Assembly (NCBI GenBank): GCA_030824075.1
Contig: JAVBYJ010000022.1
Location: 1 to 64,000, forward strand
Reading direction: 5' to 3'
DNA: 64,000 nt
From: Geothrix sp.
Lineage (GTDB): Bacteria > Acidobacteriota > Holophagae > Holophagales > Holophagaceae
In this document: positions 1 through 64,000 of the stretch, piece after piece
Layout of the letters: the number at the start of each line of letters is the position of its first letter
Position numbering within the stretch: position 1 is the stretch's first letter
Translations under genes and position numbers: made by a program
Notes under the pieces: model-generated
What the model was told of the DNA's origin: nothing
Seen by the model: only the letters and a program-made list of their open reading frames with translations
The model's database searches: none

Positions 1-1
1 G

Positions 2-307
2 CTCCGCCCCCTCCAGGACATGGCGGTGGGTGGCCCCATGCGCATCCGCACCGCCCTTGTCACCGCCCGCAGCGCCCCGGCCCACGAGCGGGCCATCCGC
101 ACCCTCATGGCCTGGAACATCCAAGTGGATGAAGCCATGTTCCTCGGTGGCCTCGAAAAGGCCGACTTCCTGCGCGAGTTCGAGCCCGACTTCTTCTTCG
201 ACGACCAGACCGGCTACTGCGACACGGCTTCGCGCGTGGGACCGACGGGGCATGTCGTGAGCGGCATCAAGAACGAGGTGGGAGAGCCCGAACAAGGGCC
301 TCGGTAG
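2..307 (+). CDS. 5'-nucleotidase, C-terminal part (cut by window edge)
   Basis: The open frame runs in from the left edge, so the N-terminus lies outside the window and the ATG at 20 is probably internal. The visible ~100 residues hold TALVTARSAPAHERAIRTL, then a segment with FLGGLEKADFL and DFFFDDQ. This pattern (VTAR...HERAI.TL...FLGG.DK..FL....FFDDQ) is that of the cytosolic 5'-nucleotidase family (HAD superfamily), which dephosphorylates nucleoside monophosphates; the DDQ is a late HAD acidic motif. The tail after residue ~75 (SRVGPTGHVVSG) is also typical of the family. The gene is followed by a perfect hairpin and then ftcD. The family call is fairly firm, substrate choice is not. Confidence 0.8.
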   Translation, partial: LRPLQDMAVGGPMRIRTALVTARSAPAHERAIRTLMAWNIQVDEAMFLGGLEKADFLREFEPDFFFDDQTGYCDTASRVGPTGHVVSGIKNEVGEPEQGPR

Positions 308-309
308 GG

Positions 310-332
310 CTCGGAACGCTGCGCGTTCCGAG
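310..332. terminator. Perfect 10-bp hairpin after the nucleotidase gene
   Basis: CTCGGAACGC at 310-319 pairs perfectly with GCGTTCCGAG at 323-332 around a TGC loop, three bases after the nucleotidase stop codon. There is no T-run on either side, so it is at best a weak or Rho-assisted terminator, or a 3'-end stabiliser. Confidence 0.45.
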
Positions 333-368
333 ATAGGGCAACCATTTCGGTTAACAGATCGTCAATCA

Positions 369-407
369 GCTCCAAAGGCGGGCCGCCCCGCGGCCGGCCT
401 TTGGAGC
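369..407. promoter_or_regulatory. GC-rich hairpin upstream of ftcD
   Basis: GCTCCAAAGGC (369-379) pairs with GCCTTTGGAGC (397-407), enclosing a GC-only centre that can itself pair. It sits 42 bases before the ftcD start codon, inside the likely leader or just behind the nucleotidase terminator. No T-run follows. Role unknown; it could be a terminator stem, an operator or an mRNA leader structure. Confidence 0.4.
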
Positions 408-449
408 GCGGCGCGGCGCCACGGCTAGACTGGAACGAACGGAGGAGCC

Positions 450-2297
450 ATGTCCCGCAAGCTGGTGGAGTGCGTGCCAAACATCTCGGAAGGCCGGGAT
501 GCCGCGAAGATCAAGCAGGTGACGGACGCCATCGCCACGGTTCCCGGCGTCCAGGTGCTGGATGTGGATCCGGGCGCGGACACGAACCGCACGGTGATCA
601 CCTTCGTGGGCGAACCGGAGGCCGTCCTGGAAGGCGCCTTCCGCTGCATCGCCGAAGCCGCCAAGGTCATCGACATGCGCCAGCAGCACGGCGCACACCC
701 CCGCATGGGCGCCACGGACGTGGTGCCCTTCGTGCCCGTGGAGGGCGTGAGCATGGCGGACTGTGCCGACCTGGCCCGCCTGCTGGGCGAGCGCGTGGCA
801 GCGGAACTGGCCATCCCCGTCTACCTCTACGAAGCTGCTGCCTCGCGGCCCGAGCGCCGCAACCTGGCCGAGGTGCGCCGGGGCGAATATGAAGGCCTGG
901 AGAAGAAGCTGAAGGACCCCGAGTGGAAACCCGACTTCGCGGCGCCCTACAACGCCCAGGCCGGCGCCACCATCATCGGCGCGCGGGAATTCCTCGTGGC
1001 CTACAACGTCACCCTGAACTCCGGCAGCAAGGACCACGCCACAGACATTGCCTTCGAGCTGCGGGAGAAGGGCCGCGTGGCCCGGCGCGGCCGCGTGAAG
1101 CCCTACTACCAGGCGGGTGAATTGATCTTCTACACAGAGGGATCCTTCCCCTGTGGCAACTGCGACTTCACCGGCACCACCTTCGAGGAAACGGTGGATC
1201 ATTGCGCCGAGGCCCACGGCTACGACCTGCCGGCCCTCATGCGCATGAACGACGTCGATCCCGCGAACCCCGTGGGCCAGAAGGTCCGCCGCCGAGGCAC
1301 CTTCAGCCACTGCAAGGCCATCGGCTGGTACGTGGACACCTACCACCGGGCCCAGATCAGCGTGAACCTCACGGACTACAAGCAGACGGCCCCCCACACG
1401 GTGCTGGAGGAGGCCCGCCGTCTCGCCGCCGAGCGCGGGCTTGTGGTCACGGGCAGCGAGATCGTGGGCCTGGTCCCCTTCCAGTGCCTGCTGGCCTCGG
1501 GCCGCCATTACCGGAAGGCCATGGGCAAATCCACGGGCGTGCCCACCGCGGACATCCTGCAGACCGCCGTATTCTCCATGGGCCTGGGCGATGTGGCCCC
1601 CTTCGACATCGAGAAGAAGGTGCTAGGTCTGCCCAGCCATGATGCCAAGGCCCTGGTCACCATGCCGGTCCACGCATTCACGGACGAGGTCAGCCGCGAC
1701 ACGCCCGCCCCCGGTGGCGGCTCCATCGCGGCCCTGGCGGGCAGCCTGGGTGCGGCTCTCGCCAGCATGGTGGCCAACCTGGCCCAGGGCGGGCCGGATG
1801 CGGAGAAGGATGCCAAGCTCATCGAATTGGCCGAGCGGGCGCAGGTGCTGAAGGACCGCCTGATGGTGGCCGTGGACGCCGATACCAACGCCTTCAACGC
1901 CTTCATGGATGCCCGGCGTCTGCCGGACAGCACGCCCGAACAAAGGGCCGCGCGGCAGGCCGCCATGCAGGCTGGCCTGAAGGTGGCCATCGACGTGCCC
2001 CTCGACACGGCGAAGGCCAGCCTCGCGGCGCTGGACTTGGCGGGTGAAGCCGCCCATCTGGGCAAGGTGGCCTCCATCACGGACGCAGCCGTGGGAGCCC
2101 AGATGGCCTATGCGGGCGTGCGCGGCGGCGTGTGGAACGTGATCATCAACCTCAAGGACATCTCCGACGCCACCTACGTGGCAGATATGCAGGTCCAATG
2201 CTCTGACCTGCTGGCGAAGGCCGGGGAGCGGCTCGCCGACGTGATCGCCTACGTGGATCAGAAGCTGCTGGATCGTCTGCTGAAGGCAAAAAAATAG
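450..2297 (+). CDS. ftcD: Bifunctional glutamate formimidoyltransferase / formimidoyl-THF cyclodeaminase
   Basis: 615 residues. The N-terminal ~380 residues match formimidoyltransferase (LVECVPNISEGRD at the start, the HPRMGATDVVPF segment near 85, the GSEIVGLVPF segment near 335) and the C-terminal ~195 residues match the helical cyclodeaminase (SRDTPAPGGGSIAALAG). Together they move the formimino group of N-formimino-glutamate to tetrahydrofolate and convert it to methenyl-THF, the last step of one histidine degradation route. The start follows a GGAGGAG ribosome site. Odd feature: residues 235-256 read C-x2-C-x12-H-x4-H, a zinc-finger-like insert between the two halves of the transferase domain. 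The stop codon lies inside the terminator stem of the opposite gene. No other hut genes are visible nearby. Confidence 0.95.
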   Translation: MSRKLVECVPNISEGRDAAKIKQVTDAIATVPGVQVLDVDPGADTNRTVITFVGEPEAVLEGAFRCIAEAAKVIDMRQQHGAHPRMGATDVVPFVPVEGVSMADCADLARLLGERVAAELAIPVYLYEAAASRPERRNLAEVRRGEYEGLEKKLKDPEWKPDFAAPYNAQAGATIIGAREFLVAYNVTLNSGSKDHATDIAFELREKGRVARRGRVKPYYQAGELIFYTEGSFPCGNCDFTGTTFEETVDHCAEAHGYDLPALMRMNDVDPANPVGQKVRRRGTFSHCKAIGWYVDTYHRAQISVNLTDYKQTAPHTVLEEARRLAAERGLVVTGSEIVGLVPFQCLLASGRHYRKAMGKSTGVPTADILQTAVFSMGLGDVAPFDIEKKVLGLPSHDAKALVTMPVHAFTDEVSRDTPAPGGGSIAALAGSLGAALASMVANLAQGGPDAEKDAKLIELAERAQVLKDRLMVAVDADTNAFNAFMDARRLPDSTPEQRAARQAAMQAGLKVAIDVPLDTAKASLAALDLAGEAAHLGKVASITDAAVGAQMAYAGVRGGVWNVIINLKDISDATYVADMQVQCSDLLAKAGERLADVIAYVDQKLLDRLLKAKK

Positions 2298-2317
2298 GGG
2301 GCCCGCAGGCCCCCTAG
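2287..2317 (-). terminator. Rho-independent terminator of the Cache-protein gene
   Basis: On the minus strand a 9-bp stem (TAGGGGGCC / GGCCCCCTA, 2295-2316) is followed by seven T residues (complement of the A-run at 2288-2294). The plus strand lacks a T-run, so it mainly serves the minus-strand gene, although the stem also covers the ftcD stop codon. Confidence 0.75.
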
Positions 2318-2335
2318 CTCTGTCCCGGCCAGCCT

Positions 2336-2797
2336 CTACTCGTAGATGCCGGCGCCGATGACCATCCCGTTCTGCAGCTCCACCCACGAAGCCTTCTTCA
2401 TCACCTTGTTGCCCTGAGCCGGGTTCAACTCCTTGTACTCGATCCAGCCGCTGCCCTTTTCCTTCACCATCTTGGTCCAGTCCTGGATCCAGGGCTTGCC
2501 ATCCGGATCCTTCGCCGTCCAGCGGTTGATGCCGACCAGTTCGCGTCGCACGCCATGGGCGATCACCTTGCCTTCAAGGTCGTACACGAAGATATACAGG
2601 TCGCTGTTCTGTCCCTTGGTGAAGTGGAACTGGCCCTTGACTCCGGATACTTCCTCCAGGAATTTCTCCTTGGGGTTTTTCTTCGCGAAATCCACGGCCT
2701 GCTTCACGAAGGCCTTGGCCTGATCGCGGGTCTGGGCGACCAGCGGGAAGGCCACCAAGGTGGCCAAGGTCAGGACTGCCCATGTCATCTTGCGCAT
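2336..2797 (-). CDS. Secreted single-Cache domain protein
   Basis: 153 residues from the ATG at 2797, which has a GGAGGAA ribosome site 4 bases upstream; an in-frame ATG further up lacks one. Residues 1-20 are a signal peptide (MRKMTWAVLTLATLVAFPLVAQ). The rest is a Cache-type ligand-sensing fold: AVDFAKKNPKEKFLEE, the DLYIFVYDLEGKVIAHG strand pair near 70, and the terminal VIGAGIYE typical of the sCache_2 family. There is no membrane anchor or output domain, so it is a free periplasmic sensor or ligand-binding protein. It is divergent from a chemoreceptor gene 177 bp away, which suggests a possible partner. Family firm, role inferred. Confidence 0.85.
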   Translation of the reverse strand: MRKMTWAVLTLATLVAFPLVAQTRDQAKAFVKQAVDFAKKNPKEKFLEEVSGVKGQFHFTKGQNSDLYIFVYDLEGKVIAHGVRRELVGINRWTAKDPDGKPWIQDWTKMVKEKGSGWIEYKELNPAQGNKVMKKASWVELQNGMVIGAGIYE

Positions 2798-2973
2798 GCG
2801 TTCCTCCAAATAGGCCCCACCAAGGGGCACCCTACCTCTTGCGGACAGCGCGACCGGATTCTTGAAAATCACCCATTTCCAGCATTCTTGTGTGCCGCAA
2901 TTCAACCCAGAGAAACCGGATGCCGAAGAACGGCCGTTAGGGCATGTTCCAACTTGGCAAGGAGAGGCATCCG

Positions 2974-4509
2974 ATGAATCGCAAGGGACTGGCCCGGAAA
3001 TTCTTCGTGCCCTTGGCCGCTTCCCTGGCGGTTCTGCTGGGCCTCGTCATCTGGGGCGTCAGCGCCTATCAGACCTCCCAGGCCGAGAAGGCCTTTGAGG
3101 AACACCTAACCTCCCTGGCCATTGCCTCGCGTTCCATGTTCCACGCCGACGCCGAGGAATACTGCCAAAGCCGCGGTATGACTTTCCATCGGGTCCTGAC
3201 GGGGCGGTTCTCCAAGGATCCTGCTGCCCAGGCCTTCGAACGCAGCAGCATGCGTGACTTCGCCGGCAACCCAGCCCTGGAACAGCGGGTCGGCCATTTC
3301 AATGACGCCAGCGGAGATCCACGGATCTATGTGCTCAGCCCAGGCCGGTTGAAGGATGCATGCACCCAATGCCACGGGGCCTTTGGGATCGATGCCTTCA
3401 AGGATGGCAAGACCGGCGACCTGGTGGCTTCCTTCGGGGTCTCCATGTCCACCGCCGAGCTGTACCGCAATCAGCGGAATGTCCGAATCCTATCGGCCAT
3501 CCTTGGGTTGGCCCTGCTCATCGCCATCAGCGCCATCGTGGCCTACCGCGTGAGGGCCTCCATCCTCTTGCCCCTGGAGCATCTGTCAGCAGTCATCAGC
3601 CAAGTGGCGACGGGGGACATGACGGTGAAGGCCCCGGTGGAAAGCCAGGATGAAATTGGTCAACTGGCCGCCACGTTCAACGGCATGGTATGCGACCTCA
3701 GCCAAGCCCTCGGAAACATGGGGCAAGCCTCCGAGCAGGTGGCTTCCGGCAGCACGGAACTGGCCGCCAGCGCAGATCAGATGAACCAGACCGTTCAGGA
3801 GACCGCCCGGGTGGGCGAGGAACTTCGCCAGGCGGGACGGGACGTGCTGATGGCCCTCCGGCAGTTGGATGCGAATGTTGAATCCATGGCCACACACGCC
3901 CGCCAGACCGGCGCCAGGACGGACGAGGCCGTGCAGGACACGGACCGCGGCGCCGAAACGGGCCGAGGTACCGCCTTGGGCATGGAGGCCATCCAGCAGG
4001 CCACCTCGCGGATCGTCGAGGCCGTGAAAGTGATCCAGGGCATCGCCCGCCAGACCAATCTGCTGTCTCTGAACGCCGCCATTGAGGCCGCCAAGGCGGG
4101 AGCCCAGGGCAAGGGGTTCGCCGTCGTCGCCGAGGAGGTCCGCATCCTGGCCGAACGCAGCGGCCAGAGCGCCAAGGAGATCGAGGAAACGATCCAGGCC
4201 ATGCAGCAGGCTGTGACCGAGGGCACCTCCAGCGTGGAAGTGACCCTCCAGCATCTGGAGGCCATCCGGGACCGGATCTCCCACGTATCCGGCGGCATTC
4301 ATGAGATCGGAGCCCTGAGCCAAAGTCAGGCGGGGACCAGTCAGGAGGTGGGTCAGCTGATGAACCAAACCGCTTCCCGGCTGGATCAGAACGCCACGGC
4401 CACCCACCAACTGGCAGCCACCGTGCACGAGATCGCGAAGACCTCGGACGAGCTGTCCCGGGTAGCAGAGAGCCTCAAGGAGACCGTGCGGCGGTTCAAG
4501 CTGCGATAA
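2974..4509 (+). CDS. Methyl-accepting chemotaxis protein with periplasmic c-haem (Tll0287-like) sensor
   Basis: 511 residues from the ATG at 2974, preceded by GGAGAGG. Layout: membrane helix ~8-29, periplasmic domain ~35-165, second helix ~170-192, HAMP ~193-245, then a long methyl-accepting helical hairpin with the conserved tip ([20 protein letters not shown] near 357). The periplasmic domain holds CTQCH at 130-134, a c-type haem attachment motif, in the setting of the DUF3365/Tll0287-like family. A haem-bearing receptor would sense redox state, O2, NO or CO. The family is known; the ligand is not shown. There is no CheR-docking pentapeptide at the C-terminus (it ends ETVRRFKLR). The secreted Cache gene lies divergently upstream. 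Confidence 0.93.
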
Positions 4510-4552
4510 TCCGGAACCTCCCCGGAGTCGCGGGCGGCATCGGGGATGGATC

Positions 4553-5476
4553 ATGCGCGTGCCGAACGGGGGCTTCTGTTACCGGGAACAGATCGCTCCC
4601 GCGGAGGCTGGTCGGACGGTGCTGGCCCACCTTGCGGCTCGGTATCCCCGGGCCTCCGAAGCCGAGTGGCGCGAGCGGATTGATTCGGGTCAGGTCCGCC
4701 TTGAGGATCGACTCGCCACAAACAACGACACCCTTCTGGCCGGGCAGTGCCTCGTCTGGGAGCGGCCACCCTGGATGGAGCCCGACGTACCCCTCGCCAC
4801 GGCGATCCTCTATGAGGATGAGGCGCTTCTCGCGGTCGCCAAGCCCAGCGGCCTGCCCACGCTGCCCGGAGGCGGCGAATTCCTGGAACACACGCTCCTG
4901 GCCCTGGTGCGGCGGCGGAATCCCGGGGCGAGTCCCATGCATCGCCTGGGGCGTGGCACCTCGGGCATTGTGCTCTTCGCCCCCACCGCTGGGGCGGCGG
5001 TGCCCCTTCAGGCGGCCTTCCGGGAGCAGCGAACCCGCAAGGTCTACCGGACCCTGTGCAGCGGAGACCCGGCATGGGACGCCTTCGAGATCACGGCCCC
5101 CATCGGCGAGGTCCCCTACCCGCCCCTGGGCACCCTTCACGCCGCCCTTTCCAGCGGACGCCCCTCCCTCAGCCAGGTGACCGTGCTGGAACGTCGGGAG
5201 GGAGCGTGCCTGGTGGAGGTCGAGATCCTCACAGGCCGCCCCCATCAGATCCGGATCCACCTCGCCCACGCGGGGCACCCGCTGGTGGGCGATCCACTCT
5301 ACGGTCCCGGTGGCCTCCCGCTCCCGGGGACCACCGCCCTGCCTGGCGACCTGGGGTACCTGCTGCACGCCCATCGGGTGGAGTTGGAGCATCCTCGCAC
5401 GGGCGCCCGCCTCTCCATCCAGTGCCATCCACCGCCCGCGCTGCGGAATTCCAAGGCGGATGGTGGACATAAATAA
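4553..5476 (+). CDS. RluA-family RNA pseudouridine synthase-like protein with altered catalytic motif
   Basis: 307 residues. An S4-type RNA-binding segment (~20-70) is followed by the RluA-type synthase fold: ILYEDEALLAVAKPSGLPTLPG near 85, the active-site motif at 130-138, VYRTLCSGDP near 165, and the late motif LTGRPHQIRIHLAHAGHPLVGDPLYG (in two parts) near 225-250. The usual active-site motif is HRLDR.TSG, where Asp is the nucleophile; here it reads HRLGRGTSG, with Gly133 in place of Asp. Similar HRLGR variants may exist in plant and bacterial subfamilies, so either the chemistry uses another residue or the protein only binds RNA. It lies 43 bp after the chemoreceptor gene. Substrate unknown. 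Confidence 0.85.
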   Translation: MRVPNGGFCYREQIAPAEAGRTVLAHLAARYPRASEAEWRERIDSGQVRLEDRLATNNDTLLAGQCLVWERPPWMEPDVPLATAILYEDEALLAVAKPSGLPTLPGGGEFLEHTLLALVRRRNPGASPMHRLGRGTSGIVLFAPTAGAAVPLQAAFREQRTRKVYRTLCSGDPAWDAFEITAPIGEVPYPPLGTLHAALSSGRPSLSQVTVLERREGACLVEVEILTGRPHQIRIHLAHAGHPLVGDPLYGPGGLPLPGTTALPGDLGYLLHAHRVELEHPRTGARLSIQCHPPPALRNSKADGGHK

Positions 5477-5506
5477 TACCGAGGCAGTGGGATACCGATA
5501 AATCTG

Positions 5507-8500
5507 ATGAATCAGCATCCTTCGGATTCCCTGGGGTACCTCTTGGACCCACTGAAACCCACCCATCCCTCGAAGCCGACGGAAGCCACCGTGCCGCCAC
5601 AGGCTGCAGCCGGGGAAGCCCTTCCTTCGGTCCCCGACCACCTGCCACCCCCCTTGCGTGGACTGGGTGGTGCCTTGGCCCTTGGGGTGCTGATCGCCGC
5701 AGGGTTGGCTGGCCACCACTTCACGTTTTCGATCTTCTTCGGTGCCGACTTCATCTTCGGCAGCATCTTCGCCCTGTTGGCGCTGCAGATTTTTGGCATC
5801 GGACGGGGAGTCGTCGCGGCGCTCATCATCAGCAGCATCCTATGCCTCGGCTGGGGGCACCACTATGGCTTGATCATCATGACCGCGGAGGTCGCGGTGG
5901 TCGGCTGGCTCAACCGCCGCCGCCGGATCGGCTTCATTCAGGCCGATGTCCTCTACTGGCTCTTTATCGGGATGCCGCTGGTCTATGTGTCCTACCACTT
6001 CGGCATGAAGGTCCCCCAGAGCCATGCCCTGTTCCTCATGGCCAAGGCCATCGTGAACGGCCTGGTCAATATCCTGGCCGCCCGGCTGTTGTTTGCGGCC
6101 TTTGCCGTCCGATTGCGCAGGTCCCCCCTGTCGTATCGAGAAGCCGTGTACACCCTGCTGGCCATGTTCGTATTGGGCCCAACGCTGATCATGATGGCGC
6201 TTGGCAGCAGAACCCATTTCAAGGAAACAGACCGTCATACCCGGGCCACGCTGGCCCAGAGCAGCCTGCGCCTGACGGACCGGATTGAAACCTGGGTGGC
6301 GAACCGGAAATCAGCCCTTCTCTATCTGGCTGAGATGGCTGCCTCGAAATCTCCTCAGCAGATGCAGTCCTACCTGGAGCAGACCCAGAAGTCGGACATC
6401 AACTTCCTGCGGCTCGGCCTGCTGAACAGCGAGGCCACCGTCACCGCTTACTACCCCCTGCGCGACGAGCTGGGACAGGCGAATATCGGGAAGAATTTCG
6501 CGGACCGTCCCTTCATTCCAACGCTTCAGCAGACCCTCAAGCCGATGCTCTCGGAAGTGGTCCTGGGCAGGGTCGGCACGCCCAAACCCATCGTGGCGAT
6601 GCTTGCCCCTGTGGTCACTCAGGGGACCTATGGAGGCTACGTCGCAGGCGTCCTGAGCCTGGATCAGATTCGAGGGCACCTCGACAAAAGCATGGATGAG
6701 GAAGCCACGTTCTACACCCTGCTGGACAAAAACAACAACGTCATCATGACCAACCGCACCGATCAGAAGGTCATGGCGCCTTTTGACCGCGGCGAAGGAA
6801 CGCTCCGTCGTCCTGAGGCAGGGATTCACCAGTGGGTGCCGACCCTACCCCCTCACGCCCTGGTCACGGAACGCTGGGGAAATTCGCTCTATGTGGGGGA
6901 ATCCAGGATCGGCAACCTGGCCGAATGGACGCTCATCCTGGAACAGCCCCTGGCTCCGTTCCAGAAAGCGCTCTTTGATCGCTATTCCAGAAACCTGGCG
7001 ATGCTCCTCCTCCTGCTCCTCGTGTCGCTGTTGGTGGCTGAGATCGTGAGCCGAAGCATGACGCGTTCCCTCGAAGAGCTTGGGAGTCTCACCCACGATC
7101 TACCGATGAGGCTGGCCTCGGAAGGCCCCGCGGTCCATTGGCCTGACAGCGACATCCTTGAGTCCAAACACCTGATCTCCAATTTCAGGCTCATGGCGGG
7201 TTCGTTATCGGAACAATTCAACAAGGTCCGCCAGACCAATGAATCCCTCGAGCGGCGGGTGGAGGAACGGACGCGGGAACTGCAAGCGAGCGAGGAACGC
7301 TATCGGCGGGTCTCGGCGATGACTTCGGATATAGCCTATTCCTGCGTGACCAACAAAGATGGGCGCTTTTCGATCAAGTGGATGACGGGCGCGGCCCATG
7401 CCATCACCGGGTACACCATCGAGGAAATCAAGGCCCACGGCTGCTGGTGCTTCCTGGTCATCGCGGAGGATCAGGACCTCTTTGAGAAACAGGTCAACGG
7501 CCTGAGGCCGGGCACGAAGGGTTCATGCGAACTCCGCTTCCGGCACAAGGACGGCAGCCTTGTTTGGGTCGCCTCCTCGGCTGAATGCGTGGCGGAGGCC
7601 CAGGCACCAGGGGGTCCCATGCTCTATGGGGGACTCGAAGACATTACGGATCGGAAACGGGCCGAACAGGCCCTGATCGAGAGCGAACACCGCTACCGCC
7701 GCATTACGGAAGGCTTGACGGATTACCAGTACAGCGTGCGGGTCGAGCAGGGCCGCGCCATGGAGACCACCCACGGCCTGGGATGCGAGGCGGTCACGGG
7801 CTACACGGTGAAGGACTTTGCCGCGAACCCTTACCTCTGGTTTACGATGATCCCGCCGGAAGACCGCGAGGCGGCCAGACTCCGGGTGGCACAGATCCTC
7901 GAAGGACAGGAACTCGATCCGTTCAAACATCGCATCATTCGCAAGGATGGCGCCCTGCGCTGGGTCAGCGATACCAGCATCCTGAACAAGGATATGGCGG
8001 GAAGGCTCCTGTCCTACGACGGCGTCGTGGAGGACATCACCGAGCGCATGGTGGCCGAGGAAGCCCTGCGCGAAAGTGAGGCACGCTTCCGGGGACTCCT
8101 CCAAAGCGTGGATTCTGTCGCGGTCCAGAGCTATGGCCCGGATGGCACAACCCATTACTGGAATCAGGCCTCCGAGCGCCTCTACGGGTACTCGGCCGAG
8201 GAAGCCATTGGGCGCAGCCTGCTGGACCTCATTGTCCCCAAGGACATGCGGGAAGGGGTCGCGCAGGATATGCGGAGCATGTGGGAAACGGGAGTACCGA
8301 TCCCTTCTTCGGAACTCTCCCTCCTGCGGAAAGACGGTTCACCCGTCATGGTCTACACCAGCCATGCCATCGTGCGCGTCCCAGGGCACGCCCCCGAGAT
8401 GTTCTGCATGGATGTGGACCTCACGGACCGCAAACGGCTAGAAGCCCAGCTTCATCAGTCCCAGAAGATGGAGAGCCTCGGCATTCTGGCGGGTGGAGTG

Positions 8501-9544
8501 GCGCACGACATGAACAACGTGCTGGGGGCCATTCTCGGTTTGGCTTCTGTCCACCTGGACATGCTGCCCCCCGGCAGCCCTCTCCACCGCGCCTTCACGA
8601 CCATCACAAAAGCCTGTACGCGTGGCGGGAATTTGATCCAGAGCCTCCTGGGCTTCGCCCGGCAGAGCCTTGCAGAAGACAAGGAACTGGACCTGAACGC
8701 GCTGGTCCGGGATGAAGTCCGGCTTTTGGAACGCACCACCCTGGCCAGGGTCCGTCTCGAAATCGACCTTGCGGCCGACCTTCGGCCCATCCGTGGCGAT
8801 GCCAGTGCCCTGACCCATGTGCTGATGAACCTGTGCGTCAACGCCGTGGATGCCATGCCGGATAACGGCACCCTGACCCTCCGCACCCGCAACGTAAGTA
8901 CCGACTGGATCGAAGTCCAGGTGGAGGACACCGGGAGCGGAATGCCCAAGGCGGTTCTGGAAAAAGCCCTGGATCCCTTCTTCACGACCAAGGAACAAGG
9001 CAAAGGTACGGGTCTGGGCCTGTCCATCGCCCACAGCACCGTCATGGCACACCACGGGCAGATGGAGATCCTGAGTGAGCCGGGCCGGGGAACCCTCGTC
9101 TTGCTGCGGTTCCCCACCTGCGAGGCCAGGGACTTTGCGGCCGATGCCGCCCCTTCGCCGCGGCGGGAGGCCCCCCACCTCAGCCTGAAAGTCCTCCTCG
9201 TGGACGACGATGAGCTGATCCAGAGTTCCATGCAGGCGATTCTGGAAATACTGAACCACACCGTGGCTACGGCCCGGACCGGCGAGGAGGCCTTGGCGGC
9301 GCTTGAAGCCGGGTATGAACCTGATGTGGTGATCCTGGACCTGAACATGCCGGGGCTGGGAGGCGCTGGCACCCTTCCCCGCCTCCGCGCCCTGAGGCCC
9401 AGTGTGCCAGTCCTCCTTGCCACGGGCCGAGCGGATCAGACGGCCATGAACCTCATCGAAGTGCATCCTTTCGTCACCCTGTTGTCCAAGCCCTTCGGGA
9501 TGAAGGAACTCCAACAGCACCTCGAACCGCTCCGGCGGGGGTGA
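5507..9544 (+). CDS. Multidomain hybrid sensor histidine kinase (MASE-like, Cache, 3 PAS, HisKA, HATPase, receiver)
   Basis: 1345 residues. After a Pro-rich start there is a block of about six membrane helices (~55-240), an extracytoplasmic Cache-like domain (~250-480, with ADRPFIPTLQQTLKP-type features), another helix near 490-510, a coiled-coil linker (~570-600) and three PAS/PAC units (~605-730, 730-855, 860-985). The kinase core has His1000 in GGVAHDMNNVLG, an NtrB-like acceptor, then N-, G1- and G2-boxes (NLCVNAVDAMPDNG, VEDTGSGMP, GTGLGLSI). A receiver domain follows with Asp1278 in VVILDLNMPG. The kinase could phosphorylate its own receiver; no separate response regulator is adjacent. 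No strong ribosome site precedes the ATG. The signal is unknown. Confidence 0.93.
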   Translation: MNQHPSDSLGYLLDPLKPTHPSKPTEATVPPQAAAGEALPSVPDHLPPPLRGLGGALALGVLIAAGLAGHHFTFSIFFGADFIFGSIFALLALQIFGIGRGVVAALIISSILCLGWGHHYGLIIMTAEVAVVGWLNRRRRIGFIQADVLYWLFIGMPLVYVSYHFGMKVPQSHALFLMAKAIVNGLVNILAARLLFAAFAVRLRRSPLSYREAVYTLLAMFVLGPTLIMMALGSRTHFKETDRHTRATLAQSSLRLTDRIETWVANRKSALLYLAEMAASKSPQQMQSYLEQTQKSDINFLRLGLLNSEATVTAYYPLRDELGQANIGKNFADRPFIPTLQQTLKPMLSEVVLGRVGTPKPIVAMLAPVVTQGTYGGYVAGVLSLDQIRGHLDKSMDEEATFYTLLDKNNNVIMTNRTDQKVMAPFDRGEGTLRRPEAGIHQWVPTLPPHALVTERWGNSLYVGESRIGNLAEWTLILEQPLAPFQKALFDRYSRNLAMLLLLLLVSLLVAEIVSRSMTRSLEELGSLTHDLPMRLASEGPAVHWPDSDILESKHLISNFRLMAGSLSEQFNKVRQTNESLERRVEERTRELQASEERYRRVSAMTSDIAYSCVTNKDGRFSIKWMTGAAHAITGYTIEEIKAHGCWCFLVIAEDQDLFEKQVNGLRPGTKGSCELRFRHKDGSLVWVASSAECVAEAQAPGGPMLYGGLEDITDRKRAEQALIESEHRYRRITEGLTDYQYSVRVEQGRAMETTHGLGCEAVTGYTVKDFAANPYLWFTMIPPEDREAARLRVAQILEGQELDPFKHRIIRKDGALRWVSDTSILNKDMAGRLLSYDGVVEDITERMVAEEALRESEARFRGLLQSVDSVAVQSYGPDGTTHYWNQASERLYGYSAEEAIGRSLLDLIVPKDMREGVAQDMRSMWETGVPIPSSELSLLRKDGSPVMVYTSHAIVRVPGHAPEMFCMDVDLTDRKRLEAQLHQSQKMESLGILAGGVAHDMNNVLGAILGLASVHLDMLPPGSPLHRAFTTITKACTRGGNLIQSLLGFARQSLAEDKELDLNALVRDEVRLLERTTLARVRLEIDLAADLRPIRGDASALTHVLMNLCVNAVDAMPDNGTLTLRTRNVSTDWIEVQVEDTGSGMPKAVLEKALDPFFTTKEQGKGTGLGLSIAHSTVMAHHGQMEILSEPGRGTLVLLRFPTCEARDFAADAAPSPRREAPHLSLKVLLVDDDELIQSSMQAILEILNHTVATARTGEEALAALEAGYEPDVVILDLNMPGLGGAGTLPRLRALRPSVPVLLATGRADQTAMNLIEVHPFVTLLSKPFGMKELQQHLEPLRRG

Positions 9545-9574
9545 GGCCCTTTTCCACCTGCGTGACGGCAGACC

Positions 9575-11206
9575 CTAGTTGTGAACGCCAGGCGCCTCGC
9601 GACCCATGCGCTCCACGTATTCCGCGTATGAACCGCCGAACACCACGGGGCCTTCGTGTTCCTCGCCACCCAGCTCCAGCACCCGGTTTGCCAAGCCTCG
9701 AAGGAAGGATCGATCGTGCGACACAAAGAGCATGGTGCCCTCAAAGTCCTTCAGGGCGTCGATGAGCATCTCCTTGGTGGCCAGATCCAGGTGGTTCGTG
9801 GGCTCGTCCAGCACTAGAAAATTCGGCGGATCGAAGAGCATCCGCGCCATCACCAGCCGTGATTTCTCGCCGCCGGACAGCGCCCGGACCCGCTTGTCCA
9901 CATCATCCCCGGAGAACTGGAAGGCGCCGAGCAGATTGCGGATGACACCCAGCCCTTCCATGGGGAAATCCTGCTGCAGCTGCTCAATGACGGTGAGGTC
10001 AGGATTGAGCAGGTCCAGGGCCTGCTGGGAGAAATAGCCGAGTCGAAGGCTGGCCCCCAGGCGTACGGTGCCCGCGTCCGGTTGGATGGCTCCGGACACC
10101 ATCTTCAGCAGCGTGGACTTCCCGGCCCCGTTTTTGCCCATGACACACCAGCGTTCGCCGCGGCGGATATGGAACGAGAACTGGTCGTACAGCCTGCGGG
10201 CGCCATAGGTCTTGCACACGCCGTCCAGCATGGCCACGTCATCGCCAGAGCGACCGGGGACGCGGAAATCCCACTTCACCACACGGCGCTTCCGCGGCGG
10301 CTCGATGCGCTCGATCTTGTCTAGAGCTTTCACCCGGCTCTGCACCTGGGCGGCCTTGGCTGCATGGGCGGAGAACCGCTCGATGAAGCGCTGTTCCTTG
10401 GCCAGCTTGGCCTGCTGACGGGCGTAGGCGGCCTCCTGGTTGGCCTCCCGCTGTTCGCGCTCCTTGACGTAGAAGTCGTAGTTGCCGGAGTAGGTGACCA
10501 TGTCGCCACCGTCGATCTCCAGCACCTTGGTCACCACGCGGTTCATGAAGTCGCGATCATGGCTCGTCATCAGAAGCGTGGCAGGCACGGCTTTCAGAAA
10601 ATTCTCAAGCCAGAGGATGGATTCGATGTCCAGGTGGTTGGTCGGTTCATCCATGAGCAGCACATCGAAATTCCCCAGCAGCACCTTGGCCATGGAGACA
10701 CGCATCTTCCATCCGCCCGATAGCGCGCCGACATCCCCATCGATCTGGTCGTCCTCGAACCCGAGGCCGTGGAGGCAGGCCCGGGCACGAGCTTCCAGCT
10801 CGTAGCCACCGAGATGCTGGTATTCCTCCTGCACATGGCCAAACCGGTCAAGGATCGATTCGAGTTCATCGCCCCGTTCCGGATCCGACAGGGCGTGCTC
10901 CAGGTCCAGAAGCTCATGGTGCAGGTCGCCCAGCCGCCCGCTGCCGGCGATGGCTTCGTCCAGCACCGGCCGGCCGGACATCTCATCCACCTCCTGGCGG
11001 AAATAGCCGAGGGTGAGCTTCTTCGGCAGCGAGACGGTGCCTTCGTCTGGCGCCTCCTCGCCCATGATCATGCGGAAAAGCGTGGACTTCCCCGCCCCGT
11101 TCGGGCCCACGAGGCCCACTTTCTCACCGGGATTGAGCTGGAAATCCGCTTCGATGAACAGGACCTGCCGGCCGTACTGCTTGCTGACATTGGAAAACGA
11201 AATCAT
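9575..11206 (-). CDS. ABC-F family ATP-binding protein
   Basis: 543 residues with two ABC cassettes and no membrane segments. Cassette 1 has GPNGAGKST near 35, LSGG (ALSGGWKMRVSMAKVL) and LLMDEPTNHLD; cassette 2 has GKNGAGKST, ALSGGEKSRLVMARML and LVLDEPTNHLD. Between them is the charged linker typical of ABC-F proteins (EREQREANQEAAYARQQ...). These proteins act at the ribosome rather than in transport: some resolve stalled translation, some protect against antibiotics. Length is typical. Its ATG shares one base with the stop of the upstream channel gene (TGATG at 11204-11208), so translation is probably coupled. Which ABC-F subfamily it belongs to cannot be set from sequence alone; YbiT-like is a fair guess. 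Confidence 0.93.
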   Translation of the reverse strand: MISFSNVSKQYGRQVLFIEADFQLNPGEKVGLVGPNGAGKSTLFRMIMGEEAPDEGTVSLPKKLTLGYFRQEVDEMSGRPVLDEAIAGSGRLGDLHHELLDLEHALSDPERGDELESILDRFGHVQEEYQHLGGYELEARARACLHGLGFEDDQIDGDVGALSGGWKMRVSMAKVLLGNFDVLLMDEPTNHLDIESILWLENFLKAVPATLLMTSHDRDFMNRVVTKVLEIDGGDMVTYSGNYDFYVKEREQREANQEAAYARQQAKLAKEQRFIERFSAHAAKAAQVQSRVKALDKIERIEPPRKRRVVKWDFRVPGRSGDDVAMLDGVCKTYGARRLYDQFSFHIRRGERWCVMGKNGAGKSTLLKMVSGAIQPDAGTVRLGASLRLGYFSQQALDLLNPDLTVIEQLQQDFPMEGLGVIRNLLGAFQFSGDDVDKRVRALSGGEKSRLVMARMLFDPPNFLVLDEPTNHLDLATKEMLIDALKDFEGTMLFVSHDRSFLRGLANRVLELGGEEHEGPVVFGGSYAEYVERMGREAPGVHN

Positions 11207-13077
11207 CAGGCCTCGGCTTTCACGATGGGTGCGACCGCTTCCCCACGGGGGCCATGCATGAGCTCAACCACGGCCTGATTCAGGCGCAGGCGGGTTTCAT
11301 GACGTTCATTGGCGCGGGTGATGTAGCGAGCCCGGATCTCGACCCCGTTCAAGGTCGGCACGATGTTAAGTCCTGGCGCGGTGGAGAATGCCTGCACCCG
11401 GTAGCGGGAGGTGGCGCGGTGCCACTCCTGCTCGGCCTGGCGGCCATTGGCTTCCGTCTGCTGTTCCACCAACTTCTGAACCCCGTCGATGACTGGGTAA
11501 GGATCCTGACCGGGCGGGATCATCACTCGCAGTTCATCCCACATCCACTTGCCGGAGGTGGAGAAGTTGAAGAAGTGCCCCTCGATGGCGAAGTTGTTGA
11601 CGAAGGCGACGCGCCGGCCGGTGGGATGTCCCGCATCACTCCAGCTGCCCGTTTCCATGACCACCGTGCGCAAAAGGCCGATCTCCACCACCTCTCCGCC
11701 GACACCCCGGATCTCGACCCAGTCGCCCACCCGGATGCCGTTGCGGCCCATCAGGATGAACCAGCCGAAGAAGGCCACGATGAAATCCTTCATGGCGACG
11801 GTCAACCCTGCGCCTGCAAGGCCCAGGATGGTGGTCGTCTGGGCGGGTACCCCGAGGGTCATGAAGAGGATGGTGAGGCCGCACAGGACCTGGACGGCCA
11901 GCTTGATGACGGTCCTCAGCGTGCCAGTCCCCTTCTTGTCGCCGGCAGCAGCCCGGTGGAAAAGGTAATCAATGAGCAGACCGGCGAAATAGGCGATCAG
12001 GACCAGGCCCAGGATCCAGAGCAGACGGGAGAGCAGCCCGTGCAGCGCCACGTTGCGATGGCCATCCACCAGGGCCATCCAGCTGCCGTAGACCACCGAC
12101 AGTTCCTGCTGATCCTGGATGCGGCGACCCATGTCGGCCAACCTTCGCTGGACATCTCCATACCGCCGAAGGTAGGAAACCGCATCCTGGGCCTGCTCGC
12201 GGCCGGGACCACCTTTTTCCGAAGCGGACTCCTTCACCAGGTTGGAGGCCCAGTATTTGGCTGCCTCGCGGTCCTCCTGCTCCTGCTTCACCCGGGCTTC
12301 GATCCTCTCGCGGAGCTTGGTTAGAACCTGGACCTTAGCCGCGGCTTCCTGGCGGGCCCGGTCCAGGCGCCTGAACTTGGTCCGCTGGGCGGTCCACTCC
12401 CCGATCCGGGCCACCAGGCTCCCTGGTTGGAACACCATGGCCGACCGCGTCGTGGCCATGGCTTGGGAGGATTCCTTATCGGCCGCCTCGTGGGCCTCCT
12501 TCAAGCGCCGAATCCGGGCCTGGGGGTCTCCGCCAATCCGCGCCAGATCATCCGAGGCGGCCTCCCATTCGTCCTGGTCCAGCGCCAATTGGGCCTTGGC
12601 GATGTCCAACTGATCCTCGAGGGCATCCTTTTGGGACTCCGGAGCCGAAGCGAGCTGTTTCGTCAGTCGGGCGAGGGTCTGCTGGGCGGCTTCGACAGCG
12701 GCTTGGGTTCTGGCCTTGATCTCGGCAAGCTCTTTGAATTCAGCGGTCTGCGGTGCCTGGGCACTCGCGGCCCGCCGCAGGGCGTCCGTGAAGGCCAGGT
12801 CCACCTCGTGATTGGCCAGCCGTTCGGCCTGACGGGCGAACTGCTGTTCCTCGAGGGTCACAGCCAGGGGCACAAGGCTCCTGGCCGTCAGCAAGGGGGT
12901 TTGATCCACCAGGCGCTCGCGGATCGGTCCCGTTCGCCGCATGCCCCGCTTGGCATCAGGAGCGCCTCCCTGGGTCTGGGCGGTGGGGACCGGCTCACGG
13001 GTCCACATCCATCCCGCGGTGGTCGCGGCCGCCAAAAGCAGCAGGACAGCTGTGGGGATCCAGGGGCGGACATTCAT
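11206..13077 (-). CDS. Large MscS-family mechanosensitive channel with N-terminal coiled coil
   Basis: 623 residues. A hydrophobic N-terminus (~8-26) leads into ~260 residues of charged heptad-rich helix (for example LEEQQFARQAERLANHEV), then membrane helices from ~335, and the MscS core with the Gly/Ala-rich pore helix (GLAGAGLTVAMKDFIVAFFGW near 430) followed by the beta domain (RNGIRVGDWVEIRGVGGEVVEIG). This is the plan of the larger MscK/YbdG-type channels, which open under membrane tension to release solutes. The C-terminal domain (~500-620) resembles the MscS cage. It is the first gene of a two-gene unit with the ABC-F ATPase. The start codon was chosen for the membrane-targeting N-terminus; a CTGGA site lies just before it. 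Confidence 0.9.
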   Translation of the reverse strand: MNVRPWIPTAVLLLLAAATTAGWMWTREPVPTAQTQGGAPDAKRGMRRTGPIRERLVDQTPLLTARSLVPLAVTLEEQQFARQAERLANHEVDLAFTDALRRAASAQAPQTAEFKELAEIKARTQAAVEAAQQTLARLTKQLASAPESQKDALEDQLDIAKAQLALDQDEWEAASDDLARIGGDPQARIRRLKEAHEAADKESSQAMATTRSAMVFQPGSLVARIGEWTAQRTKFRRLDRARQEAAAKVQVLTKLRERIEARVKQEQEDREAAKYWASNLVKESASEKGGPGREQAQDAVSYLRRYGDVQRRLADMGRRIQDQQELSVVYGSWMALVDGHRNVALHGLLSRLLWILGLVLIAYFAGLLIDYLFHRAAAGDKKGTGTLRTVIKLAVQVLCGLTILFMTLGVPAQTTTILGLAGAGLTVAMKDFIVAFFGWFILMGRNGIRVGDWVEIRGVGGEVVEIGLLRTVVMETGSWSDAGHPTGRRVAFVNNFAIEGHFFNFSTSGKWMWDELRVMIPPGQDPYPVIDGVQKLVEQQTEANGRQAEQEWHRATSRYRVQAFSTAPGLNIVPTLNGVEIRARYITRANERHETRLRLNQAVVELMHGPRGEAVAPIVKAEA

Positions 13078-13109
13078 CTGTCCAGAGAATCATGAAAGGC
13101 GTCGGAACG

Positions 13110-13140
13110 CAAAAACCCCGGAAACGGGCTCCGGGGTTTT
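13110..13140 (-). terminator. Rho-independent terminator after the Cys-rich protein gene
   Basis: An 11-bp stem (AAAACCCCGGA / TCCGGGGTTTT, 13112-13140) ends in a T5 run on the minus strand. It separates the small Cys-rich gene from the channel gene, which therefore must have its own promoter in the ~35 bp up to 13077 or inside the terminator region. Confidence 0.85.
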
Positions 13141-13163
13141 GTTCGGTCGGGTCGACGGGAAGC

Positions 13164-13349
13164 TCAGCCCTTCTTGGGGGTTTCCTTCTTCTTGCCGCAG
13201 TCGGGGCAGTCCTTGCAGGAGGCGACCTTGTTCTTTTCGCAGCAGGCCATGCCGCAGGCGGGCTTCTTTGTTTCAGCCTTCTTTTCCTCGGCGGCGAAGG
13301 CCACCAGAGCAAAGGAACTGACCAGGGCAAGCGCTAGAAACTTCTTCAT
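13164..13349 (-). CDS. Small secreted Cys-rich protein
   Basis: 61 residues from the ATG at 13349, with a GGAGG site 7 bases upstream. Residues 1-20 form a signal peptide (MKKFLALALVSSFALVAFAA). The mature part is about 40 residues, Lys-rich, with seven cysteines in CGMACCEKNK and SCKDCPDCGKK. Such density suggests metal binding or a disulfide-knotted periplasmic protein. I do not recognise the family. It is monocistronic, with its own terminator downstream and a divergent-free 50-bp gap upstream to the proline dehydrogenase gene end. Too short for a firm functional call. Confidence 0.75.
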   Translation of the reverse strand: MKKFLALALVSSFALVAFAAEEKKAETKKPACGMACCEKNKVASCKDCPDCGKKKETPKKG

Positions 13350-13432
13350 GGAACCCTCCAGGACGATGGGACACGGTCCCACGAGAGCACCATACCCTCG
13401 GTGAATGGCTTTCCCAACACCTAAATTCCCGA

Positions 13433-14329
13433 TCAGCTTCCGAACATGTTTTTCATCACCATGAAGGCCATGGCCGGATTGGCGGCAAGGCGGCGCTTGA
13501 GATAGTGCACCGCGTACTTCCAGTCCTCCGCGAAGGGAACGTAGAGCCGCACAATCTGGCCGCGCTTGACGATCTCCTGCTGGATCTCCGTGCGCGGAAC
13601 GCCCAGGAGCATTTGAAACTCATAGGCCGTCTTCGGTACCCCGTGCTTGTCCAGATGCTCGATGCAGCGGCGAAGCAGAGGTTCGTCATGGGTGGCGATT
13701 TCCGGATAGTGCCCATGGTCCAGCAAGAGCTGGACCTGCTCGAAGAGCCTGTTCTTCATGTCCGATTTTTCCTGCAGGGCCACGTCGGCGGGCTCCCGGT
13801 AGATGCCGATGCAGATTCGGACCTTGCAGGGCTTGGCGTGCAGGGCCTTGATGTCCTCTGTGGTGCGGAAGAGCCGACTCTGCAGCACGATTCCGAAATT
13901 GTCGAACTCGTTACGGATCGCCTTGAACATCCGCAGGGTGACATCCGTGAAATGGCGGTCCTCCATATCGAGCGTGATGTGGAGGCGGTGAGGCGCCGCA
14001 GCAGCGACGATGCGACGCAGGTTGTCCTGACAGTAGGCTTCACTTTCATTGATGCCGAGTGAAGTGGGCTTGAGGCTGATGCTGGCGTAGGGGCGATCCT
14101 TGAGCGCGTCAATCATGCGGAGGTACACCTGGACCGTGGCTTCCACATCCTCTCGGCGGAAGACCTCCTCTGCCAGAAGATCCACTGTGGAGCAGAGACC
14201 CTGCTTGGCATGAAGGTCGTCGGCCTTGGCCACACCGCTCGCAATGCCCTTGCCCGCAATGTAGGGAGCGGCGAAGGTCCGGACCAGCGGGCCCGGCATG
14301 AGATCGATGATGGCGCGTTTCAAGTCCAC
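13433..14329 (-). CDS. Proline dehydrogenase (FAD-dependent)
   Basis: 298 residues, starting at a GTG with a GGGAGGATC ribosome site. It carries the beta/alpha-barrel motifs of the monofunctional proline dehydrogenase family: ISLKPTSLG near 85, the acidic DMEDR near 122, QSRLFRTTEDI near 150, and the late YVPFAEDWKYAVHYLKRRLAANP stretch (read in two parts) with the paired Arg residues that bind the proline carboxylate. It oxidises proline to pyrroline-5-carboxylate and passes electrons to FAD and then quinone. The P5C dehydrogenase partner is not adjacent; the ALDH-fold protein at 16.5 kb lacks its catalytic Cys and cannot simply be assigned to that step. Confidence 0.92.
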   Translation of the reverse strand: MDLKRAIIDLMPGPLVRTFAAPYIAGKGIASGVAKADDLHAKQGLCSTVDLLAEEVFRREDVEATVQVYLRMIDALKDRPYASISLKPTSLGINESEAYCQDNLRRIVAAAAPHRLHITLDMEDRHFTDVTLRMFKAIRNEFDNFGIVLQSRLFRTTEDIKALHAKPCKVRICIGIYREPADVALQEKSDMKNRLFEQVQLLLDHGHYPEIATHDEPLLRRCIEHLDKHGVPKTAYEFQMLLGVPRTEIQQEIVKRGQIVRLYVPFAEDWKYAVHYLKRRLAANPAMAFMVMKNMFGS

Positions 14330-14455
14330 GGTGATCCTCCCGTCATTCCTGTGTTTCCCGACCCATCCGTAGGGATTGGCGGGCCCTTTAAATATAGCTG
14401 CCCCAGCCCTCCCGGGGACGACGCACCCGCCGAGATGTGACGGGAGGCTCTATCG

Positions 14456-14488
14456 CAAAAAAGCCCACAGATCTGAGATCTGTGGGCT
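14456..14488 (-). terminator. Terminator of tRNA-Lys
   Basis: AGCCCACAGATCT is followed by an almost perfect complement (AGATCTGTGGGCT) and, on the minus strand, by a run of six T. It lies seven bases after the CCA end of the tRNA. Confidence 0.88.
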
Positions 14489-14495
14489 CCCTGTC

Positions 14496-14572
14496 TGGTG
14501 GTCCCTCCCGGACTCGAACCGGGGACCCTCTGATTAAGAGTCAGATGCTCTAACCAGCTGAGCTAAGGGACC
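14496..14572 (-). tRNA. tRNA-Lys (anticodon CTT)
   Basis: 77 bases including an encoded CCA. On the minus strand the acceptor arm pairs GGTCCCT with AGGGACC, discriminator A, then CCA. The anticodon arm is TCTGA-CTCTTAA-TCAGA, giving CTT at positions 34-36, and the T arm contains GGTTCGAGTCC. This reads AAG codons, which are the favoured lysine codons here. A candidate promoter lies just upstream and a strong terminator just downstream, so it is a single-gene transcript. Confidence 0.97.
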
Positions 14573-14583
14573 AAGAGAAGGAG

Positions 14584-14611
14584 AGTCTACCAGGGACCAC
14601 AAGGAACGCAA
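14584..14611 (-). promoter_or_regulatory. Candidate promoter of tRNA-Lys
   Basis: On the minus strand TTGCGT (14606-14611) and TAGACT (14584-14589) are separated by 16 bases, and the second lies 11 bases before the tRNA 5' end, the right distance for a sigma-70-type promoter. Matches are 3/6 and 4/6. Confidence 0.45.
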
Positions 14612-14632
14612 GAGTCCCTTCCCTACCCAGTC

Positions 14633-15625
14633 TTAGAGTGTTGGCATCTTCATGGCTTCGCGCACATCGGCCATGGTCTCCGCCGCCACGGACCGGGCCC
14701 GGGCGCTGCCCTCCCGCAGGACTTCCTGGATGTCCCCAGGCCGGGCGAGGTTGTCCTCGATCTTCTCCCGCACGGGTCCAATGCGGCAGATCATGGCCTC
14801 GGCCACCCGCTTCTTGCAGTCGAAGCATCCGATACCGGCCCGGCGGCACTCAGTGTTCACCAGTTCCAGCGTCGCATCGTCGCTGAAGAGCTTGTGGAAA
14901 TCGTAGACCGGACAGATATCAGGGTTCCCAGCATCGGTCTTGCGCACGCGGGCAGGATCGGAGGCCATCTGCCGGGTGCATTTCTCCAGGATGTCGGCGC
15001 TGCTGTCTCGCAGATAGATGCAATTCCCGTAGCTTTTCGACATCTTCCGGCCATCGAGCCCCGGCACCTTGGGTGTCTTGGTGAGCACCGCCTCCGGCTC
15101 GGGGAACACCTCGCGCTGGTAGAGGAAGTTGAAGCGACGGACCACCTCGCGGGCCAGCTCCAGATGGAACAGCTGATCCTCGCCCACGGGCACTTTGTGG
15201 GCCTTGTAGATGATGATGTCGGCCGTCTGAAGCAATGGGTAGCCGAGGAACCCGTAACTGCCGAGGTCCGCCACGGCATTCTGCAGTTTCTCCTTGTAGG
15301 TGGGCACCCGCTCCAGCCAGGACAGCGGTGTCACCATGGACAGCAGCAGATGCAGTTCAGCGTGCTCCTTCACCAGGCTTTGCACGAAAATCGTGACCTG
15401 GTCCGGATCCAGACCCGCGGCGAGATAGGTCGCGGTGAGTTCCAGGGTGGCGGGCCAAATCTCTTCGACGGATTCGTACTTCGACGTCAGCGCGTGCCAA
15501 TCCGCGATCATGTAGAAGGCTTCACCCTGGCCCTGCAGGCGGGTGAAGTTGTCCAGGGCGCCCACCAGGTGGCCGATGTGCTGGGATCCCGAAGGCTGGA
15601 TGCCGGAAAGGACGCGGGGCTGCAT
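14633..15625 (-). CDS. trpS: Tryptophanyl-tRNA synthetase
   Basis: 330 residues, normal for bacterial TrpS. The class I signatures are clear: the HIGH-type SGIQPSGSQHIGHLVGAL at ~8-25 and KMSKS in GLDGRKMSKSYGN near 195. Other family marks are ADWHALTS near 42, GYPLLQTADIIIYKA near 130 and VGEDQLFHLELARE near 150. It charges tRNA-Trp in the cytoplasm. The gene starts 3 bp after the stop of the M50 protease gene on the same strand, so the two are probably co-transcribed, and is followed by tRNA-Lys. Confidence 0.97.
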   Translation of the reverse strand: MQPRVLSGIQPSGSQHIGHLVGALDNFTRLQGQGEAFYMIADWHALTSKYESVEEIWPATLELTATYLAAGLDPDQVTIFVQSLVKEHAELHLLLSMVTPLSWLERVPTYKEKLQNAVADLGSYGFLGYPLLQTADIIIYKAHKVPVGEDQLFHLELAREVVRRFNFLYQREVFPEPEAVLTKTPKVPGLDGRKMSKSYGNCIYLRDSSADILEKCTRQMASDPARVRKTDAGNPDICPVYDFHKLFSDDATLELVNTECRRAGIGCFDCKKRVAEAMICRIGPVREKIEDNLARPGDIQEVLREGSARARSVAAETMADVREAMKMPTL

Positions 15626-15628
15626 GGA

Positions 15629-16378
15629 TCAGGCTCCGAGAAAGAGGCGGGCGATGGATTCGATGCCCGAAAGGATGACGCCGAAGACCGGGCCTAGGAC
15701 ATAGCCGAGCAGGCCGGTAAGGGCCACCACGATCAGCGCCCCACCCATCCACGGCTGGATGCGGTCGAACTTCGGAAGCCATCGCCACGGCAGCATGCCC
15801 CGCAGGATCCCAGCGCCATCCAACGGTCCCATGGGTAGAAGGTTGAACAGCGCGAGCCCGATGTTAATGAGCACCAAGCGGCCGGTAAGGGCGAGGGCGA
15901 GGGTCATCGGTGTGCCCAGTTCCAGGGCCTGGAGGTTTTCGACCTTCCGGGCGAACAGCGCATGTTCGAACAGGCGGATTTCCAGTGCCGGTGGCGGGGC
16001 GACAATCTTGACCAGGATGATCAGGAGGGTCAGGAAAACCATCGCCAGCGCAAGGTTCGACGCCGGACCCGCCGCGGACACGATGGCAAGCCCGCCCCGC
16101 TGGGTGAAGCGGCGCGTCAGGTTGCGCGGGTCCACGGGCACCGGCTTGGCCCAGCCGATGAAGGGGAAACCAGTGGCCATGCCCAGCAAGGGGAAGACGA
16201 AGGTACCGAGCGGATCCATGTGGGCCAGCGGGTTGAGGGTCATGCGCCCCAATCGCGCCGCCGTGTCGTCTTCCAGATAGTAGGCCATCGAGGCATGGCT
16301 GGCTTCGTGCACGCTGAGGCTGAAAAGCAGGGCCACATAGCTGACGAGGATGGTGGGGATGGAAATGTTGTCGAACAC
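15629..16378 (-). CDS. Site-2-protease-like (M50) membrane metalloprotease
   Basis: 249 residues with about five or six membrane helices. The zinc motif HEASH (His24, Glu25, His28) lies in the first helix and the third ligand motif LLPMGPLDGAGIL lies near 185, the pair that defines the compact group 3 M50 proteases without PDZ domain (YwhC/Rv1097-like). These cut transmembrane substrates inside the membrane; the substrate is unknown. The sequence NLTRRFTQRGGLAIVSAAGPASNLALA near 90-110 (given in parts) is also characteristic. It leads a two-gene unit with trpS; the divergent ALDH-fold gene starts 114 bp upstream. Confidence 0.9.
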   Translation of the reverse strand: MFDNISIPTILVSYVALLFSLSVHEASHASMAYYLEDDTAARLGRMTLNPLAHMDPLGTFVFPLLGMATGFPFIGWAKPVPVDPRNLTRRFTQRGGLAIVSAAGPASNLALAMVFLTLLIILVKIVAPPPALEIRLFEHALFARKVENLQALELGTPMTLALALTGRLVLINIGLALFNLLPMGPLDGAGILRGMLPWRWLPKFDRIQPWMGGALIVVALTGLLGYVLGPVFGVILSGIESIARLFLGA

Positions 16379-16492
16379 CCGGACTCCGGCAATTCTCCAG
16401 TGTACAGGCTGAGGTGCCGAACCTGGAGGTATGGCATGCAGAGGCCGTGCTTGCCTTGGTTATGCTTACCTTTCCCCGCTTCGGAGCCCGGC

Positions 16493-18067
16493 ATGTATCT
16501 CAAAGCCAACTCGCCCCATGCCGCTGCCGCGGGGAACAGCGTCATCGGATTCAATGTCATCAACGGCAAGGAGGTCGAGGGCGATTTATCCCTGATCCAG
16601 TCGAAATCCGCTGTAGATAGCCGTGATCTGGTGGGAATGTTCCCGGACAGCGGCGAAAAGGATGTCGCCCGGGCCGCCAAGGCCGCCGCCGACGCGTTCA
16701 AGGCCTGGTCCGACCTGCCCGCCTCGGTGCGCGGGGCCGTGGTCCAGCGCACGGCGGGGATCCTGGCCACCCACAAGGAAAAACTCGCCCGCATCATCAC
16801 CCGGGAGGTCGGCATGACGCCTCCGGAGGCCCTGTGCGAGGTCCAGGAAACCATCGATGCCTGTGGGTTCTTCACCGCCGAGGCCCAGCACCTCCATGGC
16901 CGAACGCTCCCCTCCGGGGCGGCGACCCACCGCCGCCCGGTGGGAGTCTGCGGCATCCTCGCGACCGGCAGTTCCCCCCTGGCCGCACCAGGACGGAAGA
17001 TCCTCCCGGCGATCCTCTGCGGCAACACGGTGGTCTGGAAGCCCAGCGACAACGCCCCGACCGCCGCCTACCTCCTCCTCCGGGCCCTGATGGAGGCTGG
17101 TCTTCCACCTGGGGTGGTGAACACCGTCAACGGCCGGGGGCGAGCGGGCTGCGGGAAGCATTTTCTCGCGGGGATCGACAAGGGGCACTTCCAGTCATTC
17201 AGTTTCGTGGGCTCCACGGCCCTGGGCAGGGTTGTCGGCGAAATGTGCGGCCGCAACCTGATCCTGCCCAGCATGGACTTGGTCGGGAAGGGCGCCATGG
17301 TGGTCATGCCCGATGCGGACCTCGACCGCGCGGTGGGGGATGCCCTTCGGACCGCGTTTGGTCACGCGGGACAGCGCCCCATCGGCCTCGTCAACCTCTT
17401 CCTCCACGAAGCCTGCGCGGTCGGCTTCAAGCGACAGTTCCTGGACCAATTGGCCACCCTCGAGGTGGGCAACCCCATGACAGATCCCGATGTGGCCTAC
17501 GGACCCATGATCAATGCCCGCTCTGCGACGGCGTTCCGCGAGCACTGGGAGCTGGGCCGGGCCGAAGGCGCCACCCTGCTTGCCGGGGGCGAACAGTGGA
17601 CGGAAGCCAACCGCACCAGCCACGTGAAGGGCCATATCGCCCACGGCATCTACATGCAGCCTTGCGTGTGGGACGGTGTGACGCCTGATATGGGACTGTT
17701 CCGGAATCAGGTGATCGGCCCCACGGTGAGCCTCTCCACCTTCAGGACCTTCGACGAGGCCATGACCTGGATCAACCTGACACCCTGTGGACCGGCCATC
17801 AGCCTCTACACCCAGGATCGCGCCTCGATCGAACGTTTCAAGCGGGAGGGCCGGGCGGACATTGCCAACATCAACACCACCGCCGAGGATCCCGAGGCCC
17901 GCCTGCCCTTCTCCGGGCACGGTACCCGCCCAGGCGGACAGCTGGCGCTCGATGGATTCACCCGATGGCAGGCTGTGAGTGATGACGCCGTGGATGCCCC
18001 GCGGTCCGAGGGAGTCGAGAACCTCACCACCCACAGCTTCATCCAGACCGATTGGGCCAGCCTCTAG
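16493..18067 (+). CDS. Aldehyde dehydrogenase-fold protein lacking the catalytic cysteine
   Basis: 524 residues from the ATG at 16493; the frame is open further upstream but that stretch overlaps the opposite M50 gene and has no family match. The ALDH fold is clear: NTVVWKPSDNAPTAAYLL near 180, FVGSTALGRVVGE near 240, and the late PFSGHG segment near 470. Yet the two catalytic residues are changed. The general-base motif (usually LELGGK) reads MDLVGK with Asp262, and the nucleophile motif (usually GQ.C) reads HAGQRPIG with Pro296 in place of Cys. The protein therefore cannot use standard ALDH chemistry. It may be a regulatory or binding paralogue related to 2,5-dioxovalerate-type dehydrogenases. 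It is followed by, and nearly touches, a histidine kinase gene. Confidence 0.85.
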   Translation: MYLKANSPHAAAAGNSVIGFNVINGKEVEGDLSLIQSKSAVDSRDLVGMFPDSGEKDVARAAKAAADAFKAWSDLPASVRGAVVQRTAGILATHKEKLARIITREVGMTPPEALCEVQETIDACGFFTAEAQHLHGRTLPSGAATHRRPVGVCGILATGSSPLAAPGRKILPAILCGNTVVWKPSDNAPTAAYLLLRALMEAGLPPGVVNTVNGRGRAGCGKHFLAGIDKGHFQSFSFVGSTALGRVVGEMCGRNLILPSMDLVGKGAMVVMPDADLDRAVGDALRTAFGHAGQRPIGLVNLFLHEACAVGFKRQFLDQLATLEVGNPMTDPDVAYGPMINARSATAFREHWELGRAEGATLLAGGEQWTEANRTSHVKGHIAHGIYMQPCVWDGVTPDMGLFRNQVIGPTVSLSTFRTFDEAMTWINLTPCGPAISLYTQDRASIERFKREGRADIANINTTAEDPEARLPFSGHGTRPGGQLALDGFTRWQAVSDDAVDAPRSEGVENLTTHSFIQTDWASL

Positions 18068-18069
18068 GT

Positions 18070-19458
18070 ATGCCATCGCGCTCCGGATCGCCTTCGCCGG
18101 CGCACCAGAAGTCCATCCCGGTGGTCTTGGCGGTACTCTCGGTTCCAGCCCTGGTGTCCTGGCTGTTGGTCCATCCGCTGAAGCAGGATGCCCCGCTCCA
18201 ATTGCCCCTCTCCACCGCCCTGACCCTCCTCGCTTTCTGGGTTGCGGCCCTCACGTTTCTCTTCGCCCGCCGACGGCTCGAGCTCCAGACGCGCCTGAGC
18301 GAAGAGCGGGATTCCCAGCAGCGGCTGCTCAAGGCGGTCATGGATGCGGCCACGGAGGTGGCCCTCATCGCCACGGATGCTCACGGGATCATCCAGCTGT
18401 TCAATGCCGGTGCCGAACGGATGCTTGGCATCAAGGCCCAGGATGTGATCCACCGGGTATCCCCGGAGGTGTTCCACCTTCCTGAGGAGGTGGAGGCCAG
18501 GGGTCGGGAACTCAGCGAAGCGCTCGGGCGCCCGATTCATGGATTCGATGTGTTCATGGCGCTGACGAGTCGGGGCCTGGGTGACACCCGCCCCTGGACC
18601 TACCGCCATGTCGACGGCCATCTCATCCCCGTCAGCCTGGCCGTCACGGCCCTTCGCGACCGGCATGGAAGCATCTTCGGTTACCTGGGGGTGGCCCAGG
18701 ACATCCAGGTCCAGCAGGCCCGGGAATCCAGCTTGAAAGCCAGTGCCCTGGAGGCCCTGGAAGCGGCCCGGCTGAAATCCATGTTCTTGGCCACCATGAG
18801 CCATGAGATCCGCACGCCCATGAACGCCATCATGGCCATGTCCCGGTACCTCCAGACCACGAACCTGGACCCGGAACAGCGCGAGATCACTGAGATCGGG
18901 TGGAAGGCGTCCCGGAACCTCCTGGACATGCTGGACCGGGTCCTGGATCTGTCCAAGGTGGAAGCGGGCCATATGACCCTTGAGGCAGCGCCTTTCTCTC
19001 CCATCGCCCTCACCCGTGACTGCGCCGAGCTCTGGCGCGCGGACGCCACCGCCAAGGGGCTCGCCTTCCTCCTGGCCCTTCCCTCCGAAGCACCCTTGAT
19101 GCTCGGCGATCCGCTGCGGCTGAAACAGGTGCTCAACAACCTGCTCGGAAATGCCCTCAAATTCACGGCCCGGGGCAGCGTCACCCTGCGTCTCCAGACC
19201 CACGAGGAGGCGGAGTATGCACGGCTCACATGGGCCGTGGAGGATACGGGCATCGGCATGGCGCCCGAGGTATTGAACCGCCTATTCCGGCCCTTTACCC
19301 AGGCCGACGAAGGCATCACCCGGCAGTACGGCGGCACCGGACTTGGATTGGCCCTGAGTCATGAGCTGATGCGCCTCATGGAGGGTACGGTCCGCGTCGA
19401 GAGCCTCCCGTCCAAGGGCACCACCTTCACCGTCGAGGTTCGCCTTCCGAAGGCCTGA
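18070..19458 (+). CDS. Membrane PAS-domain sensor histidine kinase
   Basis: 462 residues from the ATG at 18070, two bases after the stop of the ALDH-fold gene; an in-frame ATG at 18052 would overlap it. Two membrane helices (~18-38 and ~48-68) precede a short linker, a PAS/PAC domain (~85-220), the dimerisation helix with His245 in FLATMSHEIRTPMNAIMAMS, and a HATPase domain with NNLLGNALKFT, EDTGIGMA and GGTGLGLAL. No receiver domain is fused and no response regulator is adjacent, so it is an orphan kinase by position. The almost zero spacing implies co-transcription with the ALDH-fold pseudoenzyme, which could suggest a sensory pairing; that is inference. Confidence 0.9.
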   Translation: MPSRSGSPSPAHQKSIPVVLAVLSVPALVSWLLVHPLKQDAPLQLPLSTALTLLAFWVAALTFLFARRRLELQTRLSEERDSQQRLLKAVMDAATEVALIATDAHGIIQLFNAGAERMLGIKAQDVIHRVSPEVFHLPEEVEARGRELSEALGRPIHGFDVFMALTSRGLGDTRPWTYRHVDGHLIPVSLAVTALRDRHGSIFGYLGVAQDIQVQQARESSLKASALEALEAARLKSMFLATMSHEIRTPMNAIMAMSRYLQTTNLDPEQREITEIGWKASRNLLDMLDRVLDLSKVEAGHMTLEAAPFSPIALTRDCAELWRADATAKGLAFLLALPSEAPLMLGDPLRLKQVLNNLLGNALKFTARGSVTLRLQTHEEAEYARLTWAVEDTGIGMAPEVLNRLFRPFTQADEGITRQYGGTGLGLALSHELMRLMEGTVRVESLPSKGTTFTVEVRLPKA

Positions 19459-20238
19459 TTAAAGCCCCAAACCACCCAGCGCGACCCCCAGGTCGCCGGA
19501 TTCCTTTCCCAGTGCAAGGCGCATCAAGAATTCCGTGTTCCCCTCTCCTCCCTTGATGGGGCTGATGGTGAGGGCCTGGGGCTTCAGTTCGGTTCCCGCG
19601 AAAAAGGCCCAGGTCTCGACCAGCACGCGGCGATGGACCGCCGGATCCCGCACGATGCCCCCGGCGCCCACATCCTCCCGGCCCGCCTCGAACTGGGGCT
19701 TCACCAGCAGCACGGCCTCGGCCCCAGGGACCAGACTGGACAGCACCGGCGGAATGGCCAGACGGAGCGAGATGAAGCTCAGATCCGCCACCAGCAGATG
19801 ACAACGCTCAGGGATGGAGGCCGGATTCCAGGTGCGGAGATTCACCTGCTCCATGGAAATCACCCGCGGATCACTGCGCAACTTCCAATGCAGCTGGTTG
19901 GTGCCCACGTCCACCGCATAGACCTTCACCGCGCCGCGCTGGAGCAGGCAGTCCGTGAAACCGCCGGTGCTGGCTCCCGCGTCGAAACAGATCAGTCCCG
20001 CCGGATCCAGGCCCCAGAAGTCCAGCGCCCCGGCCAGCTTCAGGCCACCCCGGCTCACGAAGGGCAGTGCATCGCCCCGCAGGCGGAGCGTCGCCGCCTC
20101 GTCCACCGCCGTGCCCGCCTTGGTGACGGGCCGATCCTCCACCAGCACCTCACCGGCGAGGATGCGCGCCTGGGCCTTGGCGCGGGTCTCGCACAGCCCG
20201 CGCTGGACGAGCAGCAGATCGAGCCGAAGCTTAGCCAC
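19459..20238 (-). CDS. tlyA: TlyA-family rRNA 2'-O-methyltransferase
   Basis: 259 residues from a GTG at 20238; it overlaps the end of mltG by 8 bases. The N-terminal ~60 residues are an S4 RNA-binding domain (LRLDLLLVQRGLCETRAKAQ...GEVLVEDRPVTKAG). The rest is an FtsJ-type methyltransferase with the SAM-binding DAGASTGGFTDCLLQRGA near 85, YAVDVGTNQLHWKLR near 110 and the catalytic-lobe segments VADLSFISL and LVKPQFE. TlyA proteins methylate 16S and 23S rRNA ribose positions and affect capreomycin sensitivity in mycobacteria. Length and motifs are typical. Convergent with the histidine kinase, sharing only one base of spacing. Confidence 0.93.
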   Translation of the reverse strand: MAKLRLDLLLVQRGLCETRAKAQARILAGEVLVEDRPVTKAGTAVDEAATLRLRGDALPFVSRGGLKLAGALDFWGLDPAGLICFDAGASTGGFTDCLLQRGAVKVYAVDVGTNQLHWKLRSDPRVISMEQVNLRTWNPASIPERCHLLVADLSFISLRLAIPPVLSSLVPGAEAVLLVKPQFEAGREDVGAGGIVRDPAVHRRVLVETWAFFAGTELKPQALTISPIKGGEGNTEFLMRLALGKESGDLGVALGGLGL

Positions 20239-21247
20239 GGGCGGACTTCTTCTGGCGCATGATTTCCTTGCGATAGACGTCCACATTCCGGTTGTGGTCC
20301 CGGAGGCTGGGCGCGAAATGGTGCCCGCCCAGGCCGGTGGCGACGAAGTAGAGGTCAGGCCCTGCCACCGGGGCCTTGGCGGCTTCGATGGCCCTGGGGC
20401 TGGGGATGGCAATGGGCGTGGGTGGCAGACCCGCGACAGCATAGGTATTGAACCGGTGGTACCGCCGGATGTCCGCCATGAGCGGGGCCGTGAACCGCAG
20501 GTCGCCGCTGACCCAGCGGGCGTAGAGGCTCGTGGGATCGCATTGCAGGCGCATGCCGATGTCGAGGCGCTTCTTGTACACGCCGGCCACCTTCGGCTGT
20601 TCTTCCGCCAGCTTGGTCTCCTTCTCCACCAGGCTCGCCAATACCAGCGTTTCATAGGGCGACAGCACGCCGCCTTCCAGCTTCGGCCGCACCTGCTGTC
20701 GGAAGGCCTCCACGAGCTGAAGCATGACTTCTTCGGGCTCCATGGCGTGGTGCAGCTTGTAGGTGGCCGGAGCCACCAGGCCCTCCAGGCTCTCCGCGTG
20801 CTCGAAACCGGCCGTCTTGGCCAGGCGGGGACTCTTCCAGAGGGTCCAGAAGACCTCCTCTGGCACAAACTCCTTCAGGCGCTTCTGCACCGACCAGGCG
20901 TGGGCACCTTCGGGGATGGACACGAAGGTGTAGTGGATCTCCGCCCGCCGAAGCTTACCCGCAACATCCGAAAGGCTGGCCTGGGGCGTGAAGGTGTACT
21001 CGCCGCGGATGAGCTGGAGCTTGCGGGCACGGGCCCAGAGCTTGAACAGCGACGCGGAGCGGATGACACCGTCACGCTCCAGCTGGTCCGCCATCTGGTT
21101 GATGCTGGTCCCTTTCTTCACCAGGACCGTTGCCTCCTGCTGGAGGGGCCCGTGCCCCTTCCAGGCCCACCATCCTCCCAGCACCGGCAGGACGGCCAGG
21201 ATCGCGATGGCCACGAAGAGCCGGAGGGAGACAGGAGGACGCGCCAT
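20231..21247 (-). CDS. mltG: Endolytic murein transglycosylase MltG
   Basis: 338 residues from the ATG at 21247 with a CTGGAG site just upstream; the frame extends further but without support. One membrane helix (~8-28) anchors a periplasmic YceG domain. Family marks: VKKGTSINQMADQL near 45 (LysM-like part), IRGEYTF near 85, and the catalytic-Glu segment ASLVEKETKLAEEQPKVAGVY (in parts) near 200, followed by LQCDPTSLYA and the NTY...GLPPTPI loop. MltG cuts nascent glycan strands and sets glycan length. It forms a translationally coupled pair with tlyA and is divergent from an amino-acid permease. Confidence 0.95.
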   Translation of the reverse strand: MARPPVSLRLFVAIAILAVLPVLGGWWAWKGHGPLQQEATVLVKKGTSINQMADQLERDGVIRSASLFKLWARARKLQLIRGEYTFTPQASLSDVAGKLRRAEIHYTFVSIPEGAHAWSVQKRLKEFVPEEVFWTLWKSPRLAKTAGFEHAESLEGLVAPATYKLHHAMEPEEVMLQLVEAFRQQVRPKLEGGVLSPYETLVLASLVEKETKLAEEQPKVAGVYKKRLDIGMRLQCDPTSLYARWVSGDLRFTAPLMADIRRYHRFNTYAVAGLPPTPIAIPSPRAIEAAKAPVAGPDLYFVATGLGGHHFAPSLRDHNRNVDVYRKEIMRQKKSARG

Positions 21248-21300
21248 GTCTCCAGAATGCCGTGGTAGCGTGGATCCATCTACCTCTGCCCAGGATTCCA

Positions 21301-22716
21301 ATGACCACACCCGGCTACCGCCGCCATGTTGGCCTGTTCTCGGCCACGATGCTCATTGCCGGTTCGATGATCGGTTCAGGCGTGTTTATCGTGGCCGCCG
21401 ACATGGTCCGGACGGGCCGCTCGGGGGGCTTCCTGCTGGCGGCCTGGGGCCTCACGGCTGTGCTGACGCTCTTCGCGGCCCTGAGCTATGGCGAATTGGC
21501 GGGGATGTTCCCCAGGGCCGGAGGGCAGTACACCTACCTCCGAGAGATCTACGGCCCTGCCACGGGCTTCCTCTATGGCTGGACCTTCTTCGTCGTCATC
21601 GAGTGCGGCACCATCGCTGCCGTGGCCGTGGGCTTTGGCAAGTATCTCGGCACCTTCTTTCCCGCCATCACGGATACCACCTGGATCGGGCCCCACCTGG
21701 ACGTGCCGCTGATGCAGGTCACCCATGCCATCAGCGTAGGCCCCTACCACCTCGGACTCACGCCCTCGCGCCTCTCAGGTATCGCGGTGGTGCTGCTCCT
21801 TAGCGCCGTGAACCTCTACGGCGTGCGGCTGGGTGCCCGCATCCAGAACCTGTTCACCGTCGCCAAAATCGGCGGGCTCGCGGCCCTGATCCTGCTGGGC
21901 CTCCTGCTGAAACCCCCGGTGGCGGCGATCCAGACCCCCTTCATTCCCCTGGACGGATCCGTCGCCCTGCCCTTCCTCACGGCCCTGCTGGTGGTGCAGA
22001 CCGGCAGCATGTTCTCGGCGGACGCCTGGAACGCCATCACCTTCATCGCGGGCGAGGTGAAGGAACCCGAGCGGACGATTCCCTATTCCCTGCTCATCGG
22101 CACCACCCTGGTCTGCGGCCTCTACGTGCTGGCCAACGCCGCCTACCTGAAGGTGCTCGGCCCCACGGGCATCGCCCAGGCGCCCCAGGACCGCGTGGGC
22201 AGCGCCGCCCTCCAGGCCCTGCTGGGATCAGGAGGCGGCCTCATCATGGCGGGCAGCATCCTCATTTCCATGTTTGGTTGTCTGAACGGACTGGTGCTCT
22301 CCGGTGCCCGGGTCTACCAGCGCATGGCCGAAGATGGCCTCTTCTACCCCAGCGCGGCCTCGCTCAATGCCCATGGTGTGCCCGCCTTCGGCCTCTGGAT
22401 CCAGGCCCTCTGGACCTGCCTGCTTACGCTCACGGGCACCTACGGCCAGTTGCTGGATTTCGTCATGCTGCCGACGATCCTCTTCTACGTCTTCACGGTG
22501 GGCGGTGTCTTCCTGCTGCGCTGGCGCCGCCCTGATCTGGAGCGCCCAGTGCGGGTCTGGGGCTACCCGCTGGTGCCTGCGCTCTACCTGCTGGGGGCCA
22601 GCGCCATCATCGTCGCCCTCTTCATCCACCGTCCCAGCTATTCCTGGCCCGGCCTGTTCCTGGTGGCCCTGGGCTGGCCCGTCTACCTCGCGGTGAAACC
22701 CCGCGCCGCCGCCTGA
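21301..22716 (+). CDS. APC-superfamily amino acid permease
   Basis: 471 residues from the ATG at 21301; the longer open frame overlaps mltG in antisense. About twelve membrane helices are visible. The first helix has the APC substrate-binding motif GSMIGSGVFIV, and helix 6 the FSADAWNAITFIAGEVKEPERTIPYSL stretch (in parts) typical of the LAT/YkfD-like branch, which takes up or exchanges amino acids. The gene is followed after 18 bp by a saccharopine-dehydrogenase-like gene, so lysine or related amino-acid catabolism is a reasonable guess for the pair. Substrate not shown by the sequence. Confidence 0.9.
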   Translation: MTTPGYRRHVGLFSATMLIAGSMIGSGVFIVAADMVRTGRSGGFLLAAWGLTAVLTLFAALSYGELAGMFPRAGGQYTYLREIYGPATGFLYGWTFFVVIECGTIAAVAVGFGKYLGTFFPAITDTTWIGPHLDVPLMQVTHAISVGPYHLGLTPSRLSGIAVVLLLSAVNLYGVRLGARIQNLFTVAKIGGLAALILLGLLLKPPVAAIQTPFIPLDGSVALPFLTALLVVQTGSMFSADAWNAITFIAGEVKEPERTIPYSLLIGTTLVCGLYVLANAAYLKVLGPTGIAQAPQDRVGSAALQALLGSGGGLIMAGSILISMFGCLNGLVLSGARVYQRMAEDGLFYPSAASLNAHGVPAFGLWIQALWTCLLTLTGTYGQLLDFVMLPTILFYVFTVGGVFLLRWRRPDLERPVRVWGYPLVPALYLLGASAIIVALFIHRPSYSWPGLFLVALGWPVYLAVKPRAAA

Positions 22717-22734
22717 TCGGCAAAGGAGTCCTCC

Positions 22735-23856
22735 ATGCTGCATGTCGTCGTTCTGGGAGCTGGCCGCGTTGGCGGCGCCATGGCCAGGGATCTGGCTTCG
22801 ACCTTCAAGGTCACGGTGGCGGATCGTTCCGAAGCCGCACTGGCTCGGATGCGTGAAGCAGGCCTCGCCACCCGATCCGCCGATCTGGCGCGCCCGGACG
22901 GCGTGAAGGCCGCCGTAGCAGATGCCGATCTGGTGGTGGGCGCCGTACCGGGCTTCATGGGATTCGCCACGGCCAAGGCCGTGCTGGAGGCGGGCAAAGC
23001 ACTGGTGGACATTTCCTTCTTCGATGAGGACTGCTTCGAGCTGGACGACCTGGCGAAGCAGCAGGGCCTCACCGCCATCGTGGACTGCGGCATCGCGCCG
23101 GGCTGCCACAACATCATCCTGGGCGACCTCTCCCGCCAATGGGACCGCATCACCTCCTTCGAGTGCCTGGTGGGCGGGCTGCCCGTGATCCGCACCTGGC
23201 CCTACGAGTACAAGGCCGGCTTCAGCCCCATTGATGTCATCGAGGAATACACCCGGCCCACCCGCTATGTGAAGGACGGGAAGGTGGTGGTCTTTCCTGC
23301 CCTATCAGAACCTGAACTCCTCGACTTCCCCGGCCTGGGCACCCTGGAATCCTTCAATACCGACGGCCTCCGGAGCCTCATCAAGACATTCCCAGGGATC
23401 CCCGACATGAAGGAGAAGACCCTGCGCTATCCGGGCCACATCGAGAAGATGCGGATGTTGCGGGAGTCCGGCTTCTTCAGTAAAGAGAAGCTCCAGGTGG
23501 GAAGTGTCCAGGTCAGTCCCCTCGACCTGACCACCGCCCTGCTCTTTCCCCTGTGGTTCATGGAAGAGGGCGACGAGGACTTCACTGTCATGCGAGTCAC
23601 CGTCGAAGGCGAGAAGGCTGGTCAGCGAATGCGCCAGGAGCTGAACCTCCTCGATCGCTATGACCGCGCCACGAAGACCACTTCCATGGCGCGCACCACC
23701 GGCTACACCTGCACGGCCGCAGTGCGGCTGCTGGCCAAGGGCGGCTACTCCCGCAAAGGCATCAGCCCGCCGGAATTCGTGGGCCAGGAACCTGGCGCCT
23801 GGGCCTTCATCCGCGAGGATCTCGCCAAGCGAGGCGTGGTGTTCACCGAGGGCTGA
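22735..23856 (+). CDS. Saccharopine dehydrogenase-family protein
   Basis: 373 residues with a strong AAAGGAG ribosome site. The N-terminus is a Rossmann fold (VVVLGAGRVGGAMARDLA, then VTVADRSEAAL) for NAD(P), followed by DLVVGAVPGFMG and VDISFFDED, and the C-terminal catalytic region with VDCGIAPGCHN near 120 and LVGGLPV near 145. This matches the Lys9/LysDH-like group, which includes saccharopine reductases and L-lysine 6-dehydrogenases. It probably acts on a lysine-derived amino acid taken up by the permease encoded just upstream. The exact reaction cannot be set. A mobile element begins ten bases after its stop codon. Confidence 0.88.
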   Translation: MLHVVVLGAGRVGGAMARDLASTFKVTVADRSEAALARMREAGLATRSADLARPDGVKAAVADADLVVGAVPGFMGFATAKAVLEAGKALVDISFFDEDCFELDDLAKQQGLTAIVDCGIAPGCHNIILGDLSRQWDRITSFECLVGGLPVIRTWPYEYKAGFSPIDVIEEYTRPTRYVKDGKVVVFPALSEPELLDFPGLGTLESFNTDGLRSLIKTFPGIPDMKEKTLRYPGHIEKMRMLRESGFFSKEKLQVGSVQVSPLDLTTALLFPLWFMEEGDEDFTVMRVTVEGEKAGQRMRQELNLLDRYDRATKTTSMARTTGYTCTAAVRLLAKGGYSRKGISPPEFVGQEPGAWAFIREDLAKRGVVFTEG

Positions 23857-23863
23857 AAGCGAC

Positions 23864-24203
23864 TAGGGCCTGTTTTCAAAGTGGGGTGTGGCCGCGCAAG
23901 GGGCGCCGCCCAAGCGAGGTCAGGAAAGCGACGAAGGCGATAGCGGCACTATCGCTGAGGAGCTTGACGCAGCATCGCGCCGGGCGTCGCCCCTTGCCGG
24001 CTCCACCCTCTGCTCGGCGGAATGCCGAGCAGGAGCAGGCCCCACCTGGGGCCTGCGATAGGGTACGGGGGACGTCGGCCAGCCGCACCCCTGGCTGCGT
24101 TGGCGACCTTGAACGATGTCCCGCATCGCCCTTCGGTCGCCGCCTGGCCATGCGCGCGGCTGGACGGCGTCGCGGCTCGCATCCACTTTGAAATCAGACC
24201 CTA
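23864..24203 (+). mobile_element. Miniature inverted-repeat element, copy 1 (336 bp plus TA flanks)
   Basis: This gene-free stretch is a discrete element, 23866-24201, flanked by TA on both sides (23864-23865 and 24202-24203). Its ends are inverted repeats: the left begins GGGCCTG, TTTTCAAAGTGG and the right, reversed, GGGTCTG, ATTTCAAAGTGG, with similarity continuing to GTG.GGCCGCG / GCGAGCCGCG. Inside are several further hairpins: GCGATAG..CTATCGC near 23938, CTGCTCGGC..GCCGAGCAG near 24010 and GCAGGCCCC..GGGGCCTGC near 24035. A second copy lies inverted at 28875-29213. Small ORFs occur but are broken differently in each copy. TA duplication is typical of IS630/Tc1-mariner-type elements; no transposase is present. 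It lies between converging genes and its right end forms the last base of the rapZ stop codon. Confidence 0.85.
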
Positions 24204-25052
24204 GCCGTCCAGTTCCCGGTGCCGCACAGTCAGTGCTGCCACATCGCGCTTGAGCCGTTGGGCCAGCATTTCCACGAGCGCCACGGAGCGGTGCTGGCCC
24301 CCGGTGCAGCCGATGGCGAGGGTGTGGTAGGCCCGCCCCTCCTGCTGCACCAGGGGCAGGGACCAGCGCAGCCAGGACTCGGCGCGCTCCAGGAATTCCC
24401 GGAATTCATGGGACTCCAGCAGGTACTCCTGCACGGGCCAGTCCTGCCCCGTCAGGGATTTCAGAGCCTCGACATAGTAAGGATTGGGCAGGAACCGGGC
24501 GTCGAGGATCACGTCCGCATCGGCCGGGACGCCCCGCTTGAACCCGAAGCTGAGCAGGCGGACGGCCGTGTGACGCGTGGGCAACTGGGGCACCAGGGCC
24601 GCGATGCGAAGGCGGAGTTCAGACAGGCTGAGGTGGCTGGTGTCGAGAATGGTGGTGGCCAGGGCCCGGATGGGAGCCAGGAGGTCTCGTTCACGGCGGA
24701 TGCCCTCCCCCGCCGTTCCAAGCAGCGCCAAGTGATGGGGGCGGCGCGTCTCGGAGTAGCGGCGAAGCAGAACCTCCTCCCCGGCCTCCACAAAGACCAC
24801 CTGTACCGGGATGTTGCCCACCCGGAGGCTCTCCAGGAGCGGTCCGAATTCCTGGGCGAAGTCAGCCTGACGGCTGTCCATACCTACCACCAGCCGCTCA
24901 TGGCCGGGCTGCAACTTCGACTCCAGTTCCAGAAGCGGTTCGAGCAGCCGGGGCGGCACATTGTCCAGGGCCGTGCAGCCGCTGTCCTCCAGCGCGCCAA
25001 GCACCGAGTGGCGGCCGGCGCCCGATAGTCCCGTGACGACGATGAGTTCCAT
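24201..25052 (-). CDS. rapZ: RapZ-family nucleotide-binding regulator with altered P-loop
   Basis: 283 residues, the usual RapZ size. The C-terminal domain is well conserved (FGFKRGVPADADVILDARFLPNPYY near 165-190 read in parts, and IGCTGGQHRSVALVE near 255), the part that in E. coli binds glucosamine-6-phosphate and the GlmZ/GlmY RNAs. The N-terminal domain is kinase-like, but its Walker A motif, usually GxSGAGKS, reads GLSGAGRHS, with Arg14 and His15 replacing Lys and Ser. ATP/GTP binding there is doubtful. The TAG stop is completed by the first base of the neighbouring mobile element. A terminator and a short repeat region separate it from secA upstream. Confidence 0.9.
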   Translation of the reverse strand: MELIVVTGLSGAGRHSVLGALEDSGCTALDNVPPRLLEPLLELESKLQPGHERLVVGMDSRQADFAQEFGPLLESLRVGNIPVQVVFVEAGEEVLLRRYSETRRPHHLALLGTAGEGIRRERDLLAPIRALATTILDTSHLSLSELRLRIAALVPQLPTRHTAVRLLSFGFKRGVPADADVILDARFLPNPYYVEALKSLTGQDWPVQEYLLESHEFREFLERAESWLRWSLPLVQQEGRAYHTLAIGCTGGQHRSVALVEMLAQRLKRDVAALTVRHRELDG

Positions 25053-25063
25053 GCCTCTAAAAG

Positions 25064-25092
25064 CTATCAGCTGTCAGGTGCCGGCTGTCAGT
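25064..25092. repeat. Intergenic CTRTCAG-type repeat units
   Basis: AGCTATCAG, AGCTGTCAG and GGCTGTCAG occur in a row, ending GTCAGTAAA, just beside the secA terminator. The same units, in the opposite orientation, lie beside the terminator at 32229-32300. They look like a degenerate interspersed repeat of this genome. Confidence 0.4.
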
Positions 25093-25120
25093 AAAAACAT
25101 GCGGGGCCCGAAGGCCCCGC
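25093..25120 (-). terminator. Rho-independent terminator of secA
   Basis: An 8-bp GC stem (GCGGGGCC / GGCCCCGC) with a TTCG tetraloop on the minus strand is followed three bases later by TTTTT. It lies 27 bp after the secA stop codon and separates secA from rapZ. Confidence 0.88.
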
Positions 25121-25147
25121 TGCTCGCCGAGAACGGGCGGTTGAATC

Positions 25148-27766
<2,619 letters not shown>

Positions 27767-27905
27767 GGACCCGTCCAGTCGCGTAAACCGTCGATTGTAG
27801 CGCGGCGAGTCCCCGTTTCCCAGCACTGGAGGCTGTCGCCAAGCACTCGCGGTTGCCGAAGTTACCTAACCAGGGCACACTGATTGTTTGGATTCTGGAG
27901 AAACC

Positions 27906-28325
27906 ATGGCCTTTGAGCGCACCTTTGCCATCGTCAAGCCCGATGCCGTCAAGGACGGCCATATCGGCGAGATCTTGACCGCCATCGAGCAGAGCGGCCT
28001 GAAGCCCGTGGGTCTCAAATTGACCCGCCTCACCTCGGCCATCTGCCGGGGCTTTTACCATGAGCACGTGGGCAAGGGTTTCTACCCGGAACTGGAAGCC
28101 TTCATGACCGAAGGGCCCGTGGTCCTCATGGTGTTGGAGGGGGAGAATGCCATCCTGCGCTGGCGGGATCTGATGGGCGCCACCAACCCCGCGAATGCCG
28201 CCGAGGGCACCCTCCGCAAGCGCTTCGGTGCCAGCATCGGTCGCAACGCCACCCACGGCAGCGACAAGCCCGAGAGCGCGGCGTTTGAAGTGAGCTACTT
28301 CTTCAACGCGTTCGAACAGATGTGA
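27906..28325 (+). CDS. ndk: Nucleoside diphosphate kinase
   Basis: 139 residues from the ATG at 27906 behind CTGGAGAA. All NDK marks are present: TFAIVKPDAVKDG at the start, RGFYHEH near 50, MGATNPANAAEGTLRKRFG (19 residues) near 90 and the phosphohistidine loop GRNATHGSD with His117. It equilibrates nucleoside di- and triphosphates with a His-phosphate intermediate. Size is typical. It is divergent from secA and ends at a symmetric terminator shared with the opposite small gene. Confidence 0.97.
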   Translation: MAFERTFAIVKPDAVKDGHIGEILTAIEQSGLKPVGLKLTRLTSAICRGFYHEHVGKGFYPELEAFMTEGPVVLMVLEGENAILRWRDLMGATNPANAAEGTLRKRFGASIGRNATHGSDKPESAAFEVSYFFNAFEQM

Positions 28326-28345
28326 CGTTTCGCCGCGGTCCTCTG

Positions 28346-28377
28346 CGAAAAACGGCGCCCATGGGCGCCGTTTTTCG
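28346..28377. terminator. Bidirectional terminator between ndk and a hypothetical gene
   Basis: A 13-bp near-perfect palindrome (GAAAAACGGCGCC / GGCGCCGTTTTTC) with A- and T-runs on both sides can stop transcription from ndk and from the minus-strand gene that ends at 28401. Confidence 0.88.
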
Positions 28378-28400
28378 TTTGAGCGGAGAGGGGCGGGAAC

Positions 28401-28874
28401 TCAGCCCTCCGCCACCGCCAGCAGTGCGGACTGGCAGAGCCGGCGGACACCAGGGATCAGATCGGCGCTCTGGAGTCCCTTGTCGCTGAACCACTGGCCC
28501 CCGGGCGGCGGCGGCGGAAGCATATCGTCAGGGGCCTTGGTGCGCAGGAGGTGGCTGAGGTAGAGGCGCTGCTGACCTTCGAGCCCTTCGAGCCTCAGCA
28601 GCCAGGGCGTCGGCAGGCGGCTGGTGCGCTCGTCGAACACCACGGGCAACACCGAATTGTCCACGAACCGGAAGGGCATGCCCCAGGCCGCCTCGATCTG
28701 GGCGTTGAGCAGCGAGGTCGGCAGAAAGCCCGGCGACCAGGGGATCTGGGCAGGCATGAGCAGACCACGGTGCGGGCTGTGGGGCGAGGGCACAAGCAGG
28801 ACAAAGGGCGTCTGCTGGCCATGCACCAGTACGCCCTCGATGAAGGTGGTGAGGTGGACCCGGCCTTCGGCCAT
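28401..28874 (-). CDS. Hypothetical protein downstream of proS
   Basis: 157 residues, no signal peptide and no membrane helix. I do not recognise the family. Visible features: a beta-rich N-terminal half (GRVHLTTFIEGVLVHGQQTPFVLLVPSP, read in parts), the phrase IPWSPGFLPTSLLNAQIEAAWG near 50-70, and a Pro/Gly loop (LPPPPPGGQWF) near 120. Codon use matches the neighbours. It starts immediately at the edge of mobile element copy 2, whose end supplies the ribosome site AAGGGAGG five bases before the ATG. It was probably once directly behind proS in the same operon. The strong ribosome site and shared terminator support it as a real gene. Confidence 0.7.
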   Translation of the reverse strand: MAEGRVHLTTFIEGVLVHGQQTPFVLLVPSPHSPHRGLLMPAQIPWSPGFLPTSLLNAQIEAAWGMPFRFVDNSVLPVVFDERTSRLPTPWLLRLEGLEGQQRLYLSHLLRTKAPDDMLPPPPPGGQWFSDKGLQSADLIPGVRRLCQSALLAVAEG

Positions 28875-29213
28875 TAGGGCCTCCCTTCAAATTGGATGTG
28901 AGCCGCGACGCCGGCCAGCCGCGCCCATGGTAAGGCGCCGGCCGCAGGGCGATGCGGGACATCGTTCAAGGCCGGCAACGCCACCAGGGGTGCGGCTGGC
29001 CACGTCCCCCTCTCCCTATCGCAGGCCCCGCAGGGGCCTGCTCCTGCCCGGCGGAACGCCGGGCAGAGGGCGGAACCGGGCAAGGGGCGACGCCCGGCGC
29101 GATACCGCGTCGAACTCCTCGCCGATAGTGCCGCTATCGCCATCGTCGTTCTCCTTGTCTCGCTTGGGCGGCGCCCCTTGCGCGGCCGCACCCCAATTTG
29201 AAGGGAGGCCCTA
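28875..29213 (-). mobile_element. Miniature inverted-repeat element, copy 2 (335 bp plus TA flanks)
   Basis: This second gene-free stretch is the inverted relative of the element at 23864-24203. The element is 28877-29211, flanked by TA at 28875-28876 and 29212-29213. Its ends are a perfect inverted repeat, GGGCCTCCCTTCAAATTGG and its complement. Compared with copy 1 the ends differ in sequence (TTCAAATTGG against TTCAAAGTGG), yet within each copy left and right ends match each other. The internal hairpins (for example CTGCCCGGCG..CGCCGGGCAG and GCAGGCCCC..GGGGCCTGC) are kept with base changes on both sides. It lies between proS and the next gene on the same strand: one end forms the proS stop codon, the other gives the next gene a ribosome site. 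Confidence 0.85.
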
Positions 29214-31049
29214 ACGCCCTCCCGCGGTTTCCAGTTCCTGCATGATGCGGTCCCGTGCCGCGGAGACTTCCGCCACAGCGGCCTCAGGCTTGAGCTTGAC
29301 GACCTCCTTGGTGCGGCGGTCGCGCAGTTCCACCATGCCATCCTTCAGGCCCTTGGCGCCCACGGTAAGACGCAAGGGGAAACCCAGCAGGTCCGCGTCC
29401 TTGAACTTGGCGCCGGGGCTCAGGCCCTCGCGGTCATCGTGCAGCACTTCAAAACCCGCTGCCTCAAGATCCTTCTCCACCTGCGTGGCCACGCCGGCGA
29501 CCTCCTCGCTGCCAGGATCGAGACACACCACCTGCACCTGGTACGGGGCAATAGGCCAGGGCCAGATGATGCCGTCCGCATCGTAGTTCTGTTCGATGGC
29601 AGCCGCCACCGTGCGGGTGATGCCGATGCCGTAGCACCCCATGACCATGGGATTTTCCTTGCCCTGCTCGTCCAGGAAGGTGCAGGACATGGACTTGGAA
29701 TACTTGGTGCCGAGCTTGAAGACCTGGCCCACCTCAATGCCACGGAAGGCCTGGTAGATCCCCTTCCCACAGCGGGTGCAGACGTCGCCTTCGGCGGCCA
29801 TGCGCAGGTCCGCGAAGGTGCATCCCGGCAGGTCGCGCTTCGGATCCAGGCCAAAGTGATGGTAGTCCGTGCGGTTCGCACCGCAGGTGAGGTTCACCGC
29901 CCCGTCGAGGCTGCGATCCACGATCACCTGCACGTCCTTCAGGCCCACGGGCCCCATGAAACCGGTCTTGGCACCCGTGAAAGCCTCGGCCTCTTCCAGG
30001 GGCATCAGCTCCATTTCCGCAGCCCCGACAAGGTTCTTCACCTTCACCGGATTGACCTCGTGATCGCCTCGCAGCACCGTTCCCACCAGCTTCGTGCCGC
30101 CATCGGCGAAAGTGGCGCGGTAGAGGAAGAACTTGCTGGTCTGGGCGAGAGGCATACCGTCATGCTCGGCATCCTTCATCCCTGCGGCCTGTTCGACCTG
30201 CCCGACGATGCCAGGCGTGCGGAAATGGTCCTGCTTCAGCTCGAAGGCTTTCCCGTGATCTCCGGCGGGCAGCGTCGGAGCTTCCGTCTTCTCGATGTTG
30301 GACGTGTAATCGCACCCATCGCAGCTGAGGATGGCGTCCTCCCCGCTGCCAGCCAGCACATGGAACTCGTGGGTGAAGCTGCCGCCGATGGCGCCGCTGT
30401 CGGCCTCCACGGGCCGGAACTTCACGCCCAGCCTCGAAAAGATGCGCTTGTAGGCGTTGAACATGGCCCAATACTCGCGGTCGGCGCAGGCATCGTCGGC
30501 GTGAAAGGAGTAGCCATCCTTCATGGTGAACTCGCGGCCCCGCATGAGGCCGAAGCGGGGCCGCCGCTCGTCGCGGAACTTGGTCTGAACCTGGAAGAGG
30601 TTCATGGGCAGCTGTTTGTAGCTGCGCACGTTCTTGCGGACGATATCGGTGATCACTTCCTCATGCGTGGGACCGAGGCAGAAATTGTAGAACTCGCGCT
30701 CATCGGGTTTCTCGCCCTTCGCCCGGCGCTCGGCCAGGTCGGCCTTGGCCTTGCGGTCGCAGAAGCGGAGCAGTTCGTCGCCGTAGAACTTCCAGCGCCC
30801 ACTCTCCTGCCATAGGTCGGCCGGCAGCACGGCCGGCATGAGCAGCTCCTGGCAACCGTCCTTCTCCAGTTCCTCGCGGACGATCGCCTCGAACTTGCGG
30901 ATGCTCCGGAAGGCCAAGGGGAGGTAGCTGTAAATACCTGCCGCCACCTTCTGGATCATGCCGGCCCGCATCATGAGCTGCTGGCTCACCACGTCGGCGT
31001 CGCGGGGCGTCTCGCGCAGGGTCTGGATCAGGAGCTTCGACTGCTTCAT
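29211..31049 (-). CDS. proS: Prolyl-tRNA synthetase (bacterial type with editing domain)
   Basis: 612 residues. Class II motifs: AGIYSYLPLAFRSIRKFEAI (20) near 37 for motif 1, FRDERRPRFGLMRGREFTMKDGYSF (in parts) near 140 for motif 2, and GCYGIGITRTVAAAIEQ near 475 for motif 3. Residues ~225-400 form the inserted editing domain (INS/YbaK-like) that clears Ala-tRNA-Pro, and the C-terminal ~110 residues the anticodon-binding domain. It charges tRNA-Pro. Its TAG stop is made with one base of the mobile element inserted behind it. The plus-strand open frame across it is only a shadow. Confidence 0.97.
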   Translation of the reverse strand: MKQSKLLIQTLRETPRDADVVSQQLMMRAGMIQKVAAGIYSYLPLAFRSIRKFEAIVREELEKDGCQELLMPAVLPADLWQESGRWKFYGDELLRFCDRKAKADLAERRAKGEKPDEREFYNFCLGPTHEEVITDIVRKNVRSYKQLPMNLFQVQTKFRDERRPRFGLMRGREFTMKDGYSFHADDACADREYWAMFNAYKRIFSRLGVKFRPVEADSGAIGGSFTHEFHVLAGSGEDAILSCDGCDYTSNIEKTEAPTLPAGDHGKAFELKQDHFRTPGIVGQVEQAAGMKDAEHDGMPLAQTSKFFLYRATFADGGTKLVGTVLRGDHEVNPVKVKNLVGAAEMELMPLEEAEAFTGAKTGFMGPVGLKDVQVIVDRSLDGAVNLTCGANRTDYHHFGLDPKRDLPGCTFADLRMAAEGDVCTRCGKGIYQAFRGIEVGQVFKLGTKYSKSMSCTFLDEQGKENPMVMGCYGIGITRTVAAAIEQNYDADGIIWPWPIAPYQVQVVCLDPGSEEVAGVATQVEKDLEAAGFEVLHDDREGLSPGAKFKDADLLGFPLRLTVGAKGLKDGMVELRDRRTKEVVKLKPEAAVAEVSAARDRIMQELETAGGR

Positions 31050-31145
31050 TGGGGCCTCGAACCTTCAAGTCTAGCCCAGGAGCGGACCTTGTCCCGTTTG
31101 GAATCAGATCACGCAGCCAGACTCTGCCTGGCTGCTGATGGGGGC

Positions 31146-31189
31146 TCCGGGGGACATCGCGAGCGCAGCGGGCAGGCGGTCCCCCCGGA
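31146..31189. other. Hairpin after the yqeY gene
   Basis: TCCGGGGGAC (31146-31155) can pair with GTCCCCCCGGA (31179-31189), leaving one bulged base and a 23-base loop. It lies just behind the yqeY stop codon on the minus strand. No T-run follows, so a terminator role is uncertain. Confidence 0.35.
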
Positions 31190-31194
31190 CGACG

Positions 31195-31644
31195 TCACTC
31201 CAACAGGCTCTGCACCAGGGCGCTGGCGGCCTTGCCGTCGATGGCGCCCCCGTGGGTGGATTGAAGCGCCTTCATCACCAGACCCATATCCTTCTTCGCG
31301 GTGGCACCGGTCTGGGCAATGGCGGCCTTCACGGCGGCCTCCAAGGCCGGTCCTTCGATCATCGCCGGGAGGTAGGGCCTCAGCAGCTCGATCTCAGCGC
31401 GCTCCTGGGCGGCCCGGTCAGCCTGTCCCACCTTTTCGAATTGGGTGATGCTGTCCTCCCGGGACTTCACCAGGCGTTTGAGAACGGCCAGAGCATCCCC
31501 TTCCGCAAGGATTCCCTGCGGACTCAACCCCTTGGCCACGGCTTCGTTCTTGTAGGCCGCCAGGGCCATCCGGATCACCTGGGTGCGGACCGCATCCCGG
31601 GCCAGCATGGACGTTTTCAGATCAGCCTGCAGGCGGGCGAGCAT
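31195..31644 (-). CDS. GatB/YqeY domain-containing protein
   Basis: 149 residues from the ATG at 31644, which has a GGAGG site; the 22-codon upward extension lacks one. The protein is the all-helical YqeY family (LQADLKTSMLARDAVRTQVIRMALAAYKN in parts at the start, LVKSREDSITQFEKVGQADRAA near 60, AEIELLRPYLPAMI near 85, KKDMGLVMKAL near 118). The fold equals the tail domain of GatB, which contacts tRNA in the amidotransferase. The free YqeY proteins may bind tRNA, but their role is not established. A GatA homologue is found at 52.3 kb, not adjacent. Confidence 0.9.
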   Translation of the reverse strand: MLARLQADLKTSMLARDAVRTQVIRMALAAYKNEAVAKGLSPQGILAEGDALAVLKRLVKSREDSITQFEKVGQADRAAQERAEIELLRPYLPAMIEGPALEAAVKAAIAQTGATAKKDMGLVMKALQSTHGGAIDGKAASALVQSLLE

Positions 31645-31762
31645 GGGACCTCCGAAGCGAGGCTTCATCCTGACACGGCGGACCCGGATCCCCCCAGCGC
31701 CAGAAGTCATGCTAGAGAGCGCCTTGGCCGAAATAGCTTCCAGTCACATTGCCCGGGGTCCC

Positions 31763-32224
31763 ATGAACGTCGCCTTCATCAACCCATTCATCGAGTCCAC
31801 CCTTCGCAGCCTGGAGATGATGGCCAGCATTGCGGCGGAGAAGATCGGGCTGTCGGTGAAGGAAGACCTCATCACCACCTACGACATCTCAGCCATCATC
31901 GGCATCACCGGCGACACTTCTGGATCCATCATCCTCAGTTTTCCAGCCCCCCTGGCCTGCCGCATCGCCGGCAACATGCTCATGGAGGACATCGCCGAGC
32001 TGAACCAGAACGTGGAAGACGCAATCGGTGAGATCGGCAACATCGTGGTGGGAGACGCCCGGCGTCTGCTCATCCAGGACGGCTTCAGCCTGTCCATCTC
32101 CGTACCCACCGTCGTGGTCGGCAAGGGCCACAAGATCAGCCGCAGCGGTGATGTCCCCTGCATCGCCATCCCCTTCAGGACCCAGTTCGGTGAGTTCGAG
32201 GTGAACGTAGGGCTGAAGGAATAG
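31763..32224 (+). CDS. cheX: CheX-like chemotaxis phosphatase
   Basis: 153 residues from the ATG at 31763 (MNVAFINPFIEST), the typical CheX N-terminus; earlier in-frame ATGs exist. The catalytic signature of the CheC/CheX/FliY phosphatases, E-x2-N, is present in DAIGEIGNIVVGDARR near 95. The protein would remove phosphate from CheY-P and so reset chemotactic signalling. No che operon is nearby, but a chemoreceptor is encoded at 3 kb. It stands alone, followed by a hairpin and a converging ferredoxin gene. Confidence 0.9.
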   Translation: MNVAFINPFIESTLRSLEMMASIAAEKIGLSVKEDLITTYDISAIIGITGDTSGSIILSFPAPLACRIAGNMLMEDIAELNQNVEDAIGEIGNIVVGDARRLLIQDGFSLSISVPTVVVGKGHKISRSGDVPCIAIPFRTQFGEFEVNVGLKE

Positions 32225-32228
32225 CGAT

Positions 32229-32300
32229 CGGCGGTCAGTAAATGCAGAACGGGGCGCCCAGGGCGCCCCGTTTCACTGATAGCTGACAGCTGGTGGCTGA
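32229..32300. repeat. Terminator hairpin flanked by CTGTCAG-type repeat units
   Basis: AACGGGGCGCC (32248-32258) pairs with GGCGCCCCGTT (32262-32272), a probable shared terminator for cheX and the converging ferredoxin gene. It is flanked by GATCGGCGGTCAGTAAA on the left and CTGATAGCTGACAGCTGG, TGGCTGATCGCCGAC on the right. The outer parts pair imperfectly with each other and share units with the repeat at 25064-25092, including GTCAGTAAA next to the hairpin. Confidence 0.55.
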
Positions 32301-32320
32301 TCGCCGACGGCGAAGCCGCC

Positions 32321-32575
32321 TCAGGCCTTCTCGAACTTGATGACTTCCACGGGGCAGCCAGCGACGGCGGCCTCGATGCTGGCTTCGAGGGAGGTCTGAA
32401 GGTCATCGTTCAGCTCGCTCATCTCGTCGCGGTTCTCGCTATCCACGCCATCCTTGCGGACGCTGCCGTTGATATTGCAGCTGGTGTCGGTCACGTGGAA
32501 CACCTCGGGGCACTCAGCCTCACAGGCATTGCACACGATGCAGCCTTCTTCGATCCAGACTTTGGTGATGGCCAT
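32321..32575 (-). CDS. 4Fe-4S ferredoxin
   Basis: 84 residues from the ATG at 32575 behind GAGGAG. The N-terminal motif CIVCNACEAECPEVF and the late CPVEVIKFE give the spacing of a bacterial [4Fe-4S] ferredoxin; the four-Cys first motif plus one distant Cys-Pro is the pattern of single-cluster proteins with an extra Cys. The middle ~40 residues are unusually long and acidic/polar (SVRKDGVDSENRDEMSEL, ...LNDDLQTSLEAS). It carries low-potential electrons in the cytoplasm; partners are not encoded nearby. Confidence 0.9.
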   Translation of the reverse strand: MAITKVWIEEGCIVCNACEAECPEVFHVTDTSCNINGSVRKDGVDSENRDEMSELNDDLQTSLEASIEAAVAGCPVEVIKFEKA

Positions 32576-32710
32576 GGTCGTCTCCTCGACATTCAATGGG
32601 AGCCCTGCGAAGGGCGAACCCAATCAACCTAGCATCGCCAGCGCCTCGGACCAAGCCTCGCCTCACCCTTCGGGGGCGTGGGAGACTGGACTTGTGACGG
32701 AGGTCCGCCC

Positions 32711-33628
32711 ATGAGCCTGAAGGAGACGGGAATTCTTGCCCGGATCCGGGAATTGCTGCCCGGCGGCGATGACCTCCTGGATGATTGCGGCGCCCTGCCC
32801 TCCACACCCCCGGGCCACACGCTGCTGGTGACCACGGACCTCATGGAATCGGGGCAGCACTTCCGTCTCGACTGGCACCCGCCCGACCTGCTGGCCCGCA
32901 AGCTGCTGGCGGTGAACCTGTCTGATCTGGACGCCTCGGGCGCCCGCCCCTTCGGATACACCCTCACCCTGGCCCTGGGACCCGAGATCAGCGGCCCTTG
33001 GCTCGACACCTTCCTGGAAAGCCTCGCCGGAGCCAGCCGGGAGGCCCATGTCCAGGTTTTGGGTGGCGATACCGTCGGCCGCTCCACTGGCCTGGGCCTG
33101 GGCCTGACCGCCTTCGGCTTCGCGGCTCGCTGGCTGCGACGGGACGGCCTCCGGTCCGGCGACCGGATGTTTGTGGACCAGCCACCCGGCACCAGCTTGC
33201 GGGGGCTGCGAAAACTCCAAGCGGGACAACGCTGGGATCCGACGCGGCCCGACCCCGAGCTGGAGGCGCATCTGGCCCCCAAACCCCATCTGGGCCTGGG
33301 CCTGCGGCTGGCCGCGATACCCGAAGTCCACGCCTGCCTGGACCTGTCGGATGGCCTCAGCCGCGATCTCCGGAACCTGGCCGAGGCCTCGGGTCTGAGC
33401 ATCGCCGTGGATCCCGACCTGGATGAGGAGGCGCTCCGGGGCGGCGAGGACTATGCCCGTTGCTTCGGCAGCTCTTTGCCCCAGGCCGAGTTAGAGGCCC
33501 GACTGGGCCTGCCGCTCATTCCCGTGGGCCAAGTCCTGCCCCGCGGAAATTCGCCCCTGCTCGCCTATGATGGGAGTTCGCTCCACCCCCTGCCCGACCT
33601 CAGCTTCGATCATTTCGGAACCCCATGA
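32711..33628 (+). CDS. thiL: Thiamine-monophosphate kinase
   Basis: 305 residues from the ATG at 32711 behind GGAGG. Family marks of ThiL (PurM-like fold): LPGGDDLLDDCGAL near 15, LLVTTDLMESGQHFRLDWHP (20) near 38, LARKLLAVNLSDLDASGARP (20) near 60, VQVLGGDTVGRS near 115 and the late LDLSDGLSRDL near 215 and GGEDYA near 245. It phosphorylates thiamine monophosphate to the diphosphate cofactor. Usual length is ~310-330. It overlaps the next gene by ATGA and leads a thiL-DUF2062-ybaB-recR unit. Confidence 0.93.
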   Translation: MSLKETGILARIRELLPGGDDLLDDCGALPSTPPGHTLLVTTDLMESGQHFRLDWHPPDLLARKLLAVNLSDLDASGARPFGYTLTLALGPEISGPWLDTFLESLAGASREAHVQVLGGDTVGRSTGLGLGLTAFGFAARWLRRDGLRSGDRMFVDQPPGTSLRGLRKLQAGQRWDPTRPDPELEAHLAPKPHLGLGLRLAAIPEVHACLDLSDGLSRDLRNLAEASGLSIAVDPDLDEEALRGGEDYARCFGSSLPQAELEARLGLPLIPVGQVLPRGNSPLLAYDGSSLHPLPDLSFDHFGTP

Positions 33629-34143
33629 CCCATCCGGACAAGACGCACCTCTGGGCCCGCACCAAGCGGTTTCTGGCGGATCCCGATCTGGAGCCGCACC
33701 ACCTGGCCTGGAGCTTCGCCCTGGGGCTTTGCATCGCCTGGAACCCCCTGCTGGGCACCCACACAGGCCTGGTGTTGATGACCTGCGCCCTGGTAAAAAA
33801 GCTCCACCGACCCCTGACCTTCCTGGGCGCCTTCACGAACAATCCCTGGACCATGGTGCCCATCGCCACCGCTTCGGCCCTCTTCGGCAATCTGCTGCTG
33901 GGCCGCGGCCTGCGCCTGGACCTGAGTGGCGTCGACTGGAAGAGCTTCGGCTGGCAGAGCCTTTCCACCCGGGAAGGTTTCGAAGCCGCCACCGCCATGC
34001 TCAGACCCATCCTGGCCCCGTACCTGCTAGGTGGCTTCGTGCTAAGCGCCGTGGCCATTCCCGTGGGATATTTTCTGATGCTGCGCCTGGCCCACCGGCT
34101 GCGCGGCCCCAAACCAACCCCTGTCCCACCTTCCGGAGACTGA
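33625..34143 (+). CDS. DUF2062 membrane protein
   Basis: 172 residues, overlapping thiL by four bases (ATGA). The family core is clear: WSFALGLCIAWNPLLGTHTG near 30 and FLGAFTNNPWTMVPIATASA (20) near 68, with two or three membrane helices and a basic C-terminus. DUF2062 proteins are common small inner-membrane proteins of unknown role, often near glycosyltransferases or lipid genes. Here it sits between thiL and ybaB-recR with a 1-bp gap to ybaB, so it shares their transcript. Confidence 0.88.
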   Translation: MTHPDKTHLWARTKRFLADPDLEPHHLAWSFALGLCIAWNPLLGTHTGLVLMTCALVKKLHRPLTFLGAFTNNPWTMVPIATASALFGNLLLGRGLRLDLSGVDWKSFGWQSLSTREGFEAATAMLRPILAPYLLGGFVLSAVAIPVGYFLMLRLAHRLRGPKPTPVPPSGD

Positions 34144-34144
34144 C

Positions 34145-34447
34145 ATGGACATGCGCTTTCTGATGAAACAGGCCCAGCAGATGCAGGCGAAACTGGCAGA
34201 GACCCAGGCCAACCTGCGCGTCGAAGGCACCGCGGGTGGTGAGCTGGTGAAGATCACCCTCAATGGGTCCAAGGAACTGATGGGCATCTCCATCGCCAAG
34301 GACGCCATGGATCCCGAGGACCCCTCCATGCTGGAGGACCTGCTGATGGCTGCCTTCGGCGATGCCGCCGCCAAGGCTGATGCCGCCATGAAGAAGCAGA
34401 TGGGCGGCATGGGCGCAGGGCTCAACCTGCCCGGACTGGGGCTCTGA
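34145..34447 (+). CDS. ybaB: YbaB/EbfC nucleoid-associated protein
   Basis: 100 residues with a GGAGAC site before the ATG. Family marks: MRFLMKQAQQMQAKLAETQA at the start, then GELVKITLNGSKEL near 35 and EDLLMAAFGDA near 65. YbaB forms dimers that bind DNA and is nearly always encoded before recR, as here. It likely works with RecR or affects nucleoid structure; the exact role is debated. The gene is four bases from recR. Confidence 0.95.
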   Translation: MDMRFLMKQAQQMQAKLAETQANLRVEGTAGGELVKITLNGSKELMGISIAKDAMDPEDPSMLEDLLMAAFGDAAAKADAAMKKQMGGMGAGLNLPGLGL

Positions 34448-34451
34448 TCCA

Positions 34452-35051
34452 GTGAAGTTGCCGCCACCCCTTGAGGCCGTGGTCGAAAGCCTCCAGAAGC
34501 TGCCGGGCGTGGGCGCCAAGTCCGCCCAGCGCATGGCCCTGCACCTGCTGAAGGAAGGCCCCGAGGCCATGGCGCATCTGGCCCACCAACTGCAGCAGGC
34601 CGCTGAAAAGGTCGGTTTCTGCGACGTCTGCGGCGCCTTCACGGACCAGCCGACCTGTCCCATCTGCCTGGATCCGCGCCGGGACCCGGCCAGCCTCGTC
34701 ATCGTGGCCGAAGCCTCCAACGTGCTGAGCTTCGAGCGCAGCGGCCACTTCCGGGGCCGCTACCACGTGCTGGCCGGCCTCATCTCGCCCCTGCGCGGCG
34801 TGGGCCCCGACCAGCTGCGCATCCGCGAGCTGCTGAAGCGGCTGGAGGATCACGCCATCCAGGAAGTCATCCTGGCCACCAATCCCACAGTGGATGGCGA
34901 GGCCACCGCCAGCTGGCTGGCCCGGATGCTCGAACCCATCGGCGTCCGCACCACGCGCATTGGCCTTGGTCTGCCGATCGGCAGCGACCTCGAATATGCC
35001 GACGAACTCACCCTGGACCGGGCCATGGAAGGGCGTCGGCCCGTCGGTTAA
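34452..35051 (+). CDS. recR: Recombination protein RecR
   Basis: 199 residues with a GTG start. The order is standard: helix-hairpin-helix (LQKLPGVGAKSAQRMALHLL, 20) near 15, zinc finger CDVCGAFTDQPTCPICLD near 58, and Toprim domain with LVIVAEASNVLSFERSGHF (19) near 80 and EVILATNPTVDGEATASWLA (20) near 140. RecR works with RecF and RecO to load RecA on gapped DNA. It ends the thiL-ybaB unit and converges with a ferredoxin gene 9 bp away. Confidence 0.97.
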   Translation: MKLPPPLEAVVESLQKLPGVGAKSAQRMALHLLKEGPEAMAHLAHQLQQAAEKVGFCDVCGAFTDQPTCPICLDPRRDPASLVIVAEASNVLSFERSGHFRGRYHVLAGLISPLRGVGPDQLRIRELLKRLEDHAIQEVILATNPTVDGEATASWLARMLEPIGVRTTRIGLGLPIGSDLEYADELTLDRAMEGRRPVG

Positions 35052-35060
35052 GGCAGGCGG

Positions 35061-35342
35061 CTAATACTTCACGCTCACATCGCCCTTGGCCCAGGTCTGG
35101 CAGGCCAGACGCTGATCGGGATTCGCCTTCAGCGCCAGGAGGACGCGGGTTTCCGCGGCACCTTTTTCGCTGAGGTGTTCGTCCCCTTCAAGGACAGTGA
35201 CGAGGCAGGTACCGCACCGGGCGTGGCCACCGCAGCGATGGGGCAACGGTACCGAGGCCTTGGTGCTGGCGGCGAGGAGCGCCGTTTCCCGGTCGCATTC
35301 GGCCGCGCCAGGGGTCTTGCCATCGAATCGAATGGTGTGCAT
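35061..35342 (-). CDS. 2Fe-2S ferredoxin
   Basis: 93 residues. The plant-type cluster motif is CGGHARCGTC (three of four cysteine ligands) near 37-46, with the fourth Cys in RLACQTW near 79. The N-terminal strand pair (MHTIRFDGKTPGAAECDRET) is typical of the fold. It serves as an electron carrier; no oxygenase or reductase is encoded next to it. It stands alone between recR (converging) and the photolyase gene (same strand, 58-bp gap). Confidence 0.9.
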   Translation of the reverse strand: MHTIRFDGKTPGAAECDRETALLAASTKASVPLPHRCGGHARCGTCLVTVLEGDEHLSEKGAAETRVLLALKANPDQRLACQTWAKGDVSVKY

Positions 35343-35400
35343 GGATTACCCGTAAGTCATTAAAACATAAGAAATAGAAACGCACTACACGTCCACTCTA

Positions 35401-36810
35401 TCAGGGCGCCTCCCGTCTCAGATGGCCTTTTGCGGTCGCCAGGAACCGCTGCCGCGCCAGGGCGTGATCCACGATGGGCTCGGGGTAGTCGAGGCGGGCC
35501 CGCAGGGCCTTGGGCGCCTTCCAGGGTTCCTGGATGAAGGCGGTGGGACAGTCCGCCAGTTCCGGGACCCAGCGTTTCACATAGGTGCCATCCGGATCGA
35601 ACGCCAGCCCCTGGGCTACGGGATTGAAGATGCGGAACCAGGGCTGGGCGTCGCAGCCGCAGCCCGCGCTCCACTGCCACCCGGCATTGTTCTGGGCCCA
35701 GTCGCCATCCGTGAGCCGGCGCAGGTAGTGGGCCTCGCCGCGTCGGTAGTCCAGCAGCAGGTGCTTGGTGAGGAAACTGGCGGCCACCATGCGGGCCCGG
35801 TTGTGAACGAAGCCCTCGGTTTTCAGCTGCCGGGCGGCGGCGTCCACCACGGGATAACCCGTGCGACCCTCGGTCCAGGCCTGCCAGTCGGCCTCAGCCT
35901 CGCGCCAGGGGAACCCCTGGAAACCGGCCCGGAACGGATGCTCCAGCAGCTCCGGCCACTCCCACAGCAGGTGATGGGTGAACTCGCGCCAGAGCAGTTC
36001 GTTGAGGTAGCGCCGCACGGATTCACCCTGCCCGGCGGCCACTGCGGCCTGCCAGACCGTACGCACGGACAGGGTGCCGAACTTCAGATCGGCGCTGAGT
36101 CGCGACGTGCCGGGCCGGTCCATGCGGTCGCGATCCGTACCGTAGTCCGCGAGGGGTCCGTCCAGAAAGGCCTTCAGGCGGGCTCGCGCCGCCTGCTCGC
36201 CACCCGACTGAAGGGCCAGGTTCGACCGCAGGGCCAAGTCTTCCAGCGATGGAATCGGAACCGCCTCGATCACGAGGCCCTCAGGCAGCGGCGGCAGCGC
36301 GCGCGGTACGGGCAGTGCCGGTTCCAGGTCCAGCTTCGCCCCACAGGCGCGTCCGAAGGGTGTGAACACGCGGAACATGCCGCCTTGCCCGTTCCGCACC
36401 GATCCTGGGGGCAGCAGCGTTTCTCCCTCGAACAGCCGGAAGGCAATGCCTTCGCACCCCAGGCCCTCGGCCACACGGCGGTCCCGCTCACGGCCAAAGG
36501 GCTCCACCCAGCGGTGGGCCAGCACCTGGTCCGCCTTCCACTGGGCCGCCAGCCGCGGCACCACGTCCACGCTGCGCCCCGGCACCACCAGCAGGCGCGA
36601 ACCCAGGTGCGCGAGATGGGTCTCCAACTCCTTCAGGGACTCCAGCAGGAACTGCAGGCGGTGGGGCAATTCCCGGGCCCGCTCCGGCGCAAAGAAGAAG
36701 GGATCCAGCACGAAAAGCGGGATCACCTCGCCCGAGGCCGCCGCCTCTGTCAGCGGCCGGTGGTCCGCCAGACGAAGGTCCTTGCCTCGGAACCACACGA
36801 TGGATCGCAT
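35401..36810 (-). CDS. phrB: Class I deoxyribodipyrimidine photolyase
   Basis: 469 residues. The N-terminal alpha/beta domain begins MRSIVWFRGKDLRLADHRPL, and the helical FAD domain shows LLWREFTHHLLWEWPEL near 275, PVVDAAARQLKTEGFVHNRAR (in parts) near 325, RMVAASFLTKHLLLDYRRGE (20) near 345, and the W-rich DWAQNNAGWQWSAGCGCDAQ (20) near 378. It repairs cyclobutane pyrimidine dimers with blue light and FADH-. The GCGCDAQPWFRIFNP segment is the family's substrate-cavity region. No regulator is adjacent. An antisense open frame of 572 codons covers it and is a shadow. Confidence 0.95.
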   Translation of the reverse strand: MRSIVWFRGKDLRLADHRPLTEAAASGEVIPLFVLDPFFFAPERARELPHRLQFLLESLKELETHLAHLGSRLLVVPGRSVDVVPRLAAQWKADQVLAHRWVEPFGRERDRRVAEGLGCEGIAFRLFEGETLLPPGSVRNGQGGMFRVFTPFGRACGAKLDLEPALPVPRALPPLPEGLVIEAVPIPSLEDLALRSNLALQSGGEQAARARLKAFLDGPLADYGTDRDRMDRPGTSRLSADLKFGTLSVRTVWQAAVAAGQGESVRRYLNELLWREFTHHLLWEWPELLEHPFRAGFQGFPWREAEADWQAWTEGRTGYPVVDAAARQLKTEGFVHNRARMVAASFLTKHLLLDYRRGEAHYLRRLTDGDWAQNNAGWQWSAGCGCDAQPWFRIFNPVAQGLAFDPDGTYVKRWVPELADCPTAFIQEPWKAPKALRARLDYPEPIVDHALARQRFLATAKGHLRREAP

Positions 36811-36927
36811 GAATCGAGGCTACCCCGGCAGGAGCTGGGAGCAGCCGGGATTAACCTGGACTGCGGCCTCTCAGGCTCCCTTTCGGGGCGCCTTGGCGGG
36901 CATCACAGCCTTAAGCGTTGGGCAGCG

Positions 36928-37134
36928 TCAGCGCTCCAGCTTAAAACCGATGCGGATCGTGACCTGAAACTCGGCCACTTTCCCATCCTGGATCCGGCCG
37001 CGCTGCTCGACGACCTCGAACCACGCCATGTGGCGAATCGACTTTCCGGCTTCTTCCACGGCGCTCTTCACGGCTTCAGCGAAGCTGATTCCCGAGGTGC
37101 CTACGATTTCGACCTTCTTGTAGATACCGGTCAT
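36928..37134 (-). CDS. Dodecin
   Basis: 68 residues from the ATG at 37134 with an AGGAG site; the long in-frame extension upstream overlaps nothing real and is unsupported. The sequence has the dodecin pattern: YKKVEIVGTSGISFAEAVKS, then IRHMAWFEVVEQRGRI with the Trp that stacks on flavin, and VAEFQVTIRIGFKLE. Dodecins assemble as hollow dodecamers that store flavin or protect cells from free flavin. It lies next to the photolyase, a flavin enzyme, which makes a link plausible but not proven. Confidence 0.93.
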   Translation of the reverse strand: MTGIYKKVEIVGTSGISFAEAVKSAVEEAGKSIRHMAWFEVVEQRGRIQDGKVAEFQVTIRIGFKLER

Positions 37135-37186
37135 GGGTAGCTCCTCGTGGGTGGTTGGGACCTCAGGATACCGGGGATCCGGACGC

Positions 37187-37699
37187 TCACCCGCTGGTCT
37201 CGCTGCCCAGGGCCACCTGCCATAAGCCCGTCGGATCGGGGTGCAGCAGCCATTCGGACACCACGGGCCGGCGCGTCCAGGCACCCAGCTCCAATTCCTG
37301 ATCCAGCTGGCCGGGGCTCCATCCCGCGTAGCCGAGGAATAGGCGGTAGCGAGCCGTCGGGTCCCCCAGCAGGGACTCCAACAGATCCTTGCGGTGGCTC
37401 ACGAAGTGGGTGAGATCCACCACCGTGTCCTCCTCCTCAGGCAGACCGCCTTGCACCAGGAGAACGCCCCTCTGGGGATCCACCGGGCCGCCCCGCCAGG
37501 CCGTGGCCTCCTCGGATCCCCGGAAATCCATCCCGCCCTCCTCGCTGACCTGGGCCAGAGGCAGAGGCAGAGAGCGGTTGAGGATCAGGCCCAGGGCGCC
37601 CTCCTCGTCGTGCTCCACAATCAACACCACACTGTGAAGGAAGTTGGGGTCCAGGAGCGCGGGGCTGGCCACCAGGAGGCAGGGGGCTTCGTACAACAT
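37187..37699 (-). CDS. YqgE/AlgH (UPF0301) family protein
   Basis: 170 residues from the ATG at 37699 (MLYEAPCLLVASPALLD), the usual family start. Conserved segments: DPNFLHSVVLIVEHDEEGALGLILNR (in parts) near 17-42, WRGGPVDPQRGVLLVQ near 72, and RLFLGYAGWSPGQLDQEL near 122, followed by WL near 155. The family is widespread and of unsettled function, with a possible transcription role in Pseudomonas (AlgH). Its first bases overlap nothing; a membrane-protein gene begins divergently 44 bp away. Confidence 0.92.
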   Translation of the reverse strand: MLYEAPCLLVASPALLDPNFLHSVVLIVEHDEEGALGLILNRSLPLPLAQVSEEGGMDFRGSEEATAWRGGPVDPQRGVLLVQGGLPEEEDTVVDLTHFVSHRKDLLESLLGDPTARYRLFLGYAGWSPGQLDQELELGAWTRRPVVSEWLLHPDPTGLWQVALGSETSG

Positions 37700-37743
37700 G
37701 ATGCCGATGATGATAGCCCAGGCGCTCAGGCTAGGCTGGAAAC

Positions 37744-38550
37744 ATGCGCACACCTCTACCCTCCCACCTCGGTGCCCTCAGCGAGGGGCTTGTCCTGCTT
37801 CGCCGCCACCCGGCCCAGGCCCTGGCCCTCGCCGTGCTGGCCATGGGGCTGGCCCAGCTCGGCCCGGCCCTGGAGCTGGCCGCAGGCGTGGGACCGAATC
37901 CCCTTTTCCAGACCATCTTCGGATTCGTCGGCCTGCTGCCATTGGAGATGTATTTCATCCCTCGTCTTCAAGCCCAACTGGATGCAGAAAGCCTCAACAC
38001 CCCCTTGAACCCACTCGTGTCTTGGGGCCCTGCCTTTGACGGACGATGGCTCCCGGCCTTCCTGGCAAGGCTGGGCATCGGCCTGGTCCTCGGCCTCGGC
38101 ATGATCACCGGTCTCGGTATCGCCCTCGGTCTCGGCCTACCGATTAGTATCGGGCTGATGCTCATTCTGGTACCCACCATCGTTGTCATGACGCTGATCG
38201 GCTGGGCACCCATGCGCATGCTCCTGCGGGGGGATGCCTTCCTGTCGGCCCTGAAGTGGAGCCAGGCCGCCATGGCCCGCCACTGGCCCAGAATCATCCA
38301 GGCTGTGCTGGCCATGCTGCTGGTGGTCATGGTCTACCTCGGCCTAGTCGGCTGGGTCATGAACTTCTTCATCCCTGCCACCGATCCCGAGAAGGTTCTG
38401 CCGGCGGCCCTGCGCCTGAAACACCCTGCCTTCTGGTTCTTCAATTTGACAGGTGGGCTGCTCAATCTCTGGCTCAGCTGTTCCCTGCTGGCGCTCTACC
38501 AGCGGCTGGAGGCCACCGTGACCGGGCAGGCCACCCCCACCCAGCCCTGA
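37744..38550 (+). CDS. Polytopic membrane protein, unknown function
   Basis: 268 residues with about six hydrophobic segments (near 27-45, 58-72, 103-125, 128-150, 180-205 and 230-250). A run rich in Gly-Leu repeats (GIGLVLGLGMITGLGIALG, 19) near 105 is notable. I do not recognise the family; it resembles uncharacterised integral membrane proteins with a DUF975-like or glycerophosphodiester-associated look, but no motif settles it. It reads alone, divergent from the AlgH-family gene and converging with a small gene. Confidence 0.75.
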   Translation: MRTPLPSHLGALSEGLVLLRRHPAQALALAVLAMGLAQLGPALELAAGVGPNPLFQTIFGFVGLLPLEMYFIPRLQAQLDAESLNTPLNPLVSWGPAFDGRWLPAFLARLGIGLVLGLGMITGLGIALGLGLPISIGLMLILVPTIVVMTLIGWAPMRMLLRGDAFLSALKWSQAAMARHWPRIIQAVLAMLLVVMVYLGLVGWVMNFFIPATDPEKVLPAALRLKHPAFWFFNLTGGLLNLWLSCSLLALYQRLEATVTGQATPTQP

Positions 38551-38616
38551 TTTATAGGCCGATTCACCCCTGGGCGGGAATGGCTTCTTGGCCCGCCACG
38601 CGACCGATGGCGGATG

Positions 38617-38841
38617 TCACCCCTCGTCGTCGAAGAAACCAGGATCCTCGATTTCCACCAGATTCCCGGCCTCCAGCTCCCGGCGCTGATCGGCGCTCAG
38701 GGAAGCCTCCAGCCAACGCGGATCGGTGCGGCCGTTAAGGAAATGGGCCGAGGGCTCGGCCCCGTCGAAATCCTCGCGGCGGCGCCAGAGGTGCACCCAG
38801 CCCACATGGTTGATGCGCGCCCAGACGTTCACGTTAGCCAC
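38617..38841 (-). CDS. Small hypothetical protein behind mogA
   Basis: 74 residues from a GTG eight bases after the mogA stop codon, so probably co-transcribed. It is rich in Trp and acidic residues (VNVWARINHVGWVHLWRRREDF near the start, IEDPGFFDDEG at the end). I do not recognise it. No signal peptide or membrane segment is visible. The ribosome site is weak, and antisense reading frames in this GC-rich DNA are common, so it is likely but not certain to be a gene. Confidence 0.55.
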   Translation of the reverse strand: MANVNVWARINHVGWVHLWRRREDFDGAEPSAHFLNGRTDPRWLEASLSADQRRELEAGNLVEIEDPGFFDDEG

Positions 38842-38848
38842 ACCGCGC

Positions 38849-39334
38849 TCAGGTGCATGGGCCTCCCGCTTCGCCTTCCTTGCGGAGAATGGCCACGGCG
38901 TGGGCGAGCAGGGGCCAGGCCAGCTGGATCTGTTCCAGGGCAGCCGCAGGGCGACCGGAGAGGTTGAGGATCACGGTGCGCCCGGCGATGCCGCAGACGG
39001 CCCGGCTGGCAAAGGCCAGGGGATGACCACCCCGGGCGCGGATCAGCTCACAGATGCCCGGAGCCTCGCGCTCGATGACCCGGCGCGTGGCCTCCGGCGT
39101 CGTATCCCGCGACCCGAACCCCGTGCCCCCGCAGGTGAGCACCAGGGGCGCGCCAGCCGCCACGGTCGCCCGAAGATCCTGCTCCAGCAGATCCGGGTCA
39201 TCCGGCATCAGGTCGGCAGTCACCGTCTTCACGCCCTGACCCTTCAGCCACGAGGTCAGCAACGGCGTGGACTGATCCTGGTACTCGCCCCGGGAAGCCC
39301 GGTCCGACAGGGTGATGAGGTGCACACGGTCCAT
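38849..39334 (-). CDS. mogA: MogA/MoaB-family molybdenum cofactor protein
   Basis: 161 residues from the ATG at 39334 (a TTG precedes it); GGAGC lies upstream. Family marks: LITLSDRASRGEYQDQSTPL near 8, LVLTCGGTGFGSRDTTPEAT (20) near 65 with the TGGTG-type molybdopterin-binding loop, and NLSGRPAAALEQ near 122. It adenylylates molybdopterin before molybdenum insertion, or acts as the MoaB-type homologue. No other moa/moe genes lie in the window. Confidence 0.92.
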   Translation of the reverse strand: MDRVHLITLSDRASRGEYQDQSTPLLTSWLKGQGVKTVTADLMPDDPDLLEQDLRATVAAGAPLVLTCGGTGFGSRDTTPEATRRVIEREAPGICELIRARGGHPLAFASRAVCGIAGRTVILNLSGRPAAALEQIQLAWPLLAHAVAILRKEGEAGGPCT

Positions 39335-39380
39335 CAAACAAGCTCCACATCAAGACTCGGTCAACCGGGGATGAAGGTAT

Positions 39381-39878
39381 TCAGGGCATCACCAGATCAT
39401 CATCCGCCAAGGCCTTTTCCACCTGGGCCAGGCGATGGGCGAGGTACTTCTCGCGGATGCCGGAATCACTGAGTGACAAGATCGACGTGGCCAGCAGCGC
39501 GGCATTGATGGCACCGGCCTTGCCGATCGCAAGGGTGCCGACGGGGATGCCCGCGGGCATCTGCACGGTGGAAAGCAGCGCATCCATGCCTTCCGTCGCC
39601 CAGCCCTTCATGGGCACGCCCAGCACGGGAAGATGGGTCTTGCTGGCGCAGACACCCGCCAGGTGGGCGGCGCCACCCGCCGCGGCGATGATCACCTTCA
39701 TGCCCCGCCCCTCGGCGCCCTTGCAGAACTCGACCACCTTGTCGGGCGTGCGGTGGGCGCTGGCCACATGGGCCTCGAAGGGAATGCCCAGTCCCTTCAG
39801 TGTCAGGGCCGTGTGCTTCATGGTCTCCCAGTCGTTCTTGGAGCCCATCAGAATGCCCACCAGGGGAGTCGTCGTCAT
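39381..39878 (-). CDS. purE: N5-carboxyaminoimidazole ribonucleotide mutase
   Basis: 165 residues with a GAGG site. Class I PurE signatures: [16 protein letters not shown] near 8 (usual GS.SDW), [15 protein letters not shown] near 34 with the catalytic His, [19 protein letters not shown] near 63 and [31 protein letters not shown] (in parts) near 86-112. It converts N5-CAIR to CAIR in purine synthesis. purK is not adjacent. An 81-base palindrome fills the space directly upstream, so the mRNA leader probably folds. Confidence 0.96.
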
Positions 39879-39893
39879 GGATGCCTCAGCAGA

Positions 39894-39974
39894 TTTTGCC
39901 AGGATGAAGGAGAAAGGCCGGGTGGAAAAGCTGATTTCTTGAGATCCTCTGCCTCTCCTTCATCCTGGCCAAAA
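39894..39974. promoter_or_regulatory. Long inverted repeat in the purE leader
   Basis: TTTTGCCAGGATGAAGGAGA (39894-39913) is matched by TCTCCTTCATCCTGGC (39954-39969), one extra C, then AAAAAA, giving a 16-bp perfect stem plus an A/T extension around a 40-base centre. The A/T order (T before, A after) is not that of a terminator on either strand. It ends 16 bases before the purE start codon. It could be a leader structure for purE, a terminator-like barrier, or a tiny inverted-repeat element. Confidence 0.6.
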
Positions 39975-39997
39975 AAGTCGGTTCTCCTCAAGCATTC

Positions 39998-40411
39998 TCA
40001 CCGCCTCGCCCAGCTCAGCGCCCAGAGCACGCCCAGCAAGGCCAGCGCATCCCGTTCCTGCGGGTCCATGCGCTCGTTGCGGCGGGTAAGTTCTTCGGGG
40101 CCCGGGCCGCGCATGACAACACGGTGGGTGTCCAGGGAGGGATCCTCCAGCAGCACCCAGTCGGGGGCCGTTCGGCCCACCACGGCCGCGCCGATGTTCG
40201 GTGTGCCTGGCTTCCACCGGATCTCCAGGGGCTCCCACTGCCCCGCGTTCATCAAGCGCCAAGGGCCCTCGGATCGCACGGCCGTGAGATCCAGCACCGC
40301 ATCTCGATCCAGGAATCGCACGATGAGCCGCGTCTGGGGCGGTGCCACGGGCTCAGGCTTCCGGCAACCAAAGCCGACGAGCAGAAGCAGCGCCGCCAAA
40401 AGGAATCGCAT
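39998..40411 (-). CDS. Putative lipoprotein
   Basis: 137 residues behind a GGGAGGG site. The N-terminus is a lipoprotein signal (MRFLLAALLLLVGFGC) with Cys16 as the likely lipid-modified residue. The mature part has no motif I recognise; it is beta-like in the first half (TRLIVRFLDRDAVLDLTAV) and ends with a helix including a hydrophobic stretch (DALALLGVLWALSWARR). It follows the amidase gene by 20 bp on the same strand, so it may belong to the cell-wall operon (PP2C, rdgC-like pair, amidase, lipoprotein). Confidence 0.75.
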   Translation of the reverse strand: MRFLLAALLLLVGFGCRKPEPVAPPQTRLIVRFLDRDAVLDLTAVRSEGPWRLMNAGQWEPLEIRWKPGTPNIGAAVVGRTAPDWVLLEDPSLDTHRVVMRGPGPEELTRRNERMDPQERDALALLGVLWALSWARR

Positions 40412-40431
40412 CTGGCCCTCCCGCGATCAGG

Positions 40432-42093
40432 CTATTTCCGATAATACGCCCGGATCGCATTCACCACGGCCACCGCATAGCGTTCGCGGAAACCGGGGTC
40501 GCGCAGGTTGGCTGCGTCCTCCTCGTTGGTGAGGTTCGCCACCTCGATGAGCGCCTTGGTGGCACCCGTGCTGTAGCGGATGACGGCGGGGACCCACTTT
40601 CCGCCGCTGCGGTGGATGACATTGCGGATGGGACGGTTGGCGTGGACGGGGATGTGGTCCTTGTGGAGGGCCTTCAGCATGGCCTCGGAGAACTGGCGGC
40701 TGCGGGCCTCGCCCTGCAGCTTTTCCTTGCCGGTGAAGGCCACGCGGGCAGAGCGCCGGGCCTCTGCCACGCGCCCCGTCTTCGCGCCGAGGGCGAAGCT
40801 GGCGGGCACCAGGGAAGCCCCTGGAACGTAGATCATCGAGCCGCGGGCCGAGGGGTGGAGGCTGTCGGCATGGAAGCTCAGGAACAGCGTCTTCTGGGCA
40901 TCGCCCTTGGCCTTTCGGAAGGCCGAGAAGAGGTCGTTGGCCAGCACCCAGCGCAGGTGGACACTCACCGCCGATGGGTTTTCACCGTCCACCGCGAAGG
41001 GCGGCGTGGTGAGGATCTCTGCGGCACGGCTGGGACTGTGGATCACCTCGCGGCTCTTGAAGCCCAGGCCCGGGTAGCGGATGGTGCTGCTCACTTGGGC
41101 GTCCGTTTCCTGTTCAAGGAGGCGGCGCACCCGCATGGCGATGTCATACACGAAGTCGGATTCCCAGATCCCATTGGCCCGGGCCCCTGGATCCACGCCG
41201 CCGTGGCCTGCGTCCAGGACGATTCGCACACCTTTGAGCTTGGGGCCGGCTTCCACCCGCACGGTGCGGCGCACTTCAGCGCGGACTTCACGCTCTTCGG
41301 CCAGTTCGGAGCTGCCTTCGGGCTGGAAGGGGTCCGCCAAAAAGGGCAGCGGAATCTTGATGAGCTGCCCCGGCTGGATGCCGCGCACATCCGTGATACT
41401 GCTGCGCATGGCGATGCGCTCTGCCAGGTCGTTCACACCCTTGGGATCCACGCGGTCGGTGTAGCGGATGACCACGCTGGAGTAGAGGGCTTCCCCCTTG
41501 CGCATTCGATAGGCGGCGTACCGGCCTTGAGCGTCCTCCTCGAAGGACAGCATCCCGCGGTAGGCCGCCACGCGGGCCTCATCGTCGAGGTTGTCCTCGG
41601 GCTGGGACCGGTCTGGCCCGGTGCCGGGTCCGCCGAGATCCGCCGAAAGCAGCCCCCTAGGGATGCGCCAGATGTCGCCTTCCCGAAGCTTTTCAGGCTG
41701 ATCCGGATTCTCGGCCATAAGACGGTCGTAGTTCTGGCCGTGGCCCGTGAACAACGCGGCCATCGTCCATACGGATTCCAGTTCAGGATGGCGGACCCTA
41801 TGCCGCACGTCGTCCTGACGCCACTGGTCTTCGGGGAACAGCGCCGCCAGGGCCCAGCGCTTCCCTTCCGGAGTGAGGTTTGCAAAGGGCACCCAGCCGC
41901 CGCCGTCTGCGCCTTTGGCCAGAAAGGCCCGGGGGAGGGCCTTCCCTTCAACGCTGAGGCCCTTCTTGAACTGAAACCGCAGGAGAATGGCCAGCCCCTC
42001 GGGAGTGCGGGCCTGGGCCAGGACGGGTGCAGGATCCTGCGCCGCGGGAGCGGTGAGAGCTGCCGGAAGGAGCAGGAGGCTCAGGCCTCCCAC
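40432..42093 (-). CDS. N-acetylmuramoyl-L-alanine amidase (Amidase_3) with long N-terminal region
   Basis: 553 residues from a GTG at 42093 that overlaps the previous gene by 13 bases and gives a signal peptide (VGGLSLLLLPAALTAPAAQ); the longer upstream frame is an antisense-like shadow of the previous gene. Residues ~20-270 include two LysM-like stretches (EKLREGDIWRIPRGLL near 120 and VRGIQPGQLIKIPLPF near 235). The C-terminal ~270 residues are a zinc amidase: LDAGHGGVDPGA near 278, the Glu ligand in IWESDFVYDIA near 295, and SFHADSLHPSARGS near 390. It cleaves the amide between MurNAc and the stem peptide in the periplasm, typically at cell separation. Confidence 0.9.
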   Translation of the reverse strand: MGGLSLLLLPAALTAPAAQDPAPVLAQARTPEGLAILLRFQFKKGLSVEGKALPRAFLAKGADGGGWVPFANLTPEGKRWALAALFPEDQWRQDDVRHRVRHPELESVWTMAALFTGHGQNYDRLMAENPDQPEKLREGDIWRIPRGLLSADLGGPGTGPDRSQPEDNLDDEARVAAYRGMLSFEEDAQGRYAAYRMRKGEALYSSVVIRYTDRVDPKGVNDLAERIAMRSSITDVRGIQPGQLIKIPLPFLADPFQPEGSSELAEEREVRAEVRRTVRVEAGPKLKGVRIVLDAGHGGVDPGARANGIWESDFVYDIAMRVRRLLEQETDAQVSSTIRYPGLGFKSREVIHSPSRAAEILTTPPFAVDGENPSAVSVHLRWVLANDLFSAFRKAKGDAQKTLFLSFHADSLHPSARGSMIYVPGASLVPASFALGAKTGRVAEARRSARVAFTGKEKLQGEARSRQFSEAMLKALHKDHIPVHANRPIRNVIHRSGGKWVPAVIRYSTGATKALIEVANLTNEEDAANLRDPGFRERYAVAVVNAIRAYYRK

Positions 42094-42629
42094 GGGGCCT
42101 CGCCCGTCGGCAGGACCTCGCCGGAGCGCCCGGCGCGGACCCAGGCGCGCATGGATTCCTGCATCCCCTCGGGATCCTCTGCGCGGGCGCGAAGGAAGAG
42201 CTTGAGGCGCCGCTCCAGGTGGCCCGCGCCTTCCTCCAGCAGGAAGATCCGATCGTGAAGCCGCTCGTGAGGCGCCTTGCCAGTACTGGGCGGCAGTTTC
42301 AGGGTGCCCATATCCAGGGTGGTGGCGTTGAGCGTGAACACCCACTCCAGGTCGCCGGACAGAATGCGCAGCTTCACTTTGGCCGGCCGCATCCCGCGAC
42401 TGAGGGACTCGAAGGCCTCGCGGCTTTCCGAAGGATTGCCCTTGCGCAGGGAGATCTCCTTCACTTCGCCGCGCTCTGATACGAGCTGGATGGCGTCGTC
42501 CACGAAGCAACCGGAACCATCGCCGTCCGCGCCGCTGGCACCGCCTTCCGTCATGCTGCGCATCCAGAGCCACAGCAGGAATTCCTCGCCAAGAAAGCGG
42601 CCTTGCTCCATGAGTTCAAGAGGCTTCAT
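42081..42629 (-). CDS. RdgC-like C-terminal partner protein
   Basis: 182 residues from the ATG at 42629, one base after the upstream stop codon, with GAGGAAG as ribosome site inside that gene's end. It begins MKPLELMEQGRFLGEEFLLW, LWMRSMTEGG, reminiscent of the C-terminal part of RdgC (where a FL.WLW segment occurs), while the upstream gene matches RdgC's N-terminal part. It contains a central VKEISLRKGNPSESREAFE segment. The two together are longer than the ~303 residues of E. coli RdgC. The assignment of this half is weaker than that of its neighbour. It overlaps the amidase start. Confidence 0.6.
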   Translation of the reverse strand: MKPLELMEQGRFLGEEFLLWLWMRSMTEGGASGADGDGSGCFVDDAIQLVSERGEVKEISLRKGNPSESREAFESLSRGMRPAKVKLRILSGDLEWVFTLNATTLDMGTLKLPPSTGKAPHERLHDRIFLLEEGAGHLERRLKLFLRARAEDPEGMQESMRAWVRAGRSGEVLPTGEAPWEA

Positions 42630-42630
42630 C

Positions 42631-43242
42631 TCAGGCTTCCTCAAGTTCAAGATCCAGAGGATCCAAGGCCATGAGCGCTTCCACCGCCAGTTCGGGGCAG
42701 AGCCGCCCGGACAGCACCAGGGGCGCGAGGGGATGGATCTCACAGCCGAACGATTTGATGAAGAGGGTCGTCAGCGCGCTCTGGGCCTTGCTGGACGAGG
42801 CCGTGGTCCAGATGATGCCGCCCTTCAGATCCCAGGCCACTTCCACCACCTTGGGCGAGGGCAACACCTTGCGCAGCAGCTCCACCTTCACCTCGTCCTG
42901 CAGGGAAATGCGCGCCTCCTTGCCGATGAAGGCCAGATCCTTCTCTTTTTGCAGGCTCTGAAGCCGCAGATCCACATGGGCCTTCAACAGCGCGGGCGGA
43001 ACCCGGCGGGTATCAATGCGCAACCCGAAGACGGCGAACCGCTCCTGGCTGACCCAGTTCTCGTCCGGGGGCGTGATCAGCGGGTTGCGCCAGTCACACC
43101 AGCCCATGCGCTCTTCCTCAAGTCCGTCCTGGAAGGGGCGGAATTGATCCTGCTCCAGACCCGCCTGAAGGTCCTTCCCGTCAGGTACCGGACCCAGCAC
43201 CAGGAAGCGTTTGAGGGACACTGTCCCCTGAAGGATGCTCAT
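42631..43242 (-). CDS. RdgC-like protein (N-terminal domain)
   Basis: 203 residues. It matches the N-terminal two-thirds of RdgC: FRPFQDGLEEERMGWCDWRNPL near 35-55, FGLRIDTRRVPPALLKAHVD (20) near 72, and ISLQDEVKVELLRKVLPSP near 110, which parallels the KDEV.H.LLPRAF segment of E. coli RdgC, then the VNGLIMVD-like GGIIWTTASSSKAQSAL. RdgC binds DNA as a ring and modulates RecA. Here it stops before the C-terminal part, which seems to be encoded by the next gene in another frame. It overlaps the PP2C gene by ATGA. Confidence 0.75.
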   Translation of the reverse strand: MSILQGTVSLKRFLVLGPVPDGKDLQAGLEQDQFRPFQDGLEEERMGWCDWRNPLITPPDENWVSQERFAVFGLRIDTRRVPPALLKAHVDLRLQSLQKEKDLAFIGKEARISLQDEVKVELLRKVLPSPKVVEVAWDLKGGIIWTTASSSKAQSALTTLFIKSFGCEIHPLAPLVLSGRLCPELAVEALMALDPLDLELEEA

Positions 43243-44159
43243 GTGGCACCACCCCCGAAAAGCCTGCGGAACCGCCCCCAGAGCCCCTGGCCGGGGAGGT
43301 GCGTTCCGGGATGCAGCAGATCGGGGGCCTCCCCCGCCGCGGGGAGAGGCAGAGCGGGATCGTTGAGGATGAGGATGACACCGGTGATGTTGTCCCGGCC
43401 TCCGTGGGCGAGAGCCTCCTCCACCAGCAGTTCCAAGCTCCGCCGGGGGCTGAGACCCTGAACCATCACAGCCTGGATGAGCGCATCGGATACTTCGCCA
43501 TGCAACCCATCAGAGCAGCAGAGCAGGCGATCACCCCTGCGCAGGACAAGGCGTGAAAGCACCACCCGCAACGGCTGGGGGGACCCGAGGGCCTGGGTGA
43601 TCATGTTGCGCTGGGGATGGGTGCGAGCTTGTTCCCGCGTGAGGCTACCCTGGGCCACGAGGTCGTTCACCAGGGTCTGATCCTCGGTGATCTGGTGCAG
43701 CACTCCCTGCCTCAACAGGTAGGCCCTGGAATCACCAATCTGCGCGACATAGGCACATCCCTGCCAAATGACGGCCGCTGTCAGCGTGGAGCCCATACCC
43801 CGAGCGGTGCGGTCATCGTCGGAATAGCGCAGCACCGCGTCACTGGCCTTCTCCACGGCGGTTTCCAGCGCCTTGAGAAGCTCTGCCTCGCGGACCTTGC
43901 TGGGGGCCAGGCGACCCCAGTGGCCGAAGAGAAATAGCGATACCGCGGCCAATCCCTCGCGGCTCGCCACTTCACCAGCGGCAGCACCACCCATGCCATC
44001 CGCCACTGCCACCAGCAAACCGGGGCCTCCCACCTTCAGGGACCGCGCAGGGCCGTTGATGATGGGCTCCTCGCCGTCCAGAGCGCTCAGCAAGTAAGCG
44101 TCTTCATTGTTCTTCCGGATCTTGCCCGGATGCGTGATGGCGGCGTAATCGATGAGCAT
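43239..44159 (-). CDS. PP2C-type serine/threonine phosphatase (Stp1/PrpC-like)
   Basis: 306 residues from the ATG at 44159 (MLIDYAAITHPGKIRKNNED), the usual start of this family; in-frame ATGs lie ~24 codons further up. PP2C motifs: KIRKNNEDAYLL near 13, VAVADGMGGAAAGEVAS near 48, GMGSTLTAAVI near 120, YVAQIGDSRAYLLRQG near 137, and LLCCSDGLHGEV near 205, ending with HGGRDNITGVILIL. It removes phosphate from Ser/Thr of target proteins with two metal ions. The ~50-residue tail is Pro/Gly-rich. No Ser/Thr kinase is in the window. It leads the operon with the rdgC-like pair and amidase. Confidence 0.9.
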   Translation of the reverse strand: MLIDYAAITHPGKIRKNNEDAYLLSALDGEEPIINGPARSLKVGGPGLLVAVADGMGGAAAGEVASREGLAAVSLFLFGHWGRLAPSKVREAELLKALETAVEKASDAVLRYSDDDRTARGMGSTLTAAVIWQGCAYVAQIGDSRAYLLRQGVLHQITEDQTLVNDLVAQGSLTREQARTHPQRNMITQALGSPQPLRVVLSRLVLRRGDRLLCCSDGLHGEVSDALIQAVMVQGLSPRRSLELLVEEALAHGGRDNITGVILILNDPALPLPAAGEAPDLLHPGTHLPGQGLWGRFRRLFGGGAT

Positions 44160-44332
44160 AAGGAGATGACGGCCCTGGTGGAGGGGCTGGGTTACGGTGA
44201 CGTACAAGAGGCCCTTTCCGTTCATCATAGCGGGTGGAGGCTCGAATCCATGACCGAAGGGCCCGTTGAAACGGAACTTCTCCACCCGCTCACCGCAGAG
44301 GCAGGCCCAGAGGGCCTCTCTATGAGGGTGGA

Positions 44333-45229
44333 ATGCAGGACTCCAGCGACCGGAGCCTGGCCGTGAGTGGTGCGCTGGCCATCCTGGGCCCGGGCACCCT
44401 GGGCCTGTCCACGGCCCAGTGGGCGTCGGAATGCGGGCTGGAGACCCGGCTGCTGGGACGGGATCAGGATCACGCCGAGGCTGGTTTGTGCGAGATCCAC
44501 CGCCGCTGGGATCGCGCCATCGACCGGGGTCATCTCTGTGCTGAGGCGAAGGCCCTTGCCAGCGGCCAGTTGAGTGCCGCACCGTTTGGGTCCGCGGCCC
44601 TGGAAGGTGCTTCCGCCCTGCTGGAAGCCTTGCCGGAGGATCCGGACCTCAAGGCCACCGCCCTGGCCACCGCGGCCAGGTGGGCGCATCCGAACCTGCT
44701 GCTCCTCTCCGGCACCTCTGCCCTTCCCGTTTCGGATCTGGCCTCGAGGGCGGGCCTGGCGGGGCGACTGGTTGGCTTCCACCTGTTCGTGCCGGTGACC
44801 CGTATGGCCGTGGTCGAGATGGCCGTGGCGCCCGGCACACCGCAGGCTTGGGTGGATCAGGCCAGGGCGCTGGGTTTGGCCCTTCGCAAACGGGTGGTCC
44901 AGGTTCGCGATCAGCCAGGCTTCGCCGCGGCTCGCATGGCCCTGGCCCAGGGCCTGGAGGCCATGCGGCTGTTGGAAGCGGGCGTGGCCTCCGCCGAGGA
45001 TCTGGACGCCCTCATGACCCTCGGCTACGGGCATCCCGTCGGGCCCATCGAGCTATCCGACCGGGTGGGGCTGGACCTGCGCCTCCGCATCGCCGAGGGA
45101 CTTGTCTCCTCCGGTGAGGGCCGGTTCCTGCCTCCACCAGCACTCCGGTTGAAGGTAACGAGGGGCACCACGGGGCTCAAGACACGTCAGGGTTTCTACC
45201 GCTGGAATGCCGACGGGAGGCGGGAATGA
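44333..45229 (+). CDS. 3-hydroxyacyl-CoA dehydrogenase-like protein with altered active site
   Basis: 298 residues behind a GAGG site. The N-terminal Rossmann fold binds NAD (ALAILGPGTLGLSTAQWASE, 20) and the C-terminal helical domain has the DALMTLGYGHPVGPIELSDRVGLD stretch (in parts) near 225-245, as in 3-hydroxybutyryl-CoA dehydrogenases. But the catalytic motifs are changed: the usual HFFNP reads HLFVP (His150 kept, Val153 for Asn), and the usual PGFVVNR reads PGFAAAR (Ala200 for Asn). It is shorter at the N-terminus loop too. Activity on normal hydroxyacyl-CoA is doubtful. It overlaps the next small gene by ATGA and is divergent from the PP2C operon. Confidence 0.85.
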   Translation: MQDSSDRSLAVSGALAILGPGTLGLSTAQWASECGLETRLLGRDQDHAEAGLCEIHRRWDRAIDRGHLCAEAKALASGQLSAAPFGSAALEGASALLEALPEDPDLKATALATAARWAHPNLLLLSGTSALPVSDLASRAGLAGRLVGFHLFVPVTRMAVVEMAVAPGTPQAWVDQARALGLALRKRVVQVRDQPGFAAARMALAQGLEAMRLLEAGVASAEDLDALMTLGYGHPVGPIELSDRVGLDLRLRIAEGLVSSGEGRFLPPPALRLKVTRGTTGLKTRQGFYRWNADGRRE

Positions 45230-45378
45230 CGACCCCCATCCTCATCCTCGGTGCAGTGGCGGCGCTCTTCGTGATCTACGTCGCATATCGGATCGGCAAG
45301 GTGCTACTGCGGGTCTTCGTCGGCCTCACCGCATTGGCTCTGCTAAGCTGGGGGCTCTGGAAATTCTTCCATTCCTGA
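45226..45378 (+). CDS. Tiny membrane protein
   Basis: 50 residues, too short for many gene callers. It overlaps the stop of the previous gene by ATGA, with GGGAGGCGGG upstream. The sequence is almost wholly hydrophobic in two blocks (TPILILGAVAALFVIYVAY and LRVFVGLTALALLSWGLW) separated by RIGKVL, so two short membrane helices are likely. No family recognised. Tight coupling and clean hydrophobic pattern support it as real. Confidence 0.7.
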   Translation: MTTPILILGAVAALFVIYVAYRIGKVLLRVFVGLTALALLSWGLWKFFHS

Positions 45379-45403
45379 TTCCCTGCCTTCCCGAGGAGCA
45401 AGC

Positions 45404-45604
45404 ATGGCCGCCATCTCCTGCACCCACTGCGGCGCCGATCTGACCGCCCCCCAAAGCGTGCGCATCGCCGAGTATCACTTCGGCCGCATGGAGAAGGTCG
45501 CCGAGGACCCCGGCTTCAAATACCACTTCGAGCAGGCGGACAACTTCACCATCCTCTGCAACAACTGCAAGCGACTGGTCCGCACGCTGCCCATCGCCAA
45601 GTAG
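45404..45604 (+). CDS. Small zinc-ribbon protein
   Basis: 66 residues behind GAGGAG. Two Cys pairs, CTHCG near 6-10 and CNNCKRL near 52-58, form a zinc-ribbon-like knuckle around a polar centre (VRIAEYHFGRMEKVAEDPGF, 20). I do not recognise a named family. It is the last gene of the three-gene unit that starts with the hydroxyacyl-CoA dehydrogenase-like gene and is followed by a strong terminator. A role as nucleic-acid or protein adaptor is a guess. Confidence 0.75.
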   Translation: MAAISCTHCGADLTAPQSVRIAEYHFGRMEKVAEDPGFKYHFEQADNFTILCNNCKRLVRTLPIAK

Positions 45605-45621
45605 TTTCATTCTTTTGACAC

Positions 45622-45654
45622 AAAGAAACGGCCCCAAACGGGGCCGTTTCTTTT
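45622..45654. terminator. Bidirectional terminator between the zinc-ribbon gene and pilQ
   Basis: AAAGAAACGGCCCC (45622-45635) pairs perfectly with GGGGCCGTTTCTTT (45640-45653) around AAAC, with T- and A-runs on both sides. Confidence 0.9.
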
Positions 45655-45671
45655 GTTCAAGTCTGTAATAG

Positions 45672-47726
45672 CTACTGGCGTATCACCCTTGGCGTGATGA
45701 AGATCAGCAATTCGACGTTCTTTTCTGCCTTGGTATTGTTGCGGAACAGGAAGCCGATGAGAGGAATCTTGGACAGGAATGGCACCCCCGTCTGTCCCGA
45801 GGATGAGTTGGTGATGTAGACACCACCCAACACAGCGGTACCACCGTCCCTCACAAGCACCTGGGTTTCGATGGCCTTGCGGATGATCGTGGGTGTTCCA
45901 TTCACGGTGCGTGTGAAATCGGCCTCAGCCTTTTCCAACTTCAAATCCATGATGATCGTGCCCTCATTGGTGACCTGGGGCGTGACATCCAGCTGAAGGT
46001 TCGCGTCGATGAAAGCCACCGTAATGGCGCCACCCGCTGCACCACCCTGCTGGGTGGGGTATGGAATTTTTTCACCACTGAGCACAGTGGCTTTCTTATT
46101 GTTCTGGGTGACAACCTTGGGTGACGAAACGATCTTTAGGGTGCCGTCTTTTTCAAGTGCCTGCAGGACTGCATTGATGCTGAACCGGTTACTGAGAAAG
46201 GACAGCCAGAGTTCGCCAGCGGGGGCGGTTATGGAAGTACTCCCATCCTTTCCGGGCGACCAAGCAACTGCGGCCAATTGACCGGAAGCTGGTCGATCGA
46301 AACCCGTGCTGCCGTTCCAGAAGGGAGCCTGGTTCCCAACCCAAGGGGTTCCGGTAGAACCAGACGTGGTGCCGCTGGTGATGGATGCGGACCCACTGTT
46401 GGCCTGGGGCCACTTCACGCCGAATTCTCGCTGCCAGTTCTTATTAGCCTCGACGATGCGAGCCTCGATCTGGACCTGTTGGATCTGGACATCCAGCGTC
46501 TGAAGTAGGTCATCAACAACGGCGATATTGCGGGGCAGATCCGTGATGATGAGGGTGTTGGTGCGGTCATCCAGGATGGCAGAACCACGCTTGGTGAGCA
46601 TGTCTTTGAGAATTTTCTGGACCTCTCCCACCTTCGCGTAGGAAAGGGGGCGTGTGATGGTCTGGAGCTCGCCGGCCAGAGCCTTGGTTTCATCCAGCTT
46701 CTTGCGTTCTTCCTCTTCCTTCTGGAGTTTTTCGACTTTGGCGACTCGAAGGACACCGTTCTGGATCTCCTTGCCGAGCCCGGCGTTCTTCAGCACCACG
46801 TCCAGGACCTGGTCCCAGGGAGTGTCGGTGAACTTGAACCCGAAATTGCCTTGCACATCGGGATCCATCACCAGGTTGAGCTTGCCCGTGTCGGCAAGGA
46901 TCCGGAGGAAATCCCGGATTTCAGTGTTCTGAAGGTCGATGGTGATTTTCGAGCCCGTGTACCTGGTAGCGCCCTCGCCGAGGGTCCGGCCCGACATGCG
47001 TCCCGGCTGGATCACGGGGACATGCGGCTTTTCAGCTTCGGGAACCTGCACTGCCTCCGGGCTCGCGGCTGGCAGCGCGGTGGCTGTCGCCAACCGAGGG
47101 AGCACCTGGAAGGTTCCGCTCACCGTTGGCAAGGGTGTCAGAGGGGCCTTCACGACCAGGGGAGCCGAGGCCGGGGCATCCGTGGCGGCCTGGACCGAGA
47201 CAGAGGATCTCGAAGCGATCTCCATGGCAGGCGCCAGGGGGAGAGGCATCGGATGGTAGGCCTGGTCCAGACGGGCCTGCACACGGCCTTCGCCGGGCGT
47301 CAGCATGAGCTGTATGCCATCTGGGCCCGATCCAACCACGACCTGGGTCCCCGGGGCGACTTCAAGCACCAACCGAGTCACCGGCTTGGGCTCAGTGGCG
47401 AACTGGGCGACACGGGCCTTCTGGATCAGCGGATGCGCGAGCTGAGCCAAATCCTTCTTCGTCACAGCGGTGCCGCGATCGACGCCTGGCATGTCCACCA
47501 CCACTCGGAGGGGACCCGACAGAACCTGCACACCAGGCTGGGCGACAAGCCCTGGGACCCGAAGAAAGACCTTGGCGCCGGTTCCGACATGTTCGAGAGC
47601 CGTCGACAACAGGGTGACCTTCCGGGGGACGGCCTCCATGGACGGCGATGCTTGGAGGGACCCCGTGTGGATCCCCGCCAAGACAACGCCCCCTGCGACC
47701 AGCAAGGAACTCAGGCGAGCATTCAT
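45672..47726 (-). CDS. pilQ: Type IV pilus secretin PilQ
   Basis: 684 residues with a signal peptide (1-26). An AMIN domain (~35-135) that binds peptidoglycan is followed by a Pro/Ala-rich linker (~150-250), an STN/secretin N-terminal region (ITIDLQNTEIRDFLRILADT, 20, near 267), N1 domain (~350-425) with the TNTLIITDLP segment, and the secretin barrel with VEARIVEANKNWQREFGVKW (20) near 425, VVTQNNKKATVLSGEKIPYP (20) near 565 and the late VPFLSKIPLIGFLFRNN. It forms the outer-membrane pore for pili. A Ser/Gly/Thr-rich insert sits near 445-500. It overlaps pilP by ATGA and is the last gene of the operon. Confidence 0.96.
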   Translation of the reverse strand: MNARLSSLLVAGGVVLAGIHTGSLQASPSMEAVPRKVTLLSTALEHVGTGAKVFLRVPGLVAQPGVQVLSGPLRVVVDMPGVDRGTAVTKKDLAQLAHPLIQKARVAQFATEPKPVTRLVLEVAPGTQVVVGSGPDGIQLMLTPGEGRVQARLDQAYHPMPLPLAPAMEIASRSSVSVQAATDAPASAPLVVKAPLTPLPTVSGTFQVLPRLATATALPAASPEAVQVPEAEKPHVPVIQPGRMSGRTLGEGATRYTGSKITIDLQNTEIRDFLRILADTGKLNLVMDPDVQGNFGFKFTDTPWDQVLDVVLKNAGLGKEIQNGVLRVAKVEKLQKEEEERKKLDETKALAGELQTITRPLSYAKVGEVQKILKDMLTKRGSAILDDRTNTLIITDLPRNIAVVDDLLQTLDVQIQQVQIEARIVEANKNWQREFGVKWPQANSGSASITSGTTSGSTGTPWVGNQAPFWNGSTGFDRPASGQLAAVAWSPGKDGSTSITAPAGELWLSFLSNRFSINAVLQALEKDGTLKIVSSPKVVTQNNKKATVLSGEKIPYPTQQGGAAGGAITVAFIDANLQLDVTPQVTNEGTIIMDLKLEKAEADFTRTVNGTPTIIRKAIETQVLVRDGGTAVLGGVYITNSSSGQTGVPFLSKIPLIGFLFRNNTKAEKNVELLIFITPRVIRQ

Positions 47727-48172
47727 CGTTTACCCTCCTCACGCTTGAACGTCTTCGTGATGGTTCGGAATGTGGAACGGTTGGTCGTATTCACTTCCCA
47801 TTGATGGAAGGTCACGGCCTTGTCTGTGATGGCAGTGATCTCCCCGTCCTTGAACCGGTGCCCGATGGGCAACCATCGGACATTTCCCCGACTGTCAGAA
47901 ACGATAGCGAAATTCTTGCCATCCTTCTTGATCATGCCCTTTACGGCGATGTCTTCGAGGACATCAAGGGCATCAGCAGGACGTTCATCCCTCGGCGCGG
48001 AAAACGGATCCCGTTGAATGGTGGGCTTGTAAGGGGTGATTTTGATGATGGCAACATCATCAGGTGCCGCAGGAGACGGAACGGCCGGCGGCTCTGTCGG
48101 CTTGCTCGGAGCCTGCGCAAGGAGCGCGGTTCCCGCCGCAAGCAGGGAGATGGAGAGGAGTCGTTGGATCAT
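47723..48172 (-). CDS. pilP: Type IV pilus assembly protein PilP
   Basis: 149 residues. A signal peptide (MIQRLLSISLLAAGTALLAQ) leads to a Pro-rich linker and the PilP beta domain (RDPFSAPRDE near 55, LEDIAVKGMIKKDGKNFAIV (20) near 72, and VRWLPIGHRFKDGEITAIT near 98). PilP links the inner-membrane PilN/PilO complex to PilQ. Classical PilP is a lipoprotein, but no lipobox Cys follows this signal, so it is probably a soluble or uncleaved-anchor form. Overlap with pilQ is four bases. Confidence 0.9.
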   Translation of the reverse strand: MIQRLLSISLLAAGTALLAQAPSKPTEPPAVPSPAAPDDVAIIKITPYKPTIQRDPFSAPRDERPADALDVLEDIAVKGMIKKDGKNFAIVSDSRGNVRWLPIGHRFKDGEITAITDKAVTFHQWEVNTTNRSTFRTITKTFKREEGKR

Positions 48173-48179
48173 GGGTACC

Positions 48180-48791
48180 TCAATCCTCCTTGGCGCCGGC
48201 CTTGGGGGCTGGTCCGGCAGCTGGCTTCTTCACGGGTTCTGCCGGAGGAGGCTCAGGATTGTAGACGAAGGCGCTGATGGTGCATTTCACGGCAGCTGGG
48301 TAAACGCTTCGGTTGTCCGTCTTCCGAGTGAACTCAATGTTGGAGATGTTGATGATCTTGTCGTAGCCCGACACCAGAGACGCGAACTGGCCGAAGGAGT
48401 GGTACCCCACCCGGAATTCGAATTCCACCGGCTTCTCGGTGTAGTAGACGTCCTTGCGGTCGGGTTTGACAGAGAAGGACACCTGGTCGATGCCAGCATC
48501 GTCTGCGATCTTCTTGATCCGGTAGGGGATCTCACCGCTATCCGATTCCGAGGGCATGATCTTGATCAGCTCTTCGATGCGCTTGTCCTGCTTGGCCACT
48601 TCTTCCCGGAGCTTTTCGTAGCTGGCCTTCAGGAGCTTGCCCTTGTCCACCTCGGCCTGGATGGTCTTGACGTCGGCGTGGATGGCTTCAAGCTCGGTCC
48701 GCTTCCCTCCGAGAAGGAAGTAGACCAGCGCCGCCAGGACGATGCCTGCCAGCGCGCCCACACCAATCTGTTTCTGCAGTTGGGGATTCAT
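48180..48791 (-). CDS. pilO: Type IV pilus assembly protein PilO
   Basis: 203 residues. A short cytoplasmic start (MNPQLQKQIG), one membrane helix (~10-28), a coiled coil (~35-85, with LREEVAKQDKRIEELIKIMP, 20) and a ferredoxin-like periplasmic domain including VEFEFRVGYHSFGQFASLVS (20) near 135 and ISNIEFTRK. The C-terminal tail is Pro/Ala/Lys-rich (PPPAEPVKKPAAGPAPKAG). It forms heterodimers with PilN in the alignment complex. Seven bases separate it from pilP. Confidence 0.93.
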   Translation of the reverse strand: MNPQLQKQIGVGALAGIVLAALVYFLLGGKRTELEAIHADVKTIQAEVDKGKLLKASYEKLREEVAKQDKRIEELIKIMPSESDSGEIPYRIKKIADDAGIDQVSFSVKPDRKDVYYTEKPVEFEFRVGYHSFGQFASLVSGYDKIINISNIEFTRKTDNRSVYPAAVKCTISAFVYNPEPPPAEPVKKPAAGPAPKAGAKED

Positions 48792-48799
48792 GGCCTACC

Positions 48800-49399
48800 T
48801 CAGACGGCGTTCTGGAGTTCGAAGGAAATGCTGAATTCAAAGGCTCCGGTCGTCCCTCTTTTGGCTCCGGGATAGTTGATCTTCTTGAACCACCGGGTGC
48901 GGGACTGCAGGTTGCCGTAAAAAGCATTGATGGATTCAAAATTCCGGCCTTCGCCCTCAATGGTGATTGTCATGCCTTTCTGGGCGATCTTCTTGAACCA
49001 CACATCATCCGGCAGGCTGTTCGCCAGTTCCTCGATGAAATGCACCGGCAGCGCCTGCTGGCGCTTGAGGGTGGTCATCACCTCTTCCTTTTTCTGGAGG
49101 GCGTCCTTCTTGTCGCGGAACTTCTTCTCCAGGGCGATGTAAGGCTCGTACTGCTTCTTGTCACGCTCGAGGTCGGCTTTCTTCTTCTCGGCCTTGGTGA
49201 ATTCGCTGTTCAACCAGAGGTAGTAGACGCCTCCGAGCGCTGTGAAGAGAAGGCCTACGACCACACCGGCAATGGGCAGACTGGAACGCCCGGCGCCTTC
49301 GCCGGTATAAACCTGAACGGGCTCGGCCGAAGCCTTGTCCCCGCCCTTCTTGGCCCCGGACTGGGCCAGCGCGTCACCGAGCAGGTTGATCTTGATCAT
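48800..49399 (-). CDS. pilN: Type IV pilus assembly protein PilN
   Basis: 199 residues. The N-terminal motif MIKINLLGD, which docks into PilM, is kept. One membrane helix (~38-60) is followed by a coiled coil (~65-105, rich in Lys/Glu) and a periplasmic ferredoxin-like domain (FKKIAQKGMTITIEGEGRNF, 20, near 135). An unusual ~25-residue insert (GAKKGGDKASAEPVQVYTGE, 20) lies between the docking motif and the helix. It overlaps pilM by ATGA. Confidence 0.93.
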   Translation of the reverse strand: MIKINLLGDALAQSGAKKGGDKASAEPVQVYTGEGAGRSSLPIAGVVVGLLFTALGGVYYLWLNSEFTKAEKKKADLERDKKQYEPYIALEKKFRDKKDALQKKEEVMTTLKRQQALPVHFIEELANSLPDDVWFKKIAQKGMTITIEGEGRNFESINAFYGNLQSRTRWFKKINYPGAKRGTTGAFEFSISFELQNAV

Positions 49400-50490
49400 C
49401 GGTCCCCCACTTGGCGCAAGGCCAGCCCGACAACGACCGCCGCGCCGCCGCCGATTTCGCGGACGGTCACGGGATCTTCGGTTCGCCCGTCGACCTCGAT
49501 GAGTTGGAAGGGATTGAACCGGTCCACGGACACGCGGAGACGGTCACCCAGCACATCCATCAGGCCATGAATCATCGCCCCGCCCCCACAAACCAGCACG
49601 CGGTCCAGGCGGTCCACCTTGAAGCTGCTCTTGAAGAAGTCCAGAGTCCGGGTGAGCTCATCCGCAAAGGCGTCGGATACCGCGTTGATCGAAGGCTGGA
49701 TCTCTTCAGGTTCACGTCCCTCCGAGGCCTGATTCCGCTTCAAGCGCTCCGCCGCTTCGCGGCTGACACCCCAATCTTCCATGAGCTTCTCGGAATAGCG
49801 GCCGCTGCCCCAGGCCATGTCACGCCAGAACACCGACTTGCCTCCGACCATCATGGTGAGGTTGGTAAAAGTGGCGCCCATGTTCACCAGAGCCACCACT
49901 TCATCCCGTCCACCGCCCGAAGTATTGATTTCATATGCATTCTGGACAGCAAACACATCGACATCCACCACCTTGGGACTACATCCAGCCTGGGCGACGC
50001 AGCTGACATAGGCCTCCAGCTTGTCTTTCCGGCAGGCCACCAGGACGACGTCCATATTCCCTTCGCCAGCCCGCTCTTCGATGAGGTAGTAGTCCAGCGC
50101 GTAGGAGTCCAGCCCCTGACCGGCAGGGAAGAAGCTTTCAGCCTCCCACCGAACCGATTCCGCCAACTCGGCCTGGCTCATCAGGGGGAATGTCACTTTT
50201 TTGACCATCACCTGCTGGCCCGATACAGAGATGGCCACTTCCTTGGCTTTGATTTTCTGTTCTGTCAGGACCTGGCGAATAGCTGACGCCACAGCGTTGC
50301 TATCCATGATGTCCCCATCGACGATGGCGTCTGGAGGAAGGGCCACTTGCCCCAGCTTCTGGAGTCGGTAACGGACGTTGCTTCCCTTCCCCATCTGCTC
50401 GAGTTCGCAGACTTTTACAGAGCTGGAACCAATATCCAAGCCGACAAGACTTTTGGTTTTGCTTCCGAAAAGACCCACCGGATGCCTCAC
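49396..50490 (-). CDS. pilM: Type IV pilus assembly ATPase-like protein PilM
   Basis: 364 residues. An FtsA/actin-like fold: SLVGLDIGSSSVKVCELEQ near 15, VAISVSGQQVMVKKVTFP near 85, VALVNMGATFTNLTMMVGGK (20) near 200 and VLVCGGGAMIHGLMDVLGD near 305. It sits on the cytoplasmic face and binds the PilN tail. The start used is a GTG; a second GTG four codons later (50478), with AGTGAGG upstream, would match the family N-terminus better. First gene of pilMNOPQ. Confidence 0.94.
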   Translation of the reverse strand: MRHPVGLFGSKTKSLVGLDIGSSSVKVCELEQMGKGSNVRYRLQKLGQVALPPDAIVDGDIMDSNAVASAIRQVLTEQKIKAKEVAISVSGQQVMVKKVTFPLMSQAELAESVRWEAESFFPAGQGLDSYALDYYLIEERAGEGNMDVVLVACRKDKLEAYVSCVAQAGCSPKVVDVDVFAVQNAYEINTSGGGRDEVVALVNMGATFTNLTMMVGGKSVFWRDMAWGSGRYSEKLMEDWGVSREAAERLKRNQASEGREPEEIQPSINAVSDAFADELTRTLDFFKSSFKVDRLDRVLVCGGGAMIHGLMDVLGDRLRVSVDRFNPFQLIEVDGRTEDPVTVREIGGGAAVVVGLALRQVGDR

Positions 50491-50513
50491 TTGGAGAAAT
50501 TTAGGTAATGGAA

Positions 50514-50541
50514 ATGGTACCGCTGGAATGGATTAGGTCAA
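50514..50541 (-). promoter_or_regulatory. Candidate promoter of the pilMNOPQ operon
   Basis: On the minus strand TTGACC (50536-50541) and TACCAT (50514-50519) are 16 bases apart in the 69-bp space between the PP2C gene and pilM. Matches to sigma-70 consensus are 5/6 and 4/6. This is only a pattern match. Confidence 0.35.
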
Positions 50542-50559
50542 GGTTAACTATGGCTTGCG

Positions 50560-51327
50560 TCAGACTTTCTCGGGTTCCCAACTGACGAGAATGACCGTGA
50601 TATTGTCCTCTCCCCCATGTTCTTTTGCCGTGTAAATCAATAAATCTACTGCGCTTTGGATATCGCTTGCCTGCTCTACGATATCCCAGATTTGTTTGTC
50701 ACCGATCATTCCTGACAGGCCATCGGAGCAAAGCAAGAGTCGCTCCGATTTTGAAAGCTCAAGCGATTGGACCTCCACATCCAGATCTCCCCCATTACCA
50801 AGAGCCTGGGTGATGACGTTCCTGAAGGGGTGGACCCGGGCTTCCGAGGGGGTCAGGATCCCGTTGGCCACCTGCTCTGCCACCCAGCTGTGATCCCGGG
50901 TCACCTGGCGGATGCCTTCCGGTCCCAGGATGTAGGCTCGGCTGTCCCCCACGTGTGCCAGGGTGATCTTCGGGCCGTGGAAAAGACCCGCAACCACGGT
51001 GGATCCCATGGTTTCGCGTTCAGGATTGCGCCGGATGTCCTCCGCGATGGCTTGGTCCGACATGAGCAGGGCCACCTTCAGCCGGTTCCCGTCATAACTC
51101 AAGGAAGGATCATATTCCACAGGCCAAGTGCGGTCCTTCTCAAGGGTTTCCCCCACAAACCGCGCCACGGTCTCCACCACGATCCGGCTGGCGACCTCTC
51201 CTGCGGCATGACCGCCTAGGCCATCTGCCACCACAAACAAGCCGAGTTCAGGGTCCGCCAGGAAACTGTCCTCATTTTGCTTCCGGACACAACCGACATC
51301 GGTCATTCCTGCGGCGCGAATCCCCAT
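50560..51327 (-). CDS. PP2C-type serine/threonine phosphatase
   Basis: 255 residues, a minimal PP2C. Motifs: GCVRKQNEDSFLADPELGLF (20) near 12, VVADGLGGHAAGEVASRIVV (20) near 33, ETMGSTVVAGLF near 105, LAHVGDSRAYILGPEGI near 122, LLLCSDGLSGMIGD near 195 and EHGGEDNITVILV at the end. It would dephosphorylate Ser/Thr residues with Mn/Mg. It follows the DnaJ-TPR gene by 3 bp and precedes pilM by 69 bp on the same strand, so a link to pilus control is possible. It is the second PP2C in the window and no partner kinase is seen. Confidence 0.93.
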   Translation of the reverse strand: MGIRAAGMTDVGCVRKQNEDSFLADPELGLFVVADGLGGHAAGEVASRIVVETVARFVGETLEKDRTWPVEYDPSLSYDGNRLKVALLMSDQAIAEDIRRNPERETMGSTVVAGLFHGPKITLAHVGDSRAYILGPEGIRQVTRDHSWVAEQVANGILTPSEARVHPFRNVITQALGNGGDLDVEVQSLELSKSERLLLCSDGLSGMIGDKQIWDIVEQASDIQSAVDLLIYTAKEHGGEDNITVILVSWEPEKV

Positions 51328-51330
51328 AGA

Positions 51331-52056
51331 TCAACCCTTTCCCGTCAATCGGCCCCACAGGTCCTTCAGTTGATCTACAAGACCCGCGGGCGGAGCGGGG
51401 ATCTTCCCCTTCTGACCGGACGCGACAGAGCCTTTCCCCCCCTTGGCGCCCTTGGGTACGGGCGTCCGAAGTTTGGGGTGGTTCGGGGAGATCTCCCGGG
51501 CCATCTGGAGATGCCGTTGGGCACGGGCCGCCATGCCCAACGTCTGGAAGTGAACGGCCAGACGAATATGGCTTTCCACATCCCGGGGCGCCAACCTCAC
51601 GGCGGTCTCAAGCGCTTTCACCACCGCCCGAAGGTCACTGCCCTCCCGTTCCAGGATGGAGGCCAGCAGCGCGTGGTACCGGGGTTGTTGACCATCCAAA
51701 CGGATGGCGTAGTGAATAAGCGCGCGGGCTTGGTCCACCTTTCCTTCGTCAAAGGCGGTCTTCGCCATGGCCGCCCAGTCCTCGGGGGTGCGTTCCTGCG
51801 CCGACTCGGATTCGATGGCGGCAGTGGCAGCGGCAGGCTGAGCCCTCGGCATCTGCTGCTGGAGCGTGAGCCGCTTGCCCGGATCCTTTAGCATGCTGAA
51901 GGCTTCGGCCAGCTCCCGGAATTTCGATTCCGCCTCAATTTTTTCGGCCCCGGTGTATCGGTCCGGGTGCCACCGCTTGGCGAGCCGATGGTACGCGGCC
52001 TTGATGTCCTCAGGCGAGGCATCGGGCGGGATTTCCAGCACATTGAACGGATTCAT
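51331..52056 (-). CDS. DnaJ-domain protein with TPR-like repeats
   Basis: 241 residues from the ATG at 52056 (MNPFNVLEIPPDASPEDIKA); the 28-codon upstream frame is unsupported. Residues 1-65 are a J domain with the HPD motif in LAKRWHPDRYTG, which stimulates DnaK-type ATPases. After a linker, residues ~95-195 form two or three TPR-like helical pairs (DEGKVDQARALIHYAIRLDG, 20; LETAVRLAPRDVESHIRLAV, 20). The C-terminus is a basic Lys/Gly-rich tail. It is directly coupled to the PP2C gene. Clients unknown. Confidence 0.88.
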   Translation of the reverse strand: MNPFNVLEIPPDASPEDIKAAYHRLAKRWHPDRYTGAEKIEAESKFRELAEAFSMLKDPGKRLTLQQQMPRAQPAAATAAIESESAQERTPEDWAAMAKTAFDEGKVDQARALIHYAIRLDGQQPRYHALLASILEREGSDLRAVVKALETAVRLAPRDVESHIRLAVHFQTLGMAARAQRHLQMAREISPNHPKLRTPVPKGAKGGKGSVASGQKGKIPAPPAGLVDQLKDLWGRLTGKG

Positions 52057-52267
52057 GAGGTTCCAGGAAGGGGCCGCGACCGGCACATCGAACGGGATGG
52101 AAGGACAGGGCTTGAGCAGAGGATGGTAGCCTATTTCCATCCTGAGCGCAGGCCCTGTGCTTCAGAACAGGGTTGATTCCCACCTGGAGATCCATCCGGA
52201 ACGCGGCGACCCGGGGTAGAAGCGGCGTTGGCTCGATGGCACAGTAATAGGCTCTGGAGGCGCAGGC

Positions 52268-53722
52268 ATGGCAGTGGGCAAGGCGATGGATTGGCGCGAA
52301 GGCCTCGATGCCGGCGACCTGTCCTCCGAGGTCCTGGTTCGGGCCTCCTTCGAGCGCATGAGGAGCCTGGATGGCCAGCTCCACGCGATTCTTGCCATGG
52401 ATGAAGACCGGAGCCTTCGGCTGGCAAGGGAGGCGGACACCAGGCTTCGGGGCGGGGAGCGCTCCCCGATGCTCGGCCTGCCTGTGGTCCTCAAGGACAA
52501 CCTCCACTGGTCGGGCCTGCAGGTCTCCTGCGGCTCCCGGATCATGAATGGATACCGGGCTCCCTATGACGCCACCGTGGTGGAACGGTTGGTCGCTGCC
52601 GGGGCGGTGCCCGTGGCCAAGGCCAACCTGGATGAGTTCGCCATGGGGTCCAGCGGCGAATACAGTGCCTTCGGACCTGCCCGCAACCCCTGGGACACGA
52701 CCAGGGTTCCCGGGGGCAGCAGCAGCGGCTCCGTGGTCGCTGTATCTGCAGGTTATGCGCCCCTGGCCCTGGGCAGTGATACCGGCGGATCCGTGCGATT
52801 GCCGGCCAGTTTCTGCAATGTGACCGCCCTGCGCCCCACTTACGGCGTGCTGAGCCGGTACGGCCTGACCGCCATGGCCTCCAGCCTGGATCAGGTCGGG
52901 CCCATCGGAACCTCCGCGGCCGACATTTCCTTGGCCCTGGGCGTCATGGCTGGTCGGGATCCCATGGACAGCACTTCGGCTGACCTTCCAGGCATGGAGC
53001 GCCTGGCCCCTCTTTGCCCGAGGAACCTCAAGGGACTGCGTATCGGCCTTCCAAGGGAATACTTCGGGGAGGGGCTCGAGCCCGGTGTGCGGAGCCTCCT
53101 GGAGACGGCGCTCCAGGTGTTCACCAACCAAGGCGCCGAAATTCGGGAAGTCAGCCTTCCCCACACGCGGTACGCGATCGACACCTACTACCTGCTTTGC
53201 ACCAGCGAGGTCTCGAGCAATCTCAGCCGTTTTGACGGCATTCGCTACGGGCATCGCGCGGAGGCCGGAAGCCTGCCTGAACTGATCGCCGAGACCCGAA
53301 ATCAGGGGCTCGGGGCAGAAGTCAAGCGCCGCATCCTGCTGGGGGCCTTCTGTCTGTCCAAGGGCTACTACGACGCTTTCTACAGCAAAGCCCTGAAGGC
53401 CCGGACCCTCATCGCCAGGGACTTTGACACGGTCTTCAAAACGGTAGATGTCCTCGCCACACCCGTCAGCCCTGACACGGCCTTTCCGTTCGGGGCCAAG
53501 ACAGACGATCCCCTGGCCATGTACCTGGCCGATGCCTTCACTGTGACCGCCCCTCTGGCCGGGATCCCCTGCCTCTCCATGCCCGCGGGATTCACCGCCG
53601 GCCTACCGGTCGGCATCCAACTCATCGGGCCGGCGTTTTCGGATGTCATGCTGCTGGAGACGGCTCACGCCTTTCAGTCGCTCACCCGCCATCACCTCGA
53701 CACCCCACCCATTTCTGCATAG
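52268..53722 (+). CDS. gatA: Amidase family protein, GatA-like
   Basis: 484 residues behind GGAGG. The amidase-signature triad is complete: Lys76 in GLPVVLKDN, Ser151 in PGGSSSGS and Ser175 in GSDTGGSVRLPA, matching the positions in Glu-tRNA(Gln) amidotransferase subunit A. LRPTYGVLSRYGLTAMASSL (20) near 195 and SLDQVGPI are also GatA-like. It would release ammonia from Gln to amidate Glu-tRNA(Gln) or Asp-tRNA(Asn). gatB and gatC are not adjacent, which is common. It is followed after 9 bp by the E2 gene. Confidence 0.92.
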   Translation: MAVGKAMDWREGLDAGDLSSEVLVRASFERMRSLDGQLHAILAMDEDRSLRLAREADTRLRGGERSPMLGLPVVLKDNLHWSGLQVSCGSRIMNGYRAPYDATVVERLVAAGAVPVAKANLDEFAMGSSGEYSAFGPARNPWDTTRVPGGSSSGSVVAVSAGYAPLALGSDTGGSVRLPASFCNVTALRPTYGVLSRYGLTAMASSLDQVGPIGTSAADISLALGVMAGRDPMDSTSADLPGMERLAPLCPRNLKGLRIGLPREYFGEGLEPGVRSLLETALQVFTNQGAEIREVSLPHTRYAIDTYYLLCTSEVSSNLSRFDGIRYGHRAEAGSLPELIAETRNQGLGAEVKRRILLGAFCLSKGYYDAFYSKALKARTLIARDFDTVFKTVDVLATPVSPDTAFPFGAKTDDPLAMYLADAFTVTAPLAGIPCLSMPAGFTAGLPVGIQLIGPAFSDVMLLETAHAFQSLTRHHLDTPPISA

Positions 53723-53731
53723 GAGCGAATC

Positions 53732-55063
53732 ATGGCCTTTGACGTCGTCATGCCCCAGATGGGTGAAAGCATCGCCGAAGCTACCGTGCTGAAGTGGCAC
53801 AAGCAGGTCGGGGATGCGATTGCCAAGGACGACACCCTCTACGAGATCAGCACCGACAAGGTGGATGCGGAAATTCCCGCCCCTGCCGCCGGCACCCTGA
53901 TCGAGATCCTTGTGGATGTGAACATCACCGTCCCCGTGGGCACCGTGGTCGCCCGCATCGGCGATGCCTCCGAAAAACCCGCCGGCGGAGGCGCTCCCGC
54001 CATCGCGACCGGCGCCCTCCTTGTGGTGCCCGAGGCCGCGCCCATCCAGCCGATGAGCCACGAGGATGAGAATACCCTTGAGGGCCGGCTGAGGACCAAG
54101 AGCAGTCCCCTGGTCCGCGAAATGGCGAAGCAGCACGGCATCGACCTCGCCCGGGTTCAGGGCTCGGGTCAAGCCGGCCGCGTCACCAAGGAGGATCTGG
54201 AAGCCCACCTCGCCAAGGGCCCCAAGGCGCCCCCCGCTCCGTTGTCCATTGCCCCATCCCTGCCCGCGGTGCACGACCCCTCCGCGCCGACCATGGGTCT
54301 GGTGCCCGCTCTGGCGGTGCCCCCGGCCGCTGCCGCACCCATCTTCGCCCCTGGGGAGCGGGTCAAGATCGAGCCCATGAGCCGCATGCGCAAGATCATC
54401 GCAGACAACATGTTGGCCAGCCGCCGCACCTCCGCTCACGTCTACACGGTCTTTGAAATCGACATGACCCATGTGGCCCAGTTGCGGAACAAGCACAAGC
54501 AGGCCTTCGAGGCCCAGTTCGGCACCAAGCTCAGTTTCATGCCCTTCGTCATGATGGCCGCCTGCAAGGCCCTTCGCGCCTACCCCATCGCGAACACCTC
54601 GCTCGATGGAGACAACATCATCTACAAGCAGGACATCAACCTGGGCATCGCCGTAAGCCTGGACTGGGGCCTCATCGTGCCGGTGGTGAAGAACGCCGAC
54701 ATGATGAACCTGGGCGGCCTGGCCCGCAGTCTCAACGACCTGGCCGAACGCGCCCGCACCAAGCAACTGAAACCCGACGAGATCAGCGGTGGCACCTTCA
54801 CCATCACCAATCCTGGCGTCTATGGCGACACCTTTGGCCTGCCCATCATCAATCAGCCCCAGGTGGCCATCCAGGGCGTCGGGGCCATCGTGAAGCGGCC
54901 CGTGGTCATCACCGGCCCCGATGGCACCGATTTCATCGCCATCCGCCAGATGATGTTCAGCAGCCTGGGCTTCGACCACCGGATCATCGACGGCGCCACC
55001 GGCGACCTGTTCATGGCCTTTGTCAAAAAGGAATTGGAGACCTCCACCTTCGGATTGGAGTAG
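53732..55063 (+). CDS. 2-oxo acid dehydrogenase dihydrolipoamide acyltransferase (E2)
   Basis: 443 residues behind AGGAG. A lipoyl domain (1-80) carries Lys43 in EISTDKVDAEIPAP; a Pro/Ala linker leads to the E1/E3-binding domain (~125-165, SPLVREMAKQHGIDLARVQG, 20), a second linker, and the catalytic domain (~205-443) with FDHRIIDGATG (His417 region). It transfers acyl groups from E1-lipoamide to CoA. The DKVDAE lipoyl context and one lipoyl domain suggest a branched-chain or 2-oxoglutarate-type complex, not settled. E1 and E3 genes are not adjacent. The last 39 bases of the gene occur again 112 bp downstream. Confidence 0.93.
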   Translation: MAFDVVMPQMGESIAEATVLKWHKQVGDAIAKDDTLYEISTDKVDAEIPAPAAGTLIEILVDVNITVPVGTVVARIGDASEKPAGGGAPAIATGALLVVPEAAPIQPMSHEDENTLEGRLRTKSSPLVREMAKQHGIDLARVQGSGQAGRVTKEDLEAHLAKGPKAPPAPLSIAPSLPAVHDPSAPTMGLVPALAVPPAAAAPIFAPGERVKIEPMSRMRKIIADNMLASRRTSAHVYTVFEIDMTHVAQLRNKHKQAFEAQFGTKLSFMPFVMMAACKALRAYPIANTSLDGDNIIYKQDINLGIAVSLDWGLIVPVVKNADMMNLGGLARSLNDLAERARTKQLKPDEISGGTFTITNPGVYGDTFGLPIINQPQVAIQGVGAIVKRPVVITGPDGTDFIAIRQMMFSSLGFDHRIIDGATGDLFMAFVKKELETSTFGLE

Positions 55064-55175
55064 GACGTAAGCGACGTCTCAATGCCCGGCGGAGAGGTCT
55101 CGCGTATCACCCCCACTTTCTGGGGGTGATACCGAGAAAAAGGAATTGGAGACCTCCACCTTCGGGTTGGAGTAG
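55025..55175 (+). repeat. 39-bp direct repeat of the E2 gene 3' end, enclosing a hairpin
   Basis: The bases 55025-55063 (coding KKELETSTFGLE and the TAG stop) recur at 55137-55175 with a single difference (a at 55054, g at 55166). The 73-bp spacer holds a perfect 11-bp hairpin, TATCACCCCCA / TGGGGGTGATA (55105-55131). The duplicate is out of frame with the gene. The layout resembles an attachment-site scar or a local duplication. Confidence 0.85.
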
Positions 55176-55188
55176 TGGCCCGTTCGCA

Positions 55189-55224
55189 CATGAAAAGGGC
55201 GGCCCTCCGGCCGCCCTTTTCATG
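55189..55224. terminator. Bidirectional terminator between the E2 gene and dnaB
   Basis: CATGAAAAGGGCGGCC (55189-55204) pairs perfectly over 16 bp with GGCCGCCCTTTTCATG (55209-55224), loop CTCC, with A/T-rich outer arms. The dnaB stop codon (55220-55222) lies inside the stem. Confidence 0.85.
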
Positions 55225-56593
55225 CAAAGGAAGAAGTCTCCCGCACCATCTCCCGGTACATGGCGAATTCGCCCTGGAAATGTAATTGGATGATGGCGGT
55301 GGGGCCGTTTCGATGCTTGGCGACAATGAGCTCCGCAGAGGGATCCGGTTCCTCGGTCGCGGAGGGCATCATCTTTCGATGGATGAAGGCCACCATGTCC
55401 GCATCCTGTTCGATGGCACCGGAATCACGAAGGTCACTGAGCTGGGGACGGCCGCCGGTCCGGTGCTCCACCTCGCGGTTCAGCTGGGAAAGGACTACCA
55501 CGGGGATGCCGAAATCCTTGGCCATGAGCTTGAGTCCGCGGCTGATCTCGCCGATGCGGACCGCCTCGTTCTGCTTGGCACCACGGCTTCCCTCTGGGCT
55601 ACTGAGCAGCTGCAGGTAGTCCACGATGACGAACTCCACCCTGCGGTTGCTCTGGCTGCCCTGCTTCACGATCATGTTCTGGATCTGGGGCACGGTGATC
55701 GAGGCCCGGTCGCAAATGAACAACGGCATCTGGACCAGTTCATCCCTGGCTTTCAGCACATTGTCCATGCGGCCGCTGGCTCGGCCCGACTGCAGATCCT
55801 TCATGTTCGTCTGACTCTGGGCGGCCAGCAGACGCAGGAAGACTTCCTCGTGGCTCATCTCCAGGCTGAAGAAGGCGCCGCAGTGACCTTGGCGGCCATC
55901 GCGCTCCTGGGCGGCCCTCAGTACCCAATTCAGGGCCAGCGCCGTCTTGCCGATGCCCGGCCGGGCGGCCAATACGATGAGGTTGCCGGGCTGAAACCCC
56001 TGCGTCAGTTCGTCGAAGCGGCTGAAACCTACGCGAACGCCCGGAGAGAGGCGCCCTTCCATCCGATCCGCCAGGCGATCCATGGTGTCGTCCGCGACGG
56101 CTTGGATGGTGAGCAGGCCCTTGGCCTTGGCATCTCCCTGGGCCAGGTGGAAGAGGCTCTGCGCGGTCTGGTCCACCAGGACTTCAGGCGATTCGTCCTC
56201 TTCGGCGGCTTGACGCACCAACTGGGCCCCCAGGTGTACGAGCCGTCGCAGCTTGGCCTTGCGACGGATCACGTCGGCCAGTATTTGCGGGCGTTCCACA
56301 TCCTCGCCCGCCAGCAGTTCCACCAGACCCGGGTAGCCACCAACCTTGTTGAGGCTGTCGTCCTGATCCAAGGCGTCCTTCAGGGTGAGGGAGCTGACCT
56401 CGACCTGGGCCTCGATGAGGGTCTTCAGGGCCCGGAAGACCGCACGATGGGCTGGATGGACAAAGTCGTCCTCGGCCAGGGTAAACACGGCCTCGCTGGC
56501 CACAAACCCTGCCCCCGGCGCACAACAGGTGGCCAGGAAGGACCGCTCCGCGTCGATATCCTCCGGAAGCCGTTCCGGAAGCCAATCCGCCAT
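55220..56593 (-). CDS. dnaB: Replicative DNA helicase DnaB
   Basis: 457 residues from the ATG at 56593, with AGGAG six bases upstream; a GTG directly before it is possible too. The N-terminal helical domain (EDIDAERSFLATCCAPGAGF, 20) is followed by the RecA-like motor with Walker A ARPGIGKTALALNW near 205, FSLEMSHEEVFLRLLAAQSQ (20) near 235, Walker B FVIVDYLQLL near 320 and the late LSQLNREVEHRTGGRPQLSD (20) with GAIEQDADMVAF. It unwinds DNA at the fork as a hexamer. No intein is present at the usual sites. Confidence 0.96.
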   Translation of the reverse strand: MADWLPERLPEDIDAERSFLATCCAPGAGFVASEAVFTLAEDDFVHPAHRAVFRALKTLIEAQVEVSSLTLKDALDQDDSLNKVGGYPGLVELLAGEDVERPQILADVIRRKAKLRRLVHLGAQLVRQAAEEDESPEVLVDQTAQSLFHLAQGDAKAKGLLTIQAVADDTMDRLADRMEGRLSPGVRVGFSRFDELTQGFQPGNLIVLAARPGIGKTALALNWVLRAAQERDGRQGHCGAFFSLEMSHEEVFLRLLAAQSQTNMKDLQSGRASGRMDNVLKARDELVQMPLFICDRASITVPQIQNMIVKQGSQSNRRVEFVIVDYLQLLSSPEGSRGAKQNEAVRIGEISRGLKLMAKDFGIPVVVLSQLNREVEHRTGGRPQLSDLRDSGAIEQDADMVAFIHRKMMPSATEEPDPSAELIVAKHRNGPTAIIQLHFQGEFAMYREMVRETSSFA

Positions 56594-56712
56594 CACATGC
56601 TCCTGCCGAGTCGCTGTACCGAAATGATCCTGCCATCAAAACCATGAGGACGACAGAAGATGCCCTACGGAAACAACGAGTAAAGGGCTGTTTGTTTCAC
56701 AGGGCGGCGAAC

Positions 56713-59700
56713 CTAGAGCCCCGGGGGCGTGTACCCGCCGCCGTTCGCATCCACAAAGATCGGGTTGGTCACGGCGATGGGATAGATGCCCTTCATGATC
56801 TTGGTCCAGGGTGTGCCGGGCAGGTATGCACCAACCGTGCTGAGCGGCACACCCGCCTCGACTACCACCCAGGCGTCGGTACCAGTCGCGGGCATGGGAA
56901 CCGTCACAGTGGCCGTCCAGAGACGGAAGTCCGTCGTAGAGGCCGTAAAGCTGGCCATAGGGACCTGAATGGGCGTGGTCGAACCATTGACCACCACGCG
57001 CACCTCATCCACCGGAACCCAATCAGGACGATAGAGGGCGATGTCCAGCGTCACGCTTGCGGCGGACCCAGGAACCAGCCCCCCGGGACCCACGCCATTG
57101 ATGGACACGTCGAGCAAGGGCCCCGTGGACGCCACCGCTGCGCCGCTGCGCAAGGCCGTCAACACAGGGTTCAGGGTGTTCTGATCGATGCTGGATCCCA
57201 GTTTCAGATAGGTGCGAGCCAAGCCAACCGGCGTGTCGAGACTGAACCGGGCCGAGGACAGACCCAATGCCTTGGTGAAGGCTGTTGGCGTCTGCTGTTG
57301 CAGGATCGCAAACCAATCGGCCCGGACGGCCTTGAACTCCGTGAACCAAGCGCTGGGATCAGCCGGATCGCAGCCCTCAGCCCGGATCAACTCGAGGGCA
57401 TCGAAATCTCCCTGGCGCTTGCCAAGGGACAAGGGACCCGTCTGGGCCCACCAGGCGTTGACGCCCGTTCCCAGGGCCACGGTGCCGTCAAACCCACGCA
57501 GGGTGAAGAGGCCCTTGGGACCACGCGGCTGATGGATGACTGTGAAGCCACCTTCGGCCTGAGTGATGAAGTCGGCGAGGGTCCAGCCTTTGGACGGGCG
57601 GGCCCCGCCATTACGATCTGCCGTGGGGAGGGGTGTGAAGAGCGCGGTGGTGAACCCATCAGCCAGGTTGGAACTCCGGGCTCCCACCACAAAAGGGTCG
57701 TTCCCAATGGGCGCACGCTGCGCGTCGGTGACCGCCGGAATGTCGATCTCGGCCCGAAACTCAGCTCGGAGGGCCGAAGCATCTGTGTGCAGATCTTCCT
57801 CGGTGCGGGCCACCACCTGGACCCCCTCGGCCACGGCCGAACTCAGCATCTCACCAGGATTGAAGCCACCCGTGGTGGCCTGGGTCGGACCCGGGATATC
57901 AAAGCTGGTCCAGCCGGAAGGCAGGCTGGCCTGTGTCACGACGAAGTCATGGGCAATGTCCTGCTGGCCAACATAGGCCTTGACCGGCAGCGAATCCAGG
58001 TAGGAGAGTGGCCCGCGGGTCGCGTAGGCCAGGTAGTCCCCAGTGGCAAAATACATCGTTGCCATGGAAGCCTTGGCGCCAAAGGCGCCACCGAAGACCT
58101 GGTTTCCAGCAGTGTACTGGTAGGCGCCATAGTTCTCCGCGACGAGGACCTTCCCCTTGTAGACCTCGCTGTAGAGGCTCGACAGTCGACGAATGCGCTG
58201 CATATTCGGATCGGCGAGGCCCCCAAGGCCCTGGAAAGTGAGGCGAAGCGGATTCAACCCGCCCGATTCGAGCGTTCCGTACTGCCGGGCGGAGAAACCG
58301 TGAATCGTCTGCTTCTGTCGCACCACATTACCGGCCGCGTCGGTCACGTCCGCCCGCTCGGGACTCAGCGATTCCGCCACACGCCAAAGCTGGGTCTTGG
58401 AAGGCGTGATGGGCGTAGGAAGGATAGACCTGACGGCATCGAGGGCATTGGTCCCCAGATAAAGCGGGGCACTTTGTTGGATGCTGTTCCGGGCAGTCAG
58501 TCGGAATCTCTGGCTCTGGCCGGTGACCGCGTTGTGGATCACGGGAAGAAGCAGCCCCACGGGGGAACTCCCCGAGGCGATATCGGTCGGTTCCCGCCAC
58601 TCCACCCGCTCAAGACGCCAGTTCTCGGGCTGATTTGCAGGGTTGGCCGGAATGCTGAGATCGAAGGGCTCCGATCCCGTGTAGGTGTACCGCTCAAACT
58701 TGAACTCGGTCTGGAGCGGCCCGCCACGGAGCGCTGTTCCAAATGAGTTGTAGGCCAGATACCCCACATCCTCACTGCGGTAACCGGCCCGGGCCATGAC
58801 CATCTGGTTGAAGACCGAGGTGGTTTGAGCATACAGGGGGTCCGGCAACCCAACGACAGGCTGAATACTGGGTCCTCCCAGGAGGTAGAGGCGGCGGCGG
58901 TAGCCCATCGACTGCCCGCTAGCGAGACTGGTCACGGCGGGGCTTCCCACCACAAGGCGCCCAGGGAATCGGGGGCGGCTTTCCGTCAGGGCGTGCTGGG
59001 GATCCGATGCCACCAGCACCGAATCCACATCCAGCGGCAGGATGCCCAGCGAGGCGTGGGAATCCAGGGTATTGCCCGCCGATTCGGCACCCATGAGGGC
59101 CACCATGGGGGCGATCACGCTGCTGGTAAGCGGAGCCGTGAAGTCCGAGCCCGGGATCTCCACCCCCCAGGTGTTGAGGGGTGTGCCCGCGAACGTCGAG
59201 ACAGCAGGCACCACGAACCGGAATCCACCGCCGCGCTGGGATAGGAAGTCTCCCAGGCTCCGAAGAGGAAGGACCGTCCCGGCGTTATTGGTCAGGGTGG
59301 TTTCCAGTGTGAAAAAGAATTCGCCCTTGTTCAGGGTGATCCGATGGACCACGGACACCCCGGTCACGCGGCCCTGACCGTCCGTGGCCGCCCCCAGTTT
59401 TCCCGTGGGGTCGAGGAGATAACCCCGCATCTCTAGATACACGGAATTGATGTCGTTCCCGGGGAGGTACCGGTCGAAGACCAAGGGTAGATCGGGGTCC
59501 TGGTTCGCCACCGGCCCGAGCCGCTCCACCATATCCGTAGGCATGGAAACCCGCTTGAAGCTCTGGTCGAGGGTGATGCTGCCCACGTCGAGCACAGCGC
59601 CGCCGGAAGGCGCGCCAAACTGGCCTTCCCGGTCGCCGAAGGCGGCGCCATCCACGGTCAGTTGAATGGAATCGTTGCCCAGGTAGAAATCCCCGGGGCC

Positions 59701-59904
59701 GGCCGTCGCCTTCAAGCCGGCGACGCGATCGCCCCCAGAGGCCGGGATTTCCTCTACGGCAACGGTGGGCCGGGCCACCCCTGTGGCGCGGAAACAGCCC
59801 ATCCCGCCTGCGGCCAGAACCAGGGCCAAGGGGGCCAGGATCCGCACGGTGCGGGGGAAGGTGCTCACGGAGTGAGCGGCCAAAGGGTGAAGGCTCATGT
59901 TCAT
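56713..59904 (-). CDS. Large secreted lipoprotein with CehA/McbA-like C-terminal region
   Basis: 1063 residues from the ATG at 59904. The N-terminus is a lipoprotein signal ending LALVLAAGGMGC, Cys37. The N-terminal ~500 residues are beta-rich with no motif I know. The C-terminal ~400 residues resemble CehA/McbA-type metallohydrolases (PHP fold): ARTEEDLHTDASAL near 690 in the place of the usual DLHxHT motif, GFTVIHQPRGPKGLF near 780, FDALELIRAEG near 825, and LRSGAAVASTGPLLDVSING (20) near 915, which parallels the family's GR..vTnGPll segment. Several metal ligands seem reduced, so activity is uncertain. It is anchored to a membrane facing outward. Start codon uncertain. No operon partner. 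Confidence 0.75.
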   Translation of the reverse strand: MNMSLHPLAAHSVSTFPRTVRILAPLALVLAAGGMGCFRATGVARPTVAVEEIPASGGDRVAGLKATAGPGDFYLGNDSIQLTVDGAAFGDREGQFGAPSGGAVLDVGSITLDQSFKRVSMPTDMVERLGPVANQDPDLPLVFDRYLPGNDINSVYLEMRGYLLDPTGKLGAATDGQGRVTGVSVVHRITLNKGEFFFTLETTLTNNAGTVLPLRSLGDFLSQRGGGFRFVVPAVSTFAGTPLNTWGVEIPGSDFTAPLTSSVIAPMVALMGAESAGNTLDSHASLGILPLDVDSVLVASDPQHALTESRPRFPGRLVVGSPAVTSLASGQSMGYRRRLYLLGGPSIQPVVGLPDPLYAQTTSVFNQMVMARAGYRSEDVGYLAYNSFGTALRGGPLQTEFKFERYTYTGSEPFDLSIPANPANQPENWRLERVEWREPTDIASGSSPVGLLLPVIHNAVTGQSQRFRLTARNSIQQSAPLYLGTNALDAVRSILPTPITPSKTQLWRVAESLSPERADVTDAAGNVVRQKQTIHGFSARQYGTLESGGLNPLRLTFQGLGGLADPNMQRIRRLSSLYSEVYKGKVLVAENYGAYQYTAGNQVFGGAFGAKASMATMYFATGDYLAYATRGPLSYLDSLPVKAYVGQQDIAHDFVVTQASLPSGWTSFDIPGPTQATTGGFNPGEMLSSAVAEGVQVVARTEEDLHTDASALRAEFRAEIDIPAVTDAQRAPIGNDPFVVGARSSNLADGFTTALFTPLPTADRNGGARPSKGWTLADFITQAEGGFTVIHQPRGPKGLFTLRGFDGTVALGTGVNAWWAQTGPLSLGKRQGDFDALELIRAEGCDPADPSAWFTEFKAVRADWFAILQQQTPTAFTKALGLSSARFSLDTPVGLARTYLKLGSSIDQNTLNPVLTALRSGAAVASTGPLLDVSINGVGPGGLVPGSAASVTLDIALYRPDWVPVDEVRVVVNGSTTPIQVPMASFTASTTDFRLWTATVTVPMPATGTDAWVVVEAGVPLSTVGAYLPGTPWTKIMKGIYPIAVTNPIFVDANGGGYTPPGL

Positions 59905-59972
59905 CAAGGGGTCTCGTTCAGGACGGAGGTCCATGGGGTCTGGGGCGGACGAAAGGTCTATGCTAACTCACG

Positions 59973-60656
59973 ATGCCGATCTCCGCCTTCCTTCATCGCT
60001 GCTGGCAGCACCGGTGGCCCATCGTCCTGGTCCCGGCACTTGCCCTCCTGGGAGATTTGCTGTGGACCCTCGGAAGGTTCCCCGCCATGCACCGCCTCCA
60101 GATTTATCAGGCCGACCGGCTGCCGGCGGTGGGCGGAGCCGTCCTGGTGCTGGGGGCTGGCGTTTATGGAGATGGTGAGCCTACTGGAATCCTGGAGGGA
60201 CGCCTCCGAACGGCGCTGGAGCTGTATCAAAGTGGCAAGGTTCGATGGTTCCTGGTGTCCGGGGACAACCGCCATCCCACCTATAACGAACCCCAGGCCA
60301 TGCGGCGCTGGCTCGTCAAACAGGGGGTCCCACCCGCCCACATCGTCAGTGATTACGCGGGGCTCCGGACCTGGGACAGCCTCCGGCGTGCCCAGGCGGT
60401 GTTCGGCCGGCATCAGGTTGTGATCGTGACTTCGGATTTCCATCTGCCCAGGGCCCTGTATCTGGCGGATCGCATGGGCCTCGTGGCCTGGGGCGTGCCG
60501 GCGAGAACCGACGACCGGCCCGTGGCCTCGCAGGTTCGTTTCTGGACCCGTGAATACATCGCCCGGCATTTGGCCTTGTGGGATGCCTGGTTCCCACCGG
60601 ACGCGCGCCTCGGTCCGAGGGAACCCACACCAGACGACTGGGCTCCCACCCCATGA
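59973..60656 (+). CDS. SanA/YdcF-like DUF218 membrane protein
   Basis: 227 residues. One N-terminal membrane helix (~15-33) is followed by a DUF218 domain: VGGAVLVLGAGVYGDGEPTG (20) near 53, RLRTALELYQSGKVRWFLVSGDN (in parts) near 77, EPQAMRRWLVKQGVPPAHIV (20) near 105, RTWDSLRRAQAVF near 132 and VIVTSDFHLPRALYLA near 150. SanA in E. coli affects the envelope barrier to vancomycin; the chemistry of DUF218 is unknown. It overlaps the thiolase gene by ATGA. Divergent from the large lipoprotein gene. Confidence 0.9.
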   Translation: MPISAFLHRCWQHRWPIVLVPALALLGDLLWTLGRFPAMHRLQIYQADRLPAVGGAVLVLGAGVYGDGEPTGILEGRLRTALELYQSGKVRWFLVSGDNRHPTYNEPQAMRRWLVKQGVPPAHIVSDYAGLRTWDSLRRAQAVFGRHQVVIVTSDFHLPRALYLADRMGLVAWGVPARTDDRPVASQVRFWTREYIARHLALWDAWFPPDARLGPREPTPDDWAPTP

Positions 60657-61792
60657 AACAGGCTCAGGACAGGGTCATCCTCGCGGCCCGCAGACTGCCC
60701 CAGGGCCGCTACGGCGGCAGTCTGGCAGGGCTCGGCGCCGTCAGCCTTGGCCTGACGGCGGTGGATGGACTCCTCGAGGACCCTGCCCTGCCCCGGCCCG
60801 GAAGTTTGTTCTGGGGCATGGCCCGCAGCCATACCCAGGGCATGAACCCCGCCCGCACTCTGGCTCTGAAGGCAGGCCTGCCTCACGATACCCCCGCCTT
60901 CACGATCAACATGGCCTGCGGTTCCAGCCTCCAGGCGCTCATCCTGGCGGCCCAGCGGCTGACGGGCAGCCAGGCACCGATCCTCGTCGGCGGAAGCGAG
61001 GCCATGTCCGACACGCCTCATCTGCTGCCGGGGCTGCGCTGGGGCTTCCGCATGGGCCACCGCCAGCTTCCGGACGTCATGCATCAGGATGGCCTGCGCT
61101 GCCCTGTCACCGGCCTTCTGATGGGCGAGACCATTGAGCGGCTGGTGCGGAAACGCGGCATCACCCGGGAAGAAGCCGACGCCTGGGCGGCCGAGGGCCA
61201 TCTTCGAGCGGCCGCGGCGGACTTCCGTGCGGAAATTCTGGCCCATCCGAAGCTCCATCAGGACGAGACCATCCGACCCGAGACCACGGCGGGAACCCTG
61301 GCTCGGCTCGCCCCGGTCTTCGATCCCCAAGGCCAGGTCACTTCAGGAAATGCCTCGGCCCTGTCGGATGGCGCCGCCGCTGTGCTTCTCGCGCGGCGGG
61401 ACCAGGCGGGGGCTGCGGCGCCCCTGGCCCGAATCCTGGGCTGGAGCGAGGTGGGCGTGGACCCGCTGGACATGGGCGAGGCCCCCGTCCCAGCCGTGCA
61501 GCGCCTTCTCGCGGCCCATGGGATGACCGTGGGGGACATCGACCTGTGGGAATTGAACGAGGCCTTCTCGGCCCAGCTGCTCGTCTGCGAGCGACAGCTT
61601 TCGATTCCGCCGGAGCGGCTGAACGTGGCCGGAGGTGGCGTAGCACTTGGTCATCCCATCGGAGCCACGGGCGCGCGCATCGTCTGCACCCTGGTGCACC
61701 AGCTGAGACAGCGGGGTGGCGGACTGGGCGTGGCCACCCTCGGGATCGGCGGAGGGCTGGGGCTGGCTGTGCTGATCGAAACGGAAGCCTAG
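60653..61792 (+). CDS. Thiolase-family protein lacking the second catalytic cysteine
   Basis: 379 residues from the ATG at 60653, which overlaps the upstream stop. The thiolase fold is clear: nucleophile Cys89 in INMACGSSLQAL, DLWELNEAFSAQLLVCERQL (20) near 300 and GGGVALGHPIGATGARI near 325 with the catalytic His. The last motif, normally CIGGGxG, reads TLGIGGGLGLAV with Gly364 in the place of the acid/base Cys (Cys378 of the Zoogloea enzyme). The protein is also slightly shorter than the usual ~392 residues. It may bind acyl-CoA or use a different proton donor. The next gene, converging, is an acyl-activating enzyme. Confidence 0.88.
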   Translation: MKQAQDRVILAARRLPQGRYGGSLAGLGAVSLGLTAVDGLLEDPALPRPGSLFWGMARSHTQGMNPARTLALKAGLPHDTPAFTINMACGSSLQALILAAQRLTGSQAPILVGGSEAMSDTPHLLPGLRWGFRMGHRQLPDVMHQDGLRCPVTGLLMGETIERLVRKRGITREEADAWAAEGHLRAAAADFRAEILAHPKLHQDETIRPETTAGTLARLAPVFDPQGQVTSGNASALSDGAAAVLLARRDQAGAAAPLARILGWSEVGVDPLDMGEAPVPAVQRLLAAHGMTVGDIDLWELNEAFSAQLLVCERQLSIPPERLNVAGGGVALGHPIGATGARIVCTLVHQLRQRGGGLGVATLGIGGGLGLAVLIETEA

Positions 61793-64000
61793 ACAACCGC
61801 CTCGGCCAGCAGGGCCTTCAGCGCCCGATAGTCCGTCTTGCCGGTGCCCAAGGTCGGGATCTGGTCAATCTGGCGAACCACGCGGATGTTATGCAAGGAA
61901 GAGAGTCCAGCGGCGCGGATCGCCGCATTGGCCTCGTCCCGGAGGATGCCCGCCACCGAGAACAAGATCAGATCCGGATTCAAGTCCTCCAGCGAGGCTT
62001 CCACGGCGAGGAGGGGCTCTGTCTCCTCCTCGCCCTGGAAGCGCCGGGAAAGCGCTTCCTCGATGGCCGGCAGGGACACCATCTCGCCGCCCAGTTTCAC
62101 GAAACGCTTGAGCCGACCAGAGAATACGAGAACGCCACGATCCTGGTAGACAAGATCCCCGGTGCGATACCAGTCGCGACCCTCGAAGGTCTCGAACGGT
62201 GATTCGACATCAGGATTGAGGTAGCCGGAGAAGATGCTGGGGCCCCGCACCAGGAGCATGCCCGGCTGCCCCGGGTCGACCCGGCGACCCGTCTCCAGGT
62301 CCACGATGGCCCACTCCACCGACAGCAGGGGCCTGCCGATGCTTCCATTTCGGGGGTCGTCCTCCCGGTTGACCGAAACCACAGGCGAGCATTCGGTGAT
62401 GCCGTAGCCTTCGAGCACCGTGGTCTTTGGCCAGCGCCGGGCCAGGGTGGCGTAGACCTGTTCGGGGCACTTCTCCGCACCGGACACCACGATTCTCAGC
62501 GACTCCAGGTGCCGATCCTCCGCCACGCGCAGGATGCCCCCGAGGAAGGTCGGCGTCCCCACCAGCAGCGTGGCGTGATAGGCCTCGATGATTCGAGCCA
62601 GCATGCGGCCTTCGGTGGGATTGGGGTGATAGACGACGCGGAGCCCCACCAGCAGCGGCAGGATGGTGGTGGTGGTGAGTCCGAAGGCATGGAAGGGCGG
62701 CAGGCAGCCCATGACCCGTTCATCCTGGCGGAAGTTCAGAGCCTGGGCCGCGTCCCGGATGTTCGCCAGGATGTTCCCGTGGGTCAGCGGCACGGCCTTG
62801 GGGTGGCTTTCACTCCCGCTGGTGAACAGAACCGCCGCCGTATCGGGGGGGCGCGCCACCAAGAGGGACGTCCAGTTGAAGCGGGCCTGGAAAGCCGCGA
62901 CCAGCTTCGTGGCAAGGGTGATCTTCTTGCCGGCCTCGTCGAGCAGGAGCAGACGGCTCTTCACCGCAGAAAGATCAACTCCCTGGGCGTCCAACCGGTT
63001 GACGAGGGTGGACACCGTGATGACATGTTGAACACCCACCAGATCCAGGCCATAGCCCATGCTTCGGGCTCCTGCGGTCCAGTTCACCAGCACCGGGATC
63101 TTTCCGGCGAAGAGCAGGGCCAGGTAAAGGATGCTGGCCCCCCCCGAAGCCGGCAGCATGAGGCCCACGTGGGTGCCGTCCAGAGCCTCGAAGATGGGCT
63201 TCAGAACCATGATCGCCGTGATGACATCCCGATACGTCTTCACCCCACCGGTCTGATCCGCCATCACCACGCGCCCGGGATCTCGTCGAGCCTGCTTGAG
63301 GAACACCTCGGGGATGGTGTCGCCGTCGGGCATTTCGATGGGAAGGTCGGTGCGGGTGTGGAACCAGGCATGGGGAACCGCCTTGAGTTCGCCTTGGCGC
63401 AGGGACACGGCGGCACCAGTGGCGGCCAGCAGGAGGTCGGACACGGTCTGCAGGGAGGCCGGATCGCTGCATGAGTACCCGTAGGCCCGCTGGAGCCAGA
63501 GCTCCAATTCGCGGTGGCCGAGGGCGTCCAGGTCCAGGTCCGTGACCAAGTGGTGGGTCTCCTGGATGTCGAGGTGGCCTGTGACTTCCTGCAGATGGCG
63601 TCGTACCGCATCTCGCACTTGGGGCGGCACGGCGCGGGGATTGCCTTCCACCCTTGGCCGAGGCGGCTCGGGAAGGGTTCGGGGGGCGTGATCCTTCCAG
63701 ATCAGATAGGGCACGAAGGTCCGGGGTGTGGCCTCGAGGTTCAACCGGGCCTCCAGGACCCGGTTGACGGCCTGGCGCCCTTGGGCCAGCGGCAGATCGA
63801 GGATCTCCTCGAAGGCCACCTGCACCTCGCGTCTGGGCATGAGGAACAGGGCATTGGCTGCGAGGTACCCAAAGCTCTTCAGGAGTTCCACGCCAACGGA
63901 GGGACGTCGGCCAGAGGCAGCGCTGAACCGGCTGCCCCAGAGGCCCCGCAGCCGAATCACCACCACCCGGGCTCCTGGAGCCTGGCGGAGGATCGCCGCC
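61789..64000 (-). CDS. Aas-like acyltransferase/acyl-activating enzyme (cut by window edge)
   Basis: At least 736 residues; the open frame runs past the right edge, so the N-terminal part is missing. The first visible ~60 residues (VVIRLRGLWGSRFSAASGR) match the end of a PlsC-type lysophospholipid acyltransferase. Residues ~114-185 after the first in-window GTG resemble an acyl-carrier domain. The C-terminal ~530 residues are an AMP-forming acyl-CoA/acyl-ACP synthetase: LFTSGSESHPKAVPLTHGNI (20), VLEGYGITECSPVVS, DWYRTGDLV and the late LGTGKTDYRALK. Such fusions re-acylate lysophospholipids with activated fatty acid. The carrier-like part lacks the phosphopantetheine Ser (DAL in place of DSL). 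Its stop codon interlocks with the thiolase stop in CTAG. Confidence 0.85.
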   Translation of the reverse strand, partial: AAILRQAPGARVVVIRLRGLWGSRFSAASGRRPSVGVELLKSFGYLAANALFLMPRREVQVAFEEILDLPLAQGRQAVNRVLEARLNLEATPRTFVPYLIWKDHAPRTLPEPPRPRVEGNPRAVPPQVRDAVRRHLQEVTGHLDIQETHHLVTDLDLDALGHRELELWLQRAYGYSCSDPASLQTVSDLLLAATGAAVSLRQGELKAVPHAWFHTRTDLPIEMPDGDTIPEVFLKQARRDPGRVVMADQTGGVKTYRDVITAIMVLKPIFEALDGTHVGLMLPASGGASILYLALLFAGKIPVLVNWTAGARSMGYGLDLVGVQHVITVSTLVNRLDAQGVDLSAVKSRLLLLDEAGKKITLATKLVAAFQARFNWTSLLVARPPDTAAVLFTSGSESHPKAVPLTHGNILANIRDAAQALNFRQDERVMGCLPPFHAFGLTTTTILPLLVGLRVVYHPNPTEGRMLARIIEAYHATLLVGTPTFLGGILRVAEDRHLESLRIVVSGAEKCPEQVYATLARRWPKTTVLEGYGITECSPVVSVNREDDPRNGSIGRPLLSVEWAIVDLETGRRVDPGQPGMLLVRGPSIFSGYLNPDVESPFETFEGRDWYRTGDLVYQDRGVLVFSGRLKRFVKLGGEMVSLPAIEEALSRRFQGEEETEPLLAVEASLEDLNPDLILFSVAGILRDEANAAIRAAGLSSLHNIRVVRQIDQIPTLGTGKTDYRALKALLAEAVV

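Follow-up and report, generated by a model that had tools for sequence, protein, structure and literature searches.

A mobile element between proS and its neighbour

When a mobile element is inserted where one gene ends and the next begins, how do both genes keep their translation signals? The question is raised by a junction on the minus strand of the 64,000-nucleotide stretch of Geothrix sp. DNA analysed here (contig JAVBYJ010000022.1, positions 1 to 64,000; referred to as the window). proS, which encodes proline--tRNA ligase (29211–31049, minus strand; matches to TIGR00409 and NF006625), is followed by a MITE-like element, copy 2 (28875–29213, minus strand), and then by a gene for a 157-residue protein (28401–28874, minus strand) that has no match in Pfam or NCBIfam. 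The element measures 339 nt including the TA at each end, its boundaries being given by the family alignment and by the empty sites of relatives. It contains an optional hairpin module (29008–29077, approximate limits, minus strand) that is missing from the 273-nt core form. A simple scan inside the element found neither an intrinsic terminator nor a sigma-70-like promoter.

Read on the minus strand, the junction is ...GCGGGAGGGCGT TAGGGCCTCCCTTCAAATTGGGG ... CCAATTTGAAGGGAGGCCCTA ATGGCCGAA... The 3' end of proS is ...GGA GGG CGT TAG, and its stop (29213–29211) is composed of the target TA and the first G of the element. This TAG opens the left (5') terminal arm, TAGGGCCTCCCTTCAAATTGGG (29192–29213, minus strand), in which a CCTCCC pairs with the Shine-Dalgarno (SD)-like sequence of the other end. 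The right (3') terminal arm, TCCAATTTGAAGGGAGGCCCTA (28875–28896, minus strand), carries that sequence, AAGGGAGG (28880–28887, minus strand): GGGAGG at 28885–28880 is followed by the 5-nt spacer CCCTA at 28879–28875 and by the ATG at 28874–28872. The original reading of a near-ideal SD sequence at ideal spacing is confirmed in the sequence. Its placement of the start two bases inside the TA flank required correction, as the ATG follows directly after the element with both its TAs. Its further claim, that the element parts proS from the gene while supplying a stop to one and an SD-like start region to the other, agrees with what can be read from the junction.

The element belongs to a MITE-like family

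Our survey covers at least 96 insertion sites and 116 copies of the element, in Geothrix and five other genera of Holophagaceae. The core is 273 nt long and most copies are 246–411 nt, with optional hairpin modules at fixed places in the family alignment. No gene was called inside any copy and there is no transposase gene. The terminal inverted repeats have arms of about 20–22 bp that are 97% paired (71 copies). TA is present at both ends at 63 sites, 58 of which are YTAR (CTAG 32, TTAA 12, CTAA 8, TTAG 6); in the window only 63 of 765 TA sites have this form. The element therefore has several features by which MITEs are recognized: it is short, lacks a transposase gene, has terminal inverted repeats and a TA target duplication, occupies many unrelated loci and is present or absent between relatives. 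A relative, G020, carries an 865-bp insertion sequence (IS) with ORFs matching DUF4096 (IS4/5 family) and DDE_Tnp_1. Its ends, TAGGGTGTGTTTTCAAAGTCGG and TAGGGCCTGTTTTCAAAGTCAA, are nearly the same as those of the element, and all three of its copies have YTAR flanks. Because ends and target are shared, the element is, judged by these features, a MITE-like relative of IS5-type insertion sequences; the match in sequence was seen at the ends.

Copy 1 in the window (23864–24203, plus strand) has GTTTTCAAAGTGG-type ends and lies between convergent genes, its right end supplying the stop of a minus-strand gene at 24201–25052. Its end, CACTTTGAAATCAGACCCTA, is without GGGAGG and differs from that of copy 2, as had been noted originally.

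Several further observations concern the family. Optional hairpin modules are present in some orthologous copies and missing from their counterparts (L083/L133 and L096/L142 are examples), as though gained and lost. Mini-versions of 56–72 bp, consisting of little beyond the two terminal arms back to back, are found at L177:944–999 (G018) and at L180:1279–1350 (contig C20 of the window's own genome). At L174:2674–3690 (G020), the IS5-type insertion sequence is itself interrupted by about 1.1 kb containing a 312-residue integrase-like ORF. At L087/L102, L101 and L085, copies at the same site in two species have identical arms, and their bodies are equally similar to copies elsewhere in their own genome; the arms look bound to the site and the bodies look homogenized. 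Unrelated to the element, the window also holds a 39-nt direct repeat (55025–55063 and 55137–55175; 97% identical, 112 nt apart).

Genes around the copies were called with a codon-bias ORF finder. At 62 of the 96 sites, at least one end of the element forms a stop codon. At 30 sites a start follows the right end within 0–5 nt; for the left end this is never the case (0/31). Junctions in which the element separates a stop from a start occur 16 times in one orientation and never in the other, and many other copies are located between convergent genes. Stop codons look over-used as insertion sites, even when insertions inside genes are set aside: taking this one window as the baseline, 11 of its 36 non-coding YTAR sites fall in stop codons.

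The proS junction with and without the element

The junction was compared across 47 genomes of the genus Geothrix. Homologues of the 157-residue protein starting elsewhere, or an ORF absent from relatives, had been named as outcomes that would speak against the original prediction. Neither occurred: the gene is present in 41 of the 47 genomes, and in alignments its homologues share the start codon (ATG, rarely GTG). That relatives use the same start with and without the element counts in favour of an explanation in which the inserted element replaced the signals of the junction.

Strains without the element, the comparison proposed at the outset, have a stop-start overlap with a native SD sequence within proS. 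In most relatives proS ends ...GGGAGGGCGC TGATG or similar, such that the stop overlaps the next ATG, and the GGGAGG or SD sequence is located in the last proS codons. In more distant Holophagaceae, GGGAGG or a close variant runs into the proS stop and the next start lies 1–3 nt beyond; an SD sequence inside proS is therefore ancestral. Four empty genomes have a TAATG junction. In a tree of proS and the gene these sit near the filled clades, which is what TA as the target, or as the trace left by an exact loss, would lead one to expect. Where the site is filled, TA flanks the element on both sides. A separate empty junction, in L021 of relative G010 (upstream of position 1501), contains a 14-nt tandem duplication (GGAGGCCGCTGATG / GGAGGTCGCTGATG) that repeats the SD, stop and start.

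The junction is filled in nine genomes (G000, G007, G011, G012, G014, G015, G024, G044 and G057; in G024 the contig ends inside the element). Deletion remnants are present in two more (G003 and G062), leaving 34–46 nt between the genes, GGGAGG included. The motif is thus retained at 11 of 11 sites, including those that have lost the remainder of the element. As far as the sequences go, the pattern is more than chance, because the gene start is conserved, GGGAGG is kept at all 11 filled and remnant sites, and GGGAGG is missing from the right arm of every other copy listed.

The ORF is intact in every filled genome. Its protein is 88–94% identical to that of the window, whereas third codon positions are only 54–73% identical between filled genomes, as would be expected of a gene still in use. 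The element copies at this site are 92–97% identical, far less diverged than the third codon positions of their hosts. They are monophyletic by body, yet star-like and patchy on the host tree. Their low divergence may reflect strong constraint, lateral spread or both, and their history may be either one insertion with losses or spread between species.

Right arms next to starts are enriched in strong SD sequences

We scored SD strength as the duplex energy of the right arm with the anti-SD sequence, calling -5 kcal/mol or stronger 'strong' and counting orthologous sites once. Strong SD-like right ends are present at 12 of the 30 start-abutting sites (0–5 nt) and at 0 of 57 comparison sites, located opposite a convergent gene or distant from a start (Fisher p=5e-7). 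The idea of SD enrichment came from the first set of loci, and loci fetched later served as a hold-out; among the new sites in these, the counts are 3 of 7 and 0 of 27 (p=0.006). The suggestion that the GGGAGG variant is favoured at proS is supported by these family-wide statistics. With -11.3 kcal/mol, the proS-site right arm AAGGGAGG is the strongest of the surveyed family.

The two arms change together. Of the 22 pairs in the terminal helix, 17 show changes on both sides, and pairing amounts to 97%; this covariation exceeds all 500 shuffles, a control inflated by related sequences, as well as all slid controls. Since the two ends covary, the terminal helix is kept while the SD sequence evolves. 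At strong-SD sites, 38 arm positions have changed in both arms, compared with 4 that changed in the right arm alone and 5 in the left arm alone. At three loci, L004, L100 and L006, an SD-improving change is confined to the right arm, which suggests that this arm can lead. Taken together, the family statistics support selection on the right arm for SD strength where it adjoins a start, with the left arm changing along.

The same arms bear on an alternative that requires no adaptation after insertion, namely that SD-like ends pre-exist in transposon subfamilies and that insertions before a start persist only with such ends. We regard this as possible but doubtful. The arms within a copy do match each other, like freshly transposed terminal repeats, and the preponderance of two-arm changes at strong-SD sites is in keeping with it. 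However, bodies that fall in different clades of the element tree carry AAGGCAGG-type arms, and L004, L100 and L006 have their SD-improving change in the right arm alone. Start-abutting copies with a weak SD also exist (18 of 30), so a strict filter is not needed, and the GGGAGG end was seen in no copy away from the proS site among those listed.

Predicted fold and translational coupling

In the predicted fold of a filled junction, the CCUCCC of the left arm is paired with the GGGAGG of the right arm in a 22-bp helix, and the proS stop and the next start lie on opposite strands of this one long helix. The predicted cost of opening the SD and AUG is 22–33 kcal/mol at filled sites, compared with 9–11 kcal/mol at empty sites. 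When a ribosome footprint on the proS stop is masked, the cost at filled sites falls to 8–13 kcal/mol. Thus the SD sequence at a filled site is probably not freely open and would depend on ribosomes ending proS. The model predicts that the 157-residue protein is made chiefly after ribosomes have completed proS, in the manner of the ancestral overlap. Overlapping or adjacent stop and start codons, one mark of a coupled pair, are found as TGATG or TAATG in most empty genomes and are apposed by the predicted helix in filled ones. Several points count against this picture: even with a ribosome on the stop, the modelled residual of 8–13 kcal/mol is appreciable, structure just downstream of a stop can also lower coupling (PMC12548453), and many start-abutting copies (18 of 30) have a weak SD. 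In addition, the terminal helix did not arise for coupling, because copies between convergent genes have the same helix.

A fold of this kind could also mean that the whole folded body has been domesticated as a structured RNA, acting in the messenger through regulation, stability or processing. We judge this unlikely. It would account for a full-length consensus structure in which 38 of 83 pairs have two-sided changes, for the single orientation at stop-start junctions, and for the fact that, at the proS site, variable columns are fewer in paired than in unpaired positions (p=0.02). The high identity of the proS-site copies relative to the third codon positions of the next gene points the same way, but lateral spread can explain it, and many copies lie between convergent genes. 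Rfam has no family at gathering score within 22000–31500 of the window, and the element core gives matches to microRNA families only, all sub-threshold and chance-like. As a sign of strand-specific RNA selection we considered the excess of G-U over A-C. It is modest by cell (52 versus 30, co-directional copies, p=0.02) and absent by pair (36 versus 39), and we do not rely on it; the evidence for selection on the folded RNA of this strand itself is suggestive only.

Probable insertion into a stop-start overlap

The explanation that we favour, and consider probable as a whole, is that an IS5-type MITE in the proS stop-start overlap replaces both stop and SD sequence, that its arms are selected, and that their helix keeps the genes coupled. 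The element would have inserted, with TA as its target, into a TAATG overlap of the co-directional proS and 157-residue gene. As the sequence shows, proS keeps its stop, as TAG, because the element begins with G after TA, and the right arm, with AAGGGAGG-CCCTA, gives the gene a strong SD at normal spacing that stands in for the native GGGAGG of the last proS codons. SD strength of a start-abutting right arm would then be selected, and the left arm would follow. According to the folding model, the element would be looped out by a long helix of its two arms, in which the proS stop lies opposite the next start. SD and AUG would stay hidden in this helix until its base is opened by a ribosome that terminates on proS, and by this route translational coupling of the two genes may be kept.

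Coincidence without function, with a chance SD-like end and a gene silent or expressed from elsewhere in filled strains, is very improbable: the predicted burial of the SD sequence in a helix would be in its favour, but the ORF is intact with a conserved protein and strongly different third positions, GGGAGG is invariant at 11 sites, the association holds family-wide (p=5e-7) and in held-out loci (p=0.006), and the element contains no sigma-70-like promoter by simple scan.

Tentatively, the insertion-replacement explanation may extend to the family, the terminal helix of a MITE serving as a fold-out translational bridge: copies would settle in one orientation in stop-start overlaps, their ends would evolve into paired SD/anti-SD arms, and the looped-out RNA would hold stop and next start next to each other, allowing coupling to survive a 300-nt insertion.

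Comparison with known systems

The element shares with bacterial MITEs mobilized by insertion sequences its short, geneless body, terminal inverted repeats, TA at both ends, many copies and IS-like ends (PMC10969869); in contrast to the reviewed MITEs, its body is GC-rich and strongly structured. The roles reviewed there are promoters, IHF sites, RNase sites, small RNAs and ORF fusions, and a search of that review found no mention of ribosome binding, Shine-Dalgarno sequences or stop codons.

Integron attC sites are likewise foldable and palindromic and separate co-directional genes. They can contain a TAG stop, and translational coupling has been described (PMC8876359). We rejected the element as an attC site, as its left junctions (GTTAGGG or CTAGGG/CTAGGGY) depart from the GTTRRRY core and no cassette array is present. 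By analogy, it would work somewhat like attC without being one. Pneumococcal BOX repeats are MITE-like folded repeats that give stop codons, in 36 genes (PMC3049150). ORFs made by BOX are reported to lack good SD sequences (PMC3049150), whereas the end of the Geothrix element is SD-like and enriched before starts. Our literature search found mobile repeats giving stops or hairpins (attC, BOX) and none giving an SD under selection; most subscription papers lay outside the search, which is not proof of absence.

The empty proS site is a classic stop-start overlap with its SD in the upstream gene, as in translationally coupled overlapping genes, and the RNA-unfolding model proposed for such genes fits the predicted helix (PMC12548453). 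The difference is the insert of 273–393 nt between the Geothrix genes, a looped-out element that coupling would have to span. Culturable Geothrix strains that are close relatives carry this gene pair either with the insert or without it, a natural experiment in which one can ask how operons tolerate insertions and whether coupling can act across folded-out RNA. The statistical sign of selection falls on precisely the end a transposase would recognize. MITEs are a known source of promoters and of sites for mRNA processing; what this entire family appears to supply is stop codons and ribosome-binding sites.
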